DNA from: Sulfurimonas sp. HSL-1656
GTDB taxonomy: Bacteria > Campylobacterota > Campylobacteria > Campylobacterales > Sulfurimonadaceae
Assembly: GCF_039645585.1 (NCBI RefSeq)
Contig: NZ_CP147915.1
Location: 806,001 to 870,000, forward strand
DNA: 64,000 nucleotides
Direction of reading: 5' to 3'
Below are positions 1 to 64,000 of this stretch, one piece after another. The notes under the pieces were generated by a model. It worked only from the letters and a program-made list of their open reading frames with translations. It ran no database searches and was not told the origin of the DNA. The position numbers and the translations under genes are program-made. Every line of letters starts with the position of its first letter. Within the stretch, counting starts at the first letter, position 1.

Positions 1-1
1 C

Positions 2-253
2 GCTAAAATACAGGCCACTATCTATGAGAACTTCTTCCCGCCGGTCAATTCCGAAGGCTCCGTTTCCCTGATCCGGATCTGGATATCGGCCGGCGGGAAG
101 ATGACGCGCTTCAAAGTCCTCCGGGCTTCGGGCGAATCGTTTTTCGACCGGGAGGTCGGGCAGCTTGAAAAGCGGCTGGCGCGTGTCACGTTCGATAGAA
201 ACCCAAAAGGAAACGAGGCCGTTCTGGACGTCAGTCTGGTCTCCAAGGAGTAA
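2..253 (+). CDS. tolA: TolA/TonB C-terminal domain protein (5'-truncated by window)
   Basis: Only the last 83 codons are present, in frame from base 2 to the TAA at 251-253. The visible part has the TonB/TolA C-terminal pattern: an alternating hydrophobic strand (residues like SLIRIWISAGGK), a phenylalanine-rich segment and a final basic strand. TolA spans the periplasm and links the TolQR motor to Pal and TolB. The assignment rests mainly on position, two bases upstream of tolB in the usual tolA-tolB-pal-cpoB order. The N-terminal membrane anchor and the helical linker lie outside the window, so a generic TonB-like protein cannot be excluded. Confidence 0.75.
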   Translation, partial: AKIQATIYENFFPPVNSEGSVSLIRIWISAGGKMTRFKVLRASGESFFDREVGQLEKRLARVTFDRNPKGNEAVLDVSLVSKE

Positions 254-255
254 CG

Positions 256-1497
256 ATGCGTTTTTTCATTGCGTTGATGATGAGTGTGACGTTGATGTTC
301 GCCGCCGATGCGACCATCGAAGTAGTAAAAGAGGCCGACAGCCTTCCGTCCATTGCGGTCGAGGATGCCTCCGTTGATTTTACCGGTACGCCGGCCAAAC
401 GCTTTTACAACCTGCTCTCCAGCGACCTGAATGTCTTGACGCTGTTCAATGTCGATCACCATTATGCCACCACGCATTTCGATAACGCTTCCGTGCTCAA
501 CCGGGCCATGGACTATACACTGCGTTTCCGTCTTCGCGACGACGATGCCGCTTTTGTCGCGGACATCCGTCTTTTCCAGGAAGATAAGGTGGTCCTGCAG
601 AAAAGCTACCGTGTTGCCAACACCGCAATGAGTCCGTTCGTCTCCCATGCAATTGCCTATGACATCAACGAATTTTTCGGTCAGGCACCGCTGGACTGGC
701 TCAAGCGCAAGATCATCTTTGCGCGTGTGAAGGGACGCATGGAGAGCGAAATCGTCATTGCCGACTATACGCTCTCTTATCAGCATGTCATGATCAAAGG
801 GGGGTTGAACGTCTTCCCTAAATGGGCGGACGAAGCACACTCGGCGTTCTATTACACATCGCTCAGCGGCAACAAGCCGACCCTGTTCAAAATCGATGTC
901 CGTACCGGTGCGCGTACGGCAATGCTGAGTTCGGACGGGATGCTGGTCTGCTCCGATGTCAGCCGGGACGGGCGTGATCTTCTGCTTACCATGGCGCCGC
1001 AAGGGCAGCCGGATATCTATCAGTACGATACGGTGACGAAAACCGCCAAGCGCGTCACGACCTACGGCGGCATCGATGTCAACGGGCAGTTCATGAATGA
1101 CGGCCGGGTCGTCTTCATCTCCAACCGCCTCGGTTATCCGAATGTCTTCGCCAAACGCCCGGGCGAAGCCAAAATAGAGCAGCTGGTCTTCTACGGCAAG
1201 GACAACTCCGCGTGCAGCGCGCATAACGAATACGTGGTCTACAAAGCCCGCGAAACCAGTGATGCGTTCGGGACCAACACGTTCAACCTGCACCTGATCT
1301 CGATGAAGACGGACTTCATCCGCCGCCTGACGGCAACGGGCGTCAACGAATTCCCGCGTTTCTCCAACGACGGTGATGCGATCATCTACATCAAGAACTA
1401 TAAGCAGCAGAGCGCCATCGGCGTCATCCGCCTTGCCCAGAACAAGAACTTCCTGTTCCCGCTGGCCAGCGGAAAAATCCAGTCGCTTGACTGGTAA
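256..1497 (+). CDS. tolB: Tol-Pal system protein TolB
   Basis: Protein of 413 residues with an N-terminal signal peptide (basic start, hydrophobic run, AADA cleavage region). An N-terminal alpha/beta domain is followed by a C-terminal beta-propeller with WD40-like PD40 repeats, seen as recurring FP-x-W-x-D, S-x-D-G and F-SNR-x-G-x-PN segments between about residues 190 and 400. TolB is periplasmic, binds Pal, and helps couple the Tol energy chain to outer-membrane constriction at division. It starts 2 bases after the upstream tolA stop and is followed by pal and cpoB. Length is normal for the family. Confidence 0.95.
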   Translation: MRFFIALMMSVTLMFAADATIEVVKEADSLPSIAVEDASVDFTGTPAKRFYNLLSSDLNVLTLFNVDHHYATTHFDNASVLNRAMDYTLRFRLRDDDAAFVADIRLFQEDKVVLQKSYRVANTAMSPFVSHAIAYDINEFFGQAPLDWLKRKIIFARVKGRMESEIVIADYTLSYQHVMIKGGLNVFPKWADEAHSAFYYTSLSGNKPTLFKIDVRTGARTAMLSSDGMLVCSDVSRDGRDLLLTMAPQGQPDIYQYDTVTKTAKRVTTYGGIDVNGQFMNDGRVVFISNRLGYPNVFAKRPGEAKIEQLVFYGKDNSACSAHNEYVVYKARETSDAFGTNTFNLHLISMKTDFIRRLTATGVNEFPRFSNDGDAIIYIKNYKQQSAIGVIRLAQNKNFLFPLASGKIQSLDW

Positions 1498-1518
1498 ATT
1501 GGTTGCTTAAACCAATTT
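1496..1518 (+). other. 9-bp hairpin overlapping the tolB stop
   Basis: AAATTGGTT and AACCAATTT form a perfect 9-bp stem with a 5-base loop. The left arm overlaps the tolB stop codon. No U-tract follows immediately (a T8 run appears about 15 bases later), so it may be an mRNA-stabilising or processing structure between tolB and pal rather than a strong terminator. Confidence 0.55.
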
Positions 1519-1540
1519 GCTATATTCTGTTAAGTTTTTT

Positions 1541-1550
1541 TTGCTAAAAT
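1541..1550 (+). promoter_or_regulatory. Putative extended -10 promoter for pal
   Basis: TTGCTAAAAT follows a run of eight T residues. An extended -10 box preceded by a T-rich stretch instead of a -35 box is the known Campylobacterota sigma-70 style. It lies about 64 bases upstream of pal and would let pal-cpoB be transcribed separately from tolB. Confidence 0.5.
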
Positions 1551-1613
1551 CTTCAGGATTATTTCGAGGACATCCTGCATAAGGCTCTGTTCGGACTCCC
1601 CTAAAGGATTGTG

Positions 1614-2156
1614 ATGAAAAAAGTGTTGGTTTACAGCAGTGTAGTTCTGATGTTGTTGGCTGGTTGTAGCTCTAAAACACCGGCGATCGATGAGACGCAG
1701 GGTGCGGATAGCAGCCAGATGGAGAGTGCGGCGGATGCCGATACTGTCGTTGTTGATGAAAATGCCGGTGTCAGTGACAGCACGATCGAGCTCGGCGAAG
1801 AGACGATGAGTGCCCTGGAGCGCCAGATGCTGTCCATCTATTTTGCGTTCGATAAATTCGACATCAGTATGGAAGCGTCTACGAAACTGCAGACGAATGC
1901 TGCACTGATGCAGAACAAAGCGGCTGCCTTCAACATCAAAATCGAAGGTAACTGTGACGAATGGGGTAGTGACGAGTACAACTTCGCACTGGGTCTGAAA
2001 CGTGCCAAAGCCGCCAAAGACGCGCTGGTCGCCGAAGGCGTCAATGCTGAACGTATCAGCATGGTAAGCTACGGTGAAAGCAATCCTGTCTGTGTCGAAA
2101 AGACGCAGGAGTGCTGGGCCAAGAACCGCCGCGACGATTTCAAACTCCTTCCGTAA
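1614..2156 (+). CDS. pal: Peptidoglycan-associated lipoprotein Pal
   Basis: About 180 residues. The N-terminus is a lipoprotein signal peptide ending LLAGC (lipobox), followed by a Ser/Asp-rich linker, then an OmpA-type peptidoglycan-binding domain with IYFAFDKFDI near residue 75 and the GNCDEWGSDEYN-x-ALG-x-KRA motif that contacts diaminopimelate. Pal anchors the outer membrane to the cell wall and binds TolB and TolA. ATG at 1614 is preferred over the in-frame GTG at 1611 because AAGGA ends 5 bases before the ATG but only 2 before the GTG. It is followed 9 bases later by cpoB. Confidence 0.93.
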   Translation: MKKVLVYSSVVLMLLAGCSSKTPAIDETQGADSSQMESAADADTVVVDENAGVSDSTIELGEETMSALERQMLSIYFAFDKFDISMEASTKLQTNAALMQNKAAAFNIKIEGNCDEWGSDEYNFALGLKRAKAAKDALVAEGVNAERISMVSYGESNPVCVEKTQECWAKNRRDDFKLLP

Positions 2157-2165
2157 TCGGGACCG

Positions 2166-3077
2166 ATGAAACGTCTTTCCCTCCTTTTGGCGGGCGCGCT
2201 GCTCCTTCAGCTGCAGGCGTCCGAACCCTCCGTATTCGGTGCCGGCAACCTTGACAGCGACTCGCCTTACGGGTTGACGGAATCCGAAAAAAAGATTGTC
2301 GAGAACCGGCAAAACCTCCAAAACGCCAAACGCAAATCCCAAGAAAACAGTGCCCAGCTTCAAAGCCTGCGCGAACGTATCGACGGGTTGCAGACGATCA
2401 TTGAAGGTCTGGCGGAAAAAACCCAGGAAAACAGGCTCAAAGTCGGCGAACTGACCTCGGGTCAGGATGTGGCGGCGGACCGTGATGCAAAGGTCGCGGC
2501 GTTGGAAGAGGCTGTACATGCCAATGAGGCGAATATCGCTTCGCTCAAGGCGGTACTGGAAAAGATGGCGGCCCAGGTCGATGCCATCAATGCCAATTAC
2601 GTCTCCAAAGACGAGTTCAATGGGCTTGTCGGGGAGATCAACGCCTTCAAACGCGATCTCGGCAAAACGCTCAAAAGCGTCAGTGCACCTGCGGCGACGG
2701 ACTCACTGCAGTCGAAATCGAGCAAGGAGCTCGCCGCCGAGGCGAAGGCGAACTACAACAAGCTCTTCTTCAAAGAGGCTATCCCGATGTACGAGGAGCT
2801 TATCCGCCGCAGCTACAAGCCGGCGTATGCGCACTTCATGATCGGGGAGATGTGGCACTACCGCAAAGAGTGGTCCAAAGCGCTCTCGTATTACAAAGAG
2901 AGTGCCGCGCGTTCTTCGAAAACGTCCTTCATGCCGAAACTGATGCTGCACAGTGCGGAATGTATGATGCATACCGGTGATTCGGCAAACGCGAAAAAGT
3001 TTCTCCGGTCTCTGATCGCTAAATACCCTGCCTCAAATGAAGCAGCGGAAGCCGAACGGCTTCTGAATACTTTGTAG
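2166..3077 (+). CDS. cpoB: Cell division coordinator CpoB / YbgF-like TPR protein
   Basis: Protein of 303 residues. A signal peptide (residues 1-19) is followed by a long predicted coiled coil (about residues 40-160, heptad-rich with Gln/Glu/Lys) and C-terminal TPR repeats (about 190-300, with AKANYNKLFFKEA, AHFMIGEMWHYRKEW and ALSYYKESA helices). In the YbgF/CpoB family the coiled coil trimerises and the TPR binds TolA and PBP1B, coordinating outer-membrane constriction with wall synthesis. The gene closes the tol-pal cluster, which supports the assignment. Confidence 0.88.
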   Translation: MKRLSLLLAGALLLQLQASEPSVFGAGNLDSDSPYGLTESEKKIVENRQNLQNAKRKSQENSAQLQSLRERIDGLQTIIEGLAEKTQENRLKVGELTSGQDVAADRDAKVAALEEAVHANEANIASLKAVLEKMAAQVDAINANYVSKDEFNGLVGEINAFKRDLGKTLKSVSAPAATDSLQSKSSKELAAEAKANYNKLFFKEAIPMYEELIRRSYKPAYAHFMIGEMWHYRKEWSKALSYYKESAARSSKTSFMPKLMLHSAECMMHTGDSANAKKFLRSLIAKYPASNEAAEAERLLNTL

Positions 3078-3123
3078 GCAGCTATAGCGCTACTTTTTCA
3101 GCCGCACTATAGTTAGATCGGGT

Positions 3124-3129
3124 TAGAAT
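3124..3129 (+). promoter_or_regulatory. Putative -10 box (TAGAAT) for slyD
   Basis: GGTTAGAATC lies about 27 bases upstream of the slyD start. There is no clear -35 box. The same TAGAAT variant precedes other genes in this window. Confidence 0.4.
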
Positions 3130-3155
3130 CCCTAAATTTTTGTAAAGGTTATATT

Positions 3156-3674
3156 ATGGCTATCGAAACGAATCAAGTCGTATCCATCCAGTATGAAGTC
3201 CAGGCCGACGGCAAAGTCGTTGACTCCAACATCGGCGGTCAGCCGCTCGTGTTCATGTTCGGCAAGGGACAGATCATTCCGGGCCTCGAAGCGGGTATCC
3301 AGGATATGGCAGCAGGCGAAAAAGGCGATGTCCTCGTCAAAGCATCCGACGCTTACGGCGACTACAACCCTGAAGCGACTCAGGATGTGCCGAAAGAGCA
3401 GTTCGCCGGCATCGATCTTCAAGCAGGCATGACACTCTACGGCCAGGGTGAAGACGGCGGTACCGTTCAGGTCGTCGTTAAAGAGATCAAAGACGAGAGC
3501 GTCGTCGTTGACTTCAACCACCCGATGGCGGGCAAAGATCTGATGTTCAGCGTCACGATCAACGAGGTACGCGACGCGACGGCTGATGAGATCGCCAGCG
3601 GCGTACCGGCAGAGAACAAGGTCGATGACGGCTGCTGCGGAAGCGGCGGCGGACATAGCTGTGGCTGTCACTGA
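3156..3674 (+). CDS. slyD: FKBP-type peptidyl-prolyl isomerase, SlyD-like
   Basis: Protein of 172 residues with no signal peptide. The FKBP fold is marked by VSIQYEVQADGKVVDS, PLVFMFGKGQIIPGLEAGI and the inserted flap region typical of SlyD between about residues 70 and 130. The C-terminus is a short Cys/Gly/His-rich tail (GCCGSGGGHSCGCH) resembling the metal-binding tail of SlyD, which delivers nickel in hydrogenase and urease maturation. Function as a cytoplasmic prolyl isomerase and chaperone is secure; nickel handling is inferred from the tail. An AAAGG ribosome site lies upstream. The end overlaps the next gene. Confidence 0.92.
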   Translation: MAIETNQVVSIQYEVQADGKVVDSNIGGQPLVFMFGKGQIIPGLEAGIQDMAAGEKGDVLVKASDAYGDYNPEATQDVPKEQFAGIDLQAGMTLYGQGEDGGTVQVVVKEIKDESVVVDFNHPMAGKDLMFSVTINEVRDATADEIASGVPAENKVDDGCCGSGGGHSCGCH

Positions 3675-4425
3675 GTTTCTCGCAGCCTCACACGCTTCGA
3701 CCGAAGCGCTGCGGACGGCGACGCTGCTCAAAACCCTTCAGGTCAATGCGCTGATCAGCGGACCGAAAGGGACCGGCAAACAGACACTCGCACGGGTAAT
3801 TCTGCCCGGCGCCGTCGTGCTCGACGCGCGCGACTTTGACAATGTGCTCAATGCGCTTGAAAGCAATGATGAAGTTGTTTTGACGCATATTGAACACTGT
3901 CCGAACATTACACTGCTCTTCGAGCGGGTCAAAACGGACAAGGTGCGCATGATCGCGACGGCCTCATCCGAGTACCTCTCCGATGCCATCTGGGAGTTCT
4001 TCAGCGTGAAGATAGCGCTGCCGCCGCTTGTCGACCGCCCCGAAGACGTCGAACTGCTGATCAGCCATTTCAATGCCGAAGCGGACCGGATCTTCGACCT
4101 GGTGCGCGAAACATCCGCTGCGGGCAAAAAGCCGGATCTGAGCGACAACGCCTACTCCCTGCGCAAGCAGATCTATTTCGAACGCCTGATGGGCGGGGTG
4201 AACGAAGCGGAAGTGATGCAGGTGATGGAGCGTTACCTGCAGGCACAGATGGGATCGCATAACGACTACCGTAAATTCCTGCACCTGTACGAGGTCCCGC
4301 TGATCCGAACGGGGCTGCGCAAGTTCAAATCGCAGCTGCAGCTGGCGGAGCGCCTGGGGCTGAACCGCAATACCCTGCGCAAGAAGATTGCGGAAAACGA
4401 GCAGTTCGGTCTGCTTGAACCATAA
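3661..4425 (+). CDS. Fis-type transcriptional regulator with small NtrC-like ATPase region
   Basis: About 254 residues from GTG 3661; an ATG at 3625 with an AAGG upstream is also possible and gives a longer overlap with slyD. A Walker A motif (SGPKGTGKQ, about residue 30) and short AAA-like segments resemble NtrC-family activators, but the GAFTGA sigma-54 contact loop and a full AAA+ core are absent. The C-terminus is a Fis-type helix-turn-helix (QLAERLGLNRNTLRKKI). It is much shorter than a sigma-54 activator, so it probably binds DNA without acting as a classical enhancer-binding protein. It sits between slyD and fabD in one transcription unit. Targets are unknown. Confidence 0.7.
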   Translation: MAVTEFLAASHASTEALRTATLLKTLQVNALISGPKGTGKQTLARVILPGAVVLDARDFDNVLNALESNDEVVLTHIEHCPNITLLFERVKTDKVRMIATASSEYLSDAIWEFFSVKIALPPLVDRPEDVELLISHFNAEADRIFDLVRETSAAGKKPDLSDNAYSLRKQIYFERLMGGVNEAEVMQVMERYLQAQMGSHNDYRKFLHLYEVPLIRTGLRKFKSQLQLAERLGLNRNTLRKKIAENEQFGLLEP

Positions 4426-4438
4426 CACAGGAGGAGAA

Positions 4439-5377
4439 ATGAGTCAGAAAATCGCGATGGTGTTCCCGGGACAGGGGAGCCAGAGTGTCGGTATGGGCAG
4501 GGCGTTCTACGAGGCGTCGGATTATGCAAAAGAGATGGTCGAGAAGGCCAGTGACCGCATTGGGGTCGATTTCAAAGCGTTGATGTTCGAGGCGAATGAG
4601 AAACTCGATCAGACTGCCTATACCCAGCCGGCGATCCTGCTGGTGTCGATGATGGCTTACAAGCTCTTCCAGGAAGCGCGCCCGACGGCGCCGACACTGC
4701 TGCTGGGGCACTCCCTCGGCGAAGTCTCCGCGGTCTGCGCGGCCGGTGCGATCGACTACCTCGACGCCGTCGAACTGGTGCACAAGCGCGGCCAGCTGAT
4801 GCAGGCTGCCTGCGAAGGCGTCGAAGCGGGGATGATGGTTATCGTCGGCCTTGACGACGCTGCGGTCGAAACGATCTGTACGGATGCCCGCAACAAAGAA
4901 AACAAGCAGGTGTGGCCTGCGAACTACAACCAGGACGGCCAGCTGGTCGTGGCGGGTCTCAAGCCGGACCTCCAGAGCCTGGAGACGACGTTCAAAGCGG
5001 CGGGGGCAAAGCGTGCCCTGCTGCTGAACATGTCGGTTGCCAGCCACTGCCCGCTGCTCTCCGCCGCGCAGGACCCGCTGCGCGTCGAGCTGGAAAAAGT
5101 GCTGCACGATCCGTTTGACGCCCCGATCATCTCCAATGTCACGGCCAAGCCGTACCATACGAAACAGCAGGCGGTGGAGCTGCTCAGCGAACAGCTGATC
5201 TACCCGGTCCGCTACAAGCAGTCCGTTGCGGCGATCGCCCCGGACGTGGACCTCGCGATTGAATTCGGCAACGGCAAAGTGCTTGCGGGACTGAACAAAC
5301 GCATTGCCAAAGAGATGAATACGCTGAACGTCTTCGACATGGATTCGCTCCAGGCTACCCTCGACGCACTCTCATGA
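4439..5377 (+). CDS. fabD: Malonyl-CoA:ACP transacylase FabD
   Basis: 312 residues from the ATG at 4439, preceded by a strong AGGAGGAG site; an upstream in-frame start would run into the preceding gene. Motifs are the FPGQGSQSVGMG N-terminal signature, the nucleophile elbow GHSLGE (near residue 92), and a downstream NVTAKP segment. It loads malonyl groups from CoA onto acyl carrier protein to feed fatty-acid elongation. It overlaps the following amidohydrolase by 4 bases (ATGA), implying translational coupling. Length is typical. Confidence 0.96.
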   Translation: MSQKIAMVFPGQGSQSVGMGRAFYEASDYAKEMVEKASDRIGVDFKALMFEANEKLDQTAYTQPAILLVSMMAYKLFQEARPTAPTLLLGHSLGEVSAVCAAGAIDYLDAVELVHKRGQLMQAACEGVEAGMMVIVGLDDAAVETICTDARNKENKQVWPANYNQDGQLVVAGLKPDLQSLETTFKAAGAKRALLLNMSVASHCPLLSAAQDPLRVELEKVLHDPFDAPIISNVTAKPYHTKQQAVELLSEQLIYPVRYKQSVAAIAPDVDLAIEFGNGKVLAGLNKRIAKEMNTLNVFDMDSLQATLDALS

Positions 5378-6135
5378 CCGTCACCCTCGTCCAGAACGCG
5401 CCCCGGCTGAACCGTACGAACCTTGAGTCGTGCGAAACGCTGGCGGCTGCCTATGCCGGACGCAACGATGTCATCGTCTTCCCCGAACTGGCCCTCAACG
5501 GCTACCTGCTTCAGGACAAGGTCTATGAGGATGCCTGGACGCTCCCCGAACTGGAACCCCTTGCCAAGGCGAGCCTCGCCTGCGACATTGTCGTCGGTGC
5601 GGCGCTCAAAGAGAACGGCCGGACCTACAACACCGCGTGCTATTTCAGCGGCGGCGAACTGCGCCATGTTCACCGCAAACTGCACCTGCCCAATTACGGG
5701 ATGTTCGAGGAAGCACGTTACTTTTTCAAGGGCAACCGTATCGAGGCCTTCGATACGGCGTTCGGCCGAAGCGTCATGCTCGTCTGTGAAGACCTCTGGC
5801 GCGCCCAGACGATGGCCGACGTCGCGGCGCTGAAACCGGAGTTCGTCTATGTCATCGCCAACTCCCCGGCACGCGGATTCGAGGAGGAGGGACTGGCAAT
5901 CGAAGGGCAGTGGGACGCGCTGCTCAAGTCCCTGGCACAGCTCGCCAACGCCTATGTCGTCTTCGTCAACCGTGTCGGTTTCGAAGACGGCCTGGGTTTC
6001 TGGGGCGGCAGCCGTGTCATCACGCCCCGCGGCGGCATTGAACGCCGTCTCCCGCTCTTCGACGAGGCCGTCGAGACGGTGACACCCGATCATCGGCTCC
6101 ACGACGTCGAAAAATGGCTCGCAAAGATCGACTGA
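5374..6135 (+). CDS. Carbon-nitrogen hydrolase (nitrilase superfamily)
   Basis: 253 residues. The catalytic triad of the nitrilase superfamily is visible: Glu in FPELALNGY, Lys in HRKLHLPNYG and Cys in CEDLW. Such enzymes hydrolyse amide C-N bonds, for example N-carbamoylputrescine, omega-amides or the glutaminase half of NAD synthetase. The GMFEE and CEDLW forms resemble the amidase domain of glutamine-dependent NAD synthetase, but there is no synthetase domain. The substrate cannot be assigned. The start codon overlaps the fabD stop. Confidence 0.85.
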   Translation: MTVTLVQNAPRLNRTNLESCETLAAAYAGRNDVIVFPELALNGYLLQDKVYEDAWTLPELEPLAKASLACDIVVGAALKENGRTYNTACYFSGGELRHVHRKLHLPNYGMFEEARYFFKGNRIEAFDTAFGRSVMLVCEDLWRAQTMADVAALKPEFVYVIANSPARGFEEEGLAIEGQWDALLKSLAQLANAYVVFVNRVGFEDGLGFWGGSRVITPRGGIERRLPLFDEAVETVTPDHRLHDVEKWLAKID

Positions 6136-6228
6136 TCCCTTTCCCTACCGCGACGGCCTTTTCAGACCGCCCTTCACGTTAATCAGATCAATTTTCTATT
6201 GTTTCTCTCTCTTGTATGCCACGTGTGT

Positions 6229-6681
6229 TTACGCTTTGACGTGCTCGGTCAGAAAGCGGTGCAGGGCATTGGCGAAAGCGTGCACATCCTTTGGCCCGAA
6301 CGGTTTAGGTCCGCCGGTGACGACACCGCTGTCGCGGATCGTCTCCATCAGGTTGCGCATGGCCAGATACTGCTTGATATTGTCCGGCGTGTAGCGCTCC
6401 CCGCGGTGGTCAATGGCGTGGGCTTTTTTGGAAAGCACCCGGTCGGCCAGGGGAATGTCCGCCGTGATGACGAGATCGCCGGGAGAGAGCATTTCGACGA
6501 TCCGGTCATCCGCGGCGTCGGCACCCGCTTCCACGATGACCGTCTCGATCAGGGAGGAATCCCCCAGCCGGACGGGTTTGTTCGAGACCAGTACCAGCGG
6601 TACCTGCACCCGTTCGACGGCACGGACGACAATGGGCTTGAGCAGGTTCGGGAAGGCGTCTCCGTCGACGAAGATCGTCAC
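6229..6681 (-). CDS. yaiI: YaiI/YqxD family protein (DUF188)
   Basis: 150 residues, starting with GTG overlapping the dbpA stop by 4 bases (GTGA), so it is translated as the second gene of a two-gene unit. The N-terminal IFVDGDAFPN and the internal GDLVITADIPLADRV and RGERYTPDNI segments match the UPF0178 family, whose fold resembles PIN/NYN nucleases with clustered acidic residues. Function is not established; an RNA-related role would suit its partner helicase. Confidence 0.88.
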   Translation of the reverse strand: MTIFVDGDAFPNLLKPIVVRAVERVQVPLVLVSNKPVRLGDSSLIETVIVEAGADAADDRIVEMLSPGDLVITADIPLADRVLSKKAHAIDHRGERYTPDNIKQYLAMRNLMETIRDSGVVTGGPKPFGPKDVHAFANALHRFLTEHVKA

Positions 6682-8057
6682 GGCGTGATCCTGGCGCGGA
6701 ACTTTTTGCCTTTGATCTTGCCGCGGTTCAGCTGCTGCAACGCACTGTCGGCAACGCCCAGTTCGACAGCGACGTAGGCCAGGGTGTCGTGGATGGCGAT
6801 ACTCCCGACCGCCTTGCCGTCGATGTCTCCGGAGGCGCAGAGGGCGCCGAGCAGGTCTCCGGGACGCAGCTTCTGTTTCCGGCCGCCGTCGATCCGCAGC
6901 ACCGCGAAACGGGGCAGCAGCAGCGCGGGATCGGCCGGTGCGAAACCGGAAGCGTCTTCAGGGGCGAAGGGAGTCTTACCGACGACAGCCAGCCGTTCGG
7001 CGGCACTCTGCTGCTTCGGGGTGAAGAGCGTGAGCGCCATCCCGGTACTGCCCGCCCGGGCCGTACGGCCGACGCGGTGGAGGTAGGTTTCGGGTTTTTC
7101 GGGCAGGTCGAAATTGATGACTGCGCCCAGCTCCTTGATATCGAGCCCCCTGGCGGCGACATCCGTCGCGATGAGCAGCCGAATCCCGCCGAGGGCGAAA
7201 CGCGTCAGGACCTCGGTGCGTTCGCCCTGGCGCAGGTCGCCGTGCAGGACGGCCGCATCGTAGCCCTGATCGGCGAGGGTGTCGGCCAGGGCGTCGCAGC
7301 CCGCCTTCGTATTGCAGAAAATGACGGCGGATTCGGGGGCGTAGTGCCCGAGCAGACGCAGGAGCGTATCGCTCTTCTCCCCGCTGACCTTGAAGAAGTG
7401 CTGTTCGAGCGTCGTATCGGTAGCGACGCTTTCAACCTCCACGGTTACAGGGTTACGCAGCAGCGCGGAAGCGATAGCTGTGATCGTCCCGGGGAAGGTC
7501 GCCGAAAAAAGCAGGCTTTGACGGGTGGAGGGAAGATGCGAGGCGATCTGCATGATGGCGTCGTGAAAGCCCAGGTCGAGCATCCTGTCGGCCTCGTCGA
7601 GCACCAGGGTATGCACCTTCAAGAGCGAAAGCGTTTTCTTGCCCAGGTGATCGAGGATCCGTCCCGGGGTGCCTACGACGATGTGCGCCCCGTACGCGAG
7701 CGAGTCGCGCTGCGGGGCCAGCGGCACCCCGCCGCAGAGCGTCAGTACCTTGATATTCGGCCGGTGGCGCGAAAGGCGGCGCAGCTCCCCGGCCACCTGC
7801 TCGGCCAGCTCCCGCGTCGGGCAGAGAATAAGCCCCTGAATATCCTTGACGTCCTCCGCGAGCTTCATGATCATGCCGATCCCGAAGGCCAGGGTTTTGC
7901 CGCTGCCGGTCTGTGCATGGACGACGGCGTCCCTGCCTTCGAGCAGGGCAGGGAGGCTCTGCTCCTGCACGGGGGTCATTTGGCGGTAGCCGAGCGCGTC
8001 CAGGTTTTCGAGCAGCGGGGCGGGCAGGGGAAGGGTGGTAAATGGCTTGGAGGTCAC
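6678..8057 (-). CDS. dbpA: DEAD-box RNA helicase DbpA
   Basis: About 459 residues from the GTG at 8057. Core motifs in order: Q motif, AQTGSGKT (I), PTRELAEQ (Ia), GTPGR (Ib), DEAD (II), SAT (III), and ARGLDIKE to HRVGRTARAG (V-VI). The C-terminal ~80 residues (GGRKQKLRPGDLLGALC and later) form the DbpA RNA-binding domain, which targets hairpin 92 of 23S rRNA for large-subunit assembly. An upstream in-frame ATG at 8111 overlaps the apparent -10 box, so it cannot be in the transcript; this favours the GTG. It is divergent from the nucleosidase gene. Confidence 0.93.
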   Translation of the reverse strand: MTSKPFTTLPLPAPLLENLDALGYRQMTPVQEQSLPALLEGRDAVVHAQTGSGKTLAFGIGMIMKLAEDVKDIQGLILCPTRELAEQVAGELRRLSRHRPNIKVLTLCGGVPLAPQRDSLAYGAHIVVGTPGRILDHLGKKTLSLLKVHTLVLDEADRMLDLGFHDAIMQIASHLPSTRQSLLFSATFPGTITAIASALLRNPVTVEVESVATDTTLEQHFFKVSGEKSDTLLRLLGHYAPESAVIFCNTKAGCDALADTLADQGYDAAVLHGDLRQGERTEVLTRFALGGIRLLIATDVAARGLDIKELGAVINFDLPEKPETYLHRVGRTARAGSTGMALTLFTPKQQSAAERLAVVGKTPFAPEDASGFAPADPALLLPRFAVLRIDGGRKQKLRPGDLLGALCASGDIDGKAVGSIAIHDTLAYVAVELGVADSALQQLNRGKIKGKKFRARITP

Positions 8058-8109
8058 GGCGGCTCTTTGTGGCAGAATGCTCCGGATACGGGTTCCGAAG
8101 AGATGCGCC

Positions 8110-8115
8110 ATTGTA
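8110..8115 (-). promoter_or_regulatory. -10 box (TACAAT) of dbpA-yaiI
   Basis: On the minus strand TACAAT is preceded by GC and placed so transcription would begin near 8102, leaving about 45 bases of leader before the GTG at 8057. Confidence 0.5.
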
Positions 8116-8162
8116 GCGTAATCCGCCCCGGCCCCGATTTAGGCGCTCTCAAGCTCTTTGGC

Positions 8163-8168
8163 TATAAT
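8163..8168 (+). promoter_or_regulatory. -10 box (TATAAT) of the nucleosidase gene
   Basis: A perfect TATAAT in the context GGCTATAATTG, 31 bases before the start codon. No consensus -35 box is seen, as is common in this phylum. Confidence 0.55.
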
Positions 8169-8198
8169 TGCAACAATTTTACGATGCAGGGATGAATG

Positions 8199-8930
8199 AT
8201 GAAAATTGCCATTATGGGGGCCATGGTCGAAGAGGTGGAGCCGTTCCTCGACGCGGGTGAGCACGAGCCGCTGCTCAAATATTTCAAGAAGCACAATGAC
8301 GTCGAATATGCCGGTAACCTCTACCACGAGGCGCGTTTCAAAGGCCTTGATATCGTGCTGGGCTACAGCAAGATCGGCAAGGTGAACGCGGCACTGACCG
8401 CCGCGACAATGCTCGAAAAGTTCGGCTGCGAGATGCTCCTTTTCACCGGGGTCGCGGGCGCGGTGAATCCCGAACTGAAAATCGGCGATCTGATCGCCGC
8501 GACGCAGCTGTGTCAGCACGATCTCGATATCACGGCATTCGGTCACCCGCACGGTTATGTGCCCGAAGGCAAGGTCTATGTCGAACCGTCCCGCGAGCTC
8601 CTGCGTATGGCCAAGAGCGTTGCCGAGGAGAAGGGGATCGAACTCAAAGGGGGGATCATCGCGACCGGTGATCAGTTCATCGCGGATACGGAGCGTAAGG
8701 CGTGGATCGAAAAGACGTTCGAGGCGGACGCCATCGAGATGGAGGGGGCGGCCGTCGCCGTCGTTTGCGATGCGATGCAGGTCCCCTTCTTTGTCCTGCG
8801 TGCGATCAGCGATGCCGCTGACATGGATGCAACCTTCGATTTTGACGAGTTTCTGAAACACTCTTCGCAGGTCAGCAGCAGTTTCGTCATGGGGATGCTG
8901 GAGAAGATCGCCGCCGCCCATGGTCAGTAA
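8199..8930 (+). CDS. mqnB: MTA/SAH/6-amino-6-deoxyfutalosine nucleosidase
   Basis: About 243 residues; ATG 8199 is preferred over the adjacent ATG at 8196 for spacing to the AGGG site and to match the family start MKIAIMGAM. Motifs are the GAM-x-EEV N-terminus, FTGVAGAVNP, GDQFI and the catalytic EMEGAAVA and SDAAD regions of the PNP/UDP phosphorylase superfamily. In Campylobacterota this enzyme cleaves adenine from methylthioadenosine, S-adenosylhomocysteine and aminofutalosine, serving both methionine salvage and menaquinone synthesis. It overlaps the next gene by 11 bases. Confidence 0.93.
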   Translation: MKIAIMGAMVEEVEPFLDAGEHEPLLKYFKKHNDVEYAGNLYHEARFKGLDIVLGYSKIGKVNAALTAATMLEKFGCEMLLFTGVAGAVNPELKIGDLIAATQLCQHDLDITAFGHPHGYVPEGKVYVEPSRELLRMAKSVAEEKGIELKGGIIATGDQFIADTERKAWIEKTFEADAIEMEGAAVAVVCDAMQVPFFVLRAISDAADMDATFDFDEFLKHSSQVSSSFVMGMLEKIAAAHGQ

Positions 8931-9669
8931 AAAAATCATGCGGCAGCTCGGCCGCACCAACGCCGCGTTCAACCTGGTCGAGGAGGGGGACCGTATCCTT
9001 GTCGGCCTCTCGGGCGGGAAAGACTCCCTGACCCTGATTCACGCCATGAAGGAACAGCAGCGCCGCGCCCCTTTCAACTTCGAGTTGGTCGCCGTGACCG
9101 TCGCTTACGGCATGGGGGAGGATTTTTCCGCGCTGATTGAACATTGCCGGGAGCACGGCATCGAGCACCATATCCACGATACGAATATCTATGATACGGC
9201 CAAAGAGAAGATCCGCAAGAACTCCTCGTACTGCAGTTTCTTTTCCCGGATGCGCCGGGGGTCGCTCTACAGCGCCGCGGAGAAGTTCGGGTGCAACAAG
9301 GTCGCCTTGGGGCATCACCTCGATGACGCGGCCGAGAGCTTTTTTATGAACCTGATCTACAACGGGCACCTGCGCTCGCTCGCGCCGAAATACCGCGCGG
9401 ACAACGGCCTCGTTGTTATCCGTCCGCTGATCCAGATGCGCGAACGCCAGCTTGCGGCCGCCGCGCACGACAACGGCTGGCCGACCATTGGGGACGAGGC
9501 GTGCCCCTCCATGCGCTTCGATGTCAAGATGCCCTACGCGCGTGCCGAGATGAAAACGATGCTCTCGGAGATGGAGGGCAAATACCCCGACCTCTTCACG
9601 TCGATCAACGCGGCGTTCGGCCACATCTCCGACGACAGCTTTTTCGACCCGGAGCGTTTTTCGCTCTAG
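8920..9669 (+). CDS. TtcA/TilS-family PP-loop ATPase (TtcA-like)
   Basis: 249 residues. The PP-loop ATP pyrophosphatase motif SGGKDS (residues 31-36) and GHHLDDAAESFF match the TtcA branch of tRNA-thiolating enzymes. TtcA makes 2-thiocytidine 32 in tRNA using an Fe-S cluster held by CXXC cysteines. Here the first pair reads C-S-F-F and the second region A-C-P-S-M, so two of the usual cysteines are absent. It may have altered cluster ligation or a different substrate. The gene overlaps the end of the nucleosidase gene and is convergent with the DUF2062 gene. Confidence 0.78.
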   Translation: MVSKKIMRQLGRTNAAFNLVEEGDRILVGLSGGKDSLTLIHAMKEQQRRAPFNFELVAVTVAYGMGEDFSALIEHCREHGIEHHIHDTNIYDTAKEKIRKNSSYCSFFSRMRRGSLYSAAEKFGCNKVALGHHLDDAAESFFMNLIYNGHLRSLAPKYRADNGLVVIRPLIQMRERQLAAAAHDNGWPTIGDEACPSMRFDVKMPYARAEMKTMLSEMEGKYPDLFTSINAAFGHISDDSFFDPERFSL

Positions 9670-10151
9670 CGCCGCCTCCGGGAGCGGTGGCGGCGTACGG
9701 AGATGATCCAGAGCCGCTGGACAAGGTAATAGCCCGCAGCGGCAAAAAGGGTTGAGTAGAAGAGGGCGCCCGTATAGAGCGGCGCGACGATGTCGTCGAA
9801 ATGGTGTTCGAACCACTCCAGGCTCATGGCGACGTGGGGCAGGTCATGCATACCGAGCAGGAAGCCGCCGGTTTTGTACTCGACATAGTAGATGAAGGGC
9901 ATCGTTGCGGGGTTGGTGATCCAGACCAGGGCGATGGAGAGCGGCAGGTTGAAGCGGAAAAGCGGCTGCAGCAGGACGATGGCGACCATCTGTGCCGGCA
10001 TCGGGATAAAGGCGACGAAGAGGCCGACGAGAACGCCTTTTGCAACTGCATGCCTGTTCACACTCAAAAAAGCACGCGGGATTTTGTAGCGGGTGATGAG
10101 GTCGGCATATTTCTCGTTGAAGCGGCTGCGTTTGAAAAACCGTCGGATCAT
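9666..10151 (-). CDS. DUF2062 membrane protein
   Basis: 161 residues. The sequence has the DUF2062 hallmark: a basic N-terminus, then AKGVLVGLFVAFIPMPAQM, a second hydrophobic segment with ALVWITNPATMPFIYY, and a C-terminal membrane helix. Three or four membrane segments are expected in the inner membrane. Function is unknown. It ends 4 bases inside the convergent TtcA-like gene. A minus-strand TATAAT occurs about 30 bases upstream of its start. Confidence 0.82.
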   Translation of the reverse strand: MIRRFFKRSRFNEKYADLITRYKIPRAFLSVNRHAVAKGVLVGLFVAFIPMPAQMVAIVLLQPLFRFNLPLSIALVWITNPATMPFIYYVEYKTGGFLLGMHDLPHVAMSLEWFEHHFDDIVAPLYTGALFYSTLFAAAGYYLVQRLWIISVRRHRSRRRR

Positions 10152-10244
10152 GCCGTCACCCTGTGTAAAAAGTCGCAGTATTATAACTGCTTTAATGGAA
10201 TCGCCTATTAAGGAACAGATAAAATTTGTTTAAATGATAGTCGA

Positions 10245-10250
10245 TATAAT
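10245..10250 (+). promoter_or_regulatory. -10 box (TATAAT) of the rhodanese gene
   Basis: TCGATATAATTTTACC in an AT-rich stretch 41 bases before the start codon. Confidence 0.5.
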
Positions 10251-10291
10251 TTTACCTAATTTTTATAACCGAATGATTTCAAAGGAAGAGA

Positions 10292-10639
10292 ATGTCAAGT
10301 CTTAACGTATATCCGGACAAAGAGATGCTGGAAAACTCCGATATGGTCGTCGTCGATATCCGCACCGAAATGGAGTGGATGCAGACGGGTGTCGTTCCGG
10401 GATGCAAAACAGTCACCTTTTTCCAGATGGACGGCAGTTACGATGCCGAGGGATTTATGAAGGCGATGGATGCGCTCGGCGGCAAAGAGAAAGAGATCGG
10501 TTTTATCTGCCGTACCGGTTCCCGCACGGCGCAGGTCGCCATGTTCATGAAACAGCAGGGCTACAACGTCAAGAACCTCGCCGGCGGCGTCATGAAACTG
10601 ATGAGCGAGGGCTACGAACTCGCCCCCTACAAGGGCTGA
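10292..10639 (+). CDS. Single-domain rhodanese-like sulfurtransferase
   Basis: 115 residues, without a signal peptide. One rhodanese domain with the N-terminal VVDIRTEMEW segment and the active-site loop CRTGSR (Cys near residue 74), of the kind that carries a persulfide. Single-domain rhodaneses move sulfane sulfur in sulfur oxidation, thiolation or cyanide handling; a specific partner is not evident. GGAAGAG upstream is the ribosome site. The end overlaps the convergent hypothetical gene by 13 bases. Confidence 0.88.
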   Translation: MSSLNVYPDKEMLENSDMVVVDIRTEMEWMQTGVVPGCKTVTFFQMDGSYDAEGFMKAMDALGGKEKEIGFICRTGSRTAQVAMFMKQQGYNVKNLAGGVMKLMSEGYELAPYKG

Positions 10640-11088
10640 TCGCCCTCCCGCGCCGAGACGAACTCGCTGCGCAGCTCCCCGAATAGTCTCAAAATACTCT
10701 GCTGATACGCGGTGATGTCGGGGTCATCCTGGCATGCGAGCAGCGGCTCCAGCTGGGAAAGCTCGATCTTCAGCGCGTAGCGCGGCACGGAACGGAGGTC
10801 GCGGATGATATCCTCGACCAGTGCATCGATGTCAAGCCCGTTGTTCTTGAGGACCTTCTCCACCATCTCTCGCGTCGTCAGTACCAGCGTATTTGAACGG
10901 TCTTCGTCGTTGTAGATCTTCATCCCCGCCTCTTTGACGACATCGAATTCACACTCGTTCGCTTCGTTGTCGGCCGAGATGAGCGCGGCAAAAAGTTTGG
11001 CACGGAATTCAAGCGAACTGTGGTGGTAGAGGAAAAGCTCCCTGAAGGCGTTGAACAGGAAGTGTTTGAAGCTGAAGCGGACCGCCAT
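10627..11088 (-). CDS. Hypothetical cytoplasmic protein, helical, possibly TerB-like
   Basis: 153 residues from the ATG at 11088; an upstream in-frame ATG would overlap the divergent lipoprotein gene. The protein is almost all helical and acidic. The segment LFAALISADNEANECEFDVVKEAGMKIYN resembles acidic helical repeats of TerB-like proteins, but I do not recognise a family with confidence. No signal peptide or membrane segment. Function unknown. Confidence 0.65.
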   Translation of the reverse strand: MAVRFSFKHFLFNAFRELFLYHHSSLEFRAKLFAALISADNEANECEFDVVKEAGMKIYNDEDRSNTLVLTTREMVEKVLKNNGLDIDALVEDIIRDLRSVPRYALKIELSQLEPLLACQDDPDITAYQQSILRLFGELRSEFVSAREGDQPL

Positions 11089-11128
11089 CGTGTCGTCACC
11101 CCTTAAGGCATTTGGGATATTATACTGC

Positions 11129-12043
11129 ATGCAATATTTCAGCGCACTTTTCCCCGCCGTTGTGCTTACACTTTTTCTGGGCTGCAGCCGGCCGGATGCC
11201 CCGCTGCAGCATACTCTCCCGCAGCCGTGCCGTCTCTATGATATGAAGCAGGCGGCCTGCATCAGCGATGCCGCGCTGGTGTCGCGTCTCGCCCCGTACC
11301 AGGTGCTTTTTGTCGGCGACCATCACGCCTCGACTGCCATGCATGAACGTTTTGCCGAACTGCTGACGGCCCTGGCAGGGGAGGGGCGCCATCTCCTGCT
11401 GGCCAACGAATGGTTTGTGCACGAGGATGATACGCTGCTGGCGCGCTATGCCGGCGGCAGCTTTGAGGGGAACTTTACCGAAGCGGTCGGCTGGGAAAAG
11501 AAGGCGGGCTACCCTTTCGCATCGTACGAACCGATCTACGGGAGCATCAGAAATGCGGATGGAAAGCTCTACGGCATCAATATGACAAAAGCGTTCCAAA
11601 AAGCCGTCTCAGACAACAACCTCACCGCCATGAACGACGCGCAGCGTGCCTTCTTCGAACAGCTTGACCTGAACCTCAGCGCACACCGCAGCATGCTCGC
11701 ACCCTTCTTCGCCCACTGCCATGCAAAACAGACGGGGGAAGACGCGCAACAGTGCCGGGAGCGGATGTACCGGGTGCAGGTGGCGTGGGACAGCTATATG
11801 GGGGAGCAGAGCGCTCGCCTGGCCACTACGGCGCTGCAGACCCCGGATGATCTGCTGGTCGTCTTTGCGGGGGCCTTCCACATGGCTTACGGTCTGGGCG
11901 TCAATGCCCGTTTCGCACGCCGCAGCGATAGGCCCTATGTCACGATCCTCCCCGTCCCGGAAGGGACGGCGGCGGCCGATGTTGGCGAAGCGGACTACCT
12001 GCTGTTTTATACCCCCGAAGCACTCCCGAAGGAGAAAGAATGA
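11129..12043 (+). CDS. ChaN-family (DUF399) lipoprotein, putative haem/iron binding
   Basis: 304 residues from the ATG at 11129, giving a clean lipoprotein signal with lipobox LFLGC. The body has the ChaN/DUF399 pattern: LFVGDHHAS (the GDxH motif) near residue 60, ANEWF, and FAGAFHMAYGLGV near the C-terminus. In the family these His and acidic residues line a haem or iron site. It is probably a membrane-anchored iron-acquisition protein. The stop overlaps the following MFS transporter start by 4 bases, suggesting coupled function. Confidence 0.82.
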   Translation: MQYFSALFPAVVLTLFLGCSRPDAPLQHTLPQPCRLYDMKQAACISDAALVSRLAPYQVLFVGDHHASTAMHERFAELLTALAGEGRHLLLANEWFVHEDDTLLARYAGGSFEGNFTEAVGWEKKAGYPFASYEPIYGSIRNADGKLYGINMTKAFQKAVSDNNLTAMNDAQRAFFEQLDLNLSAHRSMLAPFFAHCHAKQTGEDAQQCRERMYRVQVAWDSYMGEQSARLATTALQTPDDLLVVFAGAFHMAYGLGVNARFARRSDRPYVTILPVPEGTAAADVGEADYLLFYTPEALPKEKE

Positions 12044-13314
12044 CGCGCGAAGCGAAGAGTATCTACGGCTGGGCGCTGTATGACTGGGCGAACTCCGCCT
12101 ATGCGACCACGGTGATGGCGGGATTCTTTCCGCTCTTTTTCAAAGCCTTCTACAGTGCCGAAGCCGATGCGACGGTCTCGACGGCGCAGCTGGGGCTTGC
12201 CAATGCGGTGTCGAGCATCATCGTCGTGCTGCTCGCCCCCCTGCTCGGCGCCATTGCCGACGCCGGCGGTATCCGTAAACGTTTTCTGCTCCTCTTTGCC
12301 TTCCTGGGCATCCTGATGAGTGCGTCGCTTGCGCTGGTCGGCAAAGGGCAGTGGGAGCTGGCCGCGTTCGTCTATGTGCTTGGCAATATCGGGTTTATGG
12401 GGTCGAACATCTTCTACGATGCCTTTCTCCCCTCGGTGACGACGGAGGAGCGTTTCGACAAGGTCTCCGGGCTCGGCTACGCCCTGGGGTATCTCGGCGG
12501 CGGCATCCTCTTTGCGGTGAACGTGGCGATGGTGCAGCAGCCGGAGTGGTTCGGCTTCCCCGACGCGTCGGCGGGGGTGAAGGCGTCCTTCGTGACCGTG
12601 GCGCTCTGGTGGGCCCTCTTTGCGCTGCCGTTCGTATTCTGGGTCAAAGAGAAACGCAATACCCGTAAAATCGGTACGGTGACGCTCACCGTGCTCGGGT
12701 ACCGCCGCCTGATGCGCACCTTTCACAAGATAAAGCACCTCAAGGGCCTTTTTCTCTTCCTCGTCGCCTACTGGTTCTACATCGACGGGGTCGATACGAT
12801 CATCCGGATGGCCGTCGATTACGGCATGGCCATAGGGTTCGAGGCCGGGGACCTGATCAAAGCGCTGCTGCTGGTGCAGTTCGTCGGGTTTCCTGCGACG
12901 ATCCTCGTCGCAAAACTGGCACAGATGTGGAACACGAAAAAAGCGATCTACCTGACCCTTGGCTTTTATGTGCTTATTGCCGTTCTGGCGGCTTTCATGC
13001 ACGACGTGAGCTCTTTCTACCTGCTGGCGGCGATGATCGCGCTGGTCCAGGGCGGTATCCAGGCGATGAGCCGCTCGTACTATTCGAAAATGATCCCTGC
13101 CGAGTATGCGGCGGAGTTCTTCGGCTTTTACAACTTCCTCGGGAAGTTCGCGACGGTCCTTGGGCCGCTGCTGATCGGCGGGGTTGCCCTGGTGACGCAC
13201 AGCTCACGGGCGGGGATCGCATCGGTCGCAGTTTTCTTTGTCATCGGGGCACTGCTGCTGATGCTGGTCGATGAAAAGGCGGTGGCCAAGGAGGTCAGGG
13301 GCGCGATGCGCTAA
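12040..13314 (+). CDS. MFS transporter, UMF1 (Atg22-like) family
   Basis: 424 residues with about 12 membrane segments. The N-terminal YGWALYDWANSAYATTV signature identifies the UMF1/Atg22-type major facilitator family. An ATGA overlap with the ChaN-like gene indicates an operon. Substrate is unknown; the partner suggests haem, iron or amino-acid export, but this is only contextual. It is convergent with mutY, overlapping by 20 bases. Confidence 0.87.
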   Translation: MTREAKSIYGWALYDWANSAYATTVMAGFFPLFFKAFYSAEADATVSTAQLGLANAVSSIIVVLLAPLLGAIADAGGIRKRFLLLFAFLGILMSASLALVGKGQWELAAFVYVLGNIGFMGSNIFYDAFLPSVTTEERFDKVSGLGYALGYLGGGILFAVNVAMVQQPEWFGFPDASAGVKASFVTVALWWALFALPFVFWVKEKRNTRKIGTVTLTVLGYRRLMRTFHKIKHLKGLFLFLVAYWFYIDGVDTIIRMAVDYGMAIGFEAGDLIKALLLVQFVGFPATILVAKLAQMWNTKKAIYLTLGFYVLIAVLAAFMHDVSSFYLLAAMIALVQGGIQAMSRSYYSKMIPAEYAAEFFGFYNFLGKFATVLGPLLIGGVALVTHSSRAGIASVAVFFVIGALLLMLVDEKAVAKEVRGAMR

Positions 13315-14251
13315 GCTGCTTCAGCACCTTGTGGTCGGCCCCGCTCAGGGCCAGCGCGTCGATCTCTTCCCTCCCGAAATAGGTGAGCTCTTCATGATAA
13401 CCTTCACAGAGCCACACCTCCGCTTCAAGTCTGAAATGTGAATAGACCTGCACGATGCTGTCGAGCGCTGTTCCCTGTTCGGGCGCTGCTGTCTGCTCAT
13501 GGAACCCCCAAAGCCCGTGCAGAAAACGTCCCGTACGCTGTTTTAACCCGTAGTTTCCGTTGTGCCGGTAGACGACGATATGCCGTTCGCGTACCGGTAC
13601 GCTTTTGCTTTTTTTCGGTGCGGGGTAATGCAGCGGGTCGCCGGCGGCACCTTTACAGGCGTTCTGAAAGGGGCACTCTTCGCACCTGGTGCTTTTCGGT
13701 AGGCACAGCGTGGCCCCGATATCCATCATCGCCTGGTTGAATTCATAGGGGTGCACCGGGTCGAAAAGCTTTTCGGCCAGATTCCAGAGCGTTTTCTCAT
13801 CAGCTTCCCTGCGGCCGTAGAAACGGTAGAGGATACGTTTGACGTTGGCATCGAGGATGGGAACAGGGATGGCGTAGGCGAAGGCGGCGATGGCATGGGC
13901 GGTGCTTTTGCCGATACCCGGCAGAGCGAGCAGTCCGTCGACGCTCTTGGGCATGAACGGTGCCGCCAGCTGTGCCGCCTTGTGAAGGTTCTTTGCACGG
14001 GTATAGTAGCCCAGCCCTTCCCACTGTTTCAGTACGTCATCAAGGGGCGCGCTCGCGAGGGACGGGAGGGTCGGAAAGCGTTCGAGAAAAGGGAAGTAGA
14101 AGCGTTCCAAGACGGTCTTTACCTGGGTCTGCTGCAGCATGATCTCGCTGATCCAGATACGGTAGGGATCGGCGGTGTTGCGCCAGGGAAGGGTATGGCG
14201 GCCGTGGCTTTCATACCACTGTAGCAGACTGGTGTGAAGATCTTCATTCAT
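13295..14251 (-). CDS. mutY: A/G-specific adenine glycosylase MutY
   Basis: 318 residues from the ATG at 14251. Motifs: LPWRNTADPYRIWISEIMLQQTQV, the helix-hairpin-helix LPGIGKSTAHAIAAFAY with the following catalytic Asp, the Fe-S cluster cysteines in C-x6-C-x2-C-x5-C (CLPKSTRCEECPFQNAC), and a C-terminal NUDIX-like domain that reads 8-oxoG. It removes adenine mispaired with 8-oxoguanine. A minus-strand TATAAT at 14259-14264 lies only 7 bases before the ATG, so the mRNA is probably leaderless or nearly so. Confidence 0.94.
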   Translation of the reverse strand: MNEDLHTSLLQWYESHGRHTLPWRNTADPYRIWISEIMLQQTQVKTVLERFYFPFLERFPTLPSLASAPLDDVLKQWEGLGYYTRAKNLHKAAQLAAPFMPKSVDGLLALPGIGKSTAHAIAAFAYAIPVPILDANVKRILYRFYGRREADEKTLWNLAEKLFDPVHPYEFNQAMMDIGATLCLPKSTRCEECPFQNACKGAAGDPLHYPAPKKSKSVPVRERHIVVYRHNGNYGLKQRTGRFLHGLWGFHEQTAAPEQGTALDSIVQVYSHFRLEAEVWLCEGYHEELTYFGREEIDALALSGADHKVLKQLSASRP

Positions 14252-14258
14252 GGCGGGG

Positions 14259-14264
14259 ATTATA
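14259..14264 (-). promoter_or_regulatory. -10 box (TATAAT) of mutY, leaderless arrangement
   Basis: Perfect minus-strand TATAAT separated by 7 bases from the ATG at 14251, so transcription should start at or beside the start codon. Confidence 0.5.
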
Positions 14265-14355
14265 GCAGACGCCCTTCCCCGGTGCAATCGGATGTCCGAT
14301 AACACGGGTCTTTATTAAATTGATTTTTCTTATATTAAATTAATTTATTCCGCTC

Positions 14356-14361
14356 TATACT
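14356..14361 (+). promoter_or_regulatory. -10 box (TATACT) of secreted protein copy 1
   Basis: CTCTATACTG follows a long AT-rich block. The same TATACT context recurs upstream of copy 2 at 18125-18130, so it is conserved between the duplicates. It starts a leader of about 300 bases. Confidence 0.55.
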
Positions 14362-14372
14362 GATTGGGTAGT

Positions 14373-14423
14373 GAATGGTGTTTTTCTTATAGTTTCGAGT
14401 GAAACACAATGAGAAGGCTGTTC
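14373..14423 (+). ncRNA. Structured 5' leader hairpin, copy 1
   Basis: GTGTTT (14378-14383) pairs with AAACAC (14402-14407), with an outer stem from GAATGG to GCTGTTC. The copy 2 leader has CGTTT with AAACG and GAATGGCC with GGCCGTTC at the same place: bases differ but pairing is kept, which supports a real RNA structure. Confidence 0.55.
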
Positions 14424-14455
14424 AAGGTTATTTGTTTTTTTTTGACTAGAAAAAA

Positions 14456-14524
14456 GCCTAAACCAGTGCGAAGCGGGGGACAGAAAGCTGCGGATATTCT
14501 TAAGATGTCCGCGTTTCCCTAGGC
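14456..14524 (+). promoter_or_regulatory. GEMM-like (cyclic di-GMP-I) riboswitch aptamer, copy 1, partly degenerate
   Basis: The stretch has the order of conserved blocks seen in GEMM-I aptamers: an AAACC block, a GCGA loop, GGGGAC-GAAAGC-type core (here GGGGACAGAAAGC), a variable hairpin (CGGAT to GTCCG), and a closing segment; GCCTA and TAGGC at the ends pair. The P1b/P2 stem around the GCGA loop pairs poorly compared with copy 2. Downstream are CCCGT/ACGGG and CGGGTC/GACCCG hairpins without a U-tract. A riboswitch is inferred from pattern matching only. Confidence 0.55.
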
Positions 14525-14664
14525 AGGATAATCCATGCAAAAAGTCCTTTTCTTTGCTCTGGCACCCTCCTTTTTGATCCGAGTACTTCGAGGTCTGCCC
14601 GTGTAAACGGGTCGGGACCCGGCATCGCTTCGGAAGCGGGGGGCAATGGAAGAGGAGACTCAAA

Positions 14665-17600
14665 ATGAAAACTTCATTTCGAGAAAAATGGGGGCTGGTC
14701 AAGCGCATGCTGGGAGCAGGGGCACTGCTCTTTGCTGTCGCGGCGTCAGCCAACATCAGCTATACGCTGGAAGGATGCCGCTCCACGTCTATCCCTGACG
14801 GATACGACCTGGGCGCGAACGATTACGTCTGCCCCGACGGGGCCTATACGACCGGTAACCTCAAGGGATGGGCGGAACTCGACCTCGTCCCGCACCGGGT
14901 GACGATCGAAAACAAGGGGAGCGATCCCCAGAAATTCACCTTCACCGTAGGGGGTGACTACCTGTATGCCGAAGGCGGCGCGCTACGCGGGTGGGACTAT
15001 GTGTCCGTTTTGGTGCTGGACGAGGATCTCTCCAACCAGATCTGTAAAGACTGGGCCTTTGCCAATCAGGACCAGCTGGTTGTTCAGGACCTTTATATCA
15101 CGCCTGACGACCAGGGGGTCGGCGGCGTCTTTACGACGATTTACCGTCAGATTGCGGTTGCCGGCGGCGGTTCGGCCGGCGGCGAGTATGCGGCCAACGG
15201 CCTTCCCGGCGGCGCGGTATGTGTCGCGAACTACTTTCAGCGTCTGGCGCTCGGATCCCATCTCTACACGGGATCTTCACTGCAATCCAACCTTTGGAAC
15301 GAAGTCCTCGATTCGGGCGGTATCGGCCAGAAACGTGTCCAGCTCCCCGATGTCAAGGCAGTTGAAACAAGCAAAGATATGACGGCACGACAGGCGCAGT
15401 CCTATGGATGGGCCATCTCCAAAAGCGGTCCGGCGACGGTCGATTTCGGTGACACCTGTGCGCCGAGTGCCGTTACCAGCAAGCCGGTCGATGTCAACGT
15501 AACCTGGACGAAACTCCCCTCTACACCGGTGGGAACGATTGGTGTTCACACCGAGATCTACGTCTCCAATAGCTCTTCACGCGCGATTTATGCCAATGTA
15601 TCCGATGTGGTCTACTACAGTGGGGGCATGACCAGCGTGCAGCCGGTAGCGTGCGAACCCTACCTGATGCCGTCAAACTTCTCCGGGGTCGTCTGCGAAC
15701 ATGATGTCGTCATTCCGGAAGGAGAGAGTACCGGACTGTACGACATTGCGACGATCAGTTTTGACGACCCGTTCCTTCCTGATGTGCCGATCCTGGTGAC
15801 GCTGGATGCGACCGCGTCCGCTTCGGTCCAGCCGGGTGACCAATTGAATACGACGGCAACCGTCAGAGACCATGAGTGGATCGAAAGTACGAACGGTCTT
15901 ATCAGTTTCGCGAGCGGCGCGTTCACGCCGGGCGATATCGGTGCCTATGATGCACCGTACGTTTCGGGTACAGAGACGCTCGGCGACGTTAACTGGACTT
16001 CTTATACGGTTGAAGACAGCGGTACGCTGGTCTTCCACAAGACCGTCTATATCACCGGTCCGATGATCGCAACCGGTACATTGAGCGACACGGCGACGAT
16101 CGTGGGCGACGGCGGGTTTACACCGGAGCCGGCGACCCACGAGATCGCGCTTTCCGCCGATGCGACGGTGACGCTGACGATCTATAAAACCGTGCCGGAT
16201 ATCCTCGACGGCAACGACAGTATCGATGTCATCTTTACGGTCTCAAAAGAGGGGATGGATGACATCAACCGGACCCTGACCTTCACGGCCGCCGGGCCGC
16301 TGACCCAGTCCACGGAAGTTGCAGGGCTGGAGCCGGGCACCTATTCGGTGACGGAAACGGCTCCGACCGGATTCGAACCGGAAGGCAGTGCCATCAAACC
16401 GGTCACGATTACGTTGCCGTCCTGCGGCGAATCCGTCACCTTCAACAACCAGCTTGCCGGCCAGCCGGCGGTCAAGGTCATCAAGGTGACCAAACCGGCC
16501 GAGATTGCGGGCGTACCGCAAAAAGGCGACTGGAACATGACCCTTTATAAAGAGACTGCCCCGGATGTCTGGACGGCTGTGAGCTCTCTGCTCACCGATC
16601 CGAACAGCGCGACGAACGTGCTTGTACCGGAAGGTGAACTTGAAGAGGGCCATTACAAAGTCGTTGAAATCATGAAAGACGGCTGGTATATGTCCGATCA
16701 ATCCGGTGACTGCGACTTCACCGTCGACTACCCGGAAGACCTTTATCGTGCAGACTACGAGTGCCAGTTTGAAAATACCAAATATGCCACGGTGATCATC
16801 AACAAGTTGACCGTGCCTGCAGGTATGCCGGATTACTTCCACTTTGCCCAGGATATCAACGGTTCGTATGATCTGAACCTGACCCACCTGGGATCACACA
16901 CCTTCATGGATGTTATACCGGGAACTTATGCGGTCACGGAAGACGACCCGACACCGGAATATGACCTGATCGGTCTGGTCTGTGTCGAACTTGACGGCGT
17001 GGAAAACAGTTCGACGTCTTTGAGTCAGCGCAAGGCAACGATCGTTGTCGATCCGGGGGAAACGGTCCAGTGTACCTACACCAACCGAAAACGCGGACAG
17101 ATCGAGCTGATCAAATATGAGAACGGTACGATGTCCTACACGATGGGATGGTCATTCACCCTTAGCGGCAACGGCGTGAACATCGTCGATACGCCGGATT
17201 CGAACGGACTGGTGGACTTCAATGATGTCTGGCTGGTGCCGGGACTTGAATATACGGTATGTGAAACGGGTATCCCGGTTGCCTGGGAAAACCTCTGGTA
17301 TGTCGAAGGATCTCCGGTACCGTATGATAATCCTGCATCAGGAGAGGCTTCGAATGAAAACCACTGTTACGACTTCAGTGTCGAGGCGAATCAGACGATC
17401 CACTTCGTTGTACACAACAACTATACGCCTCCGGGAGGCGAACCGCGTACGATCGGTTACTGGAAGAACTGGACGACCTGTGACGGTCACGGTAACCAGC
17501 AGGAAAAAGCCGAAGCAGCAAACCTCCTGGCAGGTCAAACCGAGGTCTGGCTGGTAGACTATGTCCTACCGATCACCCTGGGCGGCTTTGTCGTCGACAA

Positions 17601-17907
17601 CTGTGAGGATGCGGTATCCATCCTGGATAAACGCGATGTCTCCAGCGGCAAGAAACGCGCCGGCGATGCGGCCTACGGCCTGGCGGCGCAGTTGATGGCG
17701 GCCAAGGCAAACTATGCCGCGGGTGCGACACAGTGTAGTGCTGCGACCGATGCCATCGATGCCGGGGATGCCCTGTTGTTGTCCATCGGCTTCGACGGTA
17801 CCGGCGGCTACCTCAAAGGCGGCAAGAACGCCGCGGCCCAGAAAGCGGAAGCGACTTCGATTGCAGGTACGCTTGACGCTTACAACAACGGTGTGCTCTG
17901 CCCATAA
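14665..17907 (+). CDS. Large secreted protein with prealbumin-like repeats, copy 1
   Basis: 1,080 residues, about 80% identical by eye to its neighbour at 18436. A signal peptide (residues 1-29, ending AASA) precedes a unique N-terminal half (30-495) rich in Asp, Thr and aromatic residues. From about 498 there are four SpaA/prealbumin-like beta modules (roughly 498-597, 602-705, 708-805, 811-920), each with a Y-V-TE or TYAVTE strand and a xFxN end. The C-terminal 160 residues open with PRTIGYWKNW (928-936) and end in a GGYLKGGKNAAAQ region. No sortase signal or membrane anchor is seen. It is likely exported; how it is held at the surface is unknown. Confidence 0.8.
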   Translation: MKTSFREKWGLVKRMLGAGALLFAVAASANISYTLEGCRSTSIPDGYDLGANDYVCPDGAYTTGNLKGWAELDLVPHRVTIENKGSDPQKFTFTVGGDYLYAEGGALRGWDYVSVLVLDEDLSNQICKDWAFANQDQLVVQDLYITPDDQGVGGVFTTIYRQIAVAGGGSAGGEYAANGLPGGAVCVANYFQRLALGSHLYTGSSLQSNLWNEVLDSGGIGQKRVQLPDVKAVETSKDMTARQAQSYGWAISKSGPATVDFGDTCAPSAVTSKPVDVNVTWTKLPSTPVGTIGVHTEIYVSNSSSRAIYANVSDVVYYSGGMTSVQPVACEPYLMPSNFSGVVCEHDVVIPEGESTGLYDIATISFDDPFLPDVPILVTLDATASASVQPGDQLNTTATVRDHEWIESTNGLISFASGAFTPGDIGAYDAPYVSGTETLGDVNWTSYTVEDSGTLVFHKTVYITGPMIATGTLSDTATIVGDGGFTPEPATHEIALSADATVTLTIYKTVPDILDGNDSIDVIFTVSKEGMDDINRTLTFTAAGPLTQSTEVAGLEPGTYSVTETAPTGFEPEGSAIKPVTITLPSCGESVTFNNQLAGQPAVKVIKVTKPAEIAGVPQKGDWNMTLYKETAPDVWTAVSSLLTDPNSATNVLVPEGELEEGHYKVVEIMKDGWYMSDQSGDCDFTVDYPEDLYRADYECQFENTKYATVIINKLTVPAGMPDYFHFAQDINGSYDLNLTHLGSHTFMDVIPGTYAVTEDDPTPEYDLIGLVCVELDGVENSSTSLSQRKATIVVDPGETVQCTYTNRKRGQIELIKYENGTMSYTMGWSFTLSGNGVNIVDTPDSNGLVDFNDVWLVPGLEYTVCETGIPVAWENLWYVEGSPVPYDNPASGEASNENHCYDFSVEANQTIHFVVHNNYTPPGGEPRTIGYWKNWTTCDGHGNQQEKAEAANLLAGQTEVWLVDYVLPITLGGFVVDNCEDAVSILDKRDVSSGKKRAGDAAYGLAAQLMAAKANYAAGATQCSAATDAIDAGDALLLSIGFDGTGGYLKGGKNAAAQKAEATSIAGTLDAYNNGVLCP

Positions 17908-17913
17908 CCGTTC

Positions 17914-17936
17914 GGCAAAGGCGCTCTGCCTTTGCC
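17914..17936 (+). terminator. Terminator hairpin after copy 1
   Basis: GGCAAAGGC and GCCTTTGCC form a perfect 9-bp stem with a 5-base loop, 7 bases after the stop. A loose T-rich tail follows. The same stem follows copy 2 with a different loop. Confidence 0.75.
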
Positions 17937-18124
17937 CTCCAAACTTTCCTTGTTTTTCGATGACAATCACTCCTTCTTTCTTTGCATTTTTATTTCCCCT
18001 GCAGAGAACTGTTTAGCAACTTCTAGTTTTTTTGAAGCCGGTTTTCAGGGAGAACCTGAGATGCCACAGGCTTTATTTTTTTAAAAAATTGTTTCTATTT
18101 ATACAAAATTAATTATGAGCGTTC

Positions 18125-18130
18125 TATACT
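18125..18130 (+). promoter_or_regulatory. -10 box (TATACT) of secreted protein copy 2
   Basis: GTTCTATACTGG after an AT-rich block, matching the copy 1 promoter in sequence and distance to the leader hairpin. Confidence 0.55.
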
Positions 18131-18139
18131 GGCAGCAAT

Positions 18140-18192
18140 GAATGGCCGTTTTTCTCACTGCTTCGAGTGAAACGGAGACGGGAAGGCCGTTC
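18140..18192 (+). ncRNA. Structured 5' leader hairpin, copy 2
   Basis: Outer stem GAATGGCC (18140-18147) with GGCCGTTC (18185-18192, one G-T pair); inner stem CGTTT (18147-18151) with AAACG (18170-18174); apical CACT/AGTG stem closed by GCTTCG-type bases. Compensatory differences from copy 1 support the structure. Confidence 0.6.
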
Positions 18193-18225
18193 AAGGTTTT
18201 TTGATTATTTTGTACTGCAAGAAAA

Positions 18226-18288
18226 GCCTAACCCGGCGCGAGTCGGGGGCGGAAAGCTACGGATCTTCTCGAAGATGGCCGGGTTGCC
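18226..18288 (+). promoter_or_regulatory. GEMM-like (cyclic di-GMP-I) riboswitch aptamer, copy 2
   Basis: The sequence follows the GEMM-I layout closely: AACCCGGC, a GCGA GNRA tetraloop closing a 6-bp CCCGGC/GTCGGG stem, the core GGGGGCGGAAAGCTACGG, an ATCTT-CTCG-AAGAT hairpin, then GGCCGGGTTGCC. This last segment is nearly the classical GEMM 3' block. In known cases c-di-GMP binds between the stems and switches a downstream terminator or ribosome site. A terminator-like hairpin lies downstream at 18367. Recognition is by eye and has not been modelled. Confidence 0.7.
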
Positions 18289-18366
18289 AAAAGTAGGGTA
18301 ACCCGGTCGAATCTATTCCACCACTGTTTTGTTACCCACTTTTTGATTTGAGTACTTCGCTGCCTG

Positions 18367-18385
18367 CCCGTGTCTTACGGGTTTT
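18367..18385 (+). terminator. Attenuator-like hairpin in copy 2 leader
   Basis: CCCGT, loop GTCTT, ACGGG, then TTTT. It sits between the aptamer and the start codon at 18436, the place of an expression platform. In copy 1 the corresponding stem exists but lacks the T-tract. Confidence 0.5.
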
Positions 18386-18435
18386 GAATTGGAACCGTCT
18401 CGCCAGAGCGGTTCTGTGCAACAGGAGACTCTAAA

Positions 18436-21400
18436 ATGAAAGCTTCATTTCGAGAAAAATGGGGGCTGATCAAGCGCATGGTGGGAGCGGGAACACTGCT
18501 CTTTGCCGTGACGTCGTCGGCCAACATCAGCTATACGCTGGAAGGATGCCGCTCCACGTCTATCCCCGACGGATACGACCTGGCTGCCAATGATTATGTG
18601 TGCCCCGACGGGGCCTATACGACCGGTAACCTGAAGGGGTGGGCGGAGCTTGATCTCGTCCCGCACCGGGTGACGATCGAAAACAAGGGGAGCGATCCTC
18701 TGAAGTTCCTCTTTACGGTGGGGGGCGACTACCTGCAAACCGAAGGCGGTGATCTCCGCGGGTGGGACTATGTCTCTGTATTGACCCTCGACCAGGATCT
18801 CTCCAACGATATCTGTAAAAACTGGGCTGCGCAGTATCAGGACCAGCTGGTCCAGCAGGATCTGTATGTGACACCTGACAACGAGGGGGCCGGTGGGGTC
18901 TTCACCACAATCTACCGCCAGATTTCCGTAGCTGAAGGTACAACAGCGGGCGGTGAATATGCTGCGCTCGGTCTGCCCGGCGGCGCGGTCTGTGTCGCCA
19001 ACTATTATCAGCGTCTTGCCGTCGGCTCGCACCTCTATCCGGGTTCGTCGCTGCAGTCCAACCTCTGGAACGAGGATCTCGATTCCGGCGGGATCGGCGA
19101 AAAACGTGTCCAGCTGCCCGATGTCAAGGCCATTGAGGCGAGCAAAGATATGTCTGCGCGCCAGGATCAGTCGCACGGCTGGTCCATCGCGAAAAGCGGT
19201 CCGGCTTCCGTCGATTTCGGGGACACCTGTGCTCCGGAAGCCTTGTTGAGTAAAGGGGTTGACGTCAATGTCACCTGGACGAAACTGCCCTCAACTCCGA
19301 TCGGGACCGTGGGGATCCACACGAAAATCTATGTGACCAACGTGGCTTCGCGCGAGATTTACGCGAACGTTTCCGATATGATCTACTACAGCGGCGGGAT
19401 GACGAGCGTGCAGCCGGTAGCGTGCGAACCTTACCTGATGGCGCCGAACTATTCCGGGGTCGTTTGCGAGCATGACATCATTGTTCCTGCCGCAGAGAGC
19501 GAGGGGTTGTACGATATCGCTACCATCGGTTTTTCCGATCCGTTCCTGCCGGAAGTACCCATTATTGTTACCCTCGGGGCAACGGCATCCGCCTCGGTTC
19601 AGCCGGGAGACATCCTCAATGCCACGGCTACGGTCAAAGACCATGAGTGGATCGAGAGCGACAATGGGCTCATGAGTTTTTCCAGCGGTGACTTTACGCC
19701 GGCCGGTATCGGTGCATACGATGCTCCGTATGTGGCCGGCACGCCGACGTTCGGTGATGTCAACTGGACCTCTTTCACGGTTGAGGAGAGCGGTTCGGTG
19801 ATCTTCCACAAAACCGTCAGTATCGGTGATGCGATGATCACGAGCGGTATGCTCAGCGATACGGCGACGATTGTAGGGGACGGCGGTTATACGCCGGATC
19901 CGGCAAGCCATGAGATCGCACTCTACGCCGACGCAACGGTGACACTCACAATCAACAAGTCGATGCCTGACGTTCTCGACGGCGATGACAGTGTTGATGT
20001 CGTCTTCACCGTATCCAAAGAGGGAATGGATGATGTCAACAGGACCATCACCTTTACCGCGGCGGGTCCGCTGGTACAGTCCGCGACCGTCTCGGGGCTG
20101 GAGCCGGGAACCTATGCCGTCACGGAAACGGCCCCGACCGGTTTTGAACCCGAAGGCAGTTCCACGCAGATGGTAACGATCACGCTGCCCTCCTGCGGCG
20201 AATCCGTCACCTTTAACAACCAGTTGGCAGGTCAGCCGGCTGTCAAGGTCGTCAAAGTGACCAAGCCTGCAGAGATTGCCGGCGTGCCGCAAAAAGGCGA
20301 CTGGAACATGACCCTGTACAAAGAGGGGGCACCGGGCGTCTGGACGGTTGTTACATCGCTGCTCACCGACCCGGACAGCGCGACAAACGTGCTTGTACCG
20401 GAAGGTGAACTGGAAGAGGGACACTACAAAGTCGTTGAAACGATGAAAGCGGGCTGGTACCAGTCCAACAGTGTCGGGGATTGTGACTTCACCGTCGACT
20501 ATCCTGAGGACCTCTACCGTGCAGACTACGAATGTACCTTTGAAAATACCAAATACGGTACGGTCATCATCAACAAGCTGACGGTTCCGGCGGGCATGAC
20601 GGACTACTTCCACTTTGCCCAGGATATCAACGGTTCGTATGACCTGAACCTGACACATTTGGGGACGCATACCTTTATGGAGGTCATTCCGGGTACCTAT
20701 GCGGTCACGGAAGACGATTATGCACCTGAGTATGACCTGATCGGTCTGGAATGTGTTGAGACAGACGGCCTGGAAAACAGCGCGACCTCTCTGAGCCAGC
20801 GCAAGGCAACCATCGTCGTCGATCCGGGGGAAACCGTCGCGTGTACCTATACCAACCGAAAACGCGGCAAGATCGAACTGATCAAGTATGAAAACGGTTC
20901 AACCTCCTATACGATGAACTGGACCTTTACGCTCAGCGGAAACGGCATCAACCTCATTGACAGCCCGGACGCGAACGGACTGGTGGACTTCAACGGGGTC
21001 TGGCTGATCCCGGGGGCAGAGTACACGGTGTGTGAGACAGGTATCCCGGCCGTCTGGACAAACATCTGGTCGGTAGACGGCGCGGGCGTCTCCTATTACA
21101 ACCCCGGTACAGGGGAGGAAACGAACGAAAATCACTGCTTTGACTTTACGGTGGGCGCGAATGAAACGATCCACTTCGAAGTGCAGAACAACTATACACC
21201 TCCGGGGGGCGACCCGCGGACGATCGGCTACTGGAAGAACTGGACGACATGTGACGGCCACGGCAACCAGGAAGCCAATGCAATCGCGGCGAATACGCTG
21301 GCCGGCGAAACCGTTGTCTGGCTGCTCGATTATGCGATCGACCCGGCGATGAATATTTTCCATGCGCCGGTCATGATCGGTACATACGTTATCGAAACGT

Positions 21401-21714
21401 GCGAACAGGGCGTCGCCGTGCTGGATAAGCGCGACTTCGACAGCGGGAAAAAACGCGCCGGGGATGCGGCATACGGTCTGGCGGCCCAGCTGTTGGGCGC
21501 CAAACTCAACTATGCGGCCGGCGCGACAACATGTGAGGCGGCAAGCGACGCCATTGCTGCCGGGGATGCGCTGTTGGCCTCCATCGGCTCGGACGGCTTC
21601 GACGGAACCGGCGGCTACCTCAAAGGCGGCAAGAACGCGGCGGCCCAGAAAGCGGAAGCGACCTCGATAGCGGGAACGCTTGACGCTTACAACAACGGTG
21701 AACTCTGTCCGTAA
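18436..21714 (+). CDS. Large secreted protein with prealbumin-like repeats, copy 2
   Basis: 1,092 residues, paralogue of the 14665 gene with the same architecture: signal peptide, unique N-terminal half, four prealbumin-like modules, PRTIGYWKNW motif and GGYLKGGKNAAAQ tail. Compared with copy 1 it carries a short insertion near residue 975 (around AIDPAMNIFHAPV) and an extra SDG near residue 1050. CAGGAGACT provides a ribosome site. Divergence is spread along the gene and reading frame is intact in both, so both are probably functional. Roles in adhesion, matrix or S-layer-like structure are only guesses. Confidence 0.8.
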   Translation: MKASFREKWGLIKRMVGAGTLLFAVTSSANISYTLEGCRSTSIPDGYDLAANDYVCPDGAYTTGNLKGWAELDLVPHRVTIENKGSDPLKFLFTVGGDYLQTEGGDLRGWDYVSVLTLDQDLSNDICKNWAAQYQDQLVQQDLYVTPDNEGAGGVFTTIYRQISVAEGTTAGGEYAALGLPGGAVCVANYYQRLAVGSHLYPGSSLQSNLWNEDLDSGGIGEKRVQLPDVKAIEASKDMSARQDQSHGWSIAKSGPASVDFGDTCAPEALLSKGVDVNVTWTKLPSTPIGTVGIHTKIYVTNVASREIYANVSDMIYYSGGMTSVQPVACEPYLMAPNYSGVVCEHDIIVPAAESEGLYDIATIGFSDPFLPEVPIIVTLGATASASVQPGDILNATATVKDHEWIESDNGLMSFSSGDFTPAGIGAYDAPYVAGTPTFGDVNWTSFTVEESGSVIFHKTVSIGDAMITSGMLSDTATIVGDGGYTPDPASHEIALYADATVTLTINKSMPDVLDGDDSVDVVFTVSKEGMDDVNRTITFTAAGPLVQSATVSGLEPGTYAVTETAPTGFEPEGSSTQMVTITLPSCGESVTFNNQLAGQPAVKVVKVTKPAEIAGVPQKGDWNMTLYKEGAPGVWTVVTSLLTDPDSATNVLVPEGELEEGHYKVVETMKAGWYQSNSVGDCDFTVDYPEDLYRADYECTFENTKYGTVIINKLTVPAGMTDYFHFAQDINGSYDLNLTHLGTHTFMEVIPGTYAVTEDDYAPEYDLIGLECVETDGLENSATSLSQRKATIVVDPGETVACTYTNRKRGKIELIKYENGSTSYTMNWTFTLSGNGINLIDSPDANGLVDFNGVWLIPGAEYTVCETGIPAVWTNIWSVDGAGVSYYNPGTGEETNENHCFDFTVGANETIHFEVQNNYTPPGGDPRTIGYWKNWTTCDGHGNQEANAIAANTLAGETVVWLLDYAIDPAMNIFHAPVMIGTYVIETCEQGVAVLDKRDFDSGKKRAGDAAYGLAAQLLGAKLNYAAGATTCEAASDAIAAGDALLASIGSDGFDGTGGYLKGGKNAAAQKAEATSIAGTLDAYNNGELCP

Positions 21715-21720
21715 CCGTTC

Positions 21721-21743
21721 GGCAAAGGCTTCCCGCCTTTGCC
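21721..21743 (+). terminator. Terminator hairpin after copy 2
   Basis: GGCAAAGGC, loop TTCCC, GCCTTTGCC, 6 bases after the stop; same stem as at 17914-17936. Confidence 0.75.
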
Positions 21744-21864
21744 CCAGTTCTCCTTTATCATCACATTTCAATCACGTTGCTCTTTATCTTCTCTCATTTA
21801 CTTTCGAAATAGAAAACTGTTTATCAACATTTATTATGATATGACCGCAATTTAAAGGAGAAGT

Positions 21865-22188
21865 ATGAAAAAGGTTACGATTCTCGCGGCTGCCCTGTTG
21901 GCGTCGGCACTCTACGCGGCACCGGCTGCCGATCAGCAGGCGGAAGCGGCCAAGGCGCGCCAGGCGGAGATGCTCAAGCAGATCCAGACGGAGCTCGGCC
22001 TCAGCGACAAACAGACGCAGCAGTGGGGGGAGATCCACGAACGCTATCTCAAGGCGCATATGAAACTGCGTGTCGAGCAGAACGACGAGATCGAGGCACT
22101 GCTCAACGATGAGCAGCAGAAAAAGTTCGAGGCGATGCAGCAGCGTTTCCGCGAACGTCTGAACCAGCGGATGGGCGCGCAGCAGTAA
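21865..22188 (+). CDS. Small periplasmic Spy/CpxP-like helical protein
   Basis: 107 residues with a signal peptide ending ALYAAPA. The mature part is a helical, Gln/Glu-rich protein with ELGLSDKQTQQWGEI and NDEQQKKFEAMQQRF, two LTxxQ-like segments of the Spy/CpxP periplasmic chaperone family. An AAAGGAGAAG site precedes the ATG. Chaperone or metal-stress roles are known in the family; here it follows the large secreted proteins, where a folding helper would make sense, but no direct link is visible. Confidence 0.7.
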   Translation: MKKVTILAAALLASALYAAPAADQQAEAAKARQAEMLKQIQTELGLSDKQTQQWGEIHERYLKAHMKLRVEQNDEIEALLNDEQQKKFEAMQQRFRERLNQRMGAQQ

Positions 22189-22207
22189 GCGCGTTTCCCG
22201 CTCCCGC

Positions 22208-22213
22208 TATAAT
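22208..22213 (+). promoter_or_regulatory. -10 box (TATAAT) of yigZ, leaderless arrangement
   Basis: CGCTATAATGG ends 6 bases before the ATG at 22220, so the transcript should begin at or next to the start codon. No ribosome site is present. Confidence 0.5.
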
Positions 22214-22219
22214 GGCGTC

Positions 22220-22798
22220 ATGTTAACGCTTAAGACGCCCGTTTCCGCCACCGTTGAAATCAAACAATCAAAATTCATTGCCCACCTTGTCCCCTACAGC
22301 GCGTTCGAGACGACCCTGCAGCATTTGAGAACGGAACACCCCAAGGGGCGCCATTTCGTGACGGCTTTCCGCTACCTGAATGAGCATATGCAGGTCGTCG
22401 AGGGGAGCAGCGACGACGGCGAACCGAAAGGGACCTCCGGCAAACCGAGCCTCGCGGTCCTGGCGGGGCATGACCTGATCGATGCCGCCGTGATCATTGT
22501 GCGCTATTTCGGCGGCACGAAACTGGGGACGGGGGGACTGGTCCGCGCCTATACACAGGCGGTTTCCGATGTCGTGGCCCTCGCGGAACTGACCGAATAT
22601 ATCCCCCAGGTGGAGGCCGTATTTACCTGCGGTTACAGTGCAGTGTCGCAGGTGGAGTATCTTCTTGGAGAGTGCGGTGTTTCCGATGTCGAAAAGTCCT
22701 TCGGTACCGCGGAGGTCCGCTGGAATGTGAGGGCGGGGAGGGAAGTACTGGAGATCTTTTTCGAGCGTGCGGGGCGGCGGCTGGAACGACTCTGCTGA
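22220..22798 (+). CDS. yigZ: YigZ/IMPACT family protein
   Basis: 192 residues. The N-terminal IMPACT domain shows IKQSKFIAHL, the DDGEPKGTSGKP motif and IIVRYFGGTKLGTGGLVRAY, followed by a smaller C-terminal ferredoxin-like domain. Members are thought to bind nucleic acid or regulate translation under stress; the bacterial role is unclear. It is convergent with the ATPase gene, ending 10 bases from its stop. A TATAAT 6 bases before the ATG implies leaderless translation. Confidence 0.9.
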   Translation: MLTLKTPVSATVEIKQSKFIAHLVPYSAFETTLQHLRTEHPKGRHFVTAFRYLNEHMQVVEGSSDDGEPKGTSGKPSLAVLAGHDLIDAAVIIVRYFGGTKLGTGGLVRAYTQAVSDVVALAELTEYIPQVEAVFTCGYSAVSQVEYLLGECGVSDVEKSFGTAEVRWNVRAGREVLEIFFERAGRRLERLC

Positions 22799-22808
22799 GA
22801 GGCCCGGC

Positions 22809-25496
22809 CTAGGCGAAAAGGCGAAGTCGCAGCTGTTTCTCCGCTTCGATGATGCCAAACAGCGCCAGCCCCAGCCCCAGCATCAGGAGCAGATCCGTCG
22901 GCGGCACGGCTTCGGTCCCGAAGATCCCCTGCAGTGCAGGCAGGTAGGTGATGCAAAGCTGCCCCAGCAGGACAACGCCGACGGCGCTCCAGACGATACG
23001 GGTACCCCGGACCGCGCTCCAGGAGAGGGCGGTTTCACGGAAGTTCCGGATGAAGAGCAGATGGAAGATTTCCAGTGTGACGAGCGTGTTCATCGCAAGC
23101 GTACGCGCCAGGGCATCGGAGTCGCCGCGGGTGACGGCGTAATCGTAGATGCCGAAAACGCCCGCGAGGAAGAGTGCCGCGACGAGGATGATGTGCCACA
23201 GCAGTCCTCCGCCGAGCAGCGATTCGTCACGGGGGCGTGGCGGGCGCCGCATCGTATGACGCTCGGTCGGCTCAAATGCGAGGGCGATCCCCAGTGTCAC
23301 GGCGGTGATCATGTTGACCCAGAGGATCTGGACGGGGGTGATGGGCAGGGCCATCTGCAGCAAGAGGGCGGCAATGATGGTCAGCGCCTCGCCCGCGTTG
23401 GTCGGCAGCGTCCAGCTGATGACCTTCTTGATGTTGTCGTAGACCGTCCGCCCTTCGCGGACAGCGGCGACGATCGAGGCGAAATTGTCGTCGGCGAGCA
23501 CGATCTCCGCCGCCTCCTTTGCCGCCTCGCTGCCGTTTTTCCCCATCGCAATGCCGGCCCCGGCCCGCTTGAGTGCCGGGGCGTCGTTGACGCCGTCGCC
23601 CGTCATGGCGACGGTCATACCGTTGGCCTGGAGTGCCATGACCAGCCGCAGTTTGTGTTCGGGGCTGGTGCGCGCAAAGATCCCCGTCCTTGTGACGGCT
23701 TTTGTGAGTGCGGCATCGTCGAGGGTATCCAGTTCCGGTCCGGTCAAAACCGCATCGGCATGCTCCAGGCCGAGCGCTTTGCCGATGGCCAGTGCCGTAG
23801 TGGCATGGTCGCCGGTGATCATTTTTACCCCGATACCGGCGCGGCGGCATTCGGCCACGGCGTCGACGGCTTCGGGGCGCGGGGGATCGATAAAGCCTGC
23901 CAGCCCGAGGAAGATGAGAGCGCCTTCCAGATCGGAACGTTCCAGGACGGTGTGCTCCGTCGGCACGGGTGCGAGTGCAAAGGCCAGCACCCTCTGCCCA
24001 TGCGATGCAACGGTTTCGGCCTGCTCGAGCCAATAACCCCGATCCAGCGGGGAGGTGCCGTTGTCTTTCTCCCTCTGCCTGTCGCAAAGTCCGAGGAGTG
24101 CTTCCGGTGCGCCCTTGACGAAGATAACGCCTCGGTTTTCATGGTCATGGTTGAGGGTTGCCATGAATTTGTGGGCGCTGTCGAAGGGGATGGCGTCGCT
24201 TCTGAACCAGCGGCCGCGGGTCTGTGCAAGGTCCCCGCCCACCTTGCCGTAAAAGGCAAGCAGTGCCCCTTCCATCGGGTCGCCCTCGATCTGCCACGCT
24301 TCTTCCTTATGCAGCAGTTCCGCGTCGTTGCATACTGCGGCAGCCTCCCCCAGCTCCAGCAGTTCGGGGAAGCTGTCGGGGACAATCTTTTCCCCCGCCG
24401 TTTCGATCTCCCCGGCGGGTTCGTAACCGGTGCCGCCGACGGTGAAACGCCTGCCGGCAGTGACGACCGTGGCGACGTTCATCTCGTTGCGCGTGAGCGT
24501 GCCGGTTTTGTCGGAGCAGATGACGGAGACGGCCCCCAGTGTCTCGATGGCCGGCAGACGGCGGACGATGGCATTGCGGCGGGCCATCGCCTGGACACCG
24601 ACGGCCAGGGTGATCGTCAACACCGCAGGCAGCCCTTCGGGAATGGCGGCGACAAAGATGCCAACGACGGCCATGAAAAGTTCGTCGAAAGGATGGTCGA
24701 GAAGGCTATGGCCGACGGCGAGGATCAGGGCGGACACGATGAGAATGAAGAGCGTCAGCACCTTGGCGAAACGGGCCATCTGCAGGACCAGCGGCGTATT
24801 GAGGGTCTGCACTTCCGAGAGCAGGCTGCTGATACGCCCGATCTCGGTCCGGCCGCCGGTGGCGATAACGACGCCGGTGCCCTGGCCGCGGGTGACCGTC
24901 GTGCCGCTGTAGGCCATGCAGATACGGTCGCCGAGCGGGGCAGAGGCGTCGACGCGCTCAGGCCGTTTTTCCACCGGGACCGATTCTCCGGTGAGAATAG
25001 CCTCCTGGATCTGGAGGCTGATGGCCTTGAGCAGCCGCAGGTCGGCCGGCACCTTGTCTCCGGCCCCGAGGATGACGATGTCGCCGGGAACCAGCGTTTC
25101 GCCTGCGACGGTGCTGCGCCGGCCGCTGCGTACGACGGAGGAGTGCAGCGCGAGCATGTGGCGGATCGCCTCGAGCGCTTTTTCGGCTTTGCCCTCCTGT
25201 AAAAAGCCGATCAGGGCGTTGATGAGAACGACGGCGAGGATGACTGCGGTATCGACGAGGTGTCCGAGCAGTGCCGTGATGAAGGCGGCGCCGAGCAGAA
25301 CGTAGATGAGGATGTTATGAAACTGTGCCAGGAAACGCAGCAGCGGATGGGGTTTCGGCGGTTCGGGTAGCCGGTTGGGGCCGTACGTCTCAAGTCGTGC
25401 GGCCGCTTCATCCTCACTGAGGCCGTCGGGTGAGGTTTCCAGCGCTTCCAGTACTTTGTCGGCCTCTTCGGCATGCCAGTTCGGTACGTTTTCCAT
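22809..25496 (-). CDS. P2-type cation-transporting ATPase (calcium-ATPase-like)
   Basis: 895 residues. In order: an N-terminal cation-ATPase domain, TGESVPVEK (actuator domain), PEGLPAV in the fourth membrane helix, the phosphorylation motif DKTGTLT, an ATP-binding region with [17 protein letters not shown], and six C-terminal membrane segments. The PEGL form and the N-terminal domain point to the Ca2+/Mn2+ or Na+-type P2 ATPases rather than heavy-metal P1B pumps, and there are no Cys-rich metal-binding domains. The ion cannot be fixed from sequence. A minus-strand TACAAT promoter lies at 25530. CAGGAGGAAC precedes the ATG. Confidence 0.9.
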
Positions 25497-25529
25497 AGCG
25501 TTCCTCCTGAGAGTGCACGGGGATAAACG

Positions 25530-25535
25530 ATTGTA
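25530..25535 (-). promoter_or_regulatory. -10 box (TACAAT) of the P-type ATPase gene
   Basis: Minus-strand GCTACAATCG, 33 bases upstream of the ATG at 25496. Confidence 0.45.
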
Positions 25536-25598
25536 GCAAAAAATGAGAAGAGTGCGGTGAGGTGGGGATGCCGCCCGGACGGCGGTGCGGCGTGTAGA

Positions 25599-26300
25599 TC
25601 AGTGCTGGGCCAGAACGGTGTCGAACATCGTGTAGGCTTTGCGCAGCCAGACTTTGGTGCGCTGGCGCTCCATCAGGTTCAGGTGGACCGTGCCGTTCTC
25701 TTTGGCGTTGGCGGCGGCCCAGAAGCTGAAAGTGTTTTTGTCGATCTTCTGCATCGTCGGGGCGTGCAGGGCTGGCAGGACGACCTCTTTGAGCGTTCCG
25801 TTCGCCGAACTCGTAACGGATGCGATGACATCATCCACTTCGGAGAAGTCGCTGCCGCGCCCCTCGTTCTTGACGACGGCGCAGGTCATGACGACGCTGT
25901 ACTTGGGCAGGAACTTCTTGAGAAGCTGTACGGAATCCTTGCCGCCGTCGACGAGGTACCAGTAGACGATCTCGATCCCCGTCTCTTCACACATGCCGAG
26001 AACGTCGTTCTCCTCGATCCAGCGGTCGAGGAAGCGCTCGGACTGCGCGGGCAGGTCGACCAGGACGTTGGTATCCTGTTCCAGTGCAAGCTCCATGATC
26101 TTGTCCGTGCTTTCGAAGCGGTCAAGGTTGATCGCATCGGTGAACTGTTCGTAGAAACGGGTGAGCGATGCGTGGGAACGGTCTGCGTCCAGGCCGACGA
26201 ACGGAACGTCGTTGTCGATAAAATACTGCGAAAGCAGACGCGCGAAGACGGACTTCCCGACACCGCCTTTTTCCCCGCCGATAAAGTGAATCATACTCAT
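25599..26300 (-). CDS. ParA/MinD-like P-loop ATPase
   Basis: 233 residues from the ATG at 26300; an upstream in-frame start only adds residues without similarity. The deviant Walker A GGEKGGVGKS near the N-terminus and VGLDADRSHASLTRF and LVDLPAQ (Walker B) mark the SIMIBI ATPase family. It is a lone gene with no ParB or parS-like partner beside it, so chromosome partitioning is not implied. It resembles the MobD-like or cobQ/CobB/MinD-type proteins often annotated as nucleotide-binding. Function unknown. Confidence 0.75.
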   Translation of the reverse strand: MSMIHFIGGEKGGVGKSVFARLLSQYFIDNDVPFVGLDADRSHASLTRFYEQFTDAINLDRFESTDKIMELALEQDTNVLVDLPAQSERFLDRWIEENDVLGMCEETGIEIVYWYLVDGGKDSVQLLKKFLPKYSVVMTCAVVKNEGRGSDFSEVDDVIASVTSSANGTLKEVVLPALHAPTMQKIDKNTFSFWAAANAKENGTVHLNLMERQRTKVWLRKAYTMFDTVLAQH

Positions 26301-26480
26301 GGGGTCTCTCTCCAATTCAAAAAATATATGCGTGGCATAATATGCGCGTATAGTAGCCATGACGATCTAAAGACGGGCTGTAAAACAGCGGCCGGTGCGG
26401 AAAGTTTCTGAAGAATTACAGGATGCTCTTCGTTAGAAAAAAGCCGCCTGAAGCCGTTACATTGAACGGATTGGGCACTT

Positions 26481-27200
26481 TCAGTAGATTCCGGGGAACA
26501 GGCGATAGCGCACACGTCCTGCATAATCAGCGTACCCCGGCAGCTCCGCTTGAAGCGTTCTGTCCTCGAGTGCGGTTCTGACTACGGAAATAACCAGTGC
26601 CGCGACGGCAGGGAGAAGAGTCCACAGGGAGTCCAGGGCGATGATGATCCCGGCAAGGGCCAGAAGGTTGCCCGCATAGCCCGGGTGGCGTACGACCCGG
26701 TAAGGGCCGCTGTCGCAGACCGTATGCCCCCGGTCTGTCTGGATACGTACCGTCGTGGAGAAAAAACGGTTCTCGACGATGGCCCAGGCGGCGAAGGCAT
26801 ACCCAACCGCGATGATAATGAGACCTAGCATGTTGAGCCATACCGGCATCAGCGGCGTCCACTCGTAGCGGTGGTCGAGCCCTGCGACGATGACAAGGGG
26901 AAACGAGAGACTCAGGGCCATCAGCGGTGCAAGAATTTTGTCCCACGATTTCGCACTCTTGGCCTTGTCCATACTGGCCCGCTCTGCGAGAATCCCCGGA
27001 TGCCGCTTTTCAGCAAAGTAACGCCCGCCGATACCGGCCAGAAACAGCAGCACGGAATAGACCCAGCCCTGCCACCAGCCCAAATCGCCCCCGCAGAGCA
27101 GCAGGACCAGCGGGATGATGAGGTAGAGGAGGGTCACGTTAAGCCACAGGCGGGGTCCTGCAGTTCGGATTATAGGTGGGTCAACAGATTTCGAGTGCAT
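26481..27200 (-). CDS. Isoprenylcysteine carboxyl methyltransferase-like membrane protein
   Basis: 239 residues with about five membrane segments. The C-terminal GPYRVVRHPGYAGNLLALAGI motif and the following EDRTLQAELPGYADYAGRVRYRLFPGI match the ICMT/PEMT-like methyltransferase fold, which binds S-adenosylmethionine at the membrane face. Bacterial members are poorly characterised, with proposed lipid or small-molecule substrates. It stands alone; the neighbouring ATPase and cyclase give no clear context. Confidence 0.8.
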   Translation of the reverse strand: MHSKSVDPPIIRTAGPRLWLNVTLLYLIIPLVLLLCGGDLGWWQGWVYSVLLFLAGIGGRYFAEKRHPGILAERASMDKAKSAKSWDKILAPLMALSLSFPLVIVAGLDHRYEWTPLMPVWLNMLGLIIIAVGYAFAAWAIVENRFFSTTVRIQTDRGHTVCDSGPYRVVRHPGYAGNLLALAGIIIALDSLWTLLPAVAALVISVVRTALEDRTLQAELPGYADYAGRVRYRLFPGIY

Positions 27201-27278
27201 TTTTTTGCTCTGAAAGGAGTCTGGATGTCAACGGCTTGTCAATGCCAAAAGGGAGCTTGTGTTGCGATCGAGATGCGT

Positions 27279-28337
27279 TCATGCCCGCTCCGAGTCTGCT
27301 GCAACCACCCGGTTGCGTCCCGCCTGTTTTGCATGGTACATATAGGCGTCTGCGCGTTGCAGCAGCTGTTCGAAGTTCCGGCCTTCATCGGGATACACCG
27401 CAACACCGATACTGGCGGACAGCTCGATTTCCTTCAGCTCGTAGTGACAGGGTGCCGCTTCGACTGCTGCGCGTATGGTTTCCGCTACCGTCACTGCCCC
27501 TGCAACATCATTGACCTGCAGCAGCAGGCAGAACTCCTCCCCGCCGGTACGAAAGGCCCAGTCGCTTTTACGCACATTTTTGAGAAGCAGGTCCGCGGCG
27601 TGCTTTAGAACGGCATCACCTGCATCATGGCCCCAGCGGTCATTGATCTGCTTGAAATGGTCAAGGTCGACGACAATGACGGCCAGAACCTGCGCCTGCC
27701 TGTCCGCAATCTTCGAGAGGTGTGCGAAGGCCGGTTCCATCTGCCGCCGGTTCTGCAGGCCCGTCAGTTCATCCGTGGTCGCCATCAGCTGCAGCGCTTC
27801 GACACTGCGCTGCCGGTAAAGCTCGTACATGTGCGCTATGACCCAGATAATACTCATGCATATCACGACATCAGTCAGTATCAGAATGTTGTGCCCCTGG
27901 CTCAGGTCACCTGCCTTGGAGAGGTACGCCGCCAGTGCCATAGCACTCCCTGCCAACGTGACGGCAAAACCAAGCCTGAGTCCGAGAAGCGCGTATGTGA
28001 GTATGGGAAAGATAAACGTCCAGACGAAGACGTTGTTGGGCGTATCAGGATGAAACATGGCCGTTAAAATGATGCCTACGGCGGGAATGACAAACGCAAC
28101 GGCCAGCCAACGCGAGTAATCCGACCGCCAGACAAAATAGAGCAGTATGGCGGTATAGACGGCAAAGCCGCCTTCCAAAAAGACCATAAGGCCTAGGCCG
28201 AAACGCGCTTCGGCGACGGTATGCCAGGTGAGCATGAGGAGCATAAACAGCATCAGACCGACAAGGACGGGCCGTCTGAAATCCATACTTTCGATAGCCT
28301 GCAGTTCAAAGGCTTTTGTGGCGGATTTATGCTGCAT
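27279..28337 (-). CDS. Membrane-anchored diguanylate cyclase (GGEEF)
   Basis: 352 residues from the ATG at 28337, preceded by AAAGGAGAAGAG. About six N-terminal membrane helices are followed by a GGDEF domain from about residue 190. The active-site motif is GGEEF and the product-inhibition I-site RxxD (RKSD) sits exactly five residues upstream, so the enzyme is probably active and feedback-inhibited. It makes cyclic di-GMP from two GTP. No PAS or other soluble sensor is seen, so sensing may occur in the membrane. It lies beside the end of the integron array but shows no attC of its own. Confidence 0.9.
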   Translation of the reverse strand: MQHKSATKAFELQAIESMDFRRPVLVGLMLFMLLMLTWHTVAEARFGLGLMVFLEGGFAVYTAILLYFVWRSDYSRWLAVAFVIPAVGIILTAMFHPDTPNNVFVWTFIFPILTYALLGLRLGFAVTLAGSAMALAAYLSKAGDLSQGHNILILTDVVICMSIIWVIAHMYELYRQRSVEALQLMATTDELTGLQNRRQMEPAFAHLSKIADRQAQVLAVIVVDLDHFKQINDRWGHDAGDAVLKHAADLLLKNVRKSDWAFRTGGEEFCLLLQVNDVAGAVTVAETIRAAVEAAPCHYELKEIELSASIGVAVYPDEGRNFEQLLQRADAYMYHAKQAGRNRVVAADSERA

Positions 28338-28450
28338 CTTGCTCTTCTCCTTTGGTTTGAAACTGTGAGGGGTCAGAAACAATTGAACGCTTCCGACTAA
28401 CGACTAAGGTCTGTGTTTCTCAACCCAACAATCATACTGAGACAAATGAC

Positions 28451-29899
28451 TCAAGGTGCGGTCGTTGTCCACGCTACATTGGCCCTTGCTCTCGTTCCCT
28501 TCACGCGTATGAGAATGTTGCCGTTAATATCAGCATCATGCGGATTGAACTCCGCATCATTAATCGTATTGGGGTTGTCGCTCTCTTCCCACACCGTGGA
28601 GTACTTGACCCAAACTTCCATCGCGCCGTATGTTTTATCCGAGACGGCAAAATAATATGTCGCGCCGGGTGTCAGTCCCGTTACCTGATAGTAACTATAC
28701 CCGTCAGAATCATAAGTGTCCCCCTGACCGACCTGTACCGCAAAACTTTTGGTTTGGTTGTCTATCAATACCGGATCGGTCAGATTCCCTTCATTGACAG
28801 GAGGATCGATCAGGTTCATGATAAAAGTCCCATCGGTGATATCGACATTCACGCCTAATGTTCCATTTTCATCCGCTGTGCCAACGCGATCATTCGCCCC
28901 TTCGACATCGACCCAATTGCCATAACTGTTATAGTTTTCAACCGTCACCTCATAGCGCTTGAATGGTTCAAGTCCCACTACCCTATAATAACCTTCAGTG
29001 AATGTCCCAGGCCAGCCTCCATTATAGGGCAGATCTGCATAGTTTAATATTTTAGGTGACTCCGGGCTTCCATCATAGATACCGGTATAATCTTCCACGC
29101 TCAACATACTCAAGGTGTATTCCGTAATAGCCGCGCCGAAAACGGGTTCAACAAGTATGAATATCTCCCCGTTTGTATTGGCCGGAACTTCACACTCACT
29201 TATACCCTTTCCTTCGTCAAGAACCGGGCATTCATCTCCGGCCTCATAATCACCGAATCCATTGTCATAATAGATTTTCAAGGTTGCCCTCAGATCGGGG
29301 CTATCCACTCTTACTTTATAGTGCTGACCCGGATTGAGAGCGTGGACATACAGTGTGTCTCCATCGATAAAAGTATATGTCTCATTTTCATAGGTTGCGT
29401 ACATATTGCTGCGTGATTGAAACGGGAGCTGTTCGGTAATATCGAGCGGTGCGTCAATCGTGTGCATGTTTTGCTCAATCTGCAACATGTCTATGGTGAT
29501 TTGCGATCCGGTTTCTCCCCCCTCGATACCGAAATAGACATATCCATTCTCATCTGTACCCCCTATGCAACTATGGGCACTATCGGTCTGTTGCCCTACA
29601 ATACACTGTGAAATCAGATAGTCATCTGTTGCATAAAGAGAAACATGCGCCGCACCTCCTACGGATCGTGCCAGTACGGTGACATGCTCTGACGGTCTCA
29701 GTTTTACCTTATAGTATTTATTTTCCGCACTGGCGTCAGTGACGATCGTTGAGGCGTCCGATAGGACGATGGGAGAGATGCCTCCGTCTGTATTGAGAGG
29801 GTCATCCCCTGAAGACGATGACGTGCCTCCTGAACTTCCTCCTCCACATCCTGCCATCAGGAACATTGATAGACTGAGTGCCGCAAGTTTTAATTTCAT
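28451..29899 (-). CDS. Cassette gene: large lipoprotein, beta-rich, unknown function
   Basis: 482 residues from the ATG at 29899 with an AAGGAC site. The signal peptide ends in lipobox MAGC, followed by a Gly/Ser linker. The body has three or four repeated beta domains with YYKVKLRPSEHV, YYRVVGLEPFKRYEV and YYQVTGLTPGATYYF segments, like pre-peptidase C-terminal (PPC) or fibronectin-like folds that occur in extracellular proteins. No catalytic motif is seen. It is the promoter-distal cassette and no good attC follows it, so it may be the broken end of the array. Confidence 0.7.
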   Translation of the reverse strand: MKLKLAALSLSMFLMAGCGGGSSGGTSSSSGDDPLNTDGGISPIVLSDASTIVTDASAENKYYKVKLRPSEHVTVLARSVGGAAHVSLYATDDYLISQCIVGQQTDSAHSCIGGTDENGYVYFGIEGGETGSQITIDMLQIEQNMHTIDAPLDITEQLPFQSRSNMYATYENETYTFIDGDTLYVHALNPGQHYKVRVDSPDLRATLKIYYDNGFGDYEAGDECPVLDEGKGISECEVPANTNGEIFILVEPVFGAAITEYTLSMLSVEDYTGIYDGSPESPKILNYADLPYNGGWPGTFTEGYYRVVGLEPFKRYEVTVENYNSYGNWVDVEGANDRVGTADENGTLGVNVDITDGTFIMNLIDPPVNEGNLTDPVLIDNQTKSFAVQVGQGDTYDSDGYSYYQVTGLTPGATYYFAVSDKTYGAMEVWVKYSTVWEESDNPNTINDAEFNPHDADINGNILIRVKGTRARANVAWTTTAP

Positions 29900-29934
29900 T
29901 TTTGTCCTTTGTTGTTTTGAATTTTTACTGTTAG

Positions 29935-30001
29935 GGATAACGTCTGAAATGAGCAATCAAAAATTTGTCCGCGGTTTTTTCGACCGGGCCCCTTGTTGGT
30001 A
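29935..30001 (-). repeat. attC-like site between the RDD and lipoprotein cassettes
   Basis: 67 bp. Left box GGATAAC (minus strand GTTATCC), then a half-site like the others (CTGAAATGAGCAATCAAAAA), core CCGCGG, and right box GTTGGTA. The right half has diverged from the other sites. Confidence 0.65.
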
Positions 30002-30044
30002 ACCGGTTGGGATGCGCTTACTCCTTGTGCTATAGTCGCCATTA

Positions 30045-31265
30045 TCAAGGTTGATTTTCATAGAGCATTGCAAGCCATTCAGATGTTTCTTTTATCTGAT
30101 CTTTATAAAAAGATTTGTTCAGCATTCCTGACGGTTTTGCATACTGGTACTCACGCTTGTACCGTTCCAGCGCTTCTTCCCTGTTCTTGATATATCTCGG
30201 TAGAAACATCGCATACATCTGATCGACCGGCAGCATCTTTTGGCATGTCTGCGTGTTCGCACCTTTTTTCCATATATTGGCAATATTATCTTCAAGAGCA
30301 TTCACATCATTGAGGTCATAGTAGTAAAAATGTTTTCCCATATGATCCTCATTCATCTTCGCTTGCTTGATCAGGGTTTCATTATTGGCATATTTGTTGC
30401 GCGCATTTTTCCTAAAACTGCTACCCATCTCTATCCAGTCTGATTCGTTATGCTCTTGTGAAAGAAAATACTCAATACAGTTCAGCGCCAGATCTTTTTT
30501 GACATCGGCTTCAAAGATGTCATACATCCCGTTGGCTTCGATAAACTTCCGGCTGTTTAGCTCGAGTTCCCGGTTGTAAAAAATAATTCTTGAATCATTG
30601 TAATCATTTGTCGAATAGTGATGGGCAAAAGAAGCATTATAGGAACTATGACTCTGTTGAGCCAGGGTATAAAAGACCGATGTATAGATGATGAGATAGC
30701 CTGCCATCACAAGAAAAAGCAGTGTTCCGATTGTTCTTAGGATCTTCTGGCCTGCATAGCCTATGCCCGTCGTTTCTGCTGCAGCATGCTTTATTGCACT
30801 ATTGTCAACGACGACACTACCCACGATCAGATCGTGTATCATCTGCCTTTTTTGTGTAAAAACCATAATGAGGGGAGGAAGAAAAAAGAGGAATTGGGGT
30901 AATTGCTGAATGGTGGGGGAAGGGATGAGTATCATCTGATGTTGAAAACTTCTAATCAGAACATAGAGTACAAAAGGGATGATGCTGATAATCAACCTGT
31001 ATGAAGCCAATTTAAAAGAGAGGGGCTCCAGATCATTGCCAAGCACCTCTATGCCAAAGATCTTGCCGCCTATAGTGGCTTTCCATCTGACGACCATGAC
31101 AGTGTTGTAGACCCACCATACGACAGGAAGGATCAATAGACTTTGCATGTCTATCACCCTGGGGAGAATATTCAACACAAGTGAAATGATGAATAAATCT
31201 GCGACTGTAGCCAGAAGCCTCGAAAAAAATCCTGCATAAATTATCTCTTTATCCGTAGGTACCAT
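30045..31265 (-). CDS. Cassette gene: RDD-family membrane protein with large C-terminal domain
   Basis: 406 residues. The N-terminal half is an RDD domain: AGFFSRLLATVADLFII, then GGKIFGIEVLG and RQMIHDLIVGSVVV, with about four membrane helices, plus one further helix near residue 190. The C-terminal 200 residues (about 200-406) are soluble, rich in Asn, Tyr and Lys, and not recognised. RDD proteins occur in transporters and in envelope proteins without a common function. The ribosome site is weak. The stop lies 44 bases before the attC box, outside it. Confidence 0.75.
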   Translation of the reverse strand: MVPTDKEIIYAGFFSRLLATVADLFIISLVLNILPRVIDMQSLLILPVVWWVYNTVMVVRWKATIGGKIFGIEVLGNDLEPLSFKLASYRLIISIIPFVLYVLIRSFQHQMILIPSPTIQQLPQFLFFLPPLIMVFTQKRQMIHDLIVGSVVVDNSAIKHAAAETTGIGYAGQKILRTIGTLLFLVMAGYLIIYTSVFYTLAQQSHSSYNASFAHHYSTNDYNDSRIIFYNRELELNSRKFIEANGMYDIFEADVKKDLALNCIEYFLSQEHNESDWIEMGSSFRKNARNKYANNETLIKQAKMNEDHMGKHFYYYDLNDVNALEDNIANIWKKGANTQTCQKMLPVDQMYAMFLPRYIKNREEALERYKREYQYAKPSGMLNKSFYKDQIKETSEWLAMLYENQP

Positions 31266-31680
31266 TCAAACATTTCTTTCTAATTTTTTTATTATCTTAG
31301 CGCTGAAAAAGAAGATTATCGCTTAATCATATAAAAAAACCATCTTAGTGTTATATGAAATCCAGGGCAATGTGATAGAAAAACAATGTGTTCAGCTAAG
31401 GGATTTTTGGCGGAAAGCATTGCTAAACAACGGTATTTTGAAAGTCCTGGGGTGGCTGATGAGCTCTTTGATGTGTACACTGTTATTATTGAAGCGTTGT
31501 CATTCCGGGTGTTCACCAGCAGAACTAAACTCTTCGCTATGACTTGATTTCTGAAGTATCTGTTGGTCTTTCTGCTGCATTGAAGACAATGCATTTTTGG
31601 GTGATGCGGTCAAGGCATGACCCCCTCGATGTTGAAGGTCTAAAATACCCGTCCTGTGATGAAAAGGCAGATGACGTGCT
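31266..31680. other. 415-bp AT-rich region without a convincing gene
   Basis: Both strands have short ORFs only. A plus-strand frame beginning near 31387 gives about 50 codons, and minus-strand frames give 65 to 92 codons with no ribosome sites. The stretch 31498-31544 is bounded by GTCAT and ATGAC and resembles dispersed short repeats. No attC is recognisable here, although one would be expected between the small-protein and RDD cassettes. It may be a decayed cassette. Confidence 0.4.
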
Positions 31681-31908
31681 TTACTTCCCTCTGCTTTCAA
31701 ATCTCATGAGAGTGTCGCTGAGGTATTTCCGTATCTCTTTTAACGACTCATGCACCTGGACATATTTTTCTCTTATTTCCGGTTCATCAAAATAAAAATC
31801 GTCGCGATCGTAGGTCCCGATCTGCTTGAGGTTTTCAAAAGCCATATCGATGTGCTGAATGCGCTGTTCGATGCTTCTGATCAGTATCTTTTGATGATGT
31901 TGTGACAT
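31681..31908 (-). CDS. Cassette gene: small helical protein, unknown
   Basis: 75 residues, acidic-basic mixed and helical, with no signal peptide and no cysteine. The ribosome site AAGGA is 6-7 bases before the ATG, and codon use looks genuine. A potential 38-codon ORF from about 31995 overlaps its start in another frame and might be a coupled leader peptide. The 158 bases between it and the beta-lactamase stop contain no clear attC. I do not recognise the family. Confidence 0.55.
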   Translation of the reverse strand: MSQHHQKILIRSIEQRIQHIDMAFENLKQIGTYDRDDFYFDEPEIREKYVQVHESLKEIRKYLSDTLMRFESRGK

Positions 31909-32066
31909 TTGATTTCCTTGTTTAGGTTGACTCGTTTAGGCTGTTCGACTGCATATTCGGCATGATAATTCTTCAGCGCTATAGAGTCTATATGCATGAT
32001 CCGCTCTTTTGCTTTTACGCATCTCTTTTCGTCATAGAACACGTAAAATGAGTAACCGGGAAACCA

Positions 32067-32873
32067 TTATATCAGGCCCTGAAGTTTCAAACTCGCTTTT
32101 GCCAGTTTGACGCGCTCCTTGGCATCAGAGGGTTTTTTGATGTCAATATTCAGGGCAAACACGTAAATGTACCCTTTTTTCTCCAGCCATCCCACCAGCC
32201 AGCCGACGCCGTTGTCCGGAGCGTTCTGCCAGCCGGTTTTACCGTAGAGCTTCCAGTCTGCCCCCTCTTCGAGGAAGAGGATCCCCCGTACGCTTTTTTG
32301 CACCTGTTTCGGAAGCGGCAGCCTGTCCTGAACGAGCGCAGACAGGAATTTTACCTGTTCGAGTGCGCTGATCTTTAGCGGTCCGTCGAGCCAGAACCTG
32401 TCAACAACTTTTCCCGTCTCCGCGTTGCCGTAATGGAGTTTGACGAGGCCGGCACGCATACGTTCCAGACCGATGCGCCGTGCAAGTTCCTGGTAGATCG
32501 GTACGTTGGAGATGGCGATGGCCCTGCGCAACCCCATATCATGTCCCCACTCCGGAATAAAAGGCTTGGCAGGGCCTTTGTAGGGCAGGGGCTCATCCAC
32601 GCTTTTGACGACACCCGACGAGAGCCCGATGAGCGTATTGGCAATTTTAAAAGTCGATGCGGGGATATGGCGTGTTTCAGTACGGGTTTGGTTGTATCCA
32701 ATGTACGCATTCCCAGTCATATCGTAGAGTATGAACGTCCCGTCGACATTCGCATTGTGAAAGAGCCCGGCGATCTTGGCATTTTCTTCCCAGCCGAAAC
32801 CTAGCGCAGGAAAGAGGAGAAGGGCTGCCATGATGAGCCTGTAACTTTTTCTGCCTACAGGGTTCGTTCGCAT
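32067..32873 (-). CDS. Cassette gene: class D (OXA-type) beta-lactamase
   Basis: 268 residues from the ATG at 32873. A signal peptide (basic start, LIMAALLLFPALGFG) is followed by the class D landmarks in the right order and spacing: S73-T-F-K76 (serine nucleophile and the lysine that is carboxylated in class D enzymes), S122-N-V124, Y148-G-N150, FW161 in an FWLDGPLKIS segment, and K212-T-G214. These are the hydrolytic residues of OXA enzymes, so a periplasmic beta-lactam hydrolase is likely; the spectrum cannot be told. The reading frame continues upstream through an attC half-site to ATGs at about 32934 and 32928, so the true start is uncertain. Confidence 0.88.
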   Translation of the reverse strand: MRTNPVGRKSYRLIMAALLLFPALGFGWEENAKIAGLFHNANVDGTFILYDMTGNAYIGYNQTRTETRHIPASTFKIANTLIGLSSGVVKSVDEPLPYKGPAKPFIPEWGHDMGLRRAIAISNVPIYQELARRIGLERMRAGLVKLHYGNAETGKVVDRFWLDGPLKISALEQVKFLSALVQDRLPLPKQVQKSVRGILFLEEGADWKLYGKTGWQNAPDNGVGWLVGWLEKKGYIYVFALNIDIKKPSDAKERVKLAKASLKLQGLI

Positions 32874-32919
32874 TGGACCGCCCGCGGGTTTTTGATTGGT
32901 CTCCTCTGATTTGTTATCT
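32853..32919 (-). repeat. attC-like site at the beta-lactamase 5' end, left half rearranged
   Basis: The right half is intact: core CCGCCCGCGGG, TTTTTGATTGGTCTCC, right box GTTATCT. The left half lacks the usual CAATCAAAAA block. The left box is either GCCTACA (32853) or CTGTAAC (32839). The beta-lactamase start codon lies inside this site. Confidence 0.65.
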
Positions 32920-33324
32920 TTCATAAACATGCCCCAACTGATTTTCCAGATAATGATGTAAATCACTATTGTAAGTGAGGACCAATTCACCCCCATAGCC
33001 AGAATGTTCGGTATACGCTATTACCAGTGCTTTTCTTGTGGAAAGTTTTCCTTCACCAACAAAATGTCTATTTTCTTCTGTGAGGCCATTGATGTTTTTA
33101 AAAGAAATGCTGTTTTTCGCTAGCAATTTGTATGCAACGAGTCGATCATCAAGTATATTGATTTTATAAATCACCAAGAAACAACATAAGAGATAGAATA
33201 GACCTCCAATCAAAAAGACTATTCCCGCAATCATTTGAACCTGAAACATGGATACACTAATGAGTGACAGTATCGTGGAGACAAGAAAATGTAAAGCTAT
33301 CTCAAATTGGTAAAATGTTTTCAT
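32914..33324 (-). CDS. Cassette gene: small membrane protein with possible PH-like domain
   Basis: 136 residues. Two membrane helices at residues 10-55 are followed by a soluble beta-rich region of about 80 residues (INILDDRLVAYKLL to the end) that resembles small bacterial PH-like membrane proteins, but similarity is weak. Its TAA stop lies in the right box of the adjoining attC, a tight cassette fit. No catalytic residues are evident. Function unknown. Confidence 0.6.
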   Translation of the reverse strand: MKTFYQFEIALHFLVSTILSLISVSMFQVQMIAGIVFLIGGLFYLLCCFLVIYKINILDDRLVAYKLLAKNSISFKNINGLTEENRHFVGEGKLSTRKALVIAYTEHSGYGGELVLTYNSDLHHYLENQLGHVYER

Positions 33325-33346
33325 GTCTAGAGTCTATTCCTTTGCC

Positions 33347-33418
33347 TGATAACGTTTGAAATGGGCAATCAAAAAGCCGCCCGCGGGATGCATATGGGTG
33401 TGCAGGGTCCTGTTATTT
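33347..33418 (-). repeat. attC-like site between DUF3592 and small-membrane-protein cassettes
   Basis: 72 bp. Left box TGATAAC; half-site TTTGAAATGGGCAATCAAAA; core CCGCCCGCGGG; right box GTTATTT. The right half is diverged, but total length matches the best sites. Confidence 0.65.
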
Positions 33419-33471
33419 TGTACTGGCCGCCGCTTGCTTCGTGCCAGGGATGAGCACTCAAGGACGGATCT

Positions 33472-34458
33472 TCATGCAGAGGCCTTCTCAAACCTGACCT
33501 TGCGCCGGTAGAGGTACCTGCCTATCGCGAAAGCGAAGATGGAAAAGAGCCCCAGCGCCAATGGCCCTCCAAAGTTAAAGCCCCCATCGATCATCGCCCG
33601 GTGTGGTTTTTTCGGATCATACAGAACTGTGACATGGTCTCCAATATGCCATGAGGGATGCCGACTGTATGTTGTGCCGTTAAAACGAACTGCACCATGC
33701 GCATCAGTATGAAACGATACGACCGGCGCATAAGTCCGTTCGCCTTTGTCAAAAGCACTCTGCTGTGCGACAATCGTTCCGTCTGTTCTGACGGAAACAT
33801 CGACCAGTGAGTTGATGTCTTGCAGCCAATAGAGTGAAACGACCAGGGTGACCGCGCCGATAACATGCATCCAGATATAGGCATCTTTTGAGGCGGTCTC
33901 ATCATAGGTGGCATTTTCCCTGATGAGATCATTTGTCTCACGGGATGGGAATATCTTCCATTTTTTACGTTGATAGCTTTCGACGGCATGATTGGAATTG
34001 TTTTGCGTCGGTAGCGGATTTAATTTACGTAGAATGACAACACCGGCAGGTATCAGGATAACGGGGACGAGCAACAGGATGACATCAAATGCCGTCGCAA
34101 GATAGATAGTGGAAAACAGCAGCCCCATCACACTGATGACCGAGGAGATAATGGGCCTTGCCATCTGCTTGAGACGCGCTTGGCTATGGTCGTTTCCGAT
34201 AACAAGGACATCGACATCTTGACCGATCATGTACTCGCGCGAGTTTCTGCCCAAAGCAGATTGAAAGGAATATTCCTCGCCGCCGTGATGGTACTTGACG
34301 ATGGGGTAATAAACATAACCTCGGTTATGTTCTTCACGGTTATAACCGAAAATTTCTCCTTTGATCGTTGCCGCTTTGGCGCGAAACGCATAGGTATCAG
34401 TCCAGAGATAAATGCCGATAATCAGCATCGCCAGTCCAATAAGATAAAAAATAATCAT
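33472..34458 (-). CDS. Cassette gene: DUF3592 membrane protein, two domains
   Basis: 328 residues with two DUF3592 units: residues about 5-140 (LIIGIYLWTD, then YVYYPIVKYHHGGEEYSF) and about 195-320 (LVVSLYWLQD, then YAPVVSFHTDAHG), each followed by a membrane helix pair. DUF3592 proteins place a small beta domain outside the membrane; function is not known. Its stop lies 53 bases before the attC right box, so extra sequence remains at the 3' end of the cassette. Confidence 0.75.
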   Translation of the reverse strand: MIIFYLIGLAMLIIGIYLWTDTYAFRAKAATIKGEIFGYNREEHNRGYVYYPIVKYHHGGEEYSFQSALGRNSREYMIGQDVDVLVIGNDHSQARLKQMARPIISSVISVMGLLFSTIYLATAFDVILLLVPVILIPAGVVILRKLNPLPTQNNSNHAVESYQRKKWKIFPSRETNDLIRENATYDETASKDAYIWMHVIGAVTLVVSLYWLQDINSLVDVSVRTDGTIVAQQSAFDKGERTYAPVVSFHTDAHGAVRFNGTTYSRHPSWHIGDHVTVLYDPKKPHRAMIDGGFNFGGPLALGLFSIFAFAIGRYLYRRKVRFEKASA

Positions 34459-34547
34459 GGTTTATCGCTCTGTGAACCGTGTGACATTATCTACTACCTT
34501 TTCAATAGGGTGGAATATGTTTTTCCGAATGCGTTGATAGAAAGGTT

Positions 34548-34605
34548 ATGAACGCTACTGGACAGTATGGCGCAGTTTCGATTGGTCTCCAATGATTTGT
34601 CAGGC
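34548..34605 (-). repeat. attC-like site between GNAT and DUF3592 cassettes
   Basis: About 58 bp. Right box GTCAGGC contains the GNAT stop; GATTGGTCTCC matches the other right halves; left end ATGAACGC reads GCGTTCAT on the minus strand. The core is shortened and lacks CCCGCGGG. Confidence 0.5.
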
Positions 34606-35085
34606 TTTATACTCACTGCGCTCGAGCCCCATATGGATCAGTCCAACCCGCATGCCCGAAGGATTTATGCGTTCTTCGACGGCATACGGCTTGAAGTGCA
34701 TTCTTGCATATAGCAACAGGGCAGCCGTGTTGTCGTTGAAGACCGAAATCCTTACCTCATGAACATCATACTTATCGAATGCTTGCCGGGTCATGTGTGA
34801 CACTAAAAGACGCCCAACTCCCTGGCCGCGAAACTCTTTTGCCACAACGACATTGCCGATGAAGGCATAGTGTCCTTGCTCAATGTTGTATAGATTAGCA
34901 AAACCAATCACCTTTCCGCCTTCAACAGCGACAGTCAGCTCTTCCCTTGACGCAGCCAAAAACCGGACCTGATCGACTGTGAAGGGGTGTGTTCCTTTTG
35001 GGTAGACACGGAACAGTTCATCCAAAGTCGGGACCAACTGGGCAATTGCCCCGAAGTCAAGTGGTGTAGCTTCACGTAGTTCCAT
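34600..35085 (-). CDS. Cassette gene: GNAT-family N-acetyltransferase
   Basis: 161 residues. The acetyl-CoA binding motif A is RGQGVGRLLVSHM (about residues 95-107) after the IGNVVVAKEF strand, with a C-terminal NTAALLLYARMHFKPY motif B. The acceptor could be an amine drug, an amino acid or a protein; nothing in the sequence fixes it. GNAT genes are common integron cargo. The stop is inside the attC right box. Confidence 0.85.
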   Translation of the reverse strand: MELREATPLDFGAIAQLVPTLDELFRVYPKGTHPFTVDQVRFLAASREELTVAVEGGKVIGFANLYNIEQGHYAFIGNVVVAKEFRGQGVGRLLVSHMTRQAFDKYDVHEVRISVFNDNTAALLLYARMHFKPYAVEERINPSGMRVGLIHMGLERSEYKA

Positions 35086-35100
35086 GCACGTTTTCCCTCA

Positions 35101-35170
35101 GCGTAACATTTAAAATGACCAGTCAAAAAGCAACCCGCGGGTTTTTGATTGGTCTCCTGTTTTGTCAGGT
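35101..35170 (-). repeat. attC-like site between LysE and GNAT cassettes
   Basis: 70 bp. Left box GCGTAAC; half-site TTTAAAATGACCAGTCAAAAAG; core CAACCCGCGGG; TTTTTGATTGGTCTCC; right box GTCAGGT holding the LysE stop. This is one of the two best-preserved sites. Confidence 0.85.
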
Positions 35171-35767
35171 TCTATAAAGCAATAGTGACCCTGTGCCGAT
35201 CATTACACTCCCGGCAACTTCATTCATGTGCTTTTGCGTCCGTTCGTTTTTGAAGAGCTGCCTCGCACGGGATGCCGAATAGGCATAAAACGACATAACC
35301 GCACCCAGAATGGAAGAGACGATAAAGGCTATGGAGAAAATATCCAAACTGCTCAATGCATTCAAGTCTACAAATGTGGGTAGAAATCCCAGATAGAACA
35401 AGATGACTTTTGGATTGCCGAGCGTTATGGAGAGGCCGCTTAAAAAGCGGTGCTTTTTTGAAGCGGCAATTTCCATTTTTTCCGGATGGGTGCGCCACAA
35501 TCTAATCCCAAGCCAAATCAGGTACCCCGCACCCAAATACTTGATGATGAGAAACATTGTCTCAAATGTTTCTGCTATGGCTGCAAGACCAAAAATCGCG
35601 AACAGAAGAAATATCAAATCACCCGTAACAATCCCTGCGATAACAGGTAACGTATTTCTGAATCCCGAAGCCAAAGCCTTGGATACGGTAATAAACACTC
35701 CGGGCCCCGGTGTCACGGCTAAAACAAACATGGCGGCAGATAAACCTGCAATACTGTAAAAAGTCAT
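35165..35767 (-). CDS. Cassette gene: LysE/RhtB-family exporter
   Basis: 200 residues with about six membrane helices. The N-terminal LAVTPGPGVFITVSKALASG is the LysE family signature (P-G-P), followed by GIVTGDLIFLLFAIFGLAA and LGAGYLIWLGIRLW. The family exports amino acids or their analogues. Its start overlaps the cupin stop by 4 bases (ATGA), so both genes share one cassette and are co-translated. Substrate unknown. Confidence 0.9.
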   Translation of the reverse strand: MTFYSIAGLSAAMFVLAVTPGPGVFITVSKALASGFRNTLPVIAGIVTGDLIFLLFAIFGLAAIAETFETMFLIIKYLGAGYLIWLGIRLWRTHPEKMEIAASKKHRFLSGLSITLGNPKVILFYLGFLPTFVDLNALSSLDIFSIAFIVSSILGAVMSFYAYSASRARQLFKNERTQKHMNEVAGSVMIGTGSLLLYRT

Positions 35768-36126
35768 GGTTCTACTCTAATTTGTGATGCATTTTCTCGA
35801 TCACCATGGCTGGGTGGTGTGGATACCACTAAAAACGCTAAATCTTTTTCATGTTCATTGCTTAACGTGTGCGCAATACCTGCAGGAATATGAAAGCCTT
35901 CATTGGGATGGAGGATGTGTATTTCGCCTGCTACTTCAAGCGTTGCAATGCCGGAAAGAATATAGAAAAATTGCTCCGCCTTCTTATGAAAGTGGCGAGT
36001 TTCATAGGAACCTTCGGGCACGCGTTCCTGAATCACGCTTAGGTTTTTAGAAGCGGCAAGGTGCCAACCTTCACAGTTGGTAGCCCATAAATAATGGTCA
36101 GCATTTTTCGTAGAAACGATTGGCAT
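35764..36126 (-). CDS. Cassette gene: cupin-domain protein
   Basis: 120 residues forming a single cupin barrel. Metal-binding motif 1 is RHFHKKAEQFFYILSG and motif 2 is GFHIPAGIAHTLSN, with His and Glu residues placed to hold a metal. AGGAG precedes the ATG. No close functional assignment is possible; it may be a small isomerase, dioxygenase or sensing cupin acting with the LysE exporter encoded next to it. Confidence 0.85.
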   Translation of the reverse strand: MPIVSTKNADHYLWATNCEGWHLAASKNLSVIQERVPEGSYETRHFHKKAEQFFYILSGIATLEVAGEIHILHPNEGFHIPAGIAHTLSNEHEKDLAFLVVSTPPSHGDRENASQIRVEP

Positions 36127-36139
36127 TTGATACTCCTAT

Positions 36140-36211
36140 GTCTAACGTTTAAAATGAGCAATCAAAAAGCCGCCCGCGGGTTTTTGATTGGTCTCCTTTG
36201 GTTTGTTATAT
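36140..36211 (-). repeat. attC site between DUF4238 and cupin cassettes (best-preserved)
   Basis: 72 bp. Left box GTCTAAC (minus strand GTTAGAC, perfect GTTRRRY); CAATCAAAAAG pairing with TTTTTGATTGG around the core CCGCCCGCGGG; right box GTTATAT containing the DUF4238 stop. The two halves fold into one long imperfect hairpin, as attC sites do. Confidence 0.88.
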
Positions 36212-37147
36212 AGTGACATTACGCTTGTCCAGAAATTTCATCATTTCATAATTTACTTCATCGGGATTCCTATGTGTAATCATAAATTGATGTACATTTA
36301 GCCAAGTTTTGAGATTAATTGCAGATGCAGTATCCCCTTGAAGCGAATAGTATTGTGAATGAGGTTGCTCGAACATGTCATCCATAATCAAAACACGTGT
36401 TGGACTAATTGGAAATGTAATTTCTGTACCTTTTGTATTAAGACCATAATTTCCCATCTCTCCAATAAGTCTATTGGAAATTATCAAAGGATTATCAGAA
36501 GTAATAAATTGTTCGGACTCTGAAAAAACTACTGACCAACGTTTTTTCATGAGCATTTCTGCAATTTCAATTGCCGATGATTTTATTGTGTCAACAAAGA
36601 ATTTTTGTTTGTCATAATCTTTCGGATTTGAATATCTACCCCAATCAGATGAATCAAATTCAAAAACTCCTTCTTTTGTCTTAATGCTGCCAATCATGGG
36701 GTTTCCATTTTCATCTTTAGGGAGAGAATCATAAAAGTCAATCATTTGCTTTTGTAAATGATCATATTCATTAAGTCTTTTTGGATGTCGTAGGAGCATC
36801 GTAGCTAGAAACAATGAAATACCTTTTCGGAAAGCCTCATTGTTTAAATCAATAAAGCTATTTGCAAAATCCGGCCAAATTTGGCACATTAATGATTCAA
36901 GTGAAGCTAGTTCATCTTCCATCTTCCAACATCGTTCGCCATTTTCATCTTTTGGCGAATACAAATAACGCTTTGCAGCAATATCTTTTATATTGACTTT
37001 GGTTGGATCACCTTCCTCTTTTGAAAAAATCCAAACTTGTGATTCTTTTTTCTTCCTCGTATCTAAAGTAGCAAACTCTTTTAAATAAAAGCGAGGAACC
37101 CAATGCTGTTTTATAGGTTTAGGCTGTTTTTTTGTAGACTCAGACAA
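36206..37147 (-). CDS. Cassette gene: DUF4238 protein
   Basis: 313 residues from a TTG start with GAGGAAG upstream. The N-terminal QHWVPRFYLKEFA motif (with its His) and the internal ITSDNPLIISN identify DUF4238. The protein is strongly AT-coded compared with neighbouring chromosome. DUF4238 genes recur in mobile and defence-rich regions, but no function is established. It is the first cassette, next to attI, so would be the best expressed. Confidence 0.85.
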   Translation of the reverse strand: MSESTKKQPKPIKQHWVPRFYLKEFATLDTRKKKESQVWIFSKEEGDPTKVNIKDIAAKRYLYSPKDENGERCWKMEDELASLESLMCQIWPDFANSFIDLNNEAFRKGISLFLATMLLRHPKRLNEYDHLQKQMIDFYDSLPKDENGNPMIGSIKTKEGVFEFDSSDWGRYSNPKDYDKQKFFVDTIKSSAIEIAEMLMKKRWSVVFSESEQFITSDNPLIISNRLIGEMGNYGLNTKGTEITFPISPTRVLIMDDMFEQPHSQYYSLQGDTASAINLKTWLNVHQFMITHRNPDEVNYEMMKFLDKRNVTI

Positions 37148-37161
37148 TTTTCTTCCTCGCT

Positions 37162-37168
37162 ATATAAC
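37162..37168 (-). other. Putative attI crossover (GTTATAT)
   Basis: Minus-strand GTTATAT at the 5' edge of the first cassette matches the box at the other end of that cassette (36205-36211), as expected after insertion at attI. Confidence 0.5.
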
Positions 37169-37416
37169 TATTTATTCATTCCCAAACTGTGTCATATTGC
37201 TGGAATATCCTTTGATATTCGGAACCCATAAGTGTCCCAGTATTGGATATTTAATCGCAATATTAAACAAATTGAAATATATATGTTAATACTACGCTTT
37301 TTTTCTAAAATTATTTCTGTTTGAACGTCCTCGGTATTTTGATACTCGGACAAAGTGTCTGTCTATCATTGAAAGATGTGCTTATTGGACACTATGTCCT
37401 GCGTATTGAAGGATGA
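37169..37416. promoter_or_regulatory. Integron platform remnant: attI/promoter region with inverted repeats
   Basis: About 250 bases, AT-rich and without a gene. It should hold attI and the cassette promoter. It contains GAATATC-CTTT-GATATTC (37203-37220) and two GACA-N3-TGTC repeats (37349-37359 and 37387-37399, the second extended to GGACA/TGTCC). These could be operators or recombinase sites. No intact IntI N-terminus is readable here. Confidence 0.4.
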
Positions 37417-37542
37417 ATATTATGTCGAAAAAAAAACTTCTTGATTTTGGTCGGGCACAAAAGCGTCGAAACGAGGATGATCTACACCCATGTCGTGAAG
37501 GAGCTGAACAAAGAGAGCATCAAAAGCCCGCTGGACTTTTGA
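37417..37542 (+). pseudogene. intI: intI remnant (C-terminus of integron integrase)
   Basis: The frame ending in TGA at 37540-37542 reads VGHKSVETRMIYTHVV and ends SIKSPLDF. This is the end of an IntI-type tyrosine recombinase: the GHK segment holds the last conserved His and IYTHV the catalytic Tyr, and the SPLDF ending is typical. Only about 33 codons remain; the catalytic Arg-His-Arg parts and the whole N-terminus are absent and the upstream frame is blocked at 37414. Its plus-strand orientation, away from the cassettes, is the canonical one. The gene appears to have been deleted internally. Confidence 0.8.
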
Positions 37543-37555
37543 GGGAAGGGGAAGG

Positions 37556-38416
37556 TTACGACGGCAGTACGTCCTGCGAACCGTTCGGGATTTTCTCTGT
37601 CGCACTTTTTGCGGCAGTGACGCTTTCGTGGTGCGCTTCGACTTCGACCGTCTTGCGGAACATGGAGTGCGTAAGGACGATGACGTTGAACACCGGGGTG
37701 ATGTAGGCGGCGAAGGGGACCAGCGAGAGCAGGTAGAGTCCCAGCGTCGTCATCCTCACCTGCCCGCCGTGGAAGGCCATGATGAGCTTGAAGCGCTCCT
37801 TCGTCGTCGTTTCCGAGGCGACGTCGAGCAGGTAGAGCTTGTGGAACAGGTAGTAAAAGGGGAGGTTGAAGGCCACGAGGTTCAGCAGCGGGACAAAATA
37901 GAAGGGCGTCAGCACCAAAAAGAGCAGGAGCATGATGACGACGTGCTTCAGCGAGGCGAGGAGGATGCCCAGGATGGAGCCGTGGTGCTCCAGCGGCAGG
38001 TGGCTGTAGTGGCGCCGGTGTATCTCTTTGACGATGTAGGGGGTAAGAAAGCCGATGATGATCAGCGCGATGAACATGGCAAAGATGAAGGTAATAAAGC
38101 CGCCGACGGTAAAGACGATGAAGCTGACCAGCCACGAGGTGACAGTATGCTCCATCAAGAAGCGCAGGATGGCCGAGCCCCCTTCGACCGTCGTTGTTTC
38201 GCTCTGCGTCTCCACCACGCCGTTTTGCTGTGTCTGCTGCTGATGCTGCTCTATCTGAAGCGTACTTTCCCGCAGGGAGTCTATGCCGGCGTCGGCAATG
38301 CCGAAAAAGAGGGTGTACATGAGCAGGATGGTACCCAGGAAAGGGATCAGGGCAAACTGGAGCATCCGTTTGGAAAAGAAGTCGCGGATGCTGATGGAGA
38401 GGAGTGTTTCGTTCAC
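37556..38416 (-). CDS. EI24-domain (CysZ-like) membrane protein
   Basis: 286 residues. Hydrophobic helices at about 18-45, 90-130, 150-180 and 225-255 and the LNLVAFNLPFYYLFHKLYLLDVAS stretch match the EI24/CysZ family, reported as sulfate importers in some bacteria. A polar Gln-rich loop (about residues 55-80) interrupts the first pair. The start overlaps the end of the YtfJ-like gene by 4 bases. Role is uncertain; sulfate transport would need experimental support. Confidence 0.75.
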   Translation of the reverse strand: MNETLLSISIRDFFSKRMLQFALIPFLGTILLMYTLFFGIADAGIDSLRESTLQIEQHQQQTQQNGVVETQSETTTVEGGSAILRFLMEHTVTSWLVSFIVFTVGGFITFIFAMFIALIIIGFLTPYIVKEIHRRHYSHLPLEHHGSILGILLASLKHVVIMLLLFLVLTPFYFVPLLNLVAFNLPFYYLFHKLYLLDVASETTTKERFKLIMAFHGGQVRMTTLGLYLLSLVPFAAYITPVFNVIVLTHSMFRKTVEVEAHHESVTAAKSATEKIPNGSQDVLPS

Positions 38417-38922
38417 ATATGTTCCTTGATCAGTGAGATAATCTCGGCGAAGCTGTTTTCGGGTACCTCTCCCTCATGGAGATAGAGGACGTTGCCGCTT
38501 TTGTCCGTGATGATGATATCGGAGTTATCGTCGGCGACCTTCCAGGCGGAGACCCCTTTTTTATGCATATCTTTGACGTAGATCGTATCGGGGAACTTCT
38601 CCTGCTTCGCCTTGAGCGATTTGGCGATGGCGAAATTGGGCAGCCAGGTCGCTTCCATGTTGATGACGGCGACGGAGGCGAAACGGCTGCGGTCGAAGTC
38701 CTCCGCCTTCAGGGCATCGGAGAAGGGGTTGTTGAGGTCTTTCTCGTCCGGGTCGACGTAGAAGATGACGTGGACCTTCTCTCTGAGCTCGTCGCTGCTC
38801 CAAGGAGTGCCGTCGACTTTGCCGCCGTCATCGCCGTTGAGCGAGAGCGGGGGGAGGGGCTCGCCCGTCTGCAGGGCCATGAGGCTAAGCGTGAGCGCGA
38901 AAAGGGTCAGGAGGATTTTCAT
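38413..38922 (-). CDS. YtfJ-family periplasmic thioredoxin-fold protein
   Basis: 169 residues with a signal peptide. The thioredoxin-like fold is marked by KVHVIFYVDPDEKDLNNPF and AVINMEATWLPNF, without a CxxC pair, as in the YtfJ family. Family function is not established. It is the first gene of a two-gene unit with the EI24 protein, and a minus-strand TAGAAT lies about 25 bases upstream. Confidence 0.72.
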   Translation of the reverse strand: MKILLTLFALTLSLMALQTGEPLPPLSLNGDDGGKVDGTPWSSDELREKVHVIFYVDPDEKDLNNPFSDALKAEDFDRSRFASVAVINMEATWLPNFAIAKSLKAKQEKFPDTIYVKDMHKKGVSAWKVADDNSDIIITDKSGNVLYLHEGEVPENSFAEIISLIKEHM

Positions 38923-38984
38923 AGGGATCCTTTGCGTGGTTTGGACGATTCTAGCATGGAAAGGCTTGGTTCCCGATCGCCCGG

Positions 38985-39950
38985 TCAGACCTTGCTCCAG
39001 AGCTTCTCGTTGAGCTTCAGCTCCTCGACGATCCCGATGGAGGAACGCAGGGTACGGATGTACCCCATGGCCTGTTCGATGGAGAGCAGGGAGGCAAAGA
39101 CCGTCGGTTCGAAGAGGTCCTTGTCGTAGTCGACGGCGATCATGATCTTCTCGCCGTTGAAGGAGACGTAGATCTTGCTCTTCGTATCCTGTTTCAGTTT
39201 GAGCAGCCGCTGCATCATCGTGTGCGTCAGGATATAGCGCGCTTCGATCTGGTCGGTGCCGTAGACGACGAAGGCTTTCTCGAACGCGGGGTCGTCCATT
39301 TTGACGAGCTGGTCCTTGGTGAAGTTGCGCGACTGCAGCATCCCGCCGATGTAGGAGCCGAAAAGGTTCTCGGCGAGGTCGGGAAGAATGAGGGTGCGCC
39401 CCTTGAAGTGTTTGTTGAAGTCCGCGACGATGAAGAGCCCCTGGAAGATCGTCGACCAGTGGGTCCTGCCTTTGGAGTCGCGGCTGCGGTGTTCGGCATG
39501 AATGTCGGAGAACTGCAGGGAGATACCGTCGATCTGTCCCCGCACGAGGTCGTTGCCACGGAAACGGTCGACACGCTTATCGAAGAGGCGGGAGAACTGG
39601 AAGAGCGACTGGGGGATGAAAGCGTCCGGGGCGTAATGGAGCTCTTTCTCGATCGCCTCGATCAGGGGCCGGATAATCTTCTCCTTGAACCCGCTGCGAT
39701 AACCGCTGACGAGCATCCGGTAGCCGAAGCCGCCGATGGCCGTCGCCCCGACACCGATCCAGATAAACGATTCGTTAAAGCAGTGGCAGCTGTTGTAGAT
39801 GAAAGCGATGATCAGCAGCGACAGCGCCCCCAGGATGCCGAAGAGGGTCAGGACCTTCTTGCGGACCGCGTGGCGCTCCTGCTCCAGCTCCTGCAGGGAG
39901 TCGTAGAGTTCCGTATAGTAATAATCGGTGAGTTCAGAGGCGCTCTTCAT
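38985..39950 (-). CDS. DUF3137 membrane protein
   Basis: 321 residues. Two membrane helices (about residues 30-55 and 60-80) are followed by a large cytoplasmic domain with FQGLFIVADFNKHFKG and VYGTDQIEARYILT, the DUF3137 pattern. Such proteins are commonly encoded next to LemA, as here (6 bases downstream of it), suggesting joint function at the membrane. No enzymatic motif. Confidence 0.85.
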   Translation of the reverse strand: MKSASELTDYYYTELYDSLQELEQERHAVRKKVLTLFGILGALSLLIIAFIYNSCHCFNESFIWIGVGATAIGGFGYRMLVSGYRSGFKEKIIRPLIEAIEKELHYAPDAFIPQSLFQFSRLFDKRVDRFRGNDLVRGQIDGISLQFSDIHAEHRSRDSKGRTHWSTIFQGLFIVADFNKHFKGRTLILPDLAENLFGSYIGGMLQSRNFTKDQLVKMDDPAFEKAFVVYGTDQIEARYILTHTMMQRLLKLKQDTKSKIYVSFNGEKIMIAVDYDKDLFEPTVFASLLSIEQAMGYIRTLRSSIGIVEELKLNEKLWSKV

Positions 39951-39956
39951 CAGGGG

Positions 39957-40511
39957 TTACTGTTTGAAAAGGGCTCCGACATCGACGTTTTTGCGTTCGT
40001 CCTCCGTGATTTCGAAGACCTGTTTGCGGGTATAGTGCATCATATTGGCGAGAATGTTCGTCGGGATCATCTCGATGGCGTTGTTGTAGTCCGTCACGGC
40101 CTGGTTGTAGGCGCGGCGGGCCGCGGCGATCTGGGCTTCGATCTCGGAGAGGCTGCGCTGCAGGTGCATGACGTTTTCGTTGGCCTTGAGGTCCGGGTAG
40201 TTCTCCACCGCGACCATGATGCTGCCGAGCGCAGAGGTGATCTGCTTGTCCAGGGCGATCTTCTGTTCATCGGAGATCCCCGGTTTCATCGCCTGGGAAC
40301 GCAGTTCGGTGACCTTCTCCAGAATGCCGCGCTCGTGCTGCATATACTGCTGGACGGAGCTGACAAGGTTCGGGATGAGGTTGTAGCGTTTTTTGAGCAC
40401 GGCATCGATGCCGGCGAAGATGTTGTCGACCTGGTTCTTTTTGGCAACGAGACTGTTGTACATCAGGACGATGATGACGACGATGACGGCAATGATGATG
40501 AGCGCGGTCAT
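39957..40511 (-). CDS. lemA: LemA family protein
   Basis: 184 residues. An N-terminal membrane helix is followed by YNSLVAKKNQVDNIFAGIDAVLKKRYNLIPNLV, the LemA signature, and a long helical domain ending in NIEMIPTNILANM-like residues. LemA proteins are exposed membrane proteins of unclear function, often with DUF3137 or TPM-domain partners. A minus-strand TACAAT is about 30 bases upstream. Confidence 0.93.
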   Translation of the reverse strand: MTALIIIAVIVVIIVLMYNSLVAKKNQVDNIFAGIDAVLKKRYNLIPNLVSSVQQYMQHERGILEKVTELRSQAMKPGISDEQKIALDKQITSALGSIMVAVENYPDLKANENVMHLQRSLSEIEAQIAAARRAYNQAVTDYNNAIEMIPTNILANMMHYTRKQVFEITEDERKNVDVGALFKQ

Positions 40512-40606
40512 GGGGATACTCCGGGGAAATGATTTGGTTTATTGTACTGAAAAAGGGTACGAATCCGTAAACGAGGGGGATAAGTAAAAAGCAACGCAAG
40601 GGCCGC

Positions 40607-40612
40607 TACAAT
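40607..40612 (+). promoter_or_regulatory. -10 box (TACAAT) of the acylphosphatase gene
   Basis: GCTACAATTG, 23 bases before the ATG at 40636; no -35 box. Confidence 0.45.
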
Positions 40613-40635
40613 TGAAAAAAGCACAAAGGGGCAGC

Positions 40636-40905
40636 ATGCAGAGCAGACGATATTCGGTCCGTGGCCGGGTGCAGGGGGTGTGGTTCCGCGCGACCATCCA
40701 GCAGCATGCCCGCGAAATGGGGTTAAGCGGCTATATCCGCAACTGTTCCGACGGCAGCGTTGAAGCCGCCGTCAGCTGTCCCAATGACGACTGTTTCGAC
40801 CAGTTCGAACGGCTGCTGTGGGAAGGGTCGCCGCTGAGCGTCGTCGACAATGTCTCCTACGACATCATCGAAGAGATTTTCGAAGGGGATTTCGAGCAGC
40901 GCTAG
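40636..40905 (+). CDS. acyP: Acylphosphatase
   Basis: 89 residues from the ATG at 40636 (AAGGGG site 4-5 bases upstream). The signature [29 protein letters not shown] contains the catalytic Arg and the later Asn of the acylphosphatase active site. It hydrolyses acyl phosphates such as acetyl phosphate and carbamoyl phosphate. Length is typical. Its stop overlaps that of the convergent flavoprotein gene. Confidence 0.93.
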
Positions 40906-42134
40906 GCGGCGCTCTCTTTGGCGGCGTGCAGCCCCGCCAGGTAGCCGCTGCCCCAGGCAAAATGAAAGTTGAAGCCGCCGCGGTGCCCGGTAATGTCGAT
41001 GACCTCCCCCGCAAAAAAGAGCCCCTCGACGAGTTGTGACGCCATCGTTTTGGGGTCGATGGCCTCCGTTGCCACGCCGCCGCCGGCGACTTCGGCATGC
41101 TGGTAGCCGTGGGTGTCGATGACGGTGAAGGACCACTGCTTGATGATATAGGCCACCTTCTTTGCCGATTTGGCATTAAGGGCGCTGCAGGGCAGATCGA
41201 TGGCGAGCTTCTGCACCTGCAGCAGCGGCCGTATCAGTTTGCGCGGCAGCAGTCCGCAGAGCAGATCGTAGAGCGTGTCATCGGGAATCGTTTTGGCCAT
41301 CTGTTCGATCTGGGAGGCGAGCGACTGCACGGTAAATCGCGGAAGCAGGTCGATCTTCACGGTGACGTAGGCGTAGGCCTGCAGGGCCCGCGACGCGGCA
41401 TGGGAGAGGTCCAGGACGGCAAAACCGGAAACGCCGTAGCGCGTGAATAGCAGATCGCCTTCCTCCTCCTTCACGGTCGCGTTGTCAACGAGCAGCGTCA
41501 CCCGCGCGGTCGTCTTGGTACCGGCCATCTTCTCCAGCTCCGACGCATCGAGATGCAGCCCGACGAGCGAAGGGAAGGGGGGCACGATGCGGTGGCCGAG
41601 CGCTTCGGCCATCGCCATCCCGCTGTCGTTGCCGCCGAGCTGCGGTGCGGCGGGCGAGCCCGTCGCGATGATCAGTCGTTCATAGCGGCGTGTCTCCTCG
41701 CCGGTCGCGACGGCAAAAACGTTTCCCTCCGCCGAGACTCCCGTGACATAGGCGCCGTTCTCAAAACGGACCCCCCGGTGCTGCGCGGCACGCAGCAGGA
41801 CGGCCTGCACGCTGCGCGCCTCCTGGCTCATGGGGTAGCATTTGCCGTCCTCCCTGATCTCCAGCAGCAGGCCGAGACGTTTGCAGAAGCGTTCGAACGC
41901 GGTGAAGTTCATCGTCTCCAGCGCAAAAGCGGCGAAAGTAGGGGCTTCCCCTTCGAAATCATCCAGGTCCGAGGTCGTGTTGATAATGTTGCAGTGCCCG
42001 TTGCCCGAGGCGAGGATCTTTTTGCCGGGTTCGGCATTCTGCTCGTAAACGGTGACGTCGGCACCCGCTTCCGCTGCCGTGATGGCGGCCATAAGCCCTG
42101 CGGCACCGCCGCCGATAATTGCGATCGTACTCAT
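40902..42134 (-). CDS. BaiN/HI0933-family FAD-dependent oxidoreductase
   Basis: 410 residues. The N-terminal dinucleotide fold [12 protein letters not shown] is followed by [15 protein letters not shown] and a GxxP-type [14 protein letters not shown] second motif; the C-terminus has [26 protein letters not shown]. This matches the HI0933/BaiN group of flavoproteins. Substrate is not known; some members reduce bile-acid or other enones. Cytoplasmic, no signal peptide. Confidence 0.9.
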
Positions 42135-42264
42135 AATGGGATTGTAGTGGCTGTCGGGTTAGTTTCGGGTTAGATTATTGAAAGTAAAGACGTTTTGGAA
42201 AGTGATAAAGAAGAGCGCGGTTCATCTGCGCGTGCACCGGAGGAAATACTCTTGGAGTGTGGGC

Positions 42265-42354
42265 TTTACGCCGAGTAAAACTTGCGCGCCCTGAGCAGGG
42301 CGAAGAAGTCCCCGTGGGGGATTAGCGTAGCCAAAGGGGATTTTGCTCCTTTGG
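42265..42354. repeat. Cluster of hairpins after the seven-haem cytochrome gene
   Basis: Four inverted repeats in 90 bases: TTTAC/GTAAA (42265-42279), CGCCCT/AGGGCG (42287-42302), CCCC/GGGG (42310-42319), and a 9-bp CCAAAGGGG/CTCCTTTGG stem (42331-42354). The last, nearest the cytochrome stop, may act as its terminator. The others may be a repeated intergenic element or RNA. Confidence 0.45.
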
Positions 42355-42375
42355 CGTATGGTTAAACGGTCTGGA

Positions 42376-44766
42376 TTAGTTCCAGCCGTCTTTGACGATC
42401 TGAGTCGATTTGTTGTACGGATACTTCTCGACCAGTTCTTTGACAGAGAGTTTCTGATCGCCGCTTCTCATGAAGTGCGCCAGAGTAACAGATGCCCAGT
42501 AGTCGTCAGCATATGCTGTGCCTTCGAGCTGAACCGGAACACCTTTTTTGTTGACGGTGTGACATGCGGAACATGTGACCGGGCCAGCGTATTCGCCATC
42601 CGGGCTGTACTGCAGCGCCTGCTCATGCGTCGTGATGTCAACCGTGCGGTTCGGTCCGTCATAGCGTGTCGTATAGAGGCCGTGTGTGGACTCGTGACAT
42701 GTCTGACAAGCCAGGTCGCCGTGCGCTTTGGAGTAGCGGAACAGAGACAGTTTGTTGTTCTGGTCGATCGGGAAGTACTGACCGCCTTCACTTTCAACAA
42801 ACGGAGCGATGTGACAGTCTGCACAGTGCGGTTCTGCCGCTGACAGCCACCAGTCGTTACCGCCGGATGCCGCTGCATACGGTACTGCGCCGCCAGTCGG
42901 GTGGTTCCACGGTTTCAGGTCAAGACCGTCTTTGGCGACGTTTTTGACGAGGACGGCAGATTCGTGCTCAGAGTAGTACTTCAGGACTTCGTTTTCGCCG
43001 GATGTTTTCGGGTCGGCAATCGCTACGAATTTCTTCATGTCGCCGCCTGCAACCGCATTGACGATCTCTTTGAGAGACTTGTTACGGATGGATTTACCTT
43101 CGAGGGTCTGAACCGTTTTGAGGTCATCCAGTGCCTGCATTTTCTGCGCGACTTTCGTGTGACAGTTCGTACAGTACAGACCGCGCATTTTGGAAACACG
43201 CTCACCGTTCTCATCTTTGTGTGCGACTTCGTTGAGCTGGAACTTACCGTATTCGTTCAGGAAGAACGGCGGTTTGGCATCCGGGTTGGAGTGCGCGTCA
43301 CGGCGGACATAACAACCACCACCGCTGGTACGGACATCACCCTCAGAGAAACGGCCTTCACCATAGCGGTCAGCAACACGGTACGGGTTCGTATCGTCGT
43401 TCATGCTCGGGTTCTGGAAGTGTGTCGGGTGACAGGACTGACATGCTTGTGAGCGGCCAGCGGCATCCGGCATCGGAACCATGGAAAGGTGGAAGCTGTG
43501 AATCGCTTCGGTCAGCGTTTTAGCCTTGACAGTCTTGTAGCCTGTCGCACCCGGACGCGGTTCTTCGAGGTTACCGGAGACGTTGTCACCGTGACAGTCG
43601 GCACAGTTGACCTCACCGGTCTGACCCAGACGGTTGGAAGACGCTTTGTCGTTATAGTGCTTCAGGAACGTCGTGCCGTGGTGGGCGTCGTGGAGCGAGA
43701 GAATGTTGATGGATGCTTCACTGAGGCGTGCCATGTATTCACTCTCATCCGGGTAGGTTTTCCAGTAGGCGTACTCTTTGTCAGACTGCGTCAGACCTTC
43801 GTCGCGTGCCATCTGGGCAGCTTTACCCTGGCGGGAGTGACATGCATAACAGTTCGGGATGTCGACCGGGTTCGTACCGAAGTATTCAACGATCTGACCG
43901 TTTTCATCCATGATCGGGCGACCGTTCTGGTCGTGTACCTGGACCGCGGACTTCTGGAACGGCTGGAAATCTTTTTCGGTAACGGAACGGATTGTCCCTC
44001 TGCGTGTGGAGTCGTTGAACGCCGTCAGCGGCAGACCCAGTGCATCCCAGAGGTGTGATGCCGTCAGAACGAGCGGGATGTTCTGGACCGGCGGAACCAG
44101 TGTGTTTGTGAAGACGACGTTGCTACCGTCTTTACCGGAATACTCGAGGTAACCGCCGGCGATGTGCTTGCCGGTCGGACCGGAATCGATAGGTACTTTA
44201 ATGTCTTTACCGACAAAGAGGCGGTCTTTCGCCGTTGCACCTTTAGGAATCGTACCCTCAAGATCTTTATAGATAAAGAGGTGTTTCCAAACATAGTTGG
44301 CCACGTTATCGCCCGGGTCGTCCATACGGCCGTTGCCGTCGACGTCTTTGGCGACAGACCAGTACTTCATCTTGTTGCCTTCACTATAAGAGTTGTCTTT
44401 CGTATAGTAATAGAGCTTGACTTTGTCATCCGGTGTCAACAGTTTCGGCAGTGCGCCGTCCGTACCGGATTTTACAGCCTGGGACTGAATTGAGTTATAG
44501 GGCGGAATGACACAGCAGTAGCTCATCTCAAAACCGACACAGTGCATACCCAACTCATAGTTGACGAACGCATTGATCTCGTTTTTGGGATTGTAAGCTT
44601 TTACTTTCTTTCCACCGATTTTCATTTCAGTCGGCTTGAGCAGAGTCATACTAAACGGCGGGTTCTTGTCATACTCTTTGACAGAAGCCGATGCAGTACT
44701 GGACAGTGCAGCCAGGGTGAGCGCCGCTGCCGTCATAACAGAAACGCCACGAAGTTTTCGATTCAT
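42376..44766 (-). CDS. Periplasmic multihaem cytochrome c (seven CxxCH)
   Basis: 796 residues with a signal peptide ending ASA. Seven haem-binding motifs: CYACH, CADCH, CQSCH, CTNCH, CADCH, CQTCH and CSACH, spread from about residue 308 to 740. The first 300 residues have none and carry a conserved MHCVGFEMSYCC cysteine segment, perhaps a disulfide or metal site. Multihaem cytochromes move electrons across the periplasm or catalyse multi-electron reductions; no known oxidoreductase family is evident. It stands alone with no membrane anchor. Confidence 0.88.
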   Translation of the reverse strand: MNRKLRGVSVMTAAALTLAALSSTASASVKEYDKNPPFSMTLLKPTEMKIGGKKVKAYNPKNEINAFVNYELGMHCVGFEMSYCCVIPPYNSIQSQAVKSGTDGALPKLLTPDDKVKLYYYTKDNSYSEGNKMKYWSVAKDVDGNGRMDDPGDNVANYVWKHLFIYKDLEGTIPKGATAKDRLFVGKDIKVPIDSGPTGKHIAGGYLEYSGKDGSNVVFTNTLVPPVQNIPLVLTASHLWDALGLPLTAFNDSTRRGTIRSVTEKDFQPFQKSAVQVHDQNGRPIMDENGQIVEYFGTNPVDIPNCYACHSRQGKAAQMARDEGLTQSDKEYAYWKTYPDESEYMARLSEASINILSLHDAHHGTTFLKHYNDKASSNRLGQTGEVNCADCHGDNVSGNLEEPRPGATGYKTVKAKTLTEAIHSFHLSMVPMPDAAGRSQACQSCHPTHFQNPSMNDDTNPYRVADRYGEGRFSEGDVRTSGGGCYVRRDAHSNPDAKPPFFLNEYGKFQLNEVAHKDENGERVSKMRGLYCTNCHTKVAQKMQALDDLKTVQTLEGKSIRNKSLKEIVNAVAGGDMKKFVAIADPKTSGENEVLKYYSEHESAVLVKNVAKDGLDLKPWNHPTGGAVPYAAASGGNDWWLSAAEPHCADCHIAPFVESEGGQYFPIDQNNKLSLFRYSKAHGDLACQTCHESTHGLYTTRYDGPNRTVDITTHEQALQYSPDGEYAGPVTCSACHTVNKKGVPVQLEGTAYADDYWASVTLAHFMRSGDQKLSVKELVEKYPYNKSTQIVKDGWN

Positions 44767-44948
44767 CATGTACTCCTCAGTGATAGAAATCCCGTTAGTT
44801 TTGCATTTGTTTTTTTAATCTATCTTTAAAGGGAAAAAACTTAAATGGCACTGTGATGAACGTGTGATAAAAATAAGAAAATACTATACTTGCAGCTTAT
44901 GGTTCCGTTACGAAAAAATAATACGTGATGATAGTGTGATAATTATTG

Positions 44949-44971
44949 CCTATTTTTAAATAGGTTTTTTT
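44949..44971 (+). terminator. Terminator-like hairpin, plus strand
   Basis: CCTATTT, loop TT, AAATAGG, then seven T residues. On the plus strand this is an ideal terminator, but no plus-strand gene precedes it; it may stop antisense transcription into yggS. Confidence 0.45.
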
Positions 44972-45017
44972 AAAATATATTGAGAAGTTTTGTTAAAAAA
45001 AAGTAAAGGTTGGCGCG

Positions 45018-45695
45018 TCAGCGCCCGGGGAAAAGGAGGGAACCGAGGCGCACCATCGTGGAGCCGCAGGCGATCGCCAGTTCGAAATCGCTGCTCATCC
45101 CCATAGAACAGATCTCGGCCCCTTTGAGCCCGTCAAAGATCTTGCGGGTCGTCTCAAAGCTCTGCTTGATATGGTCGTTGTTCTCGGTGTGGGCCCCGAT
45201 GCTCATCACGCCGCGCAGGTCGATGCGCGGACAGGTTTCCGCGATCTGTGCGTAGATGTCGGATGCTTCTTCGGGCATGACGCCGGACTTCGTCTCCTCT
45301 TTGGCGCTGTTGATCTGCAGCAGGCACTCCATCGTTTTGCCTTTGGCCTCGAGACGCTTGTCGAGGGCCTCGGCCAGTTCGAGCGAATGCAGCGACTGCA
45401 TCAGAAAGGGGTCGAGGTCGATCAGCTGGTTGATCTTATTCTTCTGCAGACTTCCGATGAAGTGCCACTCCAGGGGCAGATCTTCGAGCGTTTCCATCTT
45501 CGATTTGAGGTCCTGGACCTTGTTCTCGCCGAAGGCGCGCTGCCCGATCTCGTAGAGGGACTTGACGGCATCGGTGTCGACGTATTTGCTGACGGCGACC
45601 ACTTTGACGATGTGGTGCTCGCTCACCAGAATACGTGCCCGTTCGATCCGTTCGACGATCTTGTCGATGTAGATTTTATACTCTGTCTGTGTCAT
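45018..45695 (-). CDS. yggS: YggS-family pyridoxal phosphate homeostasis protein
   Basis: 225 residues. The PLP-binding lysine lies in VVAVSKYV near residue 35, followed by FGENKVQDL and WHFIGSLQKNK, the YggS/PROSC signature. It buffers pyridoxal phosphate and affects amino-acid metabolism. It is the last gene of a seven-gene operon and overlaps rseP by 4 bases. Confidence 0.94.
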   Translation of the reverse strand: MTQTEYKIYIDKIVERIERARILVSEHHIVKVVAVSKYVDTDAVKSLYEIGQRAFGENKVQDLKSKMETLEDLPLEWHFIGSLQKNKINQLIDLDPFLMQSLHSLELAEALDKRLEAKGKTMECLLQINSAKEETKSGVMPEEASDIYAQIAETCPRIDLRGVMSIGAHTENNDHIKQSFETTRKIFDGLKGAEICSMGMSSDFELAIACGSTMVRLGSLLFPGR

Positions 45696-46744
45696 TGCAT
45701 CAACCTGTTGATATCGTTATAGAGCCCGAGGCTCATCAGCCCGAGCAGGATGCCCCAGCCCGCGATGGTGAGCTTGAAGAGGATCGCTTCGCTCGGGGCG
45801 CGCCGCATCACCATCTCGTAGAGGTTGAACATGATGTGGCCGCCGTCGAGGGCCGGGATCGGCAGCAGGTTCAGAACGCCGAGGTTGACCGAAATGAGCG
45901 CTGCAAAGAAAAAGACGGCCATCCAGCCGCTCTCGCTGGCGTCGGCGGTGATCTTGACGATGGTGACGACGCCGCCGAGTTCCGAGGTCGGTACGGCACC
46001 GGTGATGAGTTTCTCCAGGCTGATGAAAATCAGCTTCGAGGCCTCCCAGGTCTCATCGACGGCGTAACCGACGGCGCCGAGCAGACCGAGATCGAGCGCG
46101 TGGGTCTCCCCGGCGGAACCGATGCCGACCATCGGGCGGTAGACGGTCTCGCGGAACATGTTCTGGGTCTCGGTCATTTTCGGCGTGACGGCGATGGTCT
46201 CGACCATGCCGTCGCGTTCGATACGCAGCGAGATCGTACGTTCGGCCCGCTTGACGACATTGGACATCTCATCCCAGGTGGTGACGGTTTTACCGTCGAT
46301 GGCCAGGATGCGGTCGCCCGCTTTCAGCCCCGCCGCGGCGGCCGGCGACGCTTCTACGACGCTGCCGATGACCGGGGAGAGGACCTGCGGCCCGCCGAGG
46401 GCGATCAGGAAGTAGAGGACGAAGGCCAGGCCGAAATTGGCCGCGGGGCCTGCCAGCAGGATCGCGATGCGCTGCAGGGGCGTTTTGCTGTTGTAGCTGT
46501 CGGGGTCGGGACTCGTCTTGGTCGGGTCGCTGTCGTCCTGCCCTTTCATGCGCACGTAGCCGCCCAGCGGGATCGCCGCGATGCGCCATTCGGTGTTGAA
46601 AGCGCGGAAGCTGGCGAGTTTCTTGCCGAAGCCGATGCTGAAGACTTCGACATAGACGCCCAGGCGGCGGGCCACGGCGAAGTGGCCGAGTTCATGGAAA
46701 AAGATCAGCGCCGAGAGGACGAGGAGGGAGATAAGCCAGCTCAT
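45692..46744 (-). CDS. rseP: RIP metalloprotease RseP
   Basis: 350 residues. HExxH is in FFHELGHFAVA near residue 18 in the first membrane helix; a PDZ domain (SPAAAAGLKAGDRILAIDGKTV) follows near residue 135; NLLPIPALDGG near the C-terminus carries the LDG zinc ligand. It cleaves membrane-embedded substrates such as anti-sigma factors. One PDZ domain is seen, as in several epsilon-class members. It overlaps pgsA and yggS by 4 bases each. Confidence 0.93.
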   Translation of the reverse strand: MSWLISLLVLSALIFFHELGHFAVARRLGVYVEVFSIGFGKKLASFRAFNTEWRIAAIPLGGYVRMKGQDDSDPTKTSPDPDSYNSKTPLQRIAILLAGPAANFGLAFVLYFLIALGGPQVLSPVIGSVVEASPAAAAGLKAGDRILAIDGKTVTTWDEMSNVVKRAERTISLRIERDGMVETIAVTPKMTETQNMFRETVYRPMVGIGSAGETHALDLGLLGAVGYAVDETWEASKLIFISLEKLITGAVPTSELGGVVTIVKITADASESGWMAVFFFAALISVNLGVLNLLPIPALDGGHIMFNLYEMVMRRAPSEAILFKLTIAGWGILLGLMSLGLYNDINRLMQ

Positions 46745-47295
46745 GCCGCGTGGTGCCTTGCATAGGTGCGCGCGAAGCCGACGACGTATTCGGCCCCGGA
46801 GTAGACGGTGAGGACGACGGCGATCCAGAGCAGGATGTCACCGCCGGGCCAGTGCATCAGCAGGAATCCGACGGCGAACATCTGCGCGACCGTCTTGACC
46901 TTGCCGGCCCAGGAGGCGGCGATGTCGATCCCCTCGGAGATAGAGACGGTCCGAAGCCCGGTGATGAAGAGTTCCCTGACGATAATAATATAGATGGCCC
47001 ACGGGGAGGCGGCATCGGTCATCATCAGCCCCAGAAAGGCGGCAAGAATAAGCATCTTGTCCGCCAGGGGGTCGAGGATCTTGCCCGTCATGGTGATCTG
47101 GTCGAGCTCTCTGGCGATGTAACCGTCAAAGAAGTCCGTGGCGCTGGCGAGGACGAAAAGGAGCGCCGCGACATAGTAGTTCCAGCTGATATCGATCCCT
47201 TGGGCCGTAAAGGCCTCCGGGTTCAGGATGATCCAGAACATCAGCGGCGCGATGACGATGCGCGACAGAGCCAGGGAGTTGGGCAGGTTAAACAT
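46741..47295 (-). CDS. pgsA: CDP-diacylglycerol-glycerol-3-phosphate 3-phosphatidyltransferase
   Basis: 184 residues with four to five membrane helices. The CDP-alcohol phosphotransferase motif DG-x2-AR-x8-G-x3-D-x3-D is present as DGYIARELDQITMTGKILDPLADK. It makes phosphatidylglycerophosphate, the precursor of phosphatidylglycerol. The start shares one base with the fabL stop. Confidence 0.94.
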   Translation of the reverse strand: MFNLPNSLALSRIVIAPLMFWIILNPEAFTAQGIDISWNYYVAALLFVLASATDFFDGYIARELDQITMTGKILDPLADKMLILAAFLGLMMTDAASPWAIYIIIVRELFITGLRTVSISEGIDIAASWAGKVKTVAQMFAVGFLLMHWPGGDILLWIAVVLTVYSGAEYVVGFARTYARHHAA

Positions 47296-48071
47296 TATTT
47301 AAAGGTCGTCCCGCCGTCGACGACAATGGTCTGGCCGGTGATCCAGCTTGCCTCTTCCGTACAGAGGAAGTAGACGGCGCCGGCGATATCTTCGGGCTGT
47401 CCCATACGGCCGATCGCGGAGCGTCTGACCGTCTCGGCCTTGACCTCTTCGTAGTTGGTGAAGGCTTTGAGGGCATCGGTGTCGATTGGGCCGCCGGAGA
47501 CGGCGTTGACGCGGATGTTCATCTCGCCCAGCTCCACGGCGGCGTAGCGGCTCATCGCCTCGACGGCAGCCTTGTTCGTGCCGTGGCCGGCATAGTTCTC
47601 GATGTAGACGAGGTTCCCGGTACTGGACATCGTGACGACGGCACCGCCGCCGACCTTTTCCATGCGCTTCGCCGCTTCCTGGGTTCCCATGACGAAGGCG
47701 TTGACCGTCGCAGTGTAGATGTTGTTCAGGCCGCGGGGCTTGAGGCGCATGAACTTGCCGTAGCCGCCGACGACCGGACGGCCGTAGATCATAGCATTGG
47801 AGACAAAAAAGTCAATACGGTCGAAATCCTCGTCGATCTTGAGGAAGAGGGGCTTGAACTCGTCGGGTTCGAGGATGTTCAGTGCATAGGCGCGCGCCTT
47901 GATACCGTACTCAGCTTCCCAGGAGGCCGCCAGTTCGTTTGCGACGGCTTCGTTGCTGTTATAGGTAAAGGCGATGTTGACGCCGTTAGCGGCAAACTTC
48001 TCGGCGATCGCTTTGCCGATCCCCTTGGTTGCCCCGGTGATGACCAGTGTTTTGCCTTTCATCTCTGACAT
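47295..48071 (-). CDS. fabL: Enoyl-ACP reductase FabL-type (SDR)
   Basis: 258 residues. The NADPH site is [13 protein letters not shown]. The active site is Y-x6-K (YAGHGTNK), spaced as in enoyl reductases rather than the Y-x3-K of 3-oxoacyl-ACP reductase Fab[17 protein letters not shown] and [17 protein letters not shown] match FabL of Bacillus. It reduces enoyl-ACP in the last step of fatty-acid elongation. Product likely co-acts with FabD elsewhere in the window. It follows dapA directly with no gap. Confidence 0.87.
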
Positions 48072-48968
48072 TTAGTTGACTCCTACGATGGTATAGTTTT
48101 TCATGACTTCTTCGATGCGCTTCATATTCGCCGCGGACGGCGGAACGAGCGGCAGGCGGTATTCGAGGGTATCGATAAGCCCGGCGATATACATGGCCGC
48201 CTTGATCGGAATGGGGTTGGCCTCGCAGAAGAGGACCTGGTTGATCGGCAGCAGCTGCTCGTTGAGCGCGCGCGCCGTGGCGTAATCGCCTGCGAGCGCG
48301 CTGCGGACGAGGGCACTTTTCATATCGGGCAGCAGGTTCGCCGTGACCGAGGTGATTCCCGCACCGCCGGCGGCGAGGATGGGGTAGTCGATGGCGTCGT
48401 CGCCGCTGAAGACCTTGAGCTCCGGACGGCGCGAAAGCAGGTCGACGGTGCGCTCCAGGCTCCCGGTGGCCTCTTTGATGCCGAAGATGTTCGGCAGGTC
48501 GTCAAAGAGACGGATGACGGTGTCGGCGGAGATGTCGGACATGGTGCGTCCCGGGACGTTGTAAAGCATGAACGGCAGTTCCGGAACGGCTTCGGCGATC
48601 GCCTTGTAGTGCTGGTACAGCCCCTCCTGGGAGGGTTTGTTGTAGTAAGGCGCGACGGAGAAGATCGCGTCGACGCCGCAGTCGCGGGCACGGATGGCCG
48701 TGGTGATGGCTTCGGCGGTGGCGTTGCTGCCGGCACCGGCGAGGACCTTGGTCTGTGTCCCTTTACAGACGTCGACGGCGATCTCCATACAGCGGATATC
48801 TTCATCCGCCGTCAGGGTCGCGCTCTCCCCGGTCGTGCCGACGGGACAGACGGCATCGATCCCGTTGTCGATCTGCCGCTGGATCAGCGCCGCGTAGGTC
48901 TGTTCGTCGAGTTTGCCGTTTTTGAACGGGGTGATCAGCGCGGTGCTTGAACCGGTGATAATGTTCAT
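48072..48968 (-). CDS. dapA: 4-hydroxy-tetrahydrodipicolinate synthase DapA
   Basis: 298 residues, TIM barrel. Substrate site GTTGESATL, catalytic Tyr in FMLYNVPGRT and Schiff-base Lys in IFGIKEATG. It condenses pyruvate and aspartate semialdehyde, feeding lysine and diaminopimelate for the cell wall. It overlaps the M16 peptidase gene by 4 bases and abuts fabL. Confidence 0.96.
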   Translation of the reverse strand: MNIITGSSTALITPFKNGKLDEQTYAALIQRQIDNGIDAVCPVGTTGESATLTADEDIRCMEIAVDVCKGTQTKVLAGAGSNATAEAITTAIRARDCGVDAIFSVAPYYNKPSQEGLYQHYKAIAEAVPELPFMLYNVPGRTMSDISADTVIRLFDDLPNIFGIKEATGSLERTVDLLSRRPELKVFSGDDAIDYPILAAGGAGITSVTANLLPDMKSALVRSALAGDYATARALNEQLLPINQVLFCEANPIPIKAAMYIAGLIDTLEYRLPLVPPSAANMKRIEEVMKNYTIVGVN

Positions 48969-50269
48969 TGGTCTGCCTTTCTCAAAATGATGGTCGTGGA
49001 GTGCTTGTCGTCAAAATAGGTCTGTGCCGTCTTCTGGATCTGCTCGGCCGTGAGTGCGGCGATGTTCTCCTCGTAGGTCTCCAGCGGTTTCAGGTCGCCG
49101 CGGGCGAGGTAGCCGCCGAAGAGGTCGGCGACGGAGCTGGCGCTCTCCAGGGAGAAGATGAAGTCGGCTCTGGTGTTGATCTTGACCTTCTCGAGCTCGG
49201 CCTTGGAGACGGGGTGTGCTTTGATCTGGTCGATCTGCTCGTGCAGCGCCGCTTCAACGTCCTCGGCCTTGATGCCCGGGTTACAGGCCGCCAGGAAGAT
49301 GAAGACGCCCGGGTCGATGTTCTCCATGTTATAGGCGTAGATCTGGTTGACCAGGCGTTTCTTGTCGACGAGCTCGCTGTAAAGGCGGCTGCTCTTGCCG
49401 GAGCTGAGCATCTCGGAGATGGCGGAGAGGGCCGGCTGGTCCGGGTGGCGGAAGTCGGGGATGTGGTAGACGATCGCGATCATCTCCACTTCGCTCTCTT
49501 TTTCGATGAAAGCGCGCTTGGCGCCGTCCTGTACCGGCTCTTTCGCCAGGACCTTGGGGATCTCGCGGCTGTTCTTGACGGGACCGAAGTGGGTCTTCGC
49601 AAGGGCGAAAACCGTTTCGGGCTCGATATCGCCGGTGACGATCAAAATAGCGTTCTGCGGCTGGTAGTAGGTCGCATGGAAGTTGCGGATATCGTCGATG
49701 GTCCAGGTCTGGATGTCGTTCATGAAGCCGATTGGCGTCCAGTGGTAGGGGTGGTAGAGATAGGCGTTGTTGAACAGACGGAAATAGAGGTACCCCAGGG
49801 GGTTGTTGTCCGTGCGCCAGCGGCGCTCTTCGGCGACGACATCGCGTTCGGGCTGGAACTCCTCGTCTTTGAGGCTCAGGTTGGCCATCAGCTCCGCGAA
49901 AAGGGAGATGGATTTTTCCGCATTCCCCGTGGAGCTTTTGATGAAGTAGTGGGTGTAGTCGAAACCGGTGGAGGCGTTGTTGACGCCGCCGACGCTCTTG
50001 ACCTCTTCGTCGAACTGGCCCGCTTTGAGATGCTCGGACGATTTGAAATTCATGTGTTCGAGCATGTGCGCGATGCCGCTCTTGCCCATCACTTCGTTGC
50101 GGCTTCCCACTTTGTAAAAGACATCGGTCGAGATGACGCCGGTGCCGTTGTGCATAGGGATGACGACGACCTGCATCCCGTTTTCCAGTGTCTGCGTTTC
50201 ATAAGGCGGCAGTGAATTTGCCATAAGCGTTCCTAAGGTGAAAAATAGTGCGATAACCGTTCTGATCAT
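48965..50269 (-). CDS. M16-family zinc peptidase
   Basis: 434 residues with an N-terminal signal peptide (MIRTVIALFFTLGTLMANS). The inverted zinc motif HxxEH is HMLEHMNF near residue 67, and a downstream Glu ligand segment (VVAEERRWR) follows. The C-terminal M16 domain is present but non-catalytic. Likely a periplasmic peptidase of the pitrilysin type; substrate unknown. It overlaps both pyrD and dapA by 4 bases. Confidence 0.92.
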   Translation of the reverse strand: MIRTVIALFFTLGTLMANSLPPYETQTLENGMQVVVIPMHNGTGVISTDVFYKVGSRNEVMGKSGIAHMLEHMNFKSSEHLKAGQFDEEVKSVGGVNNASTGFDYTHYFIKSSTGNAEKSISLFAELMANLSLKDEEFQPERDVVAEERRWRTDNNPLGYLYFRLFNNAYLYHPYHWTPIGFMNDIQTWTIDDIRNFHATYYQPQNAILIVTGDIEPETVFALAKTHFGPVKNSREIPKVLAKEPVQDGAKRAFIEKESEVEMIAIVYHIPDFRHPDQPALSAISEMLSSGKSSRLYSELVDKKRLVNQIYAYNMENIDPGVFIFLAACNPGIKAEDVEAALHEQIDQIKAHPVSKAELEKVKINTRADFIFSLESASSVADLFGGYLARGDLKPLETYEENIAALTAEQIQKTAQTYFDDKHSTTIILRKADQ

Positions 50270-51324
50270 CGTCTGTCGGCTCCGATAGCCTCGGTGATAT
50301 TGCTGTAACCGTCGCGCTTCAGCAGGTCGACGAGCCCGCGGTTGATCTCACCGATGAGCTCCGGCCCTTTGAAGATCAGGCCTGAATAGACCTGGACGAG
50401 GGAGGCACCCGTTTTGATACGGCGGTAGGCCTCTTCGGCGCTGTCGATCCCCCCGACGGAAATGAGCACCGTTTTACCGAAGAGTTCCTTCGCCACGGCT
50501 TCGAAGATCGTGAAACTCTTCTCCTTTAAGACTTTGCCGGAGAGCCCGCCGATCGCTTTGGGGTGGGCGACCAGGGAGTAGTCGACGGTCGTGTTGGTCG
50601 CGATGATCCCGTCGGCCCCTTTCTCGACGGCCAGGGTCGCCAGCGCCACGGCCTGTTCCGGGGTCATGTCCGGGGCGATCTTGAGCAGGATCGGTTTGTC
50701 GGTGAGCGCTTTGGCCTCGGCGAAGAGCTCGGCGATGAAGGTTTCGTTCTGCAGGTCGCGCAGGCCCGGGGTGTTCGGCGAGGAGATGTTGATGACGAGG
50801 TAATCTCCCAGGTCGTGCAGGCCGCGGATGAGCTGGGTGTAGTCGCTGATCGCGTCCTGCTCCGGGGTGACTTTGTTCTTGCCGATGTTGACGCCGATGG
50901 GGGTCGTGAAGGGGTAGCGCGCTTTCAGACGCTGCTGCACCTTGTACATCCCCTCGTTGTTGAAGCCCATGGCGTTCTGGATCGTCTCTTCCTCGACGTG
51001 GCGGAACATCCGCGGTTTCGGGTTGCCCGGCTGCGGCTGGGGCGTGACGGTGCCGATCTCGGTGTAGCCGAACCCGAGCGCCTGGATGCCGCGGATCATC
51101 GTCGCATTCTTGTCGAAGCCCGCCCCCAGGCCGACCGGGTTGGGGAAAGTACGCCCGAAGAGCTCCTGGTTCAGGATCGGGTCGGCGACAAAGTGCTTTT
51201 CCAGCCAGCGGTTGAAGAGCGAAGGGCAGACGTTGGCCGTGCGTAGCAGGGTTGCCACGACGTGGTGGGCCGTCTCCGGCTGGAGTTTGAAAAGCCACGG
51301 TTTGAGGGATTCGTAAGCGATCAT
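50266..51324 (-). CDS. pyrD: Dihydroorotate dehydrogenase, class 2
   Basis: 352 residues; ATG 51324 chosen over GTG 51327. GLGAGFDKNA, the catalytic Ser region NISSPNTPGLRDLQ, and GVGGI-type (VGGIDSAEEAYRRI) FMN phosphate loop match the class 2, quinone-dependent enzyme, with the helical N-terminal membrane-contact region. It makes orotate in pyrimidine synthesis. First gene of the operon; a TATAAT promoter and a CCTG/CAGG hairpin lie just upstream. Confidence 0.95.
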   Translation of the reverse strand: MIAYESLKPWLFKLQPETAHHVVATLLRTANVCPSLFNRWLEKHFVADPILNQELFGRTFPNPVGLGAGFDKNATMIRGIQALGFGYTEIGTVTPQPQPGNPKPRMFRHVEEETIQNAMGFNNEGMYKVQQRLKARYPFTTPIGVNIGKNKVTPEQDAISDYTQLIRGLHDLGDYLVINISSPNTPGLRDLQNETFIAELFAEAKALTDKPILLKIAPDMTPEQAVALATLAVEKGADGIIATNTTVDYSLVAHPKAIGGLSGKVLKEKSFTIFEAVAKELFGKTVLISVGGIDSAEEAYRRIKTGASLVQVYSGLIFKGPELIGEINRGLVDLLKRDGYSNITEAIGADRR

Positions 51325-51345
51325 CACGTACCTGTTTTTGGCAGG

Positions 51346-51351
51346 ATTATA
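51346..51351 (-). promoter_or_regulatory. -10 box (TATAAT) of the pyrD operon
   Basis: Minus-strand AGTATAATCC, 21 bases before the ATG; this probably drives pyrD through yggS as one transcript. A CCTG-CCAAAAA-CAGG hairpin lies between the box and the start, in the likely 5' end. Confidence 0.5.
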
Positions 51352-51373
51352 CTTAATAATGATTTACGGTCAG

Positions 51374-52723
51374 TTAAAACAGGAAGGTTTGCGCCAGGAA
51401 CAGGAAGATAAAAAAGCCGAAAACGTCGGTCGTCGTCGTCAGGAAAATCGACGAGGCGAGGGCGGGATCGATGCCCAGCCGGTGCAGTCCCAGGGGGATG
51501 AGGGTGCCGGCCGTTCCGGCGATGAGCAGGTTGGAAAGCAGGGCCCCCGCGACGATCGCGCTCAGCCGGATGTCGCCGAACCAGAGGTAGACCACGAGCG
51601 CGGCGACGACGGCGATGGAAAGTCCGTTGGCCAGGACGATGAGCGCCTCCCGGCGCACGGCGGCGGAGACCCCCTCGTACTCGATCTCCCCCAGGGCGAT
51701 CTTGCGGATGGTGACGGTCAGCGCCTGCATCCCGGCATTGCCGCCGAGGGCGGCGATAATGGGCAGCAGGGCGGCCAGGGCGATGTAGGAGGCTATTGTC
51801 GCGTCAAAGAGGTTGATGACGGCGGAGGCCGCCAGGATGGCGACGAGGTTGAACAGCAGCCAGATCAGCCGCTGGTGCGCCGCGCGGGAGACCGAACTCT
51901 CTTCGGCCTCGTCGTCGACCCCGGCCAGACCGTAGGCCTGGTCCGTTTCGATCTGGCGGATCATGTCGTAGATATCGTCGTACACGATCCGCCCGATCAG
52001 CTTGCCTTCGCTGTTGACGACGGCGATGATGTTGAGGTCGTACTCCTCGAAAAGCCGGACGACATCCGCAATTGGCGAGGCGGGACGGATGGAGAGGGGG
52101 GCTTTGCGGTCGCCGCGCTGCAGGATCTCCCCGATGGTCGTCGTATCGTCGAAGAGGATCAGGTCGGTGAAGTGCAGGGTCCCGAGCAGCAATCCCTCGA
52201 CATCGGTGACAAAGAGCTTGATGATCGGTGCGGCCGGTTCGTTCTGGCGGAAAAGGCGGATGAGCGTTTTGACGTCGCCGACCGTGTCTGCCGGGTGGGC
52301 GGCCAGGAATTCGCGCTCCATGTAGGCACCGGCCTGGTCCTCTTCGTATTGGGAGAGCTCCAGGACCTCCCGCCGCTCCTCATGGGCCATGAGCGAAAGG
52401 ATACGCTCGGCCAGTGTCGCATCGAGCTGGCGGATATCCTGGATAAGGTCGGTCGCCTCGTCGCTTTCGATCGCTTCGGCGGCCCGGGCAAGCCGGTGCG
52501 GGGGGAGGCGTTCGGCGGCGGCGGCAAACGCTTCGGCGGGGAGCTCGAGCAGCACTTCGCCCAGGTGCTGATGGCTGAGTTTGCTCAGATTTGAAAAGAA
52601 GAGCCCGATGTCGTAGGCATGCAGTTTGACGAGGCTTTTGGCCATGTCGGTGGGGTTGAACCGTTCGTGCCCCCCGGCCACGGCATGGATGCGGTCGACA
52701 TGCTTTTTGATCTTCGGCTTCAT
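51374..52723 (-). CDS. mgtE: Magnesium transporter MgtE
   Basis: 449 residues. The N-terminal helical MgtE domain (about 30-130) is followed by paired CBS domains (about 135-255) and five membrane helices. LPIIAALGGNAGMQALTV is the family signature in the pore region. In known MgtE the cytoplasmic domains bind Mg2+ and close the channel when internal Mg2+ is high. Convergent or divergent partners are not operonic. Confidence 0.94.
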   Translation of the reverse strand: MKPKIKKHVDRIHAVAGGHERFNPTDMAKSLVKLHAYDIGLFFSNLSKLSHQHLGEVLLELPAEAFAAAAERLPPHRLARAAEAIESDEATDLIQDIRQLDATLAERILSLMAHEERREVLELSQYEEDQAGAYMEREFLAAHPADTVGDVKTLIRLFRQNEPAAPIIKLFVTDVEGLLLGTLHFTDLILFDDTTTIGEILQRGDRKAPLSIRPASPIADVVRLFEEYDLNIIAVVNSEGKLIGRIVYDDIYDMIRQIETDQAYGLAGVDDEAEESSVSRAAHQRLIWLLFNLVAILAASAVINLFDATIASYIALAALLPIIAALGGNAGMQALTVTIRKIALGEIEYEGVSAAVRREALIVLANGLSIAVVAALVVYLWFGDIRLSAIVAGALLSNLLIAGTAGTLIPLGLHRLGIDPALASSIFLTTTTDVFGFFIFLFLAQTFLF

Positions 52724-52872
52724 ACGTTAATCGTAGCAAGCGTTCCTGAAAAAGAGGGCGGGTCGTGACGGAAACGCCGAAGATGCCGCTGAAAGAGACC
52801 GAAATGTTGCGCATGTAATGCGGCCGTAACGGGGCTGGGGAATAATCAGACGTTCATGACGTAGGAGTCACC

Positions 52873-54435
52873 ATGCCGCACGCATCGAAAGAAAACCTCT
52901 TTTTTGCCGCCCTTCTGAGTGCCGCGAGCTTGTGGTTCGTCATCTGGGGGATGGGGTATACCTACCACCACCATACGCTTATTTTTCTGCTCGCGACGCT
53001 CTTTATGGTCTTTATGGCGTTCAATATCGGCGGGAACGACGTCGCCAACTCGTTCGGGACCAGCGTCGGTGCCGGCACCCTGTCGATGAAACAGGCGCTG
53101 GTCGTCGCGGGGATTTTCGAAGTGAGCGGCGCGATGATCGCCGGGGGAGAGGTGACCGACACGATCCGTAAGGGGATCGTCGACCTGGGCGGGATCGACG
53201 TCTCGCCGATGGAGTTCGTCTATATCATGATGTCGGCACTGCTCGCGGCCGCGGGGTGGCTGCTGATCGCGACACGGAAGGGGTGGCCTGTTTCGACGAC
53301 CCACTCTATCGTCGGCGGGATCGTCGGCAGCTCCATTGCGCTGGGGATCGTCATCGACGGCGCGGAAACGGCGCTTTCGATGGTGCACTGGCACAAGATC
53401 GGCCTGATCGCGTCGTCGTGGGTGATCTCGCCGCTGCTCGGCGGTCTGCTGGCCTACCTCCTCTACGGCGCGATCAAAACGTACATCCTCGGCTACAACG
53501 AGCGGGCGTCGGAGAGGCTCAGAGCGCTCAAACTGGAGAAGAAGGCGCTGCGCCGGGAGTATGAATCCCAGTACATGGCGATGGCGCCGGAAGCGCGGAT
53601 GGCGGAAGACCTGAAAGTCGTCGAGGATTCCGAGGCGGAGCACGAGGATGACTTCTCCCCTGCGGAAATCGAATCGATCTATTACAAGAAGATGTATGCG
53701 CACCGCAAACGCAAGGAGGAGATCAAGGCGTACCACGCCCTGCAGAACTGGGTCCCGCTGATCGCCGCCTTCGGTTCCATGATCATCACCGGCATGGTCA
53801 TCTTCAAGGGCCTCAAACACATCGACCTCGATTTCTCCACCCTCAACAAGTACCTGATCATGTTCATGATCGCTGCCCTGGTCTGGATGGCGGTCTTTAT
53901 CTATGCGAAGACGATCAAGGGAAAGAACCTGGAAAAGTCCACCTTCATGCTTTTCAGCTGGCTGCAGGTTTTTACGGCGTCGGGGTTCGCCTTCAGCCAC
54001 GGTTCCAATGATATCGCCAATGCCATCGGACCGTTTGCGGCGATTTTGGATGTGCTGCGCACAGGCTCGGTGGCCGGGCAGGCGGCCGTCCCGCCGCTGG
54101 CGATGCTGACGGCGGGGATCGCCATGGTGGGCGGGCTCTGGTTCGTCGGGCGCTTCGTCATCCAGACCGTCGGGCACGATCTGACCAACATGCACCCCGC
54201 ATCGGGCTTTGCCGCCGAACTCTCCGCCAGCGCCGTAATCCTGCTGGCGACGACCTTCGGGATTCCGGTATCGAGTACGCATATCCTCATCGGTGCGGTA
54301 CTGGGGGTCGGGATGGTCAACCGGCAGACGAACTGGGCGCTGATGAAACCCATCGCGCTGGCATGGATCGTAACGCTGCCGATTGCGGCGTTGTTGTCGG
54401 CACTGGTCTTTATGGTTTTGCGGAGTCTGCTGTAA
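52873..54435 (+). CDS. pitA: PiT-family inorganic phosphate transporter
   Basis: 520 residues with about ten membrane helices. Two copies of the PiT motif are present: NIGGNDVANSFGTSVGAGTL and SHGSNDIANAIGPFAA. A soluble, highly charged loop of about 80 residues (about 220-295) separates the halves, as in other PiT proteins. It imports phosphate, probably with a cation. Symbol pitA is used for family, not proven orthology. Confidence 0.92.
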   Translation: MPHASKENLFFAALLSAASLWFVIWGMGYTYHHHTLIFLLATLFMVFMAFNIGGNDVANSFGTSVGAGTLSMKQALVVAGIFEVSGAMIAGGEVTDTIRKGIVDLGGIDVSPMEFVYIMMSALLAAAGWLLIATRKGWPVSTTHSIVGGIVGSSIALGIVIDGAETALSMVHWHKIGLIASSWVISPLLGGLLAYLLYGAIKTYILGYNERASERLRALKLEKKALRREYESQYMAMAPEARMAEDLKVVEDSEAEHEDDFSPAEIESIYYKKMYAHRKRKEEIKAYHALQNWVPLIAAFGSMIITGMVIFKGLKHIDLDFSTLNKYLIMFMIAALVWMAVFIYAKTIKGKNLEKSTFMLFSWLQVFTASGFAFSHGSNDIANAIGPFAAILDVLRTGSVAGQAAVPPLAMLTAGIAMVGGLWFVGRFVIQTVGHDLTNMHPASGFAAELSASAVILLATTFGIPVSSTHILIGAVLGVGMVNRQTNWALMKPIALAWIVTLPIAALLSALVFMVLRSLL

Positions 54436-54530
54436 CGGTAGAAAGGGTGAAAGAAGCGGGGGGATTGTGCTCCTGTCGGCGCCATCGCGGTCGCGCGGCG
54501 TCACTGGAAGCGCTTGTCTCTGGGGCCTGA

Positions 54531-55088
54531 TTACCCGAAAAGTTTTTTCATCGTCGTAAAGAAGATTTTGAAGAGGCCTTTGTTGCCGACCAGGTCGTTG
54601 ATAAACTCGTCGTAGCTTTTTCCTTTCTCTTCGAGGTAGCCGCGCAGGTATTTTTCGGAGCCTTCCACACCGCTCTCGTTCTCGATCTCGACCAGTTTTT
54701 TGTAGATCGGCTCAATGGTTTTGATGACGTTGTCGGGTGCCGCTTTGCGGTAGGCGGTGTAATTGACGATCTCGTTGGTGATCTTGTCCGTTTTCGGTTC
54801 GAAGTCGGTAATGACCCAGTAGTGACGGCCGTCTTTGGCACGGTTTTTAACGACGGCTAAAATGTTGTGCTTACTCTTGATACGGTCCCACATCATTTTG
54901 AAGATGACTTTCGGCATATCCGGATGACGGATCATATTGTGCGGGTGGCCGATGAGCTCGCTCTCTTTGTAGCCCGAGATTTCGACAAAATAGTCGTTCC
55001 CATACTCGATGATCCCCTTGGGATCCGTTTTACTGACAATATATTTTTTCGGGTCCAGATCAATACGATCTTTAACAAAACCTGACAT
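54531..55088 (-). CDS. PAS-domain protein, Aer/CetB-like energy sensor
   Basis: 185 residues from the ATG at 55088. A single PAS domain covers about residues 15-125 with GIIEYGNDYFVEISGY, GHPHNMIRHPDMP and YWVITDFEP, the form found in Aer-type and Campylobacter CetB redox sensors that bind FAD. The C-terminal 60 residues are helical without transmitter or methyl-accepting domain. It would need a partner receptor to signal chemotaxis; none is nearby. It is divergent from the 55213 gene across palindromic sites. Confidence 0.8.
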   Translation of the reverse strand: MSGFVKDRIDLDPKKYIVSKTDPKGIIEYGNDYFVEISGYKESELIGHPHNMIRHPDMPKVIFKMMWDRIKSKHNILAVVKNRAKDGRHYWVITDFEPKTDKITNEIVNYTAYRKAAPDNVIKTIEPIYKKLVEIENESGVEGSEKYLRGYLEEKGKSYDEFINDLVGNKGLFKIFFTTMKKLFG

Positions 55089-55112
55089 CAAATAACCTTT
55101 TTAATAATTTGC

Positions 55113-55154
55113 ACCGTTATTAACGGTTACTGAAAAAGTTTAACGATCGTTAAA
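55113..55154. promoter_or_regulatory. Palindromic operator-like sites between divergent genes
   Basis: ACCGTTATTAACGGT (55113-55127) has 7-bp arms, and TTTAACGATCGTTAAA (55139-55154) is a perfect 16-base palindrome; a third partial TTCAACGTTAAG lies just downstream. All share TTAACG. They sit between the PAS gene and the 55213 gene, as for a regulator of both. Confidence 0.5.
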
Positions 55155-55174
55155 TAAATTCAACGTTAAGCTAG

Positions 55175-55180
55175 TATAAT
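55175..55180 (+). promoter_or_regulatory. -10 box (TATAAT) of the 55213 gene
   Basis: TAGTATAATTG, 33 bases before the ATG and just downstream of the palindromes. Confidence 0.5.
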
Positions 55181-55212
55181 TGTTTCTAATTTGAAACAGA
55201 TGCTAAAGTGAG

Positions 55213-55653
55213 ATGACAAATATGAAAAAAATTGATGCGCTTCAAGTGGTCGCCCAGGCAAAAAAACTGCAGAACGGCGAAATGCAAAAAGTACTGTTGA
55301 TGGTCAAAAAAATCCCGCTTGACGGGGACGAGATTGCGACGAGTTATCTGGAGTGCGGCGTCGACAAAGCGCTGCGCGACGATGAAGAGGGGCTGAAAAA
55401 ACTGGTGGGCGCTTCACTCATTGAAGAGATCGAAGAGCTGCATAAGCAGTGGCATGAGGAGTACTACAAGATTTATGAACTCTACCAGAAGGAGAAGGGG
55501 CTGGTTTCGAAACTTTTCGGCAGCCAGCCGAAACTGTCCGAACTGGACCAGGAGAAGGTGATGAATTACAGCAACGACCTCAAAGAGCTGACGCGCAAGA
55601 TCATCTACAAGCTCGAAGCGGCCGAGGGGCGTCTGAAACTGCTGCGGGGGTAA
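55213..55653 (+). CDS. Hypothetical acidic helical protein
   Basis: 146 residues, Lys/Glu-rich and almost entirely helical, with no signal peptide. No domain is recognised. It has a single promoter with strong TATAAT and palindromic operators, so it is probably regulated. The PAS gene across the operators may share its signal. It ends 20 bases before the cysS stop. Confidence 0.65.
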   Translation: MTNMKKIDALQVVAQAKKLQNGEMQKVLLMVKKIPLDGDEIATSYLECGVDKALRDDEEGLKKLVGASLIEEIEELHKQWHEEYYKIYELYQKEKGLVSKLFGSQPKLSELDQEKVMNYSNDLKELTRKIIYKLEAAEGRLKLLRG

Positions 55654-55672
55654 GCGCCGCCGTGTCGGGCCG

Positions 55673-57073
55673 CTATTCCGTTTTTTCCCAGAAGGTCCCC
55701 TGCGGGGTGTCCATCAGCTGAACCCCCAGGGCGCTGATCTCGTTCCGGAGCGCGTCCGAACGTTCAAAGTCCTTCGCCTGCTTGGCTTCGTTGCGCGCCG
55801 AGATAAGCCCCTCGATTTTTGCTTTCGTCTCTTCATCGATCCCATGCTGGAAATACGCGTAGGGGTTCAGCGTCCCGAAACCGAGGAGCGATTCGACATA
55901 GGCGAGGTCGGCCAGCACTTTGCGTTTGAAGCCTTTGTCTTTCGGATTGGCATCGAGCCCCTCGTTTGCCGCGGCCATCATCTCATCGAGCAGCGCCAGG
56001 GCTTTTGAGATATTGAGGTCATCCCCCAGCGCTTCGAGCAGTGCAGCCTGGAACGGCGTCTTCTCCTCGACCGCTTTCATGCCGAAGAGGCGTTTTTTCA
56101 GGCGGTAGAGACGGTCGAGCCGTTTTTTCGCGGCCAGCAGGTCTTCTTCGTTGAAATTGAAGTCGCTGCGGTAGTGGGTGCCGAGCAGGAAGAAGCGGAG
56201 CACTTCGCCGCTGTAGGCTTTCAGCGCATCCTTGATGAAGAAGCTGTTGCCGAGGCTTTTGCTCATCTTCTCGCCGCCCACGGTGACAAAGCCGTTGTGC
56301 ATCCAGTAGCGTGCCAGTTCGTGTCCCGTGGCGCAGCGGGTCTGTGCGGCCTCGTTCTCGTGGTGAGGGAAGAGCAGGTCGGCCCCGCCGCCGTGGATGT
56401 CGATGGCGTATTCCATGTGGGTGCTGAGGTGTTTTTCGATCATCGCCGAGCACTCCGTATGCCACCCCGGGCGTCCTCTTCCGAAGGGAGAGTCGAAAGC
56501 GACGGCGTCGTCCTGTACCCCTTTCCATAGCGCGAAATCCGCCGGATGGCGTTTCTCCCCGTAGCTCTCGACGCGCTGCTGGGTATCGGCCTCGTCCTGG
56601 CGCCGGTTGGAGATGCTGAGATACCCGTTGTCGCTCCCCGTATCGAAATAGACGTCGCCGTTGCTCGTCTGGTAGGCGTGGCCGGTGTCGAGCAGTCTCT
56701 GGATGAGGTCGAACATCGCCTCGAGGGATTCGGTCGCCTTGGGTTCCAGGGTGGGGCGCTGTACCCCCAGTGCGCTCATATCGCGGTGGTAGGCTTCGGT
56801 ATAGGTGTCGGTCAGCTCCGTGATGGAGATGCCCGCTTCGCGGGATTTGTTGATGATCTTGTCATCGATATCGGTGATGTTGCGGGCATAGGTGACATCG
56901 TAGCCTTCGGCTTCAAGCACGCGGCGAAGCAGGTCGAAGACGAGGGCGCTCTTGGCATGGCCCAGGTGGGCGTCGTCGTAGACGGTCGGGCCGCAGACAT
57001 AAAGCGATACTTTGCCCGGGATCAGCGGCTCGAAGCGGCGTTTGGTCTTGGTGACACTGTCAAATATATGCAT
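55673..57073 (-). CDS. cysS: Cysteinyl-tRNA synthetase
   Basis: 466 residues. The class I HIGH motif is DDAHLGHAKSALVFD, the KMSKS motif is KMSKSLGNS, and the zinc ligands include Cys in YVCGPTVYD and HHENEAAQTRCATG. It attaches cysteine to tRNA-Cys. The start overlaps the end of murJ by 14 bases, so both are translated together. Confidence 0.96.
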   Translation of the reverse strand: MHIFDSVTKTKRRFEPLIPGKVSLYVCGPTVYDDAHLGHAKSALVFDLLRRVLEAEGYDVTYARNITDIDDKIINKSREAGISITELTDTYTEAYHRDMSALGVQRPTLEPKATESLEAMFDLIQRLLDTGHAYQTSNGDVYFDTGSDNGYLSISNRRQDEADTQQRVESYGEKRHPADFALWKGVQDDAVAFDSPFGRGRPGWHTECSAMIEKHLSTHMEYAIDIHGGGADLLFPHHENEAAQTRCATGHELARYWMHNGFVTVGGEKMSKSLGNSFFIKDALKAYSGEVLRFFLLGTHYRSDFNFNEEDLLAAKKRLDRLYRLKKRLFGMKAVEEKTPFQAALLEALGDDLNISKALALLDEMMAAANEGLDANPKDKGFKRKVLADLAYVESLLGFGTLNPYAYFQHGIDEETKAKIEGLISARNEAKQAKDFERSDALRNEISALGVQLMDTPQGTFWEKTE

Positions 57074-58466
57074 GCATCAGCTCCTTGAATGCGAGGACGG
57101 CCAGGGTGAAGAGTGCGACGGCAAACAGCCACCGGAGCCCGTTTTTCGGGCGAATTATAGCAGATACGTGTGCCCGTCCCACGGCCCGCAGCGTGGCCGC
57201 GAGGGCGACGGTGCCGCCGAGCGACGAGGCCAGGGCCAGCCCCGCGCCGCCGAGGGGGGCGATAAGCGCCAGGGAGAGCAGCACGTTCGTCCCCAGGCTC
57301 CAGGTCGCGATCTTCGCCGCTTCACCCTGCCGGCGCTGGGCGTAGAGCCAGAGCGAAAAGAGCTTGCCCAGACCGAAGGGGATGAGACCGATGAGGTACA
57401 TCTGCAGGATCAGGGCCGTCGCAGCCGTGTTGTCAGCGGTAAACGCCCCGCGTTCGAAGAGCAGTTGCGTGATTTCTTCGGCCAGGACGATCCCGCCGAC
57501 GGCCGAGAAGCTGAGCAGGTAGAGGAGGAACCAGAACGCCTTGGCCAGCATGGTGTGCGCCTGCGCCTCGTTGTCGTGTTTGAGGTGGCGGGAGATCCTG
57601 GGGAAAAGGGCGATCGATGTGGCGATGGCAAAGAGCGCCAGCGGCAGCTGGAAGACGCGGTTGGCGTAGTAGAGGTAGCTGATCACCCCGGCGCTGAGGA
57701 AACTGGCGAGCCAGGTGTCGAGGAACGCGGCAATCTGCGCCGTCGAATTTCCCCAGACCGCGGGGAAGAACTCGCGGGTGAAACGGCGGGTCTCCTCCCT
57801 GATCCTGGCGGCTTTGCGGCCGTAGTAGCGGATGCCGCCCCCGATGAGGCGGTGGAGGTTCAGGCCGCGGATGGCCAGCAGGTGCACGAAGAGCTGGGCA
57901 AAGCCGCCGAGGACGACCCCGTAGCTCAGATAGAGCACCACGGTCTCATCGCTGCCGTCACGGGCGAGCAGCAGGGCGATGATCAGGGCGATATTGAGCA
58001 GGCCGGTCGCAAAAGCCGTGGTGGCAAAGTGGTTTTTGTACTGCAAGAAGGTGCTCAGAAAGGTGACGGCGAAGATCAGCGGCAGGTAGAAGAAGTTGAT
58101 GGCGACGTAGGGGGCGGCCATCTGCACCGTCTGCGCGTCGAACCCCAGGGCGATCACCTTGGCCGCGAGGGCGGGAAAGAGGTTGACCGCGAGGGTCATC
58201 AGCAAAATGATGCCCAGGAAGACAAGGAAGATGTGGACCGAGAAGACCGCTTTGTGCTTCGAACGGGTAAAGGCGGGGAGGAAGGACTGTGTGAAGGCCC
58301 CCTCCGCAAAAATACGCCGGAAAAGGTTTGGGAGTTTGAAGGCGATAAAGAAGATGTCGCTGTAGATATTCGCGCCCAGTACCGACGCGGTGAGCAGATC
58401 GCGGGCAAAGCCGAGGATGCGCGAAAAGAGGATGCCGAAACTGTTGGTAAAAATGGATTTAAACAT
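57060..58466 (-). CDS. murJ: Lipid II flippase MurJ (MviN)
   Basis: 468 residues with about 14 membrane helices; typical MviN segments include FSRILGFARDLLTAS and RRIFAEGAFTQSFLPAF at the start. It flips lipid-linked peptidoglycan precursor to the outer face of the inner membrane. A GGGGGGAACAGG region precedes the ATG. It is upstream of and overlaps cysS. Confidence 0.93.
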   Translation of the reverse strand: MFKSIFTNSFGILFSRILGFARDLLTASVLGANIYSDIFFIAFKLPNLFRRIFAEGAFTQSFLPAFTRSKHKAVFSVHIFLVFLGIILLMTLAVNLFPALAAKVIALGFDAQTVQMAAPYVAINFFYLPLIFAVTFLSTFLQYKNHFATTAFATGLLNIALIIALLLARDGSDETVVLYLSYGVVLGGFAQLFVHLLAIRGLNLHRLIGGGIRYYGRKAARIREETRRFTREFFPAVWGNSTAQIAAFLDTWLASFLSAGVISYLYYANRVFQLPLALFAIATSIALFPRISRHLKHDNEAQAHTMLAKAFWFLLYLLSFSAVGGIVLAEEITQLLFERGAFTADNTAATALILQMYLIGLIPFGLGKLFSLWLYAQRRQGEAAKIATWSLGTNVLLSLALIAPLGGAGLALASSLGGTVALAATLRAVGRAHVSAIIRPKNGLRWLFAVALFTLAVLAFKELMHAYI

Positions 58467-58673
58467 CCTGTTCCCCCCGGCAGGTCTGCGGCGCGTATCG
58501 TCTGTTCATCATGGTTGGAACTCCCTCTTATAAGCAGGGATTCTAGCACAGGGGAACCCAAAAATATCACCTGGGGAGCGGAAGGATCACATAAATATCA
58601 CAATAAACAAATTAACACAGAATTAACGCTTTTCTCTTAATATGCGCTTTGATTTTGATATTAGGAGATGTTA

Positions 58674-60539
58674 GTGAATGTTATTTTAAGAAAGAGTCTG
58701 CTTTTGCTGGGGCTGCTGGTCACCCTTGCAGAGGCGGAAGATACCTATTTTACGTCCTATCACTTTATGGGCTCGGGCAACTGTATACGCTGCCACAACG
58801 GCATGACGGACAGTTACGGCAACGATATGTCGATCGAGACGGCGTGGTCCTCCACGATGATGGCCAACTCCTCCAAAGACCCGATGTGGCGGGCGAAAGT
58901 TCGCAGCGAGATCAACCGCAACCCGCACCTGGAGGGGGTGATCAACGATAAGTGTACACGCTGCCACGCCCCGATGGCGAATGTCGAGGCGCACGGCTCC
59001 GGCGATGATGTCGCGATCTTCGGCAACGGCTTTCTGAACCCGAAAAACGCGCACCATGATGAGGCCCTGAACGGGGTGAGCTGTACGCTCTGCCACCAGC
59101 TCAAGGACAACGGCAGCCTGGGAACGCTTTCAGGCATGTCCGGCGGTTACGAGGTCGACGACAGCCGCACCATCTACGGGCAGTACGGCGACGTCTTTGC
59201 CGGTCCGATGATGAATAACCTCAACTATACGATCCGCCAGAGCGACCACATCAGTGCTTCGAAAATGTGCGCGACCTGCCACAACCTGAAAACGCCCTAC
59301 GTCGACGAGAACGGCAACGTGCTCAGCACGACGTCCGAGAGCGAGTTCCCGGAGCAGATGCCCTACAGCGAATGGGAACACAGCAGCTACGCCCAGAGCA
59401 AAAGCTGCCAGGATTGCCATATGAAGCGGGTCGACGGCGTGCGTATCTCGATGCGCCCGAACTGGGCGAATACGCCGCGCGACGGTTTTGCGCAGCATAT
59501 GTTCGTCGGCGGCAACGTGCTGCTGCTGGACATTCTGAAAAATAACAAAAGCGCGCTGGAAGTGACGGCGAACAACTTCGACAACACGATCGCCAAGGCG
59601 GGCGAAATGCTCAAAAGCGCCGCCGCCATCGAGGTACTCCAGTCGTCACTGCAGCAGGGCACCCTGGACGTGGCGCTCAGGATCAGCAGCACGACGGGGC
59701 ACAAGCTCCCGACCAGCTTCCCCTCACGCCGTGCGTTTGTACACTTCAAAGTGACGAATGCCGCGGGCAGCGTCGTCTTCGAATCGGGCCGGGTCAACGC
59801 CGACGGCAGCATCGAAGGCGCGGACGCGGACGGCGACGCTTCGGCCTACGAGCCGCATTACGACGTCATCACCTCGGCCGACCAGGTCCAGATCTACGAG
59901 ACGATCATGCAGAACAATCTCGGTGATGTTACCTATACGCTGCTGCGCGGCATGGGGTATAAAAAAGACAACCGCATCCTGCCCGCAGGCTTTAACAAAG
60001 CGACCGCCTCTGCGGATATCCGCGTGCACGGCGCGGCGGAAAACGACGCCGATTTCATCGGCGGAAGCGACACGCTCTCCTACCGTGTCAGCGGGTTGCC
60101 GGAGGGCAGCTACCGCGTGGAGGCGGAGCTGCTTTACCAGCCGGTCTCCTACGCCTTTGCCCAGGATATGTTCAGCGACAGCTCCGCGGAAGCGTCGGCA
60201 TTCCGGTCGATGTACGATGCGTCGGCGATGAAAACGGCGCAGATCGCGGCGGCAACGTTTGCGGTAGAGGGGAGCGGGAGCGCGCCGCTTGCGGCCTGCA
60301 GCGACGGTATCGACAACGACGGCGACGGCCTGGCGGACCTGGCAGACGCGGGGTGTGCCGACAGTGCGGACGATGACGAGACCGACACGGTCACACCGGT
60401 AACGCCCGAACCGCTCCCGGAGTGCAGCGACGGCATCGACAACGACGGCGACGGGAAGGTCGACATGCAGGACCCCAGCTGTTCGGATGCCTCCGACAAC
60501 GACGAAACCTACCCGCTGAAACGCCGCGGCGGAAAATAG
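58674..60539 (+). CDS. Multihaem cytochrome c (five CxxCH) with acidic C-terminal repeats
   Basis: About 621 residues from the GTG at 58674; an ATG at 58668 touches the AGGAG site, while the GTG is spaced 6 bases. Signal peptide, then five haem motifs in the first 260 residues: CIRCH, CTRCH, CTLCH, CATCH, CQDCH, the spacing of a cytochrome c-554/NrfB-like electron carrier. After a beta-rich middle, the C-terminus has two [11 protein letters not shown] repeats, each with clustered Asp/Asn of the kind that bind calcium, and a basic tail KRRGGK. No anchor is seen. A secreted or surface electron carrier is likely. Confidence 0.85.
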
Positions 60540-60650
60540 ACGCAGCGCACCTTCCGGCGCCCGGAGGCCCTGTTGAGGGCCCTTCCCCTTTTACACAACT
60601 TTAACCCCCTTTGCATTACAATAACAACCAAATTGGCTGCAGGAGCGGGG

Positions 60651-61214
60651 ATGATCGTCGGGATTGAAGGCGCGGTAGAACACAAAGAACCAACAGTGGT
60701 GCACCTGAACGTTTCGGGCCTGATCTACGAGGTCTTCATTTCGCTTCAGACCTACGGCGCCATCCGCGAATCCAGGGTCAAACTCCACACCTCCCACATT
60801 ATCCGCGAAGATGCCCAGCTGCTGTTCGGTTTTTTTGAGAAGAGCGAAAAGGTGCTTTTCGAACGGCTCATCAAGATCAACGGCGTCGGCCCCAAGGTCG
60901 CGCAGGCGATCTGTTCGACCTTCACGCCGGCGCAGTTCGGGCAGGTGATCGCGGCCAGCGACATCGCCCAGCTCAAGCGCGTGCCCGGGATCGGCCCCAA
61001 GAGTGCAGGGCGGATCCTCGTGGAGCTGGCCGGCTTCGACATCGAGCTGACCGCCGGGCACGCGGCCGCCCCGGCCGCCTCCGGCGAAGCGGCACAGGCC
61101 CTGGAATCCCTGGGCTTCAAGAAAGAGGAAGTGGCCAAAGCCCTGGCCAAATGCGAAAGCACCGAGACTTCCGCCCTCGTCAAAGAGGCGCTCAAACTAC
61201 TTCAGAAACTGTAA
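60651..61214 (+). CDS. ruvA: Holliday junction DNA helicase subunit RuvA
   Basis: 187 residues from the ATG at 60651 with AGGAG upstream. The N-terminal OB-fold domain ([11 protein letters not shown]) precedes helix-hairpin-helix motifs ([24 protein letters not shown]) and the C-terminal domain III ([16 protein letters not shown]) that binds RuvB. It positions RuvB at Holliday junctions. A TACAAT -10 box lies about 30 bases upstream. ddl begins 8 bases after its stop. Confidence 0.95.
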
Positions 61215-61222
61215 GGATCACC

Positions 61223-62260
61223 TTGAAATTAGCGATTGTATTCGGCGGCGCGAGTTACGAGCACGAAATCAGCATCGTCAGCGCCATCACCGTGATGGAG
61301 AAACTTTCCGGCTATGAGCTGACGTTCGTGTTCTGCGACCAGGACCACACTTTCTACATGATCGATCGCGGCAACATGAAGGCGAAGTATTTCGCCTCCG
61401 GCGACTATAAAAAGGCCCCGGTGCTGACCCTGACCAAAGGGGCGTTCGTCCAGAAGCGGCGCCTGGGTTCCACCGAGCATGCGATGCCGGTGCTGAACCT
61501 GATCCACGGCGCGGACGGCGAGGACGGAACGGTCGCGTCGCTGCTGTCGTTCTTCGACATTCCCTTCATCGGTCCGCGCACGGATGCCTCGGTACTGAGC
61601 TTCGACAAACGCATGACCAAGTGGTTCGCCGCGGGGCGCGGCGTCAAGACGGTGGCCTACGAGGAGCTGCATACGGCGGGGGCGCGCAAGGTGTCTACGC
61701 CGATGCCCTGCATCGTCAAGCCCTCGCGGCTGGGAAGCTCCATCGGGGTCAGCGTCGTCAAGAGCGCAGCGGAACTCGATTATGCCCTCGACGTCGCTTT
61801 CGAGTTCGACGACAGCGTTATCGTCGAGCCTTTTATCAACGGGGTCAAAGAGTACAACCTGGCGGGCTACCGCGGTGCGGAGGGGATCGTCTACTCCATC
61901 ATCGAAGAGCCGCAGAAAAATGAATTCCTCGATTTCGACAAGAAGTACCTCGACTTCGCCCGCAGCGGAGAAGTCGGCAGCGCCGCGATCGACGACGTGC
62001 TGGCGGTGAAGCTCAAAATGGCATTCGCCTCCATCTACGAGGGGCTCTTCGAAGGGGCACTGATCCGCTGCGACTTCTTCGTCATCGACGGCGAGGTCTA
62101 CCTCAACGAGATCAACCCCATCCCGGGTTCGATGGCAAACTACCTTTTCGCGGATTTCCCCGCGGCTATCAATGACCTGCTTTCAAACCTGCCGCGTACG
62201 CGCCGTCCGCAGGTCGATTACAAATACATCCACTCCATCAATGCAGCCAAAGGAAAATAG
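61223..62260 (+). CDS. ddl: D-alanine-D-alanine ligase
   Basis: 345 residues from a TTG start (AAGGA 5 bases upstream), which gives the N-terminus LAIVFGGASYEHEISI with the ATP-grasp signature. VKPSRLGSSIGVSVV and LNEINPIPGSMANYLF match the D-Ala-D-Ala ligase family. Makes the dipeptide for peptidoglycan stem peptides, added by MurF encoded two genes later. Its stop overlaps the hydrolase start by one base. Confidence 0.94.
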   Translation: MKLAIVFGGASYEHEISIVSAITVMEKLSGYELTFVFCDQDHTFYMIDRGNMKAKYFASGDYKKAPVLTLTKGAFVQKRRLGSTEHAMPVLNLIHGADGEDGTVASLLSFFDIPFIGPRTDASVLSFDKRMTKWFAAGRGVKTVAYEELHTAGARKVSTPMPCIVKPSRLGSSIGVSVVKSAAELDYALDVAFEFDDSVIVEPFINGVKEYNLAGYRGAEGIVYSIIEEPQKNEFLDFDKKYLDFARSGEVGSAAIDDVLAVKLKMAFASIYEGLFEGALIRCDFFVIDGEVYLNEINPIPGSMANYLFADFPAAINDLLSNLPRTRRPQVDYKYIHSINAAKGK

Positions 62261-62994
62261 TGGCCCTTAAGACCCTCCAATACGCACAGCACACCTTCTC
62301 GATCAGTTACGAGATCATCAACCCCGGGGCAAAGCACACCATCGTTTTCCTGCACGGGTGGGGATCGAACAAAGAGCTGATGAAGCAGGCGTTCGGCCAA
62401 ACGCTTGACACCTTCCGCCACGTCTATATCGACCTGCCGGGCTTCGGAAACTCGACCGCGCCGATCGCGCTCGACAGCGAGAACTATGCCGACATCATGG
62501 AGCTTTTCCTGGCGCAGATCAACGCCAATGACAAAGAGGTGATCGTCGGGCACTCCTTCGGCGGGAAGGTCGCGACCCTGCTGCGCCCCCGGCTGCTGGT
62601 GCTGCTCTCCTCCGCGGGGATCGTCTGGCCGAAGCCGCTGAAAGTGCGGGCGAAGATCGCCGCGTTCAAACTGCTCAAGACCCTGGGGCTGGCCCAGCTG
62701 CGGTCGCGTTTCGTCGCCGAGGACGCCAAGAGCCTCAACAAGGTAATGTACGAGACGTTCAAACGCGTCGTCAACGAAGATTTCTCCGGTACCTTCCGCC
62801 ATTTCGGAGGGCGGGCCCTGCTGTGCTGGGGGCGCGAGGATACGGCGACGCCGATGAAGAGCGCGGAAAAGATCAACGGCCTCATCGCCGACAGCCGGCT
62901 TGTCGCGATGGAGGGGGACCACTACTTCTTCCTCAAACAGCCTGAAGCGGTGGCGGCCGAGATCGCCGCCGAGATTACGCGGAGCGTGAAGTGA
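62260..62994 (+). CDS. Alpha/beta hydrolase
   Basis: 244 residues from GTG 62260. Oxyanion motif HGWGSN, nucleophile elbow GHSFGG (Ser near residue 92), an Asp in GREDTATP and His in GDHYFF complete a catalytic triad. Substrate unknown; position between ddl and murF is a conserved epsilon-class arrangement and hints at an envelope-linked role. Ends by overlapping murF by 4 bases. Confidence 0.88.
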   Translation: MALKTLQYAQHTFSISYEIINPGAKHTIVFLHGWGSNKELMKQAFGQTLDTFRHVYIDLPGFGNSTAPIALDSENYADIMELFLAQINANDKEVIVGHSFGGKVATLLRPRLLVLLSSAGIVWPKPLKVRAKIAAFKLLKTLGLAQLRSRFVAEDAKSLNKVMYETFKRVVNEDFSGTFRHFGGRALLCWGREDTATPMKSAEKINGLIADSRLVAMEGDHYFFLKQPEAVAAEIAAEITRSVK

Positions 62995-64000
62995 CCCCGG
63001 CGGCTCTGCAGACACTGGCGGTCGTGACCAACCTCGCGCTGGTGCTGACGCTGGGATGGTATCTCATCCTCAACCTGCAGTGGTACAGCTACAAGCTCGA
63101 GCGCGTCGTGCTCAACCACCACAAACGCAGCTGGCACCTTTTTTACTTCGTCACCCCTTTTCTCGCCTATTTCGTTCTGGGCGAATTTTTCCCGCTCTTT
63201 TTCCTCCTCTATCTGGGGGCCTTTATCTGGTGGTACGTGCGCCTGGACAAGAAGCTGGTTCTGACCTGGCGGGTCAAACGTTTCCTCATCCTGCTCGCTG
63301 CGCTGGCGCTGTTCGGCGATTTCCTCTGCCTTATCAAGAGCTGCGGTACGCTCCCCCTTTTCCTCCCGCTTCTGCTCGCGTGGCTGCTTTCGACGGGGAT
63401 AGAAAAGTTTCTCTTCCTCGCCTATAAGCGGGAGGCGCAGCGCAAACTGGCCCGGCTGGAAAACCTGACGGTTGTCGCCGTGACGGGGAGCTACGGCAAA
63501 ACGAGCATGAAGAACTTCATCGCCCAGCTGCTCGGGACGCAGTTCGAGGTTTACATGACGCCGCGCAGCGTCAATACCCTCGGCGGGATCATCAAAGATA
63601 TCAACGAAGCCCTTCCCGAAACGGCCCGGGTATACGTCTGCGAAGCGGGCGCGCGCCGTCCCGGGGATATCCTCGAGATCGCGCAGCTGGTCGCACCGCA
63701 CTATGCCGTCGTCGGCAAGGTCGGCCCGCAGCACCTGGAGTATTTCGGCGACCTGGAGACGATCGTGCGCACCAAGCTGGAGCTGATCCAGTCGCCGCGT
63801 CTGAAAGCGGCGTTCGTCCACTATGAAGCGACGGAAGAACCGCATGAAAACGTCCGTTTCTTCGGAACGGAGATCGAAAACATCGCCGCCGACCTGGAGG
63901 GGACGGCGTTCGACCTCGCCCTTGACGGGGAGCAGTTGCATCTGCACGCCCCGGTGCTCGGGGGCTTCAACGCCATCAATATCGAGGCCGCCGTGCTGAT
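62991..64000 (+). CDS. murF: MurF-type UDP-MurNAc-tripeptide-D-Ala-D-Ala ligase, partial
   Basis: Open to the window end (336 codons seen), from GTG 62991. An unusual N-terminal section of about 150 residues has several membrane helices (for example FLAYFVLGEFFPLFFLLYLG), then the Mur ligase ATP loop TGSYGKTSMKNF near residue 163 and GKVGPQHLEYFG-type central domain residues. MurF adds D-Ala-D-Ala to the peptidoglycan precursor; the upstream ddl supplies it. The membrane extension is known in Campylobacterota MurF. The C-terminal domain is outside the window. Confidence 0.85.
   Translation, partial: MTPAALQTLAVVTNLALVLTLGWYLILNLQWYSYKLERVVLNHHKRSWHLFYFVTPFLAYFVLGEFFPLFFLLYLGAFIWWYVRLDKKLVLTWRVKRFLILLAALALFGDFLCLIKSCGTLPLFLPLLLAWLLSTGIEKFLFLAYKREAQRKLARLENLTVVAVTGSYGKTSMKNFIAQLLGTQFEVYMTPRSVNTLGGIIKDINEALPETARVYVCEAGARRPGDILEIAQLVAPHYAVVGKVGPQHLEYFGDLETIVRTKLELIQSPRLKAAFVHYEATEEPHENVRFFGTEIENIAADLEGTAFDLALDGEQLHLHAPVLGGFNAINIEAAVL

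Follow-up and report, generated by a model that had tools for sequence, protein, structure and literature searches.

The window, by which we mean the whole 64,000-nt stretch of DNA analysed, almost certainly contains what is left of a sedentary chromosomal integron that has lost its integrase and whose array, now frozen, persists as a CALIN. Judged from the sequence, an integron origin is strongly supported, because the R'' boxes are complementary to the leading ends of their own cassettes, the attC stems carry compensatory changes, an attI site and an integrase relic are rightly placed and oriented, and the same attC family stands beside an integrase (IntI) in a genome of the same genus, here called G288. 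The label of CALIN, or dead integron, is applied because no IntI exceeds the cut-off in the genome, the integrase gene (intI) of the window is deleted, and four of the six attC sites are decayed. A CALIN consists of at least two attC sites with no intact integrase in the neighbourhood, and here two intact and two degenerate sites are found in that situation. The region had been described, in a sequence-only reading, as a chromosomal integron cassette array. Its integron origin is upheld, but the array is no longer intact, with intI reduced to a stub and most of the sites damaged.

Genes and boundaries of the array

According to the ORF list and family searches, ten consecutive ORFs of unrelated functions, all on the minus strand, occupy positions 28451-37147, as the sequence-only reading had stated. 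Its remark on low GC is also correct: the array region has 44.1%, against 57.8% in the left flank and 58.5% in the right flank. Cassette 1 (36206-37147) encodes a DUF4238 protein of 313 aa (PF14022, E 1.2e-30), and its leading end, GTTATATA, pairs with its own R'' box, TATATAAC, at eight of eight positions. Cassette 2 (35165-36126) holds two genes, one for a cupin (35764-36126; PF07883, E 1.2e-15) and one for a LysE-type exporter (35165-35767; PF01810, E 5e-40); it is also found at the same locus of a sister genome, G378, with 94% identity over 1106 bp. Cassette 3 (34600-35085) encodes a GNAT acetyltransferase (PF00583, E 2.7e-19), cassette 4 (33472-34458) a DUF3592 protein (PF12158, E 6.4e-17), and cassette 5 (32914-33324), with a GC content of 35%, a 136-aa protein without a match in family searches.

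Next in the array lies a class D beta-lactamase gene (32067-32851) without an attC of its own. Its top family is OXA-50-like (NF012161, 269 bits, cut-off 250), and all the catalytic motifs, STFK, SxV, YGN and KTG, are found in its translation. The OXA-50-like gene is also present in G378, where it lies immediately behind an attC and travels together with the following 75-aa ORF (31681-31908, from the ORF list). A gene for an RDD-domain membrane protein (30045-31265; PF06271, E 5.3e-13) and a lipoprotein-like gene (28451-29956; ORF list and family search) complete the series. Neither the repeat search nor the covariance model described below found attC sites between the OXA, 75-aa and RDD genes. 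Since this stretch is without internal sites, entry of its three genes as single cassettes is unsupported, and some of the ten genes may therefore not be cassette entries. Thus the proposal that attC sites separate the ten genes holds for some of them, but not for the cupin and LysE genes, which share one cassette, nor for the undivided OXA, 75-aa and RDD genes. As to the extent of the array, the start proposed at 37168 falls exactly on the G^TT position where crossover at attI is predicted. Its distal end is less certain, as the lipoprotein-like gene, itself an uncertain member, has no attC downstream. No transposase or intron ORF appeared in the array region in the ORF list and family searches. 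Elsewhere in the window, a c-di-GMP-I riboswitch aptamer was detected at 18216-18291 (plus strand, 55.2 bits).

The attC sites

All six sites that had been reported were recovered by a repeat search, with the common core CAATCAAAAA / CCGCGGG / TTTTTGATTGG. A 21-mer core, allowing at most three mismatches, matches five times in the window and never in 100 shuffles. A covariance model was then built from 15 sites outside the window, taken from two genomes, and the window was scanned with filters off. The site nearest to attI, attC 1 (36143-36209, minus strand; model match 36138-36213), is intact and scores 100 bits (E 3.6e-23; fold z -5.2). It is the one site for which both strands were compared, and its hairpin (36139-36213) is more stable on the bottom (plus) strand, at -15.4 kcal/mol, than on the top strand, at -11.2 kcal/mol. 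The second site, attC 2 (35104-35170, minus strand; model match 35099-35172), is intact as well (62.9 bits, E 2.3e-13; fold z -3.8).

The four remaining sites, also on the minus strand, are damaged. Two are full-length but degenerate: attC 4 (about 33345-33421; 25.9 bits, E 1.5e-3), in which the R''-side half is altered and the stem is gone, and attC 6 (29933-30007; 32.8 bits, E 2.2e-5). The other two are half-sites. attC 3 (34564-34610) retains its R''/L'' half and has lost its R'/L' half; it belongs to the repeat family and was missed by the covariance model. attC 5 (32872-32921), whose R'/L' half is deleted, scores 14.1 bits (E 2; model match from 32859). Both keep just the half adjoining their own cassette. 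Bottom-strand folding had been suggested as a check on the sites; attC 1 and attC 2 alone of the six fold better than shuffled sequences, whereas the hairpins of the degenerate full-length sites at 33345-33421 and 29933-30007 do not rise above them. By covariance score, attC quality thus declines away from attI, from a nearly perfect nearest site to damaged distal ones. Such a gradient is expected if new cassettes enter at attI and old sites are not repaired. The end boxes conserved at the window sites are TAAC and GTTA, and the full RYYYAAC/GTTRRRY consensus that had been claimed is satisfied in part. No match to an attC family was returned by an Rfam scan. The strong likeness among sites that had been taken as the mark of a sedentary chromosomal integron is borne out by a mean column identity of 86% over the 15 sites of two genomes.

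Under the integron mechanism, the box that precedes AAC is predicted to be complementary to the opening bases of its own cassette, which now lie behind the GTT of the preceding site, the two having been joined in the circle. This pairing was examined over six bases in 41 cassettes of five genomes. R'' boxes matched their own leading ends at a mean of 4.59 of 6 positions, against 3.04 for shuffled partners, and a value as high was reached in none of 20,000 shuffles, a contrast that is somewhat inflated since some cassettes are orthologues and not fully independent items. The same boxes matched the bases that now follow the site, those of the next cassette, at 3.02 of 6 positions. This pairing is the trace of cassettes having been inserted in circular form at G^TT. 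Stem covariation points the same way: among 80 model matches from five genomes, an alignment that leans toward structure because it is fitted to the model, double-sided changes occur in 17 of 20 pairs (49 such cells, against 4.8 when shuffled), and 94.2% of cells are paired, a pairing that is destroyed when the partner is slid. In addition, the sequence common to the attI copies ends exactly at GTTA in a three-way alignment. By these measures the attC-like sites of the window are real.

attI and the integrase relic

At the head of the array, attI and the upstream region of intI (37168-37421, plus strand) were recognized by homology to the attI of G288 and to a second copy at 966 kb of the same chromosome. 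Over 292 bp, window positions 37165-37455 share 89% identity with the attI and intI start of G288, and the window attI is 93.6% identical over 235 bp to the 966-kb copy. The crossover is predicted at G37168^T37167 on the cassette-sense strand. Next to attI lies the relic of the integrase gene (37422-37542, plus strand), in which about the first 12 codons are fused to about the last 30. Its C-terminal part matches TIGR02249 (37447-37536, E 7.3e-4), and positions 37448-37540 show 92.5% DNA identity to a 93-bp stretch at the end of the G288 intI. Relative to that gene about 870 bp are absent, and the junction falls at about 37448-37457 in an imperfect repeat (TTGCTCGGGaACA and CTGCTCGGGcACA in G288, TTGGTCGGGCACA in the window). 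The deletion itself is seen directly in the sequence, and it probably arose by recombination between these short direct repeats. With the relic on the plus strand and the cassettes on the minus strand, the arrangement is the usual one of integrons; where an integron has an intact intI beside attI, the window has the stub only.

In the complete genome, no full-length IntI scored over the TIGR02249 cut-off of 265, and the top score was 59 bits. The higher matches are to XerC/D-like proteins and are interrupted where the integron-specific segment is missing. Recombinases of this type, at 577, 977 and 1747 kb, were weighed as candidates for the integrase and rejected, as they are without this segment and far below the cut-off. 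The second attI platform, at 966230-966462 (8230-8462 of locus L053), is also integrase-less. It is syntenic with the integron of G288, and it has kept attI and lost essentially all of intI. The ends of the deletions differ between the two platforms, and to judge from these ends the loss of the integrase at 966 kb was a deletion event of its own. Further model sites lie at about 525, 963-965, 1209, 1346, 1469-1470 and 1716-1718 kb; about five attC loci exist besides the two platforms.

Sister genomes and wider distribution

The complete genome of G288 has an intact IntI (TIGR02249, 420.6 bits) adjoining five attC sites of the window's family. At the locus of the window itself, only C-terminal scraps of intI are left in G378, G288 and a third sister genome, G264 (matches of 73, 46 and 30 bp, respectively). 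Integrase loss at this platform is thus common to all four of the complete genomes in this genus, be it through one event or several. Several attC loci of the genome are also occupied in sister genomes, with different contents. A cassette of about 1 kb (14938-16016 in L057; 5501-6579 in L065) is 98.5% identical between G288 and G378 and occupies different chromosomal places, beside the intI platform in G288 and at an integrase-less locus at 1361 kb in G378. The flanking DNA of the two species is about 92% identical, far less than the cassette, which is evidence for cassette movement. At about 1388-1390 kb of the chromosome studied here (L188, 12116-14219), other AT-rich genes take up about 2.1 kb and no recognisable attC was found; the same locus carries cassettes in G378, G288 and G264, and is a hot spot in common with variable content. 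Off-target (attG) insertion was probed by looking for empty sites at the 1209, 525, about 1388 and about 712 kb loci; no clean one was found, because those loci that could be compared are filled with variable DNA in the sister genomes.

The survey of related genomes that had been proposed found the window's attC family in 29 of 61 genomes from its taxonomic family, as well as beside the full IntI of G288. Across the order, 61 of 399 genomes have an IntI above the TIGR02249 cut-off of 265 bits. Named relatives with IntI include Sulfurovum and Sulfurimonas MAGs, and in Sulfurimonas sp. RIFOXYB12_FULL_35_9 six sites of the window's attC family adjoin the integrase. A review has already listed Campylobacterota among integron phyla, and it names loss of the integrase and off-target insertion as ways in which CALINs arise (PMC8618304); IntegronFinder detected two CALINs in Sulfurovum sp. 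NBC37-1 and an In0 and a CALIN in Sulfurimonas autotrophica (PMC10295459, Table 1). A rarity of such arrays in this phylum is therefore not supported.

Orientation relative to replication

The direction of replication was derived from dnaA, at about base 390, and from the sign change of GC skew near 1.3-1.4 Mb. By hand count, cassettes oppose replication at six of the seven attC loci of the genome, where the lagging-strand template thus carries the attC bottom strand. When the loci of the genus are taken together with those of the genome G415, about 12 are against and 4 with replication, a difference that is not significant (hand count), and of seven intI platforms of complete genomes away from the terminus, five are against and two with replication (hand count). 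The orientation rule for large chromosomal integrons (SCIs) is the reverse (PMC11023631). It may be, though it is unlikely, that arrays of the genus, lying mostly against replication, have their attC sites more exposed, remain small and scattered, and have repeatedly been selected for integrase loss, leaving several frozen platforms per genome.

Alternative explanations

Several features count against the reading as an integron remnant, namely the decay of four of six sites, the partly matched box consensus, the siteless OXA-RDD stretch and the orthology of some cassettes in the pairing test. Two other readings of the whole array were weighed. The two intact attC sites, one of them adjoining attI, the intact attI and the related integrases of sister species would all suit a functional sedentary array that is still served by an integrase, but the window intI is a stub left by a deletion of about 870 bp, and the genome search, with its maximum of 59 bits against 265, contradicts this highly improbable reading. 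The chance is negligible that the sites are an unrelated dispersed palindromic repeat, REP/MITE-like or terminator-like, lying by coincidence between the genes of an island. Their palindromic core is indeed strong and copies are numerous across the genome; however, R'' pairs specifically with the leading end of its own cassette, the orientation is fixed and opposite to intI at intI-bearing loci, and the GTTA boundaries are common to attI. None of this would be expected of a mobile repeat, which is disfavoured for that reason.

A narrower question is how the half-sites arose. Group IIC introns and IS1111-attC elements insert into attC centres, and the half-sites of the window face one another across the DUF3592 and OXA-RDD segments, as if non-cassette DNA such as the OXA-RDD segment had entered there. 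Such an origin is very unlikely, since the sites at 33345 and 29933 are full-length, a transposase or intron ORF is absent, and the OXA gene of G378 (locus L067) follows an intact attC with a GTTA junction. On the last observation, insertion into attC centres was rejected as the main cause of the half-sites, and because the G378 site is intact, the half-site before OXA is explained by a simple deletion of the 3' half in the window's genome.

Discussion

Under the integron-remnant reading, a working integrase would have inserted circular cassettes at attI (G37168^T) and displaced older ones leftwards, a step that we infer from the box pairing together with known integron biochemistry. intI then lost about 870 bp, probably via short direct repeats, and became the stub. 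After this loss the array has stayed frozen, its distal attC sites have decayed, and it is now a CALIN. Cassettes probably moved between loci while the lineage had an integrase, because the attC clusters elsewhere in the chromosome belong to the same family. G288 still keeps that integrase, at the second platform (the 966-kb equivalent).

This kind of element is already known. In Xanthomonas, an ancestral chromosomal integron underwent repeated intI inactivation and left CALINs at several loci (PMC12444791). This is the closest parallel, sharing an ancestral chromosomal integron, lineage-specific inactivation of intI (through deletions among other lesions), leftover arrays that are stable and a distribution over several loci. 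The present case differs in phylum and attC family, and in having two integrase-less attI platforms with both deletions visible. The Campylobacterota elements detected by IntegronFinder (PMC10295459) are alike in phylum and element kinds, whereas genome and genus differ and that report has no analysis of sites, junctions or cassettes. With the Vibrio cholerae superintegron the array has in common one family of highly similar attC sites and an intI divergent from the array at attI. In contrast, the arrays here are small (about six sites in the window, five in G288), the integrase is absent, the attC sites, of about 66 nt with a 10-bp A/T-rich arm stem, are spread over several loci, and the arrays lie against replication, whereas the SCI rule is the opposite (PMC11023631).

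What the window offers is an unusually clear case of CALIN formation through integrase loss. CALINs are common, and their origins are usually guessed. Here, the intact integron of a near relative, two independent visible deletions and loci of an attC family shared with four sister genomes make the loss of the integrase readable base by base. Campylobacterota thus appear as a widespread and little-described integron reservoir, although a fuller account may exist in the subscription literature, and the cargo of this reservoir consists of ordinary accessory genes, a class D beta-lactamase among them.
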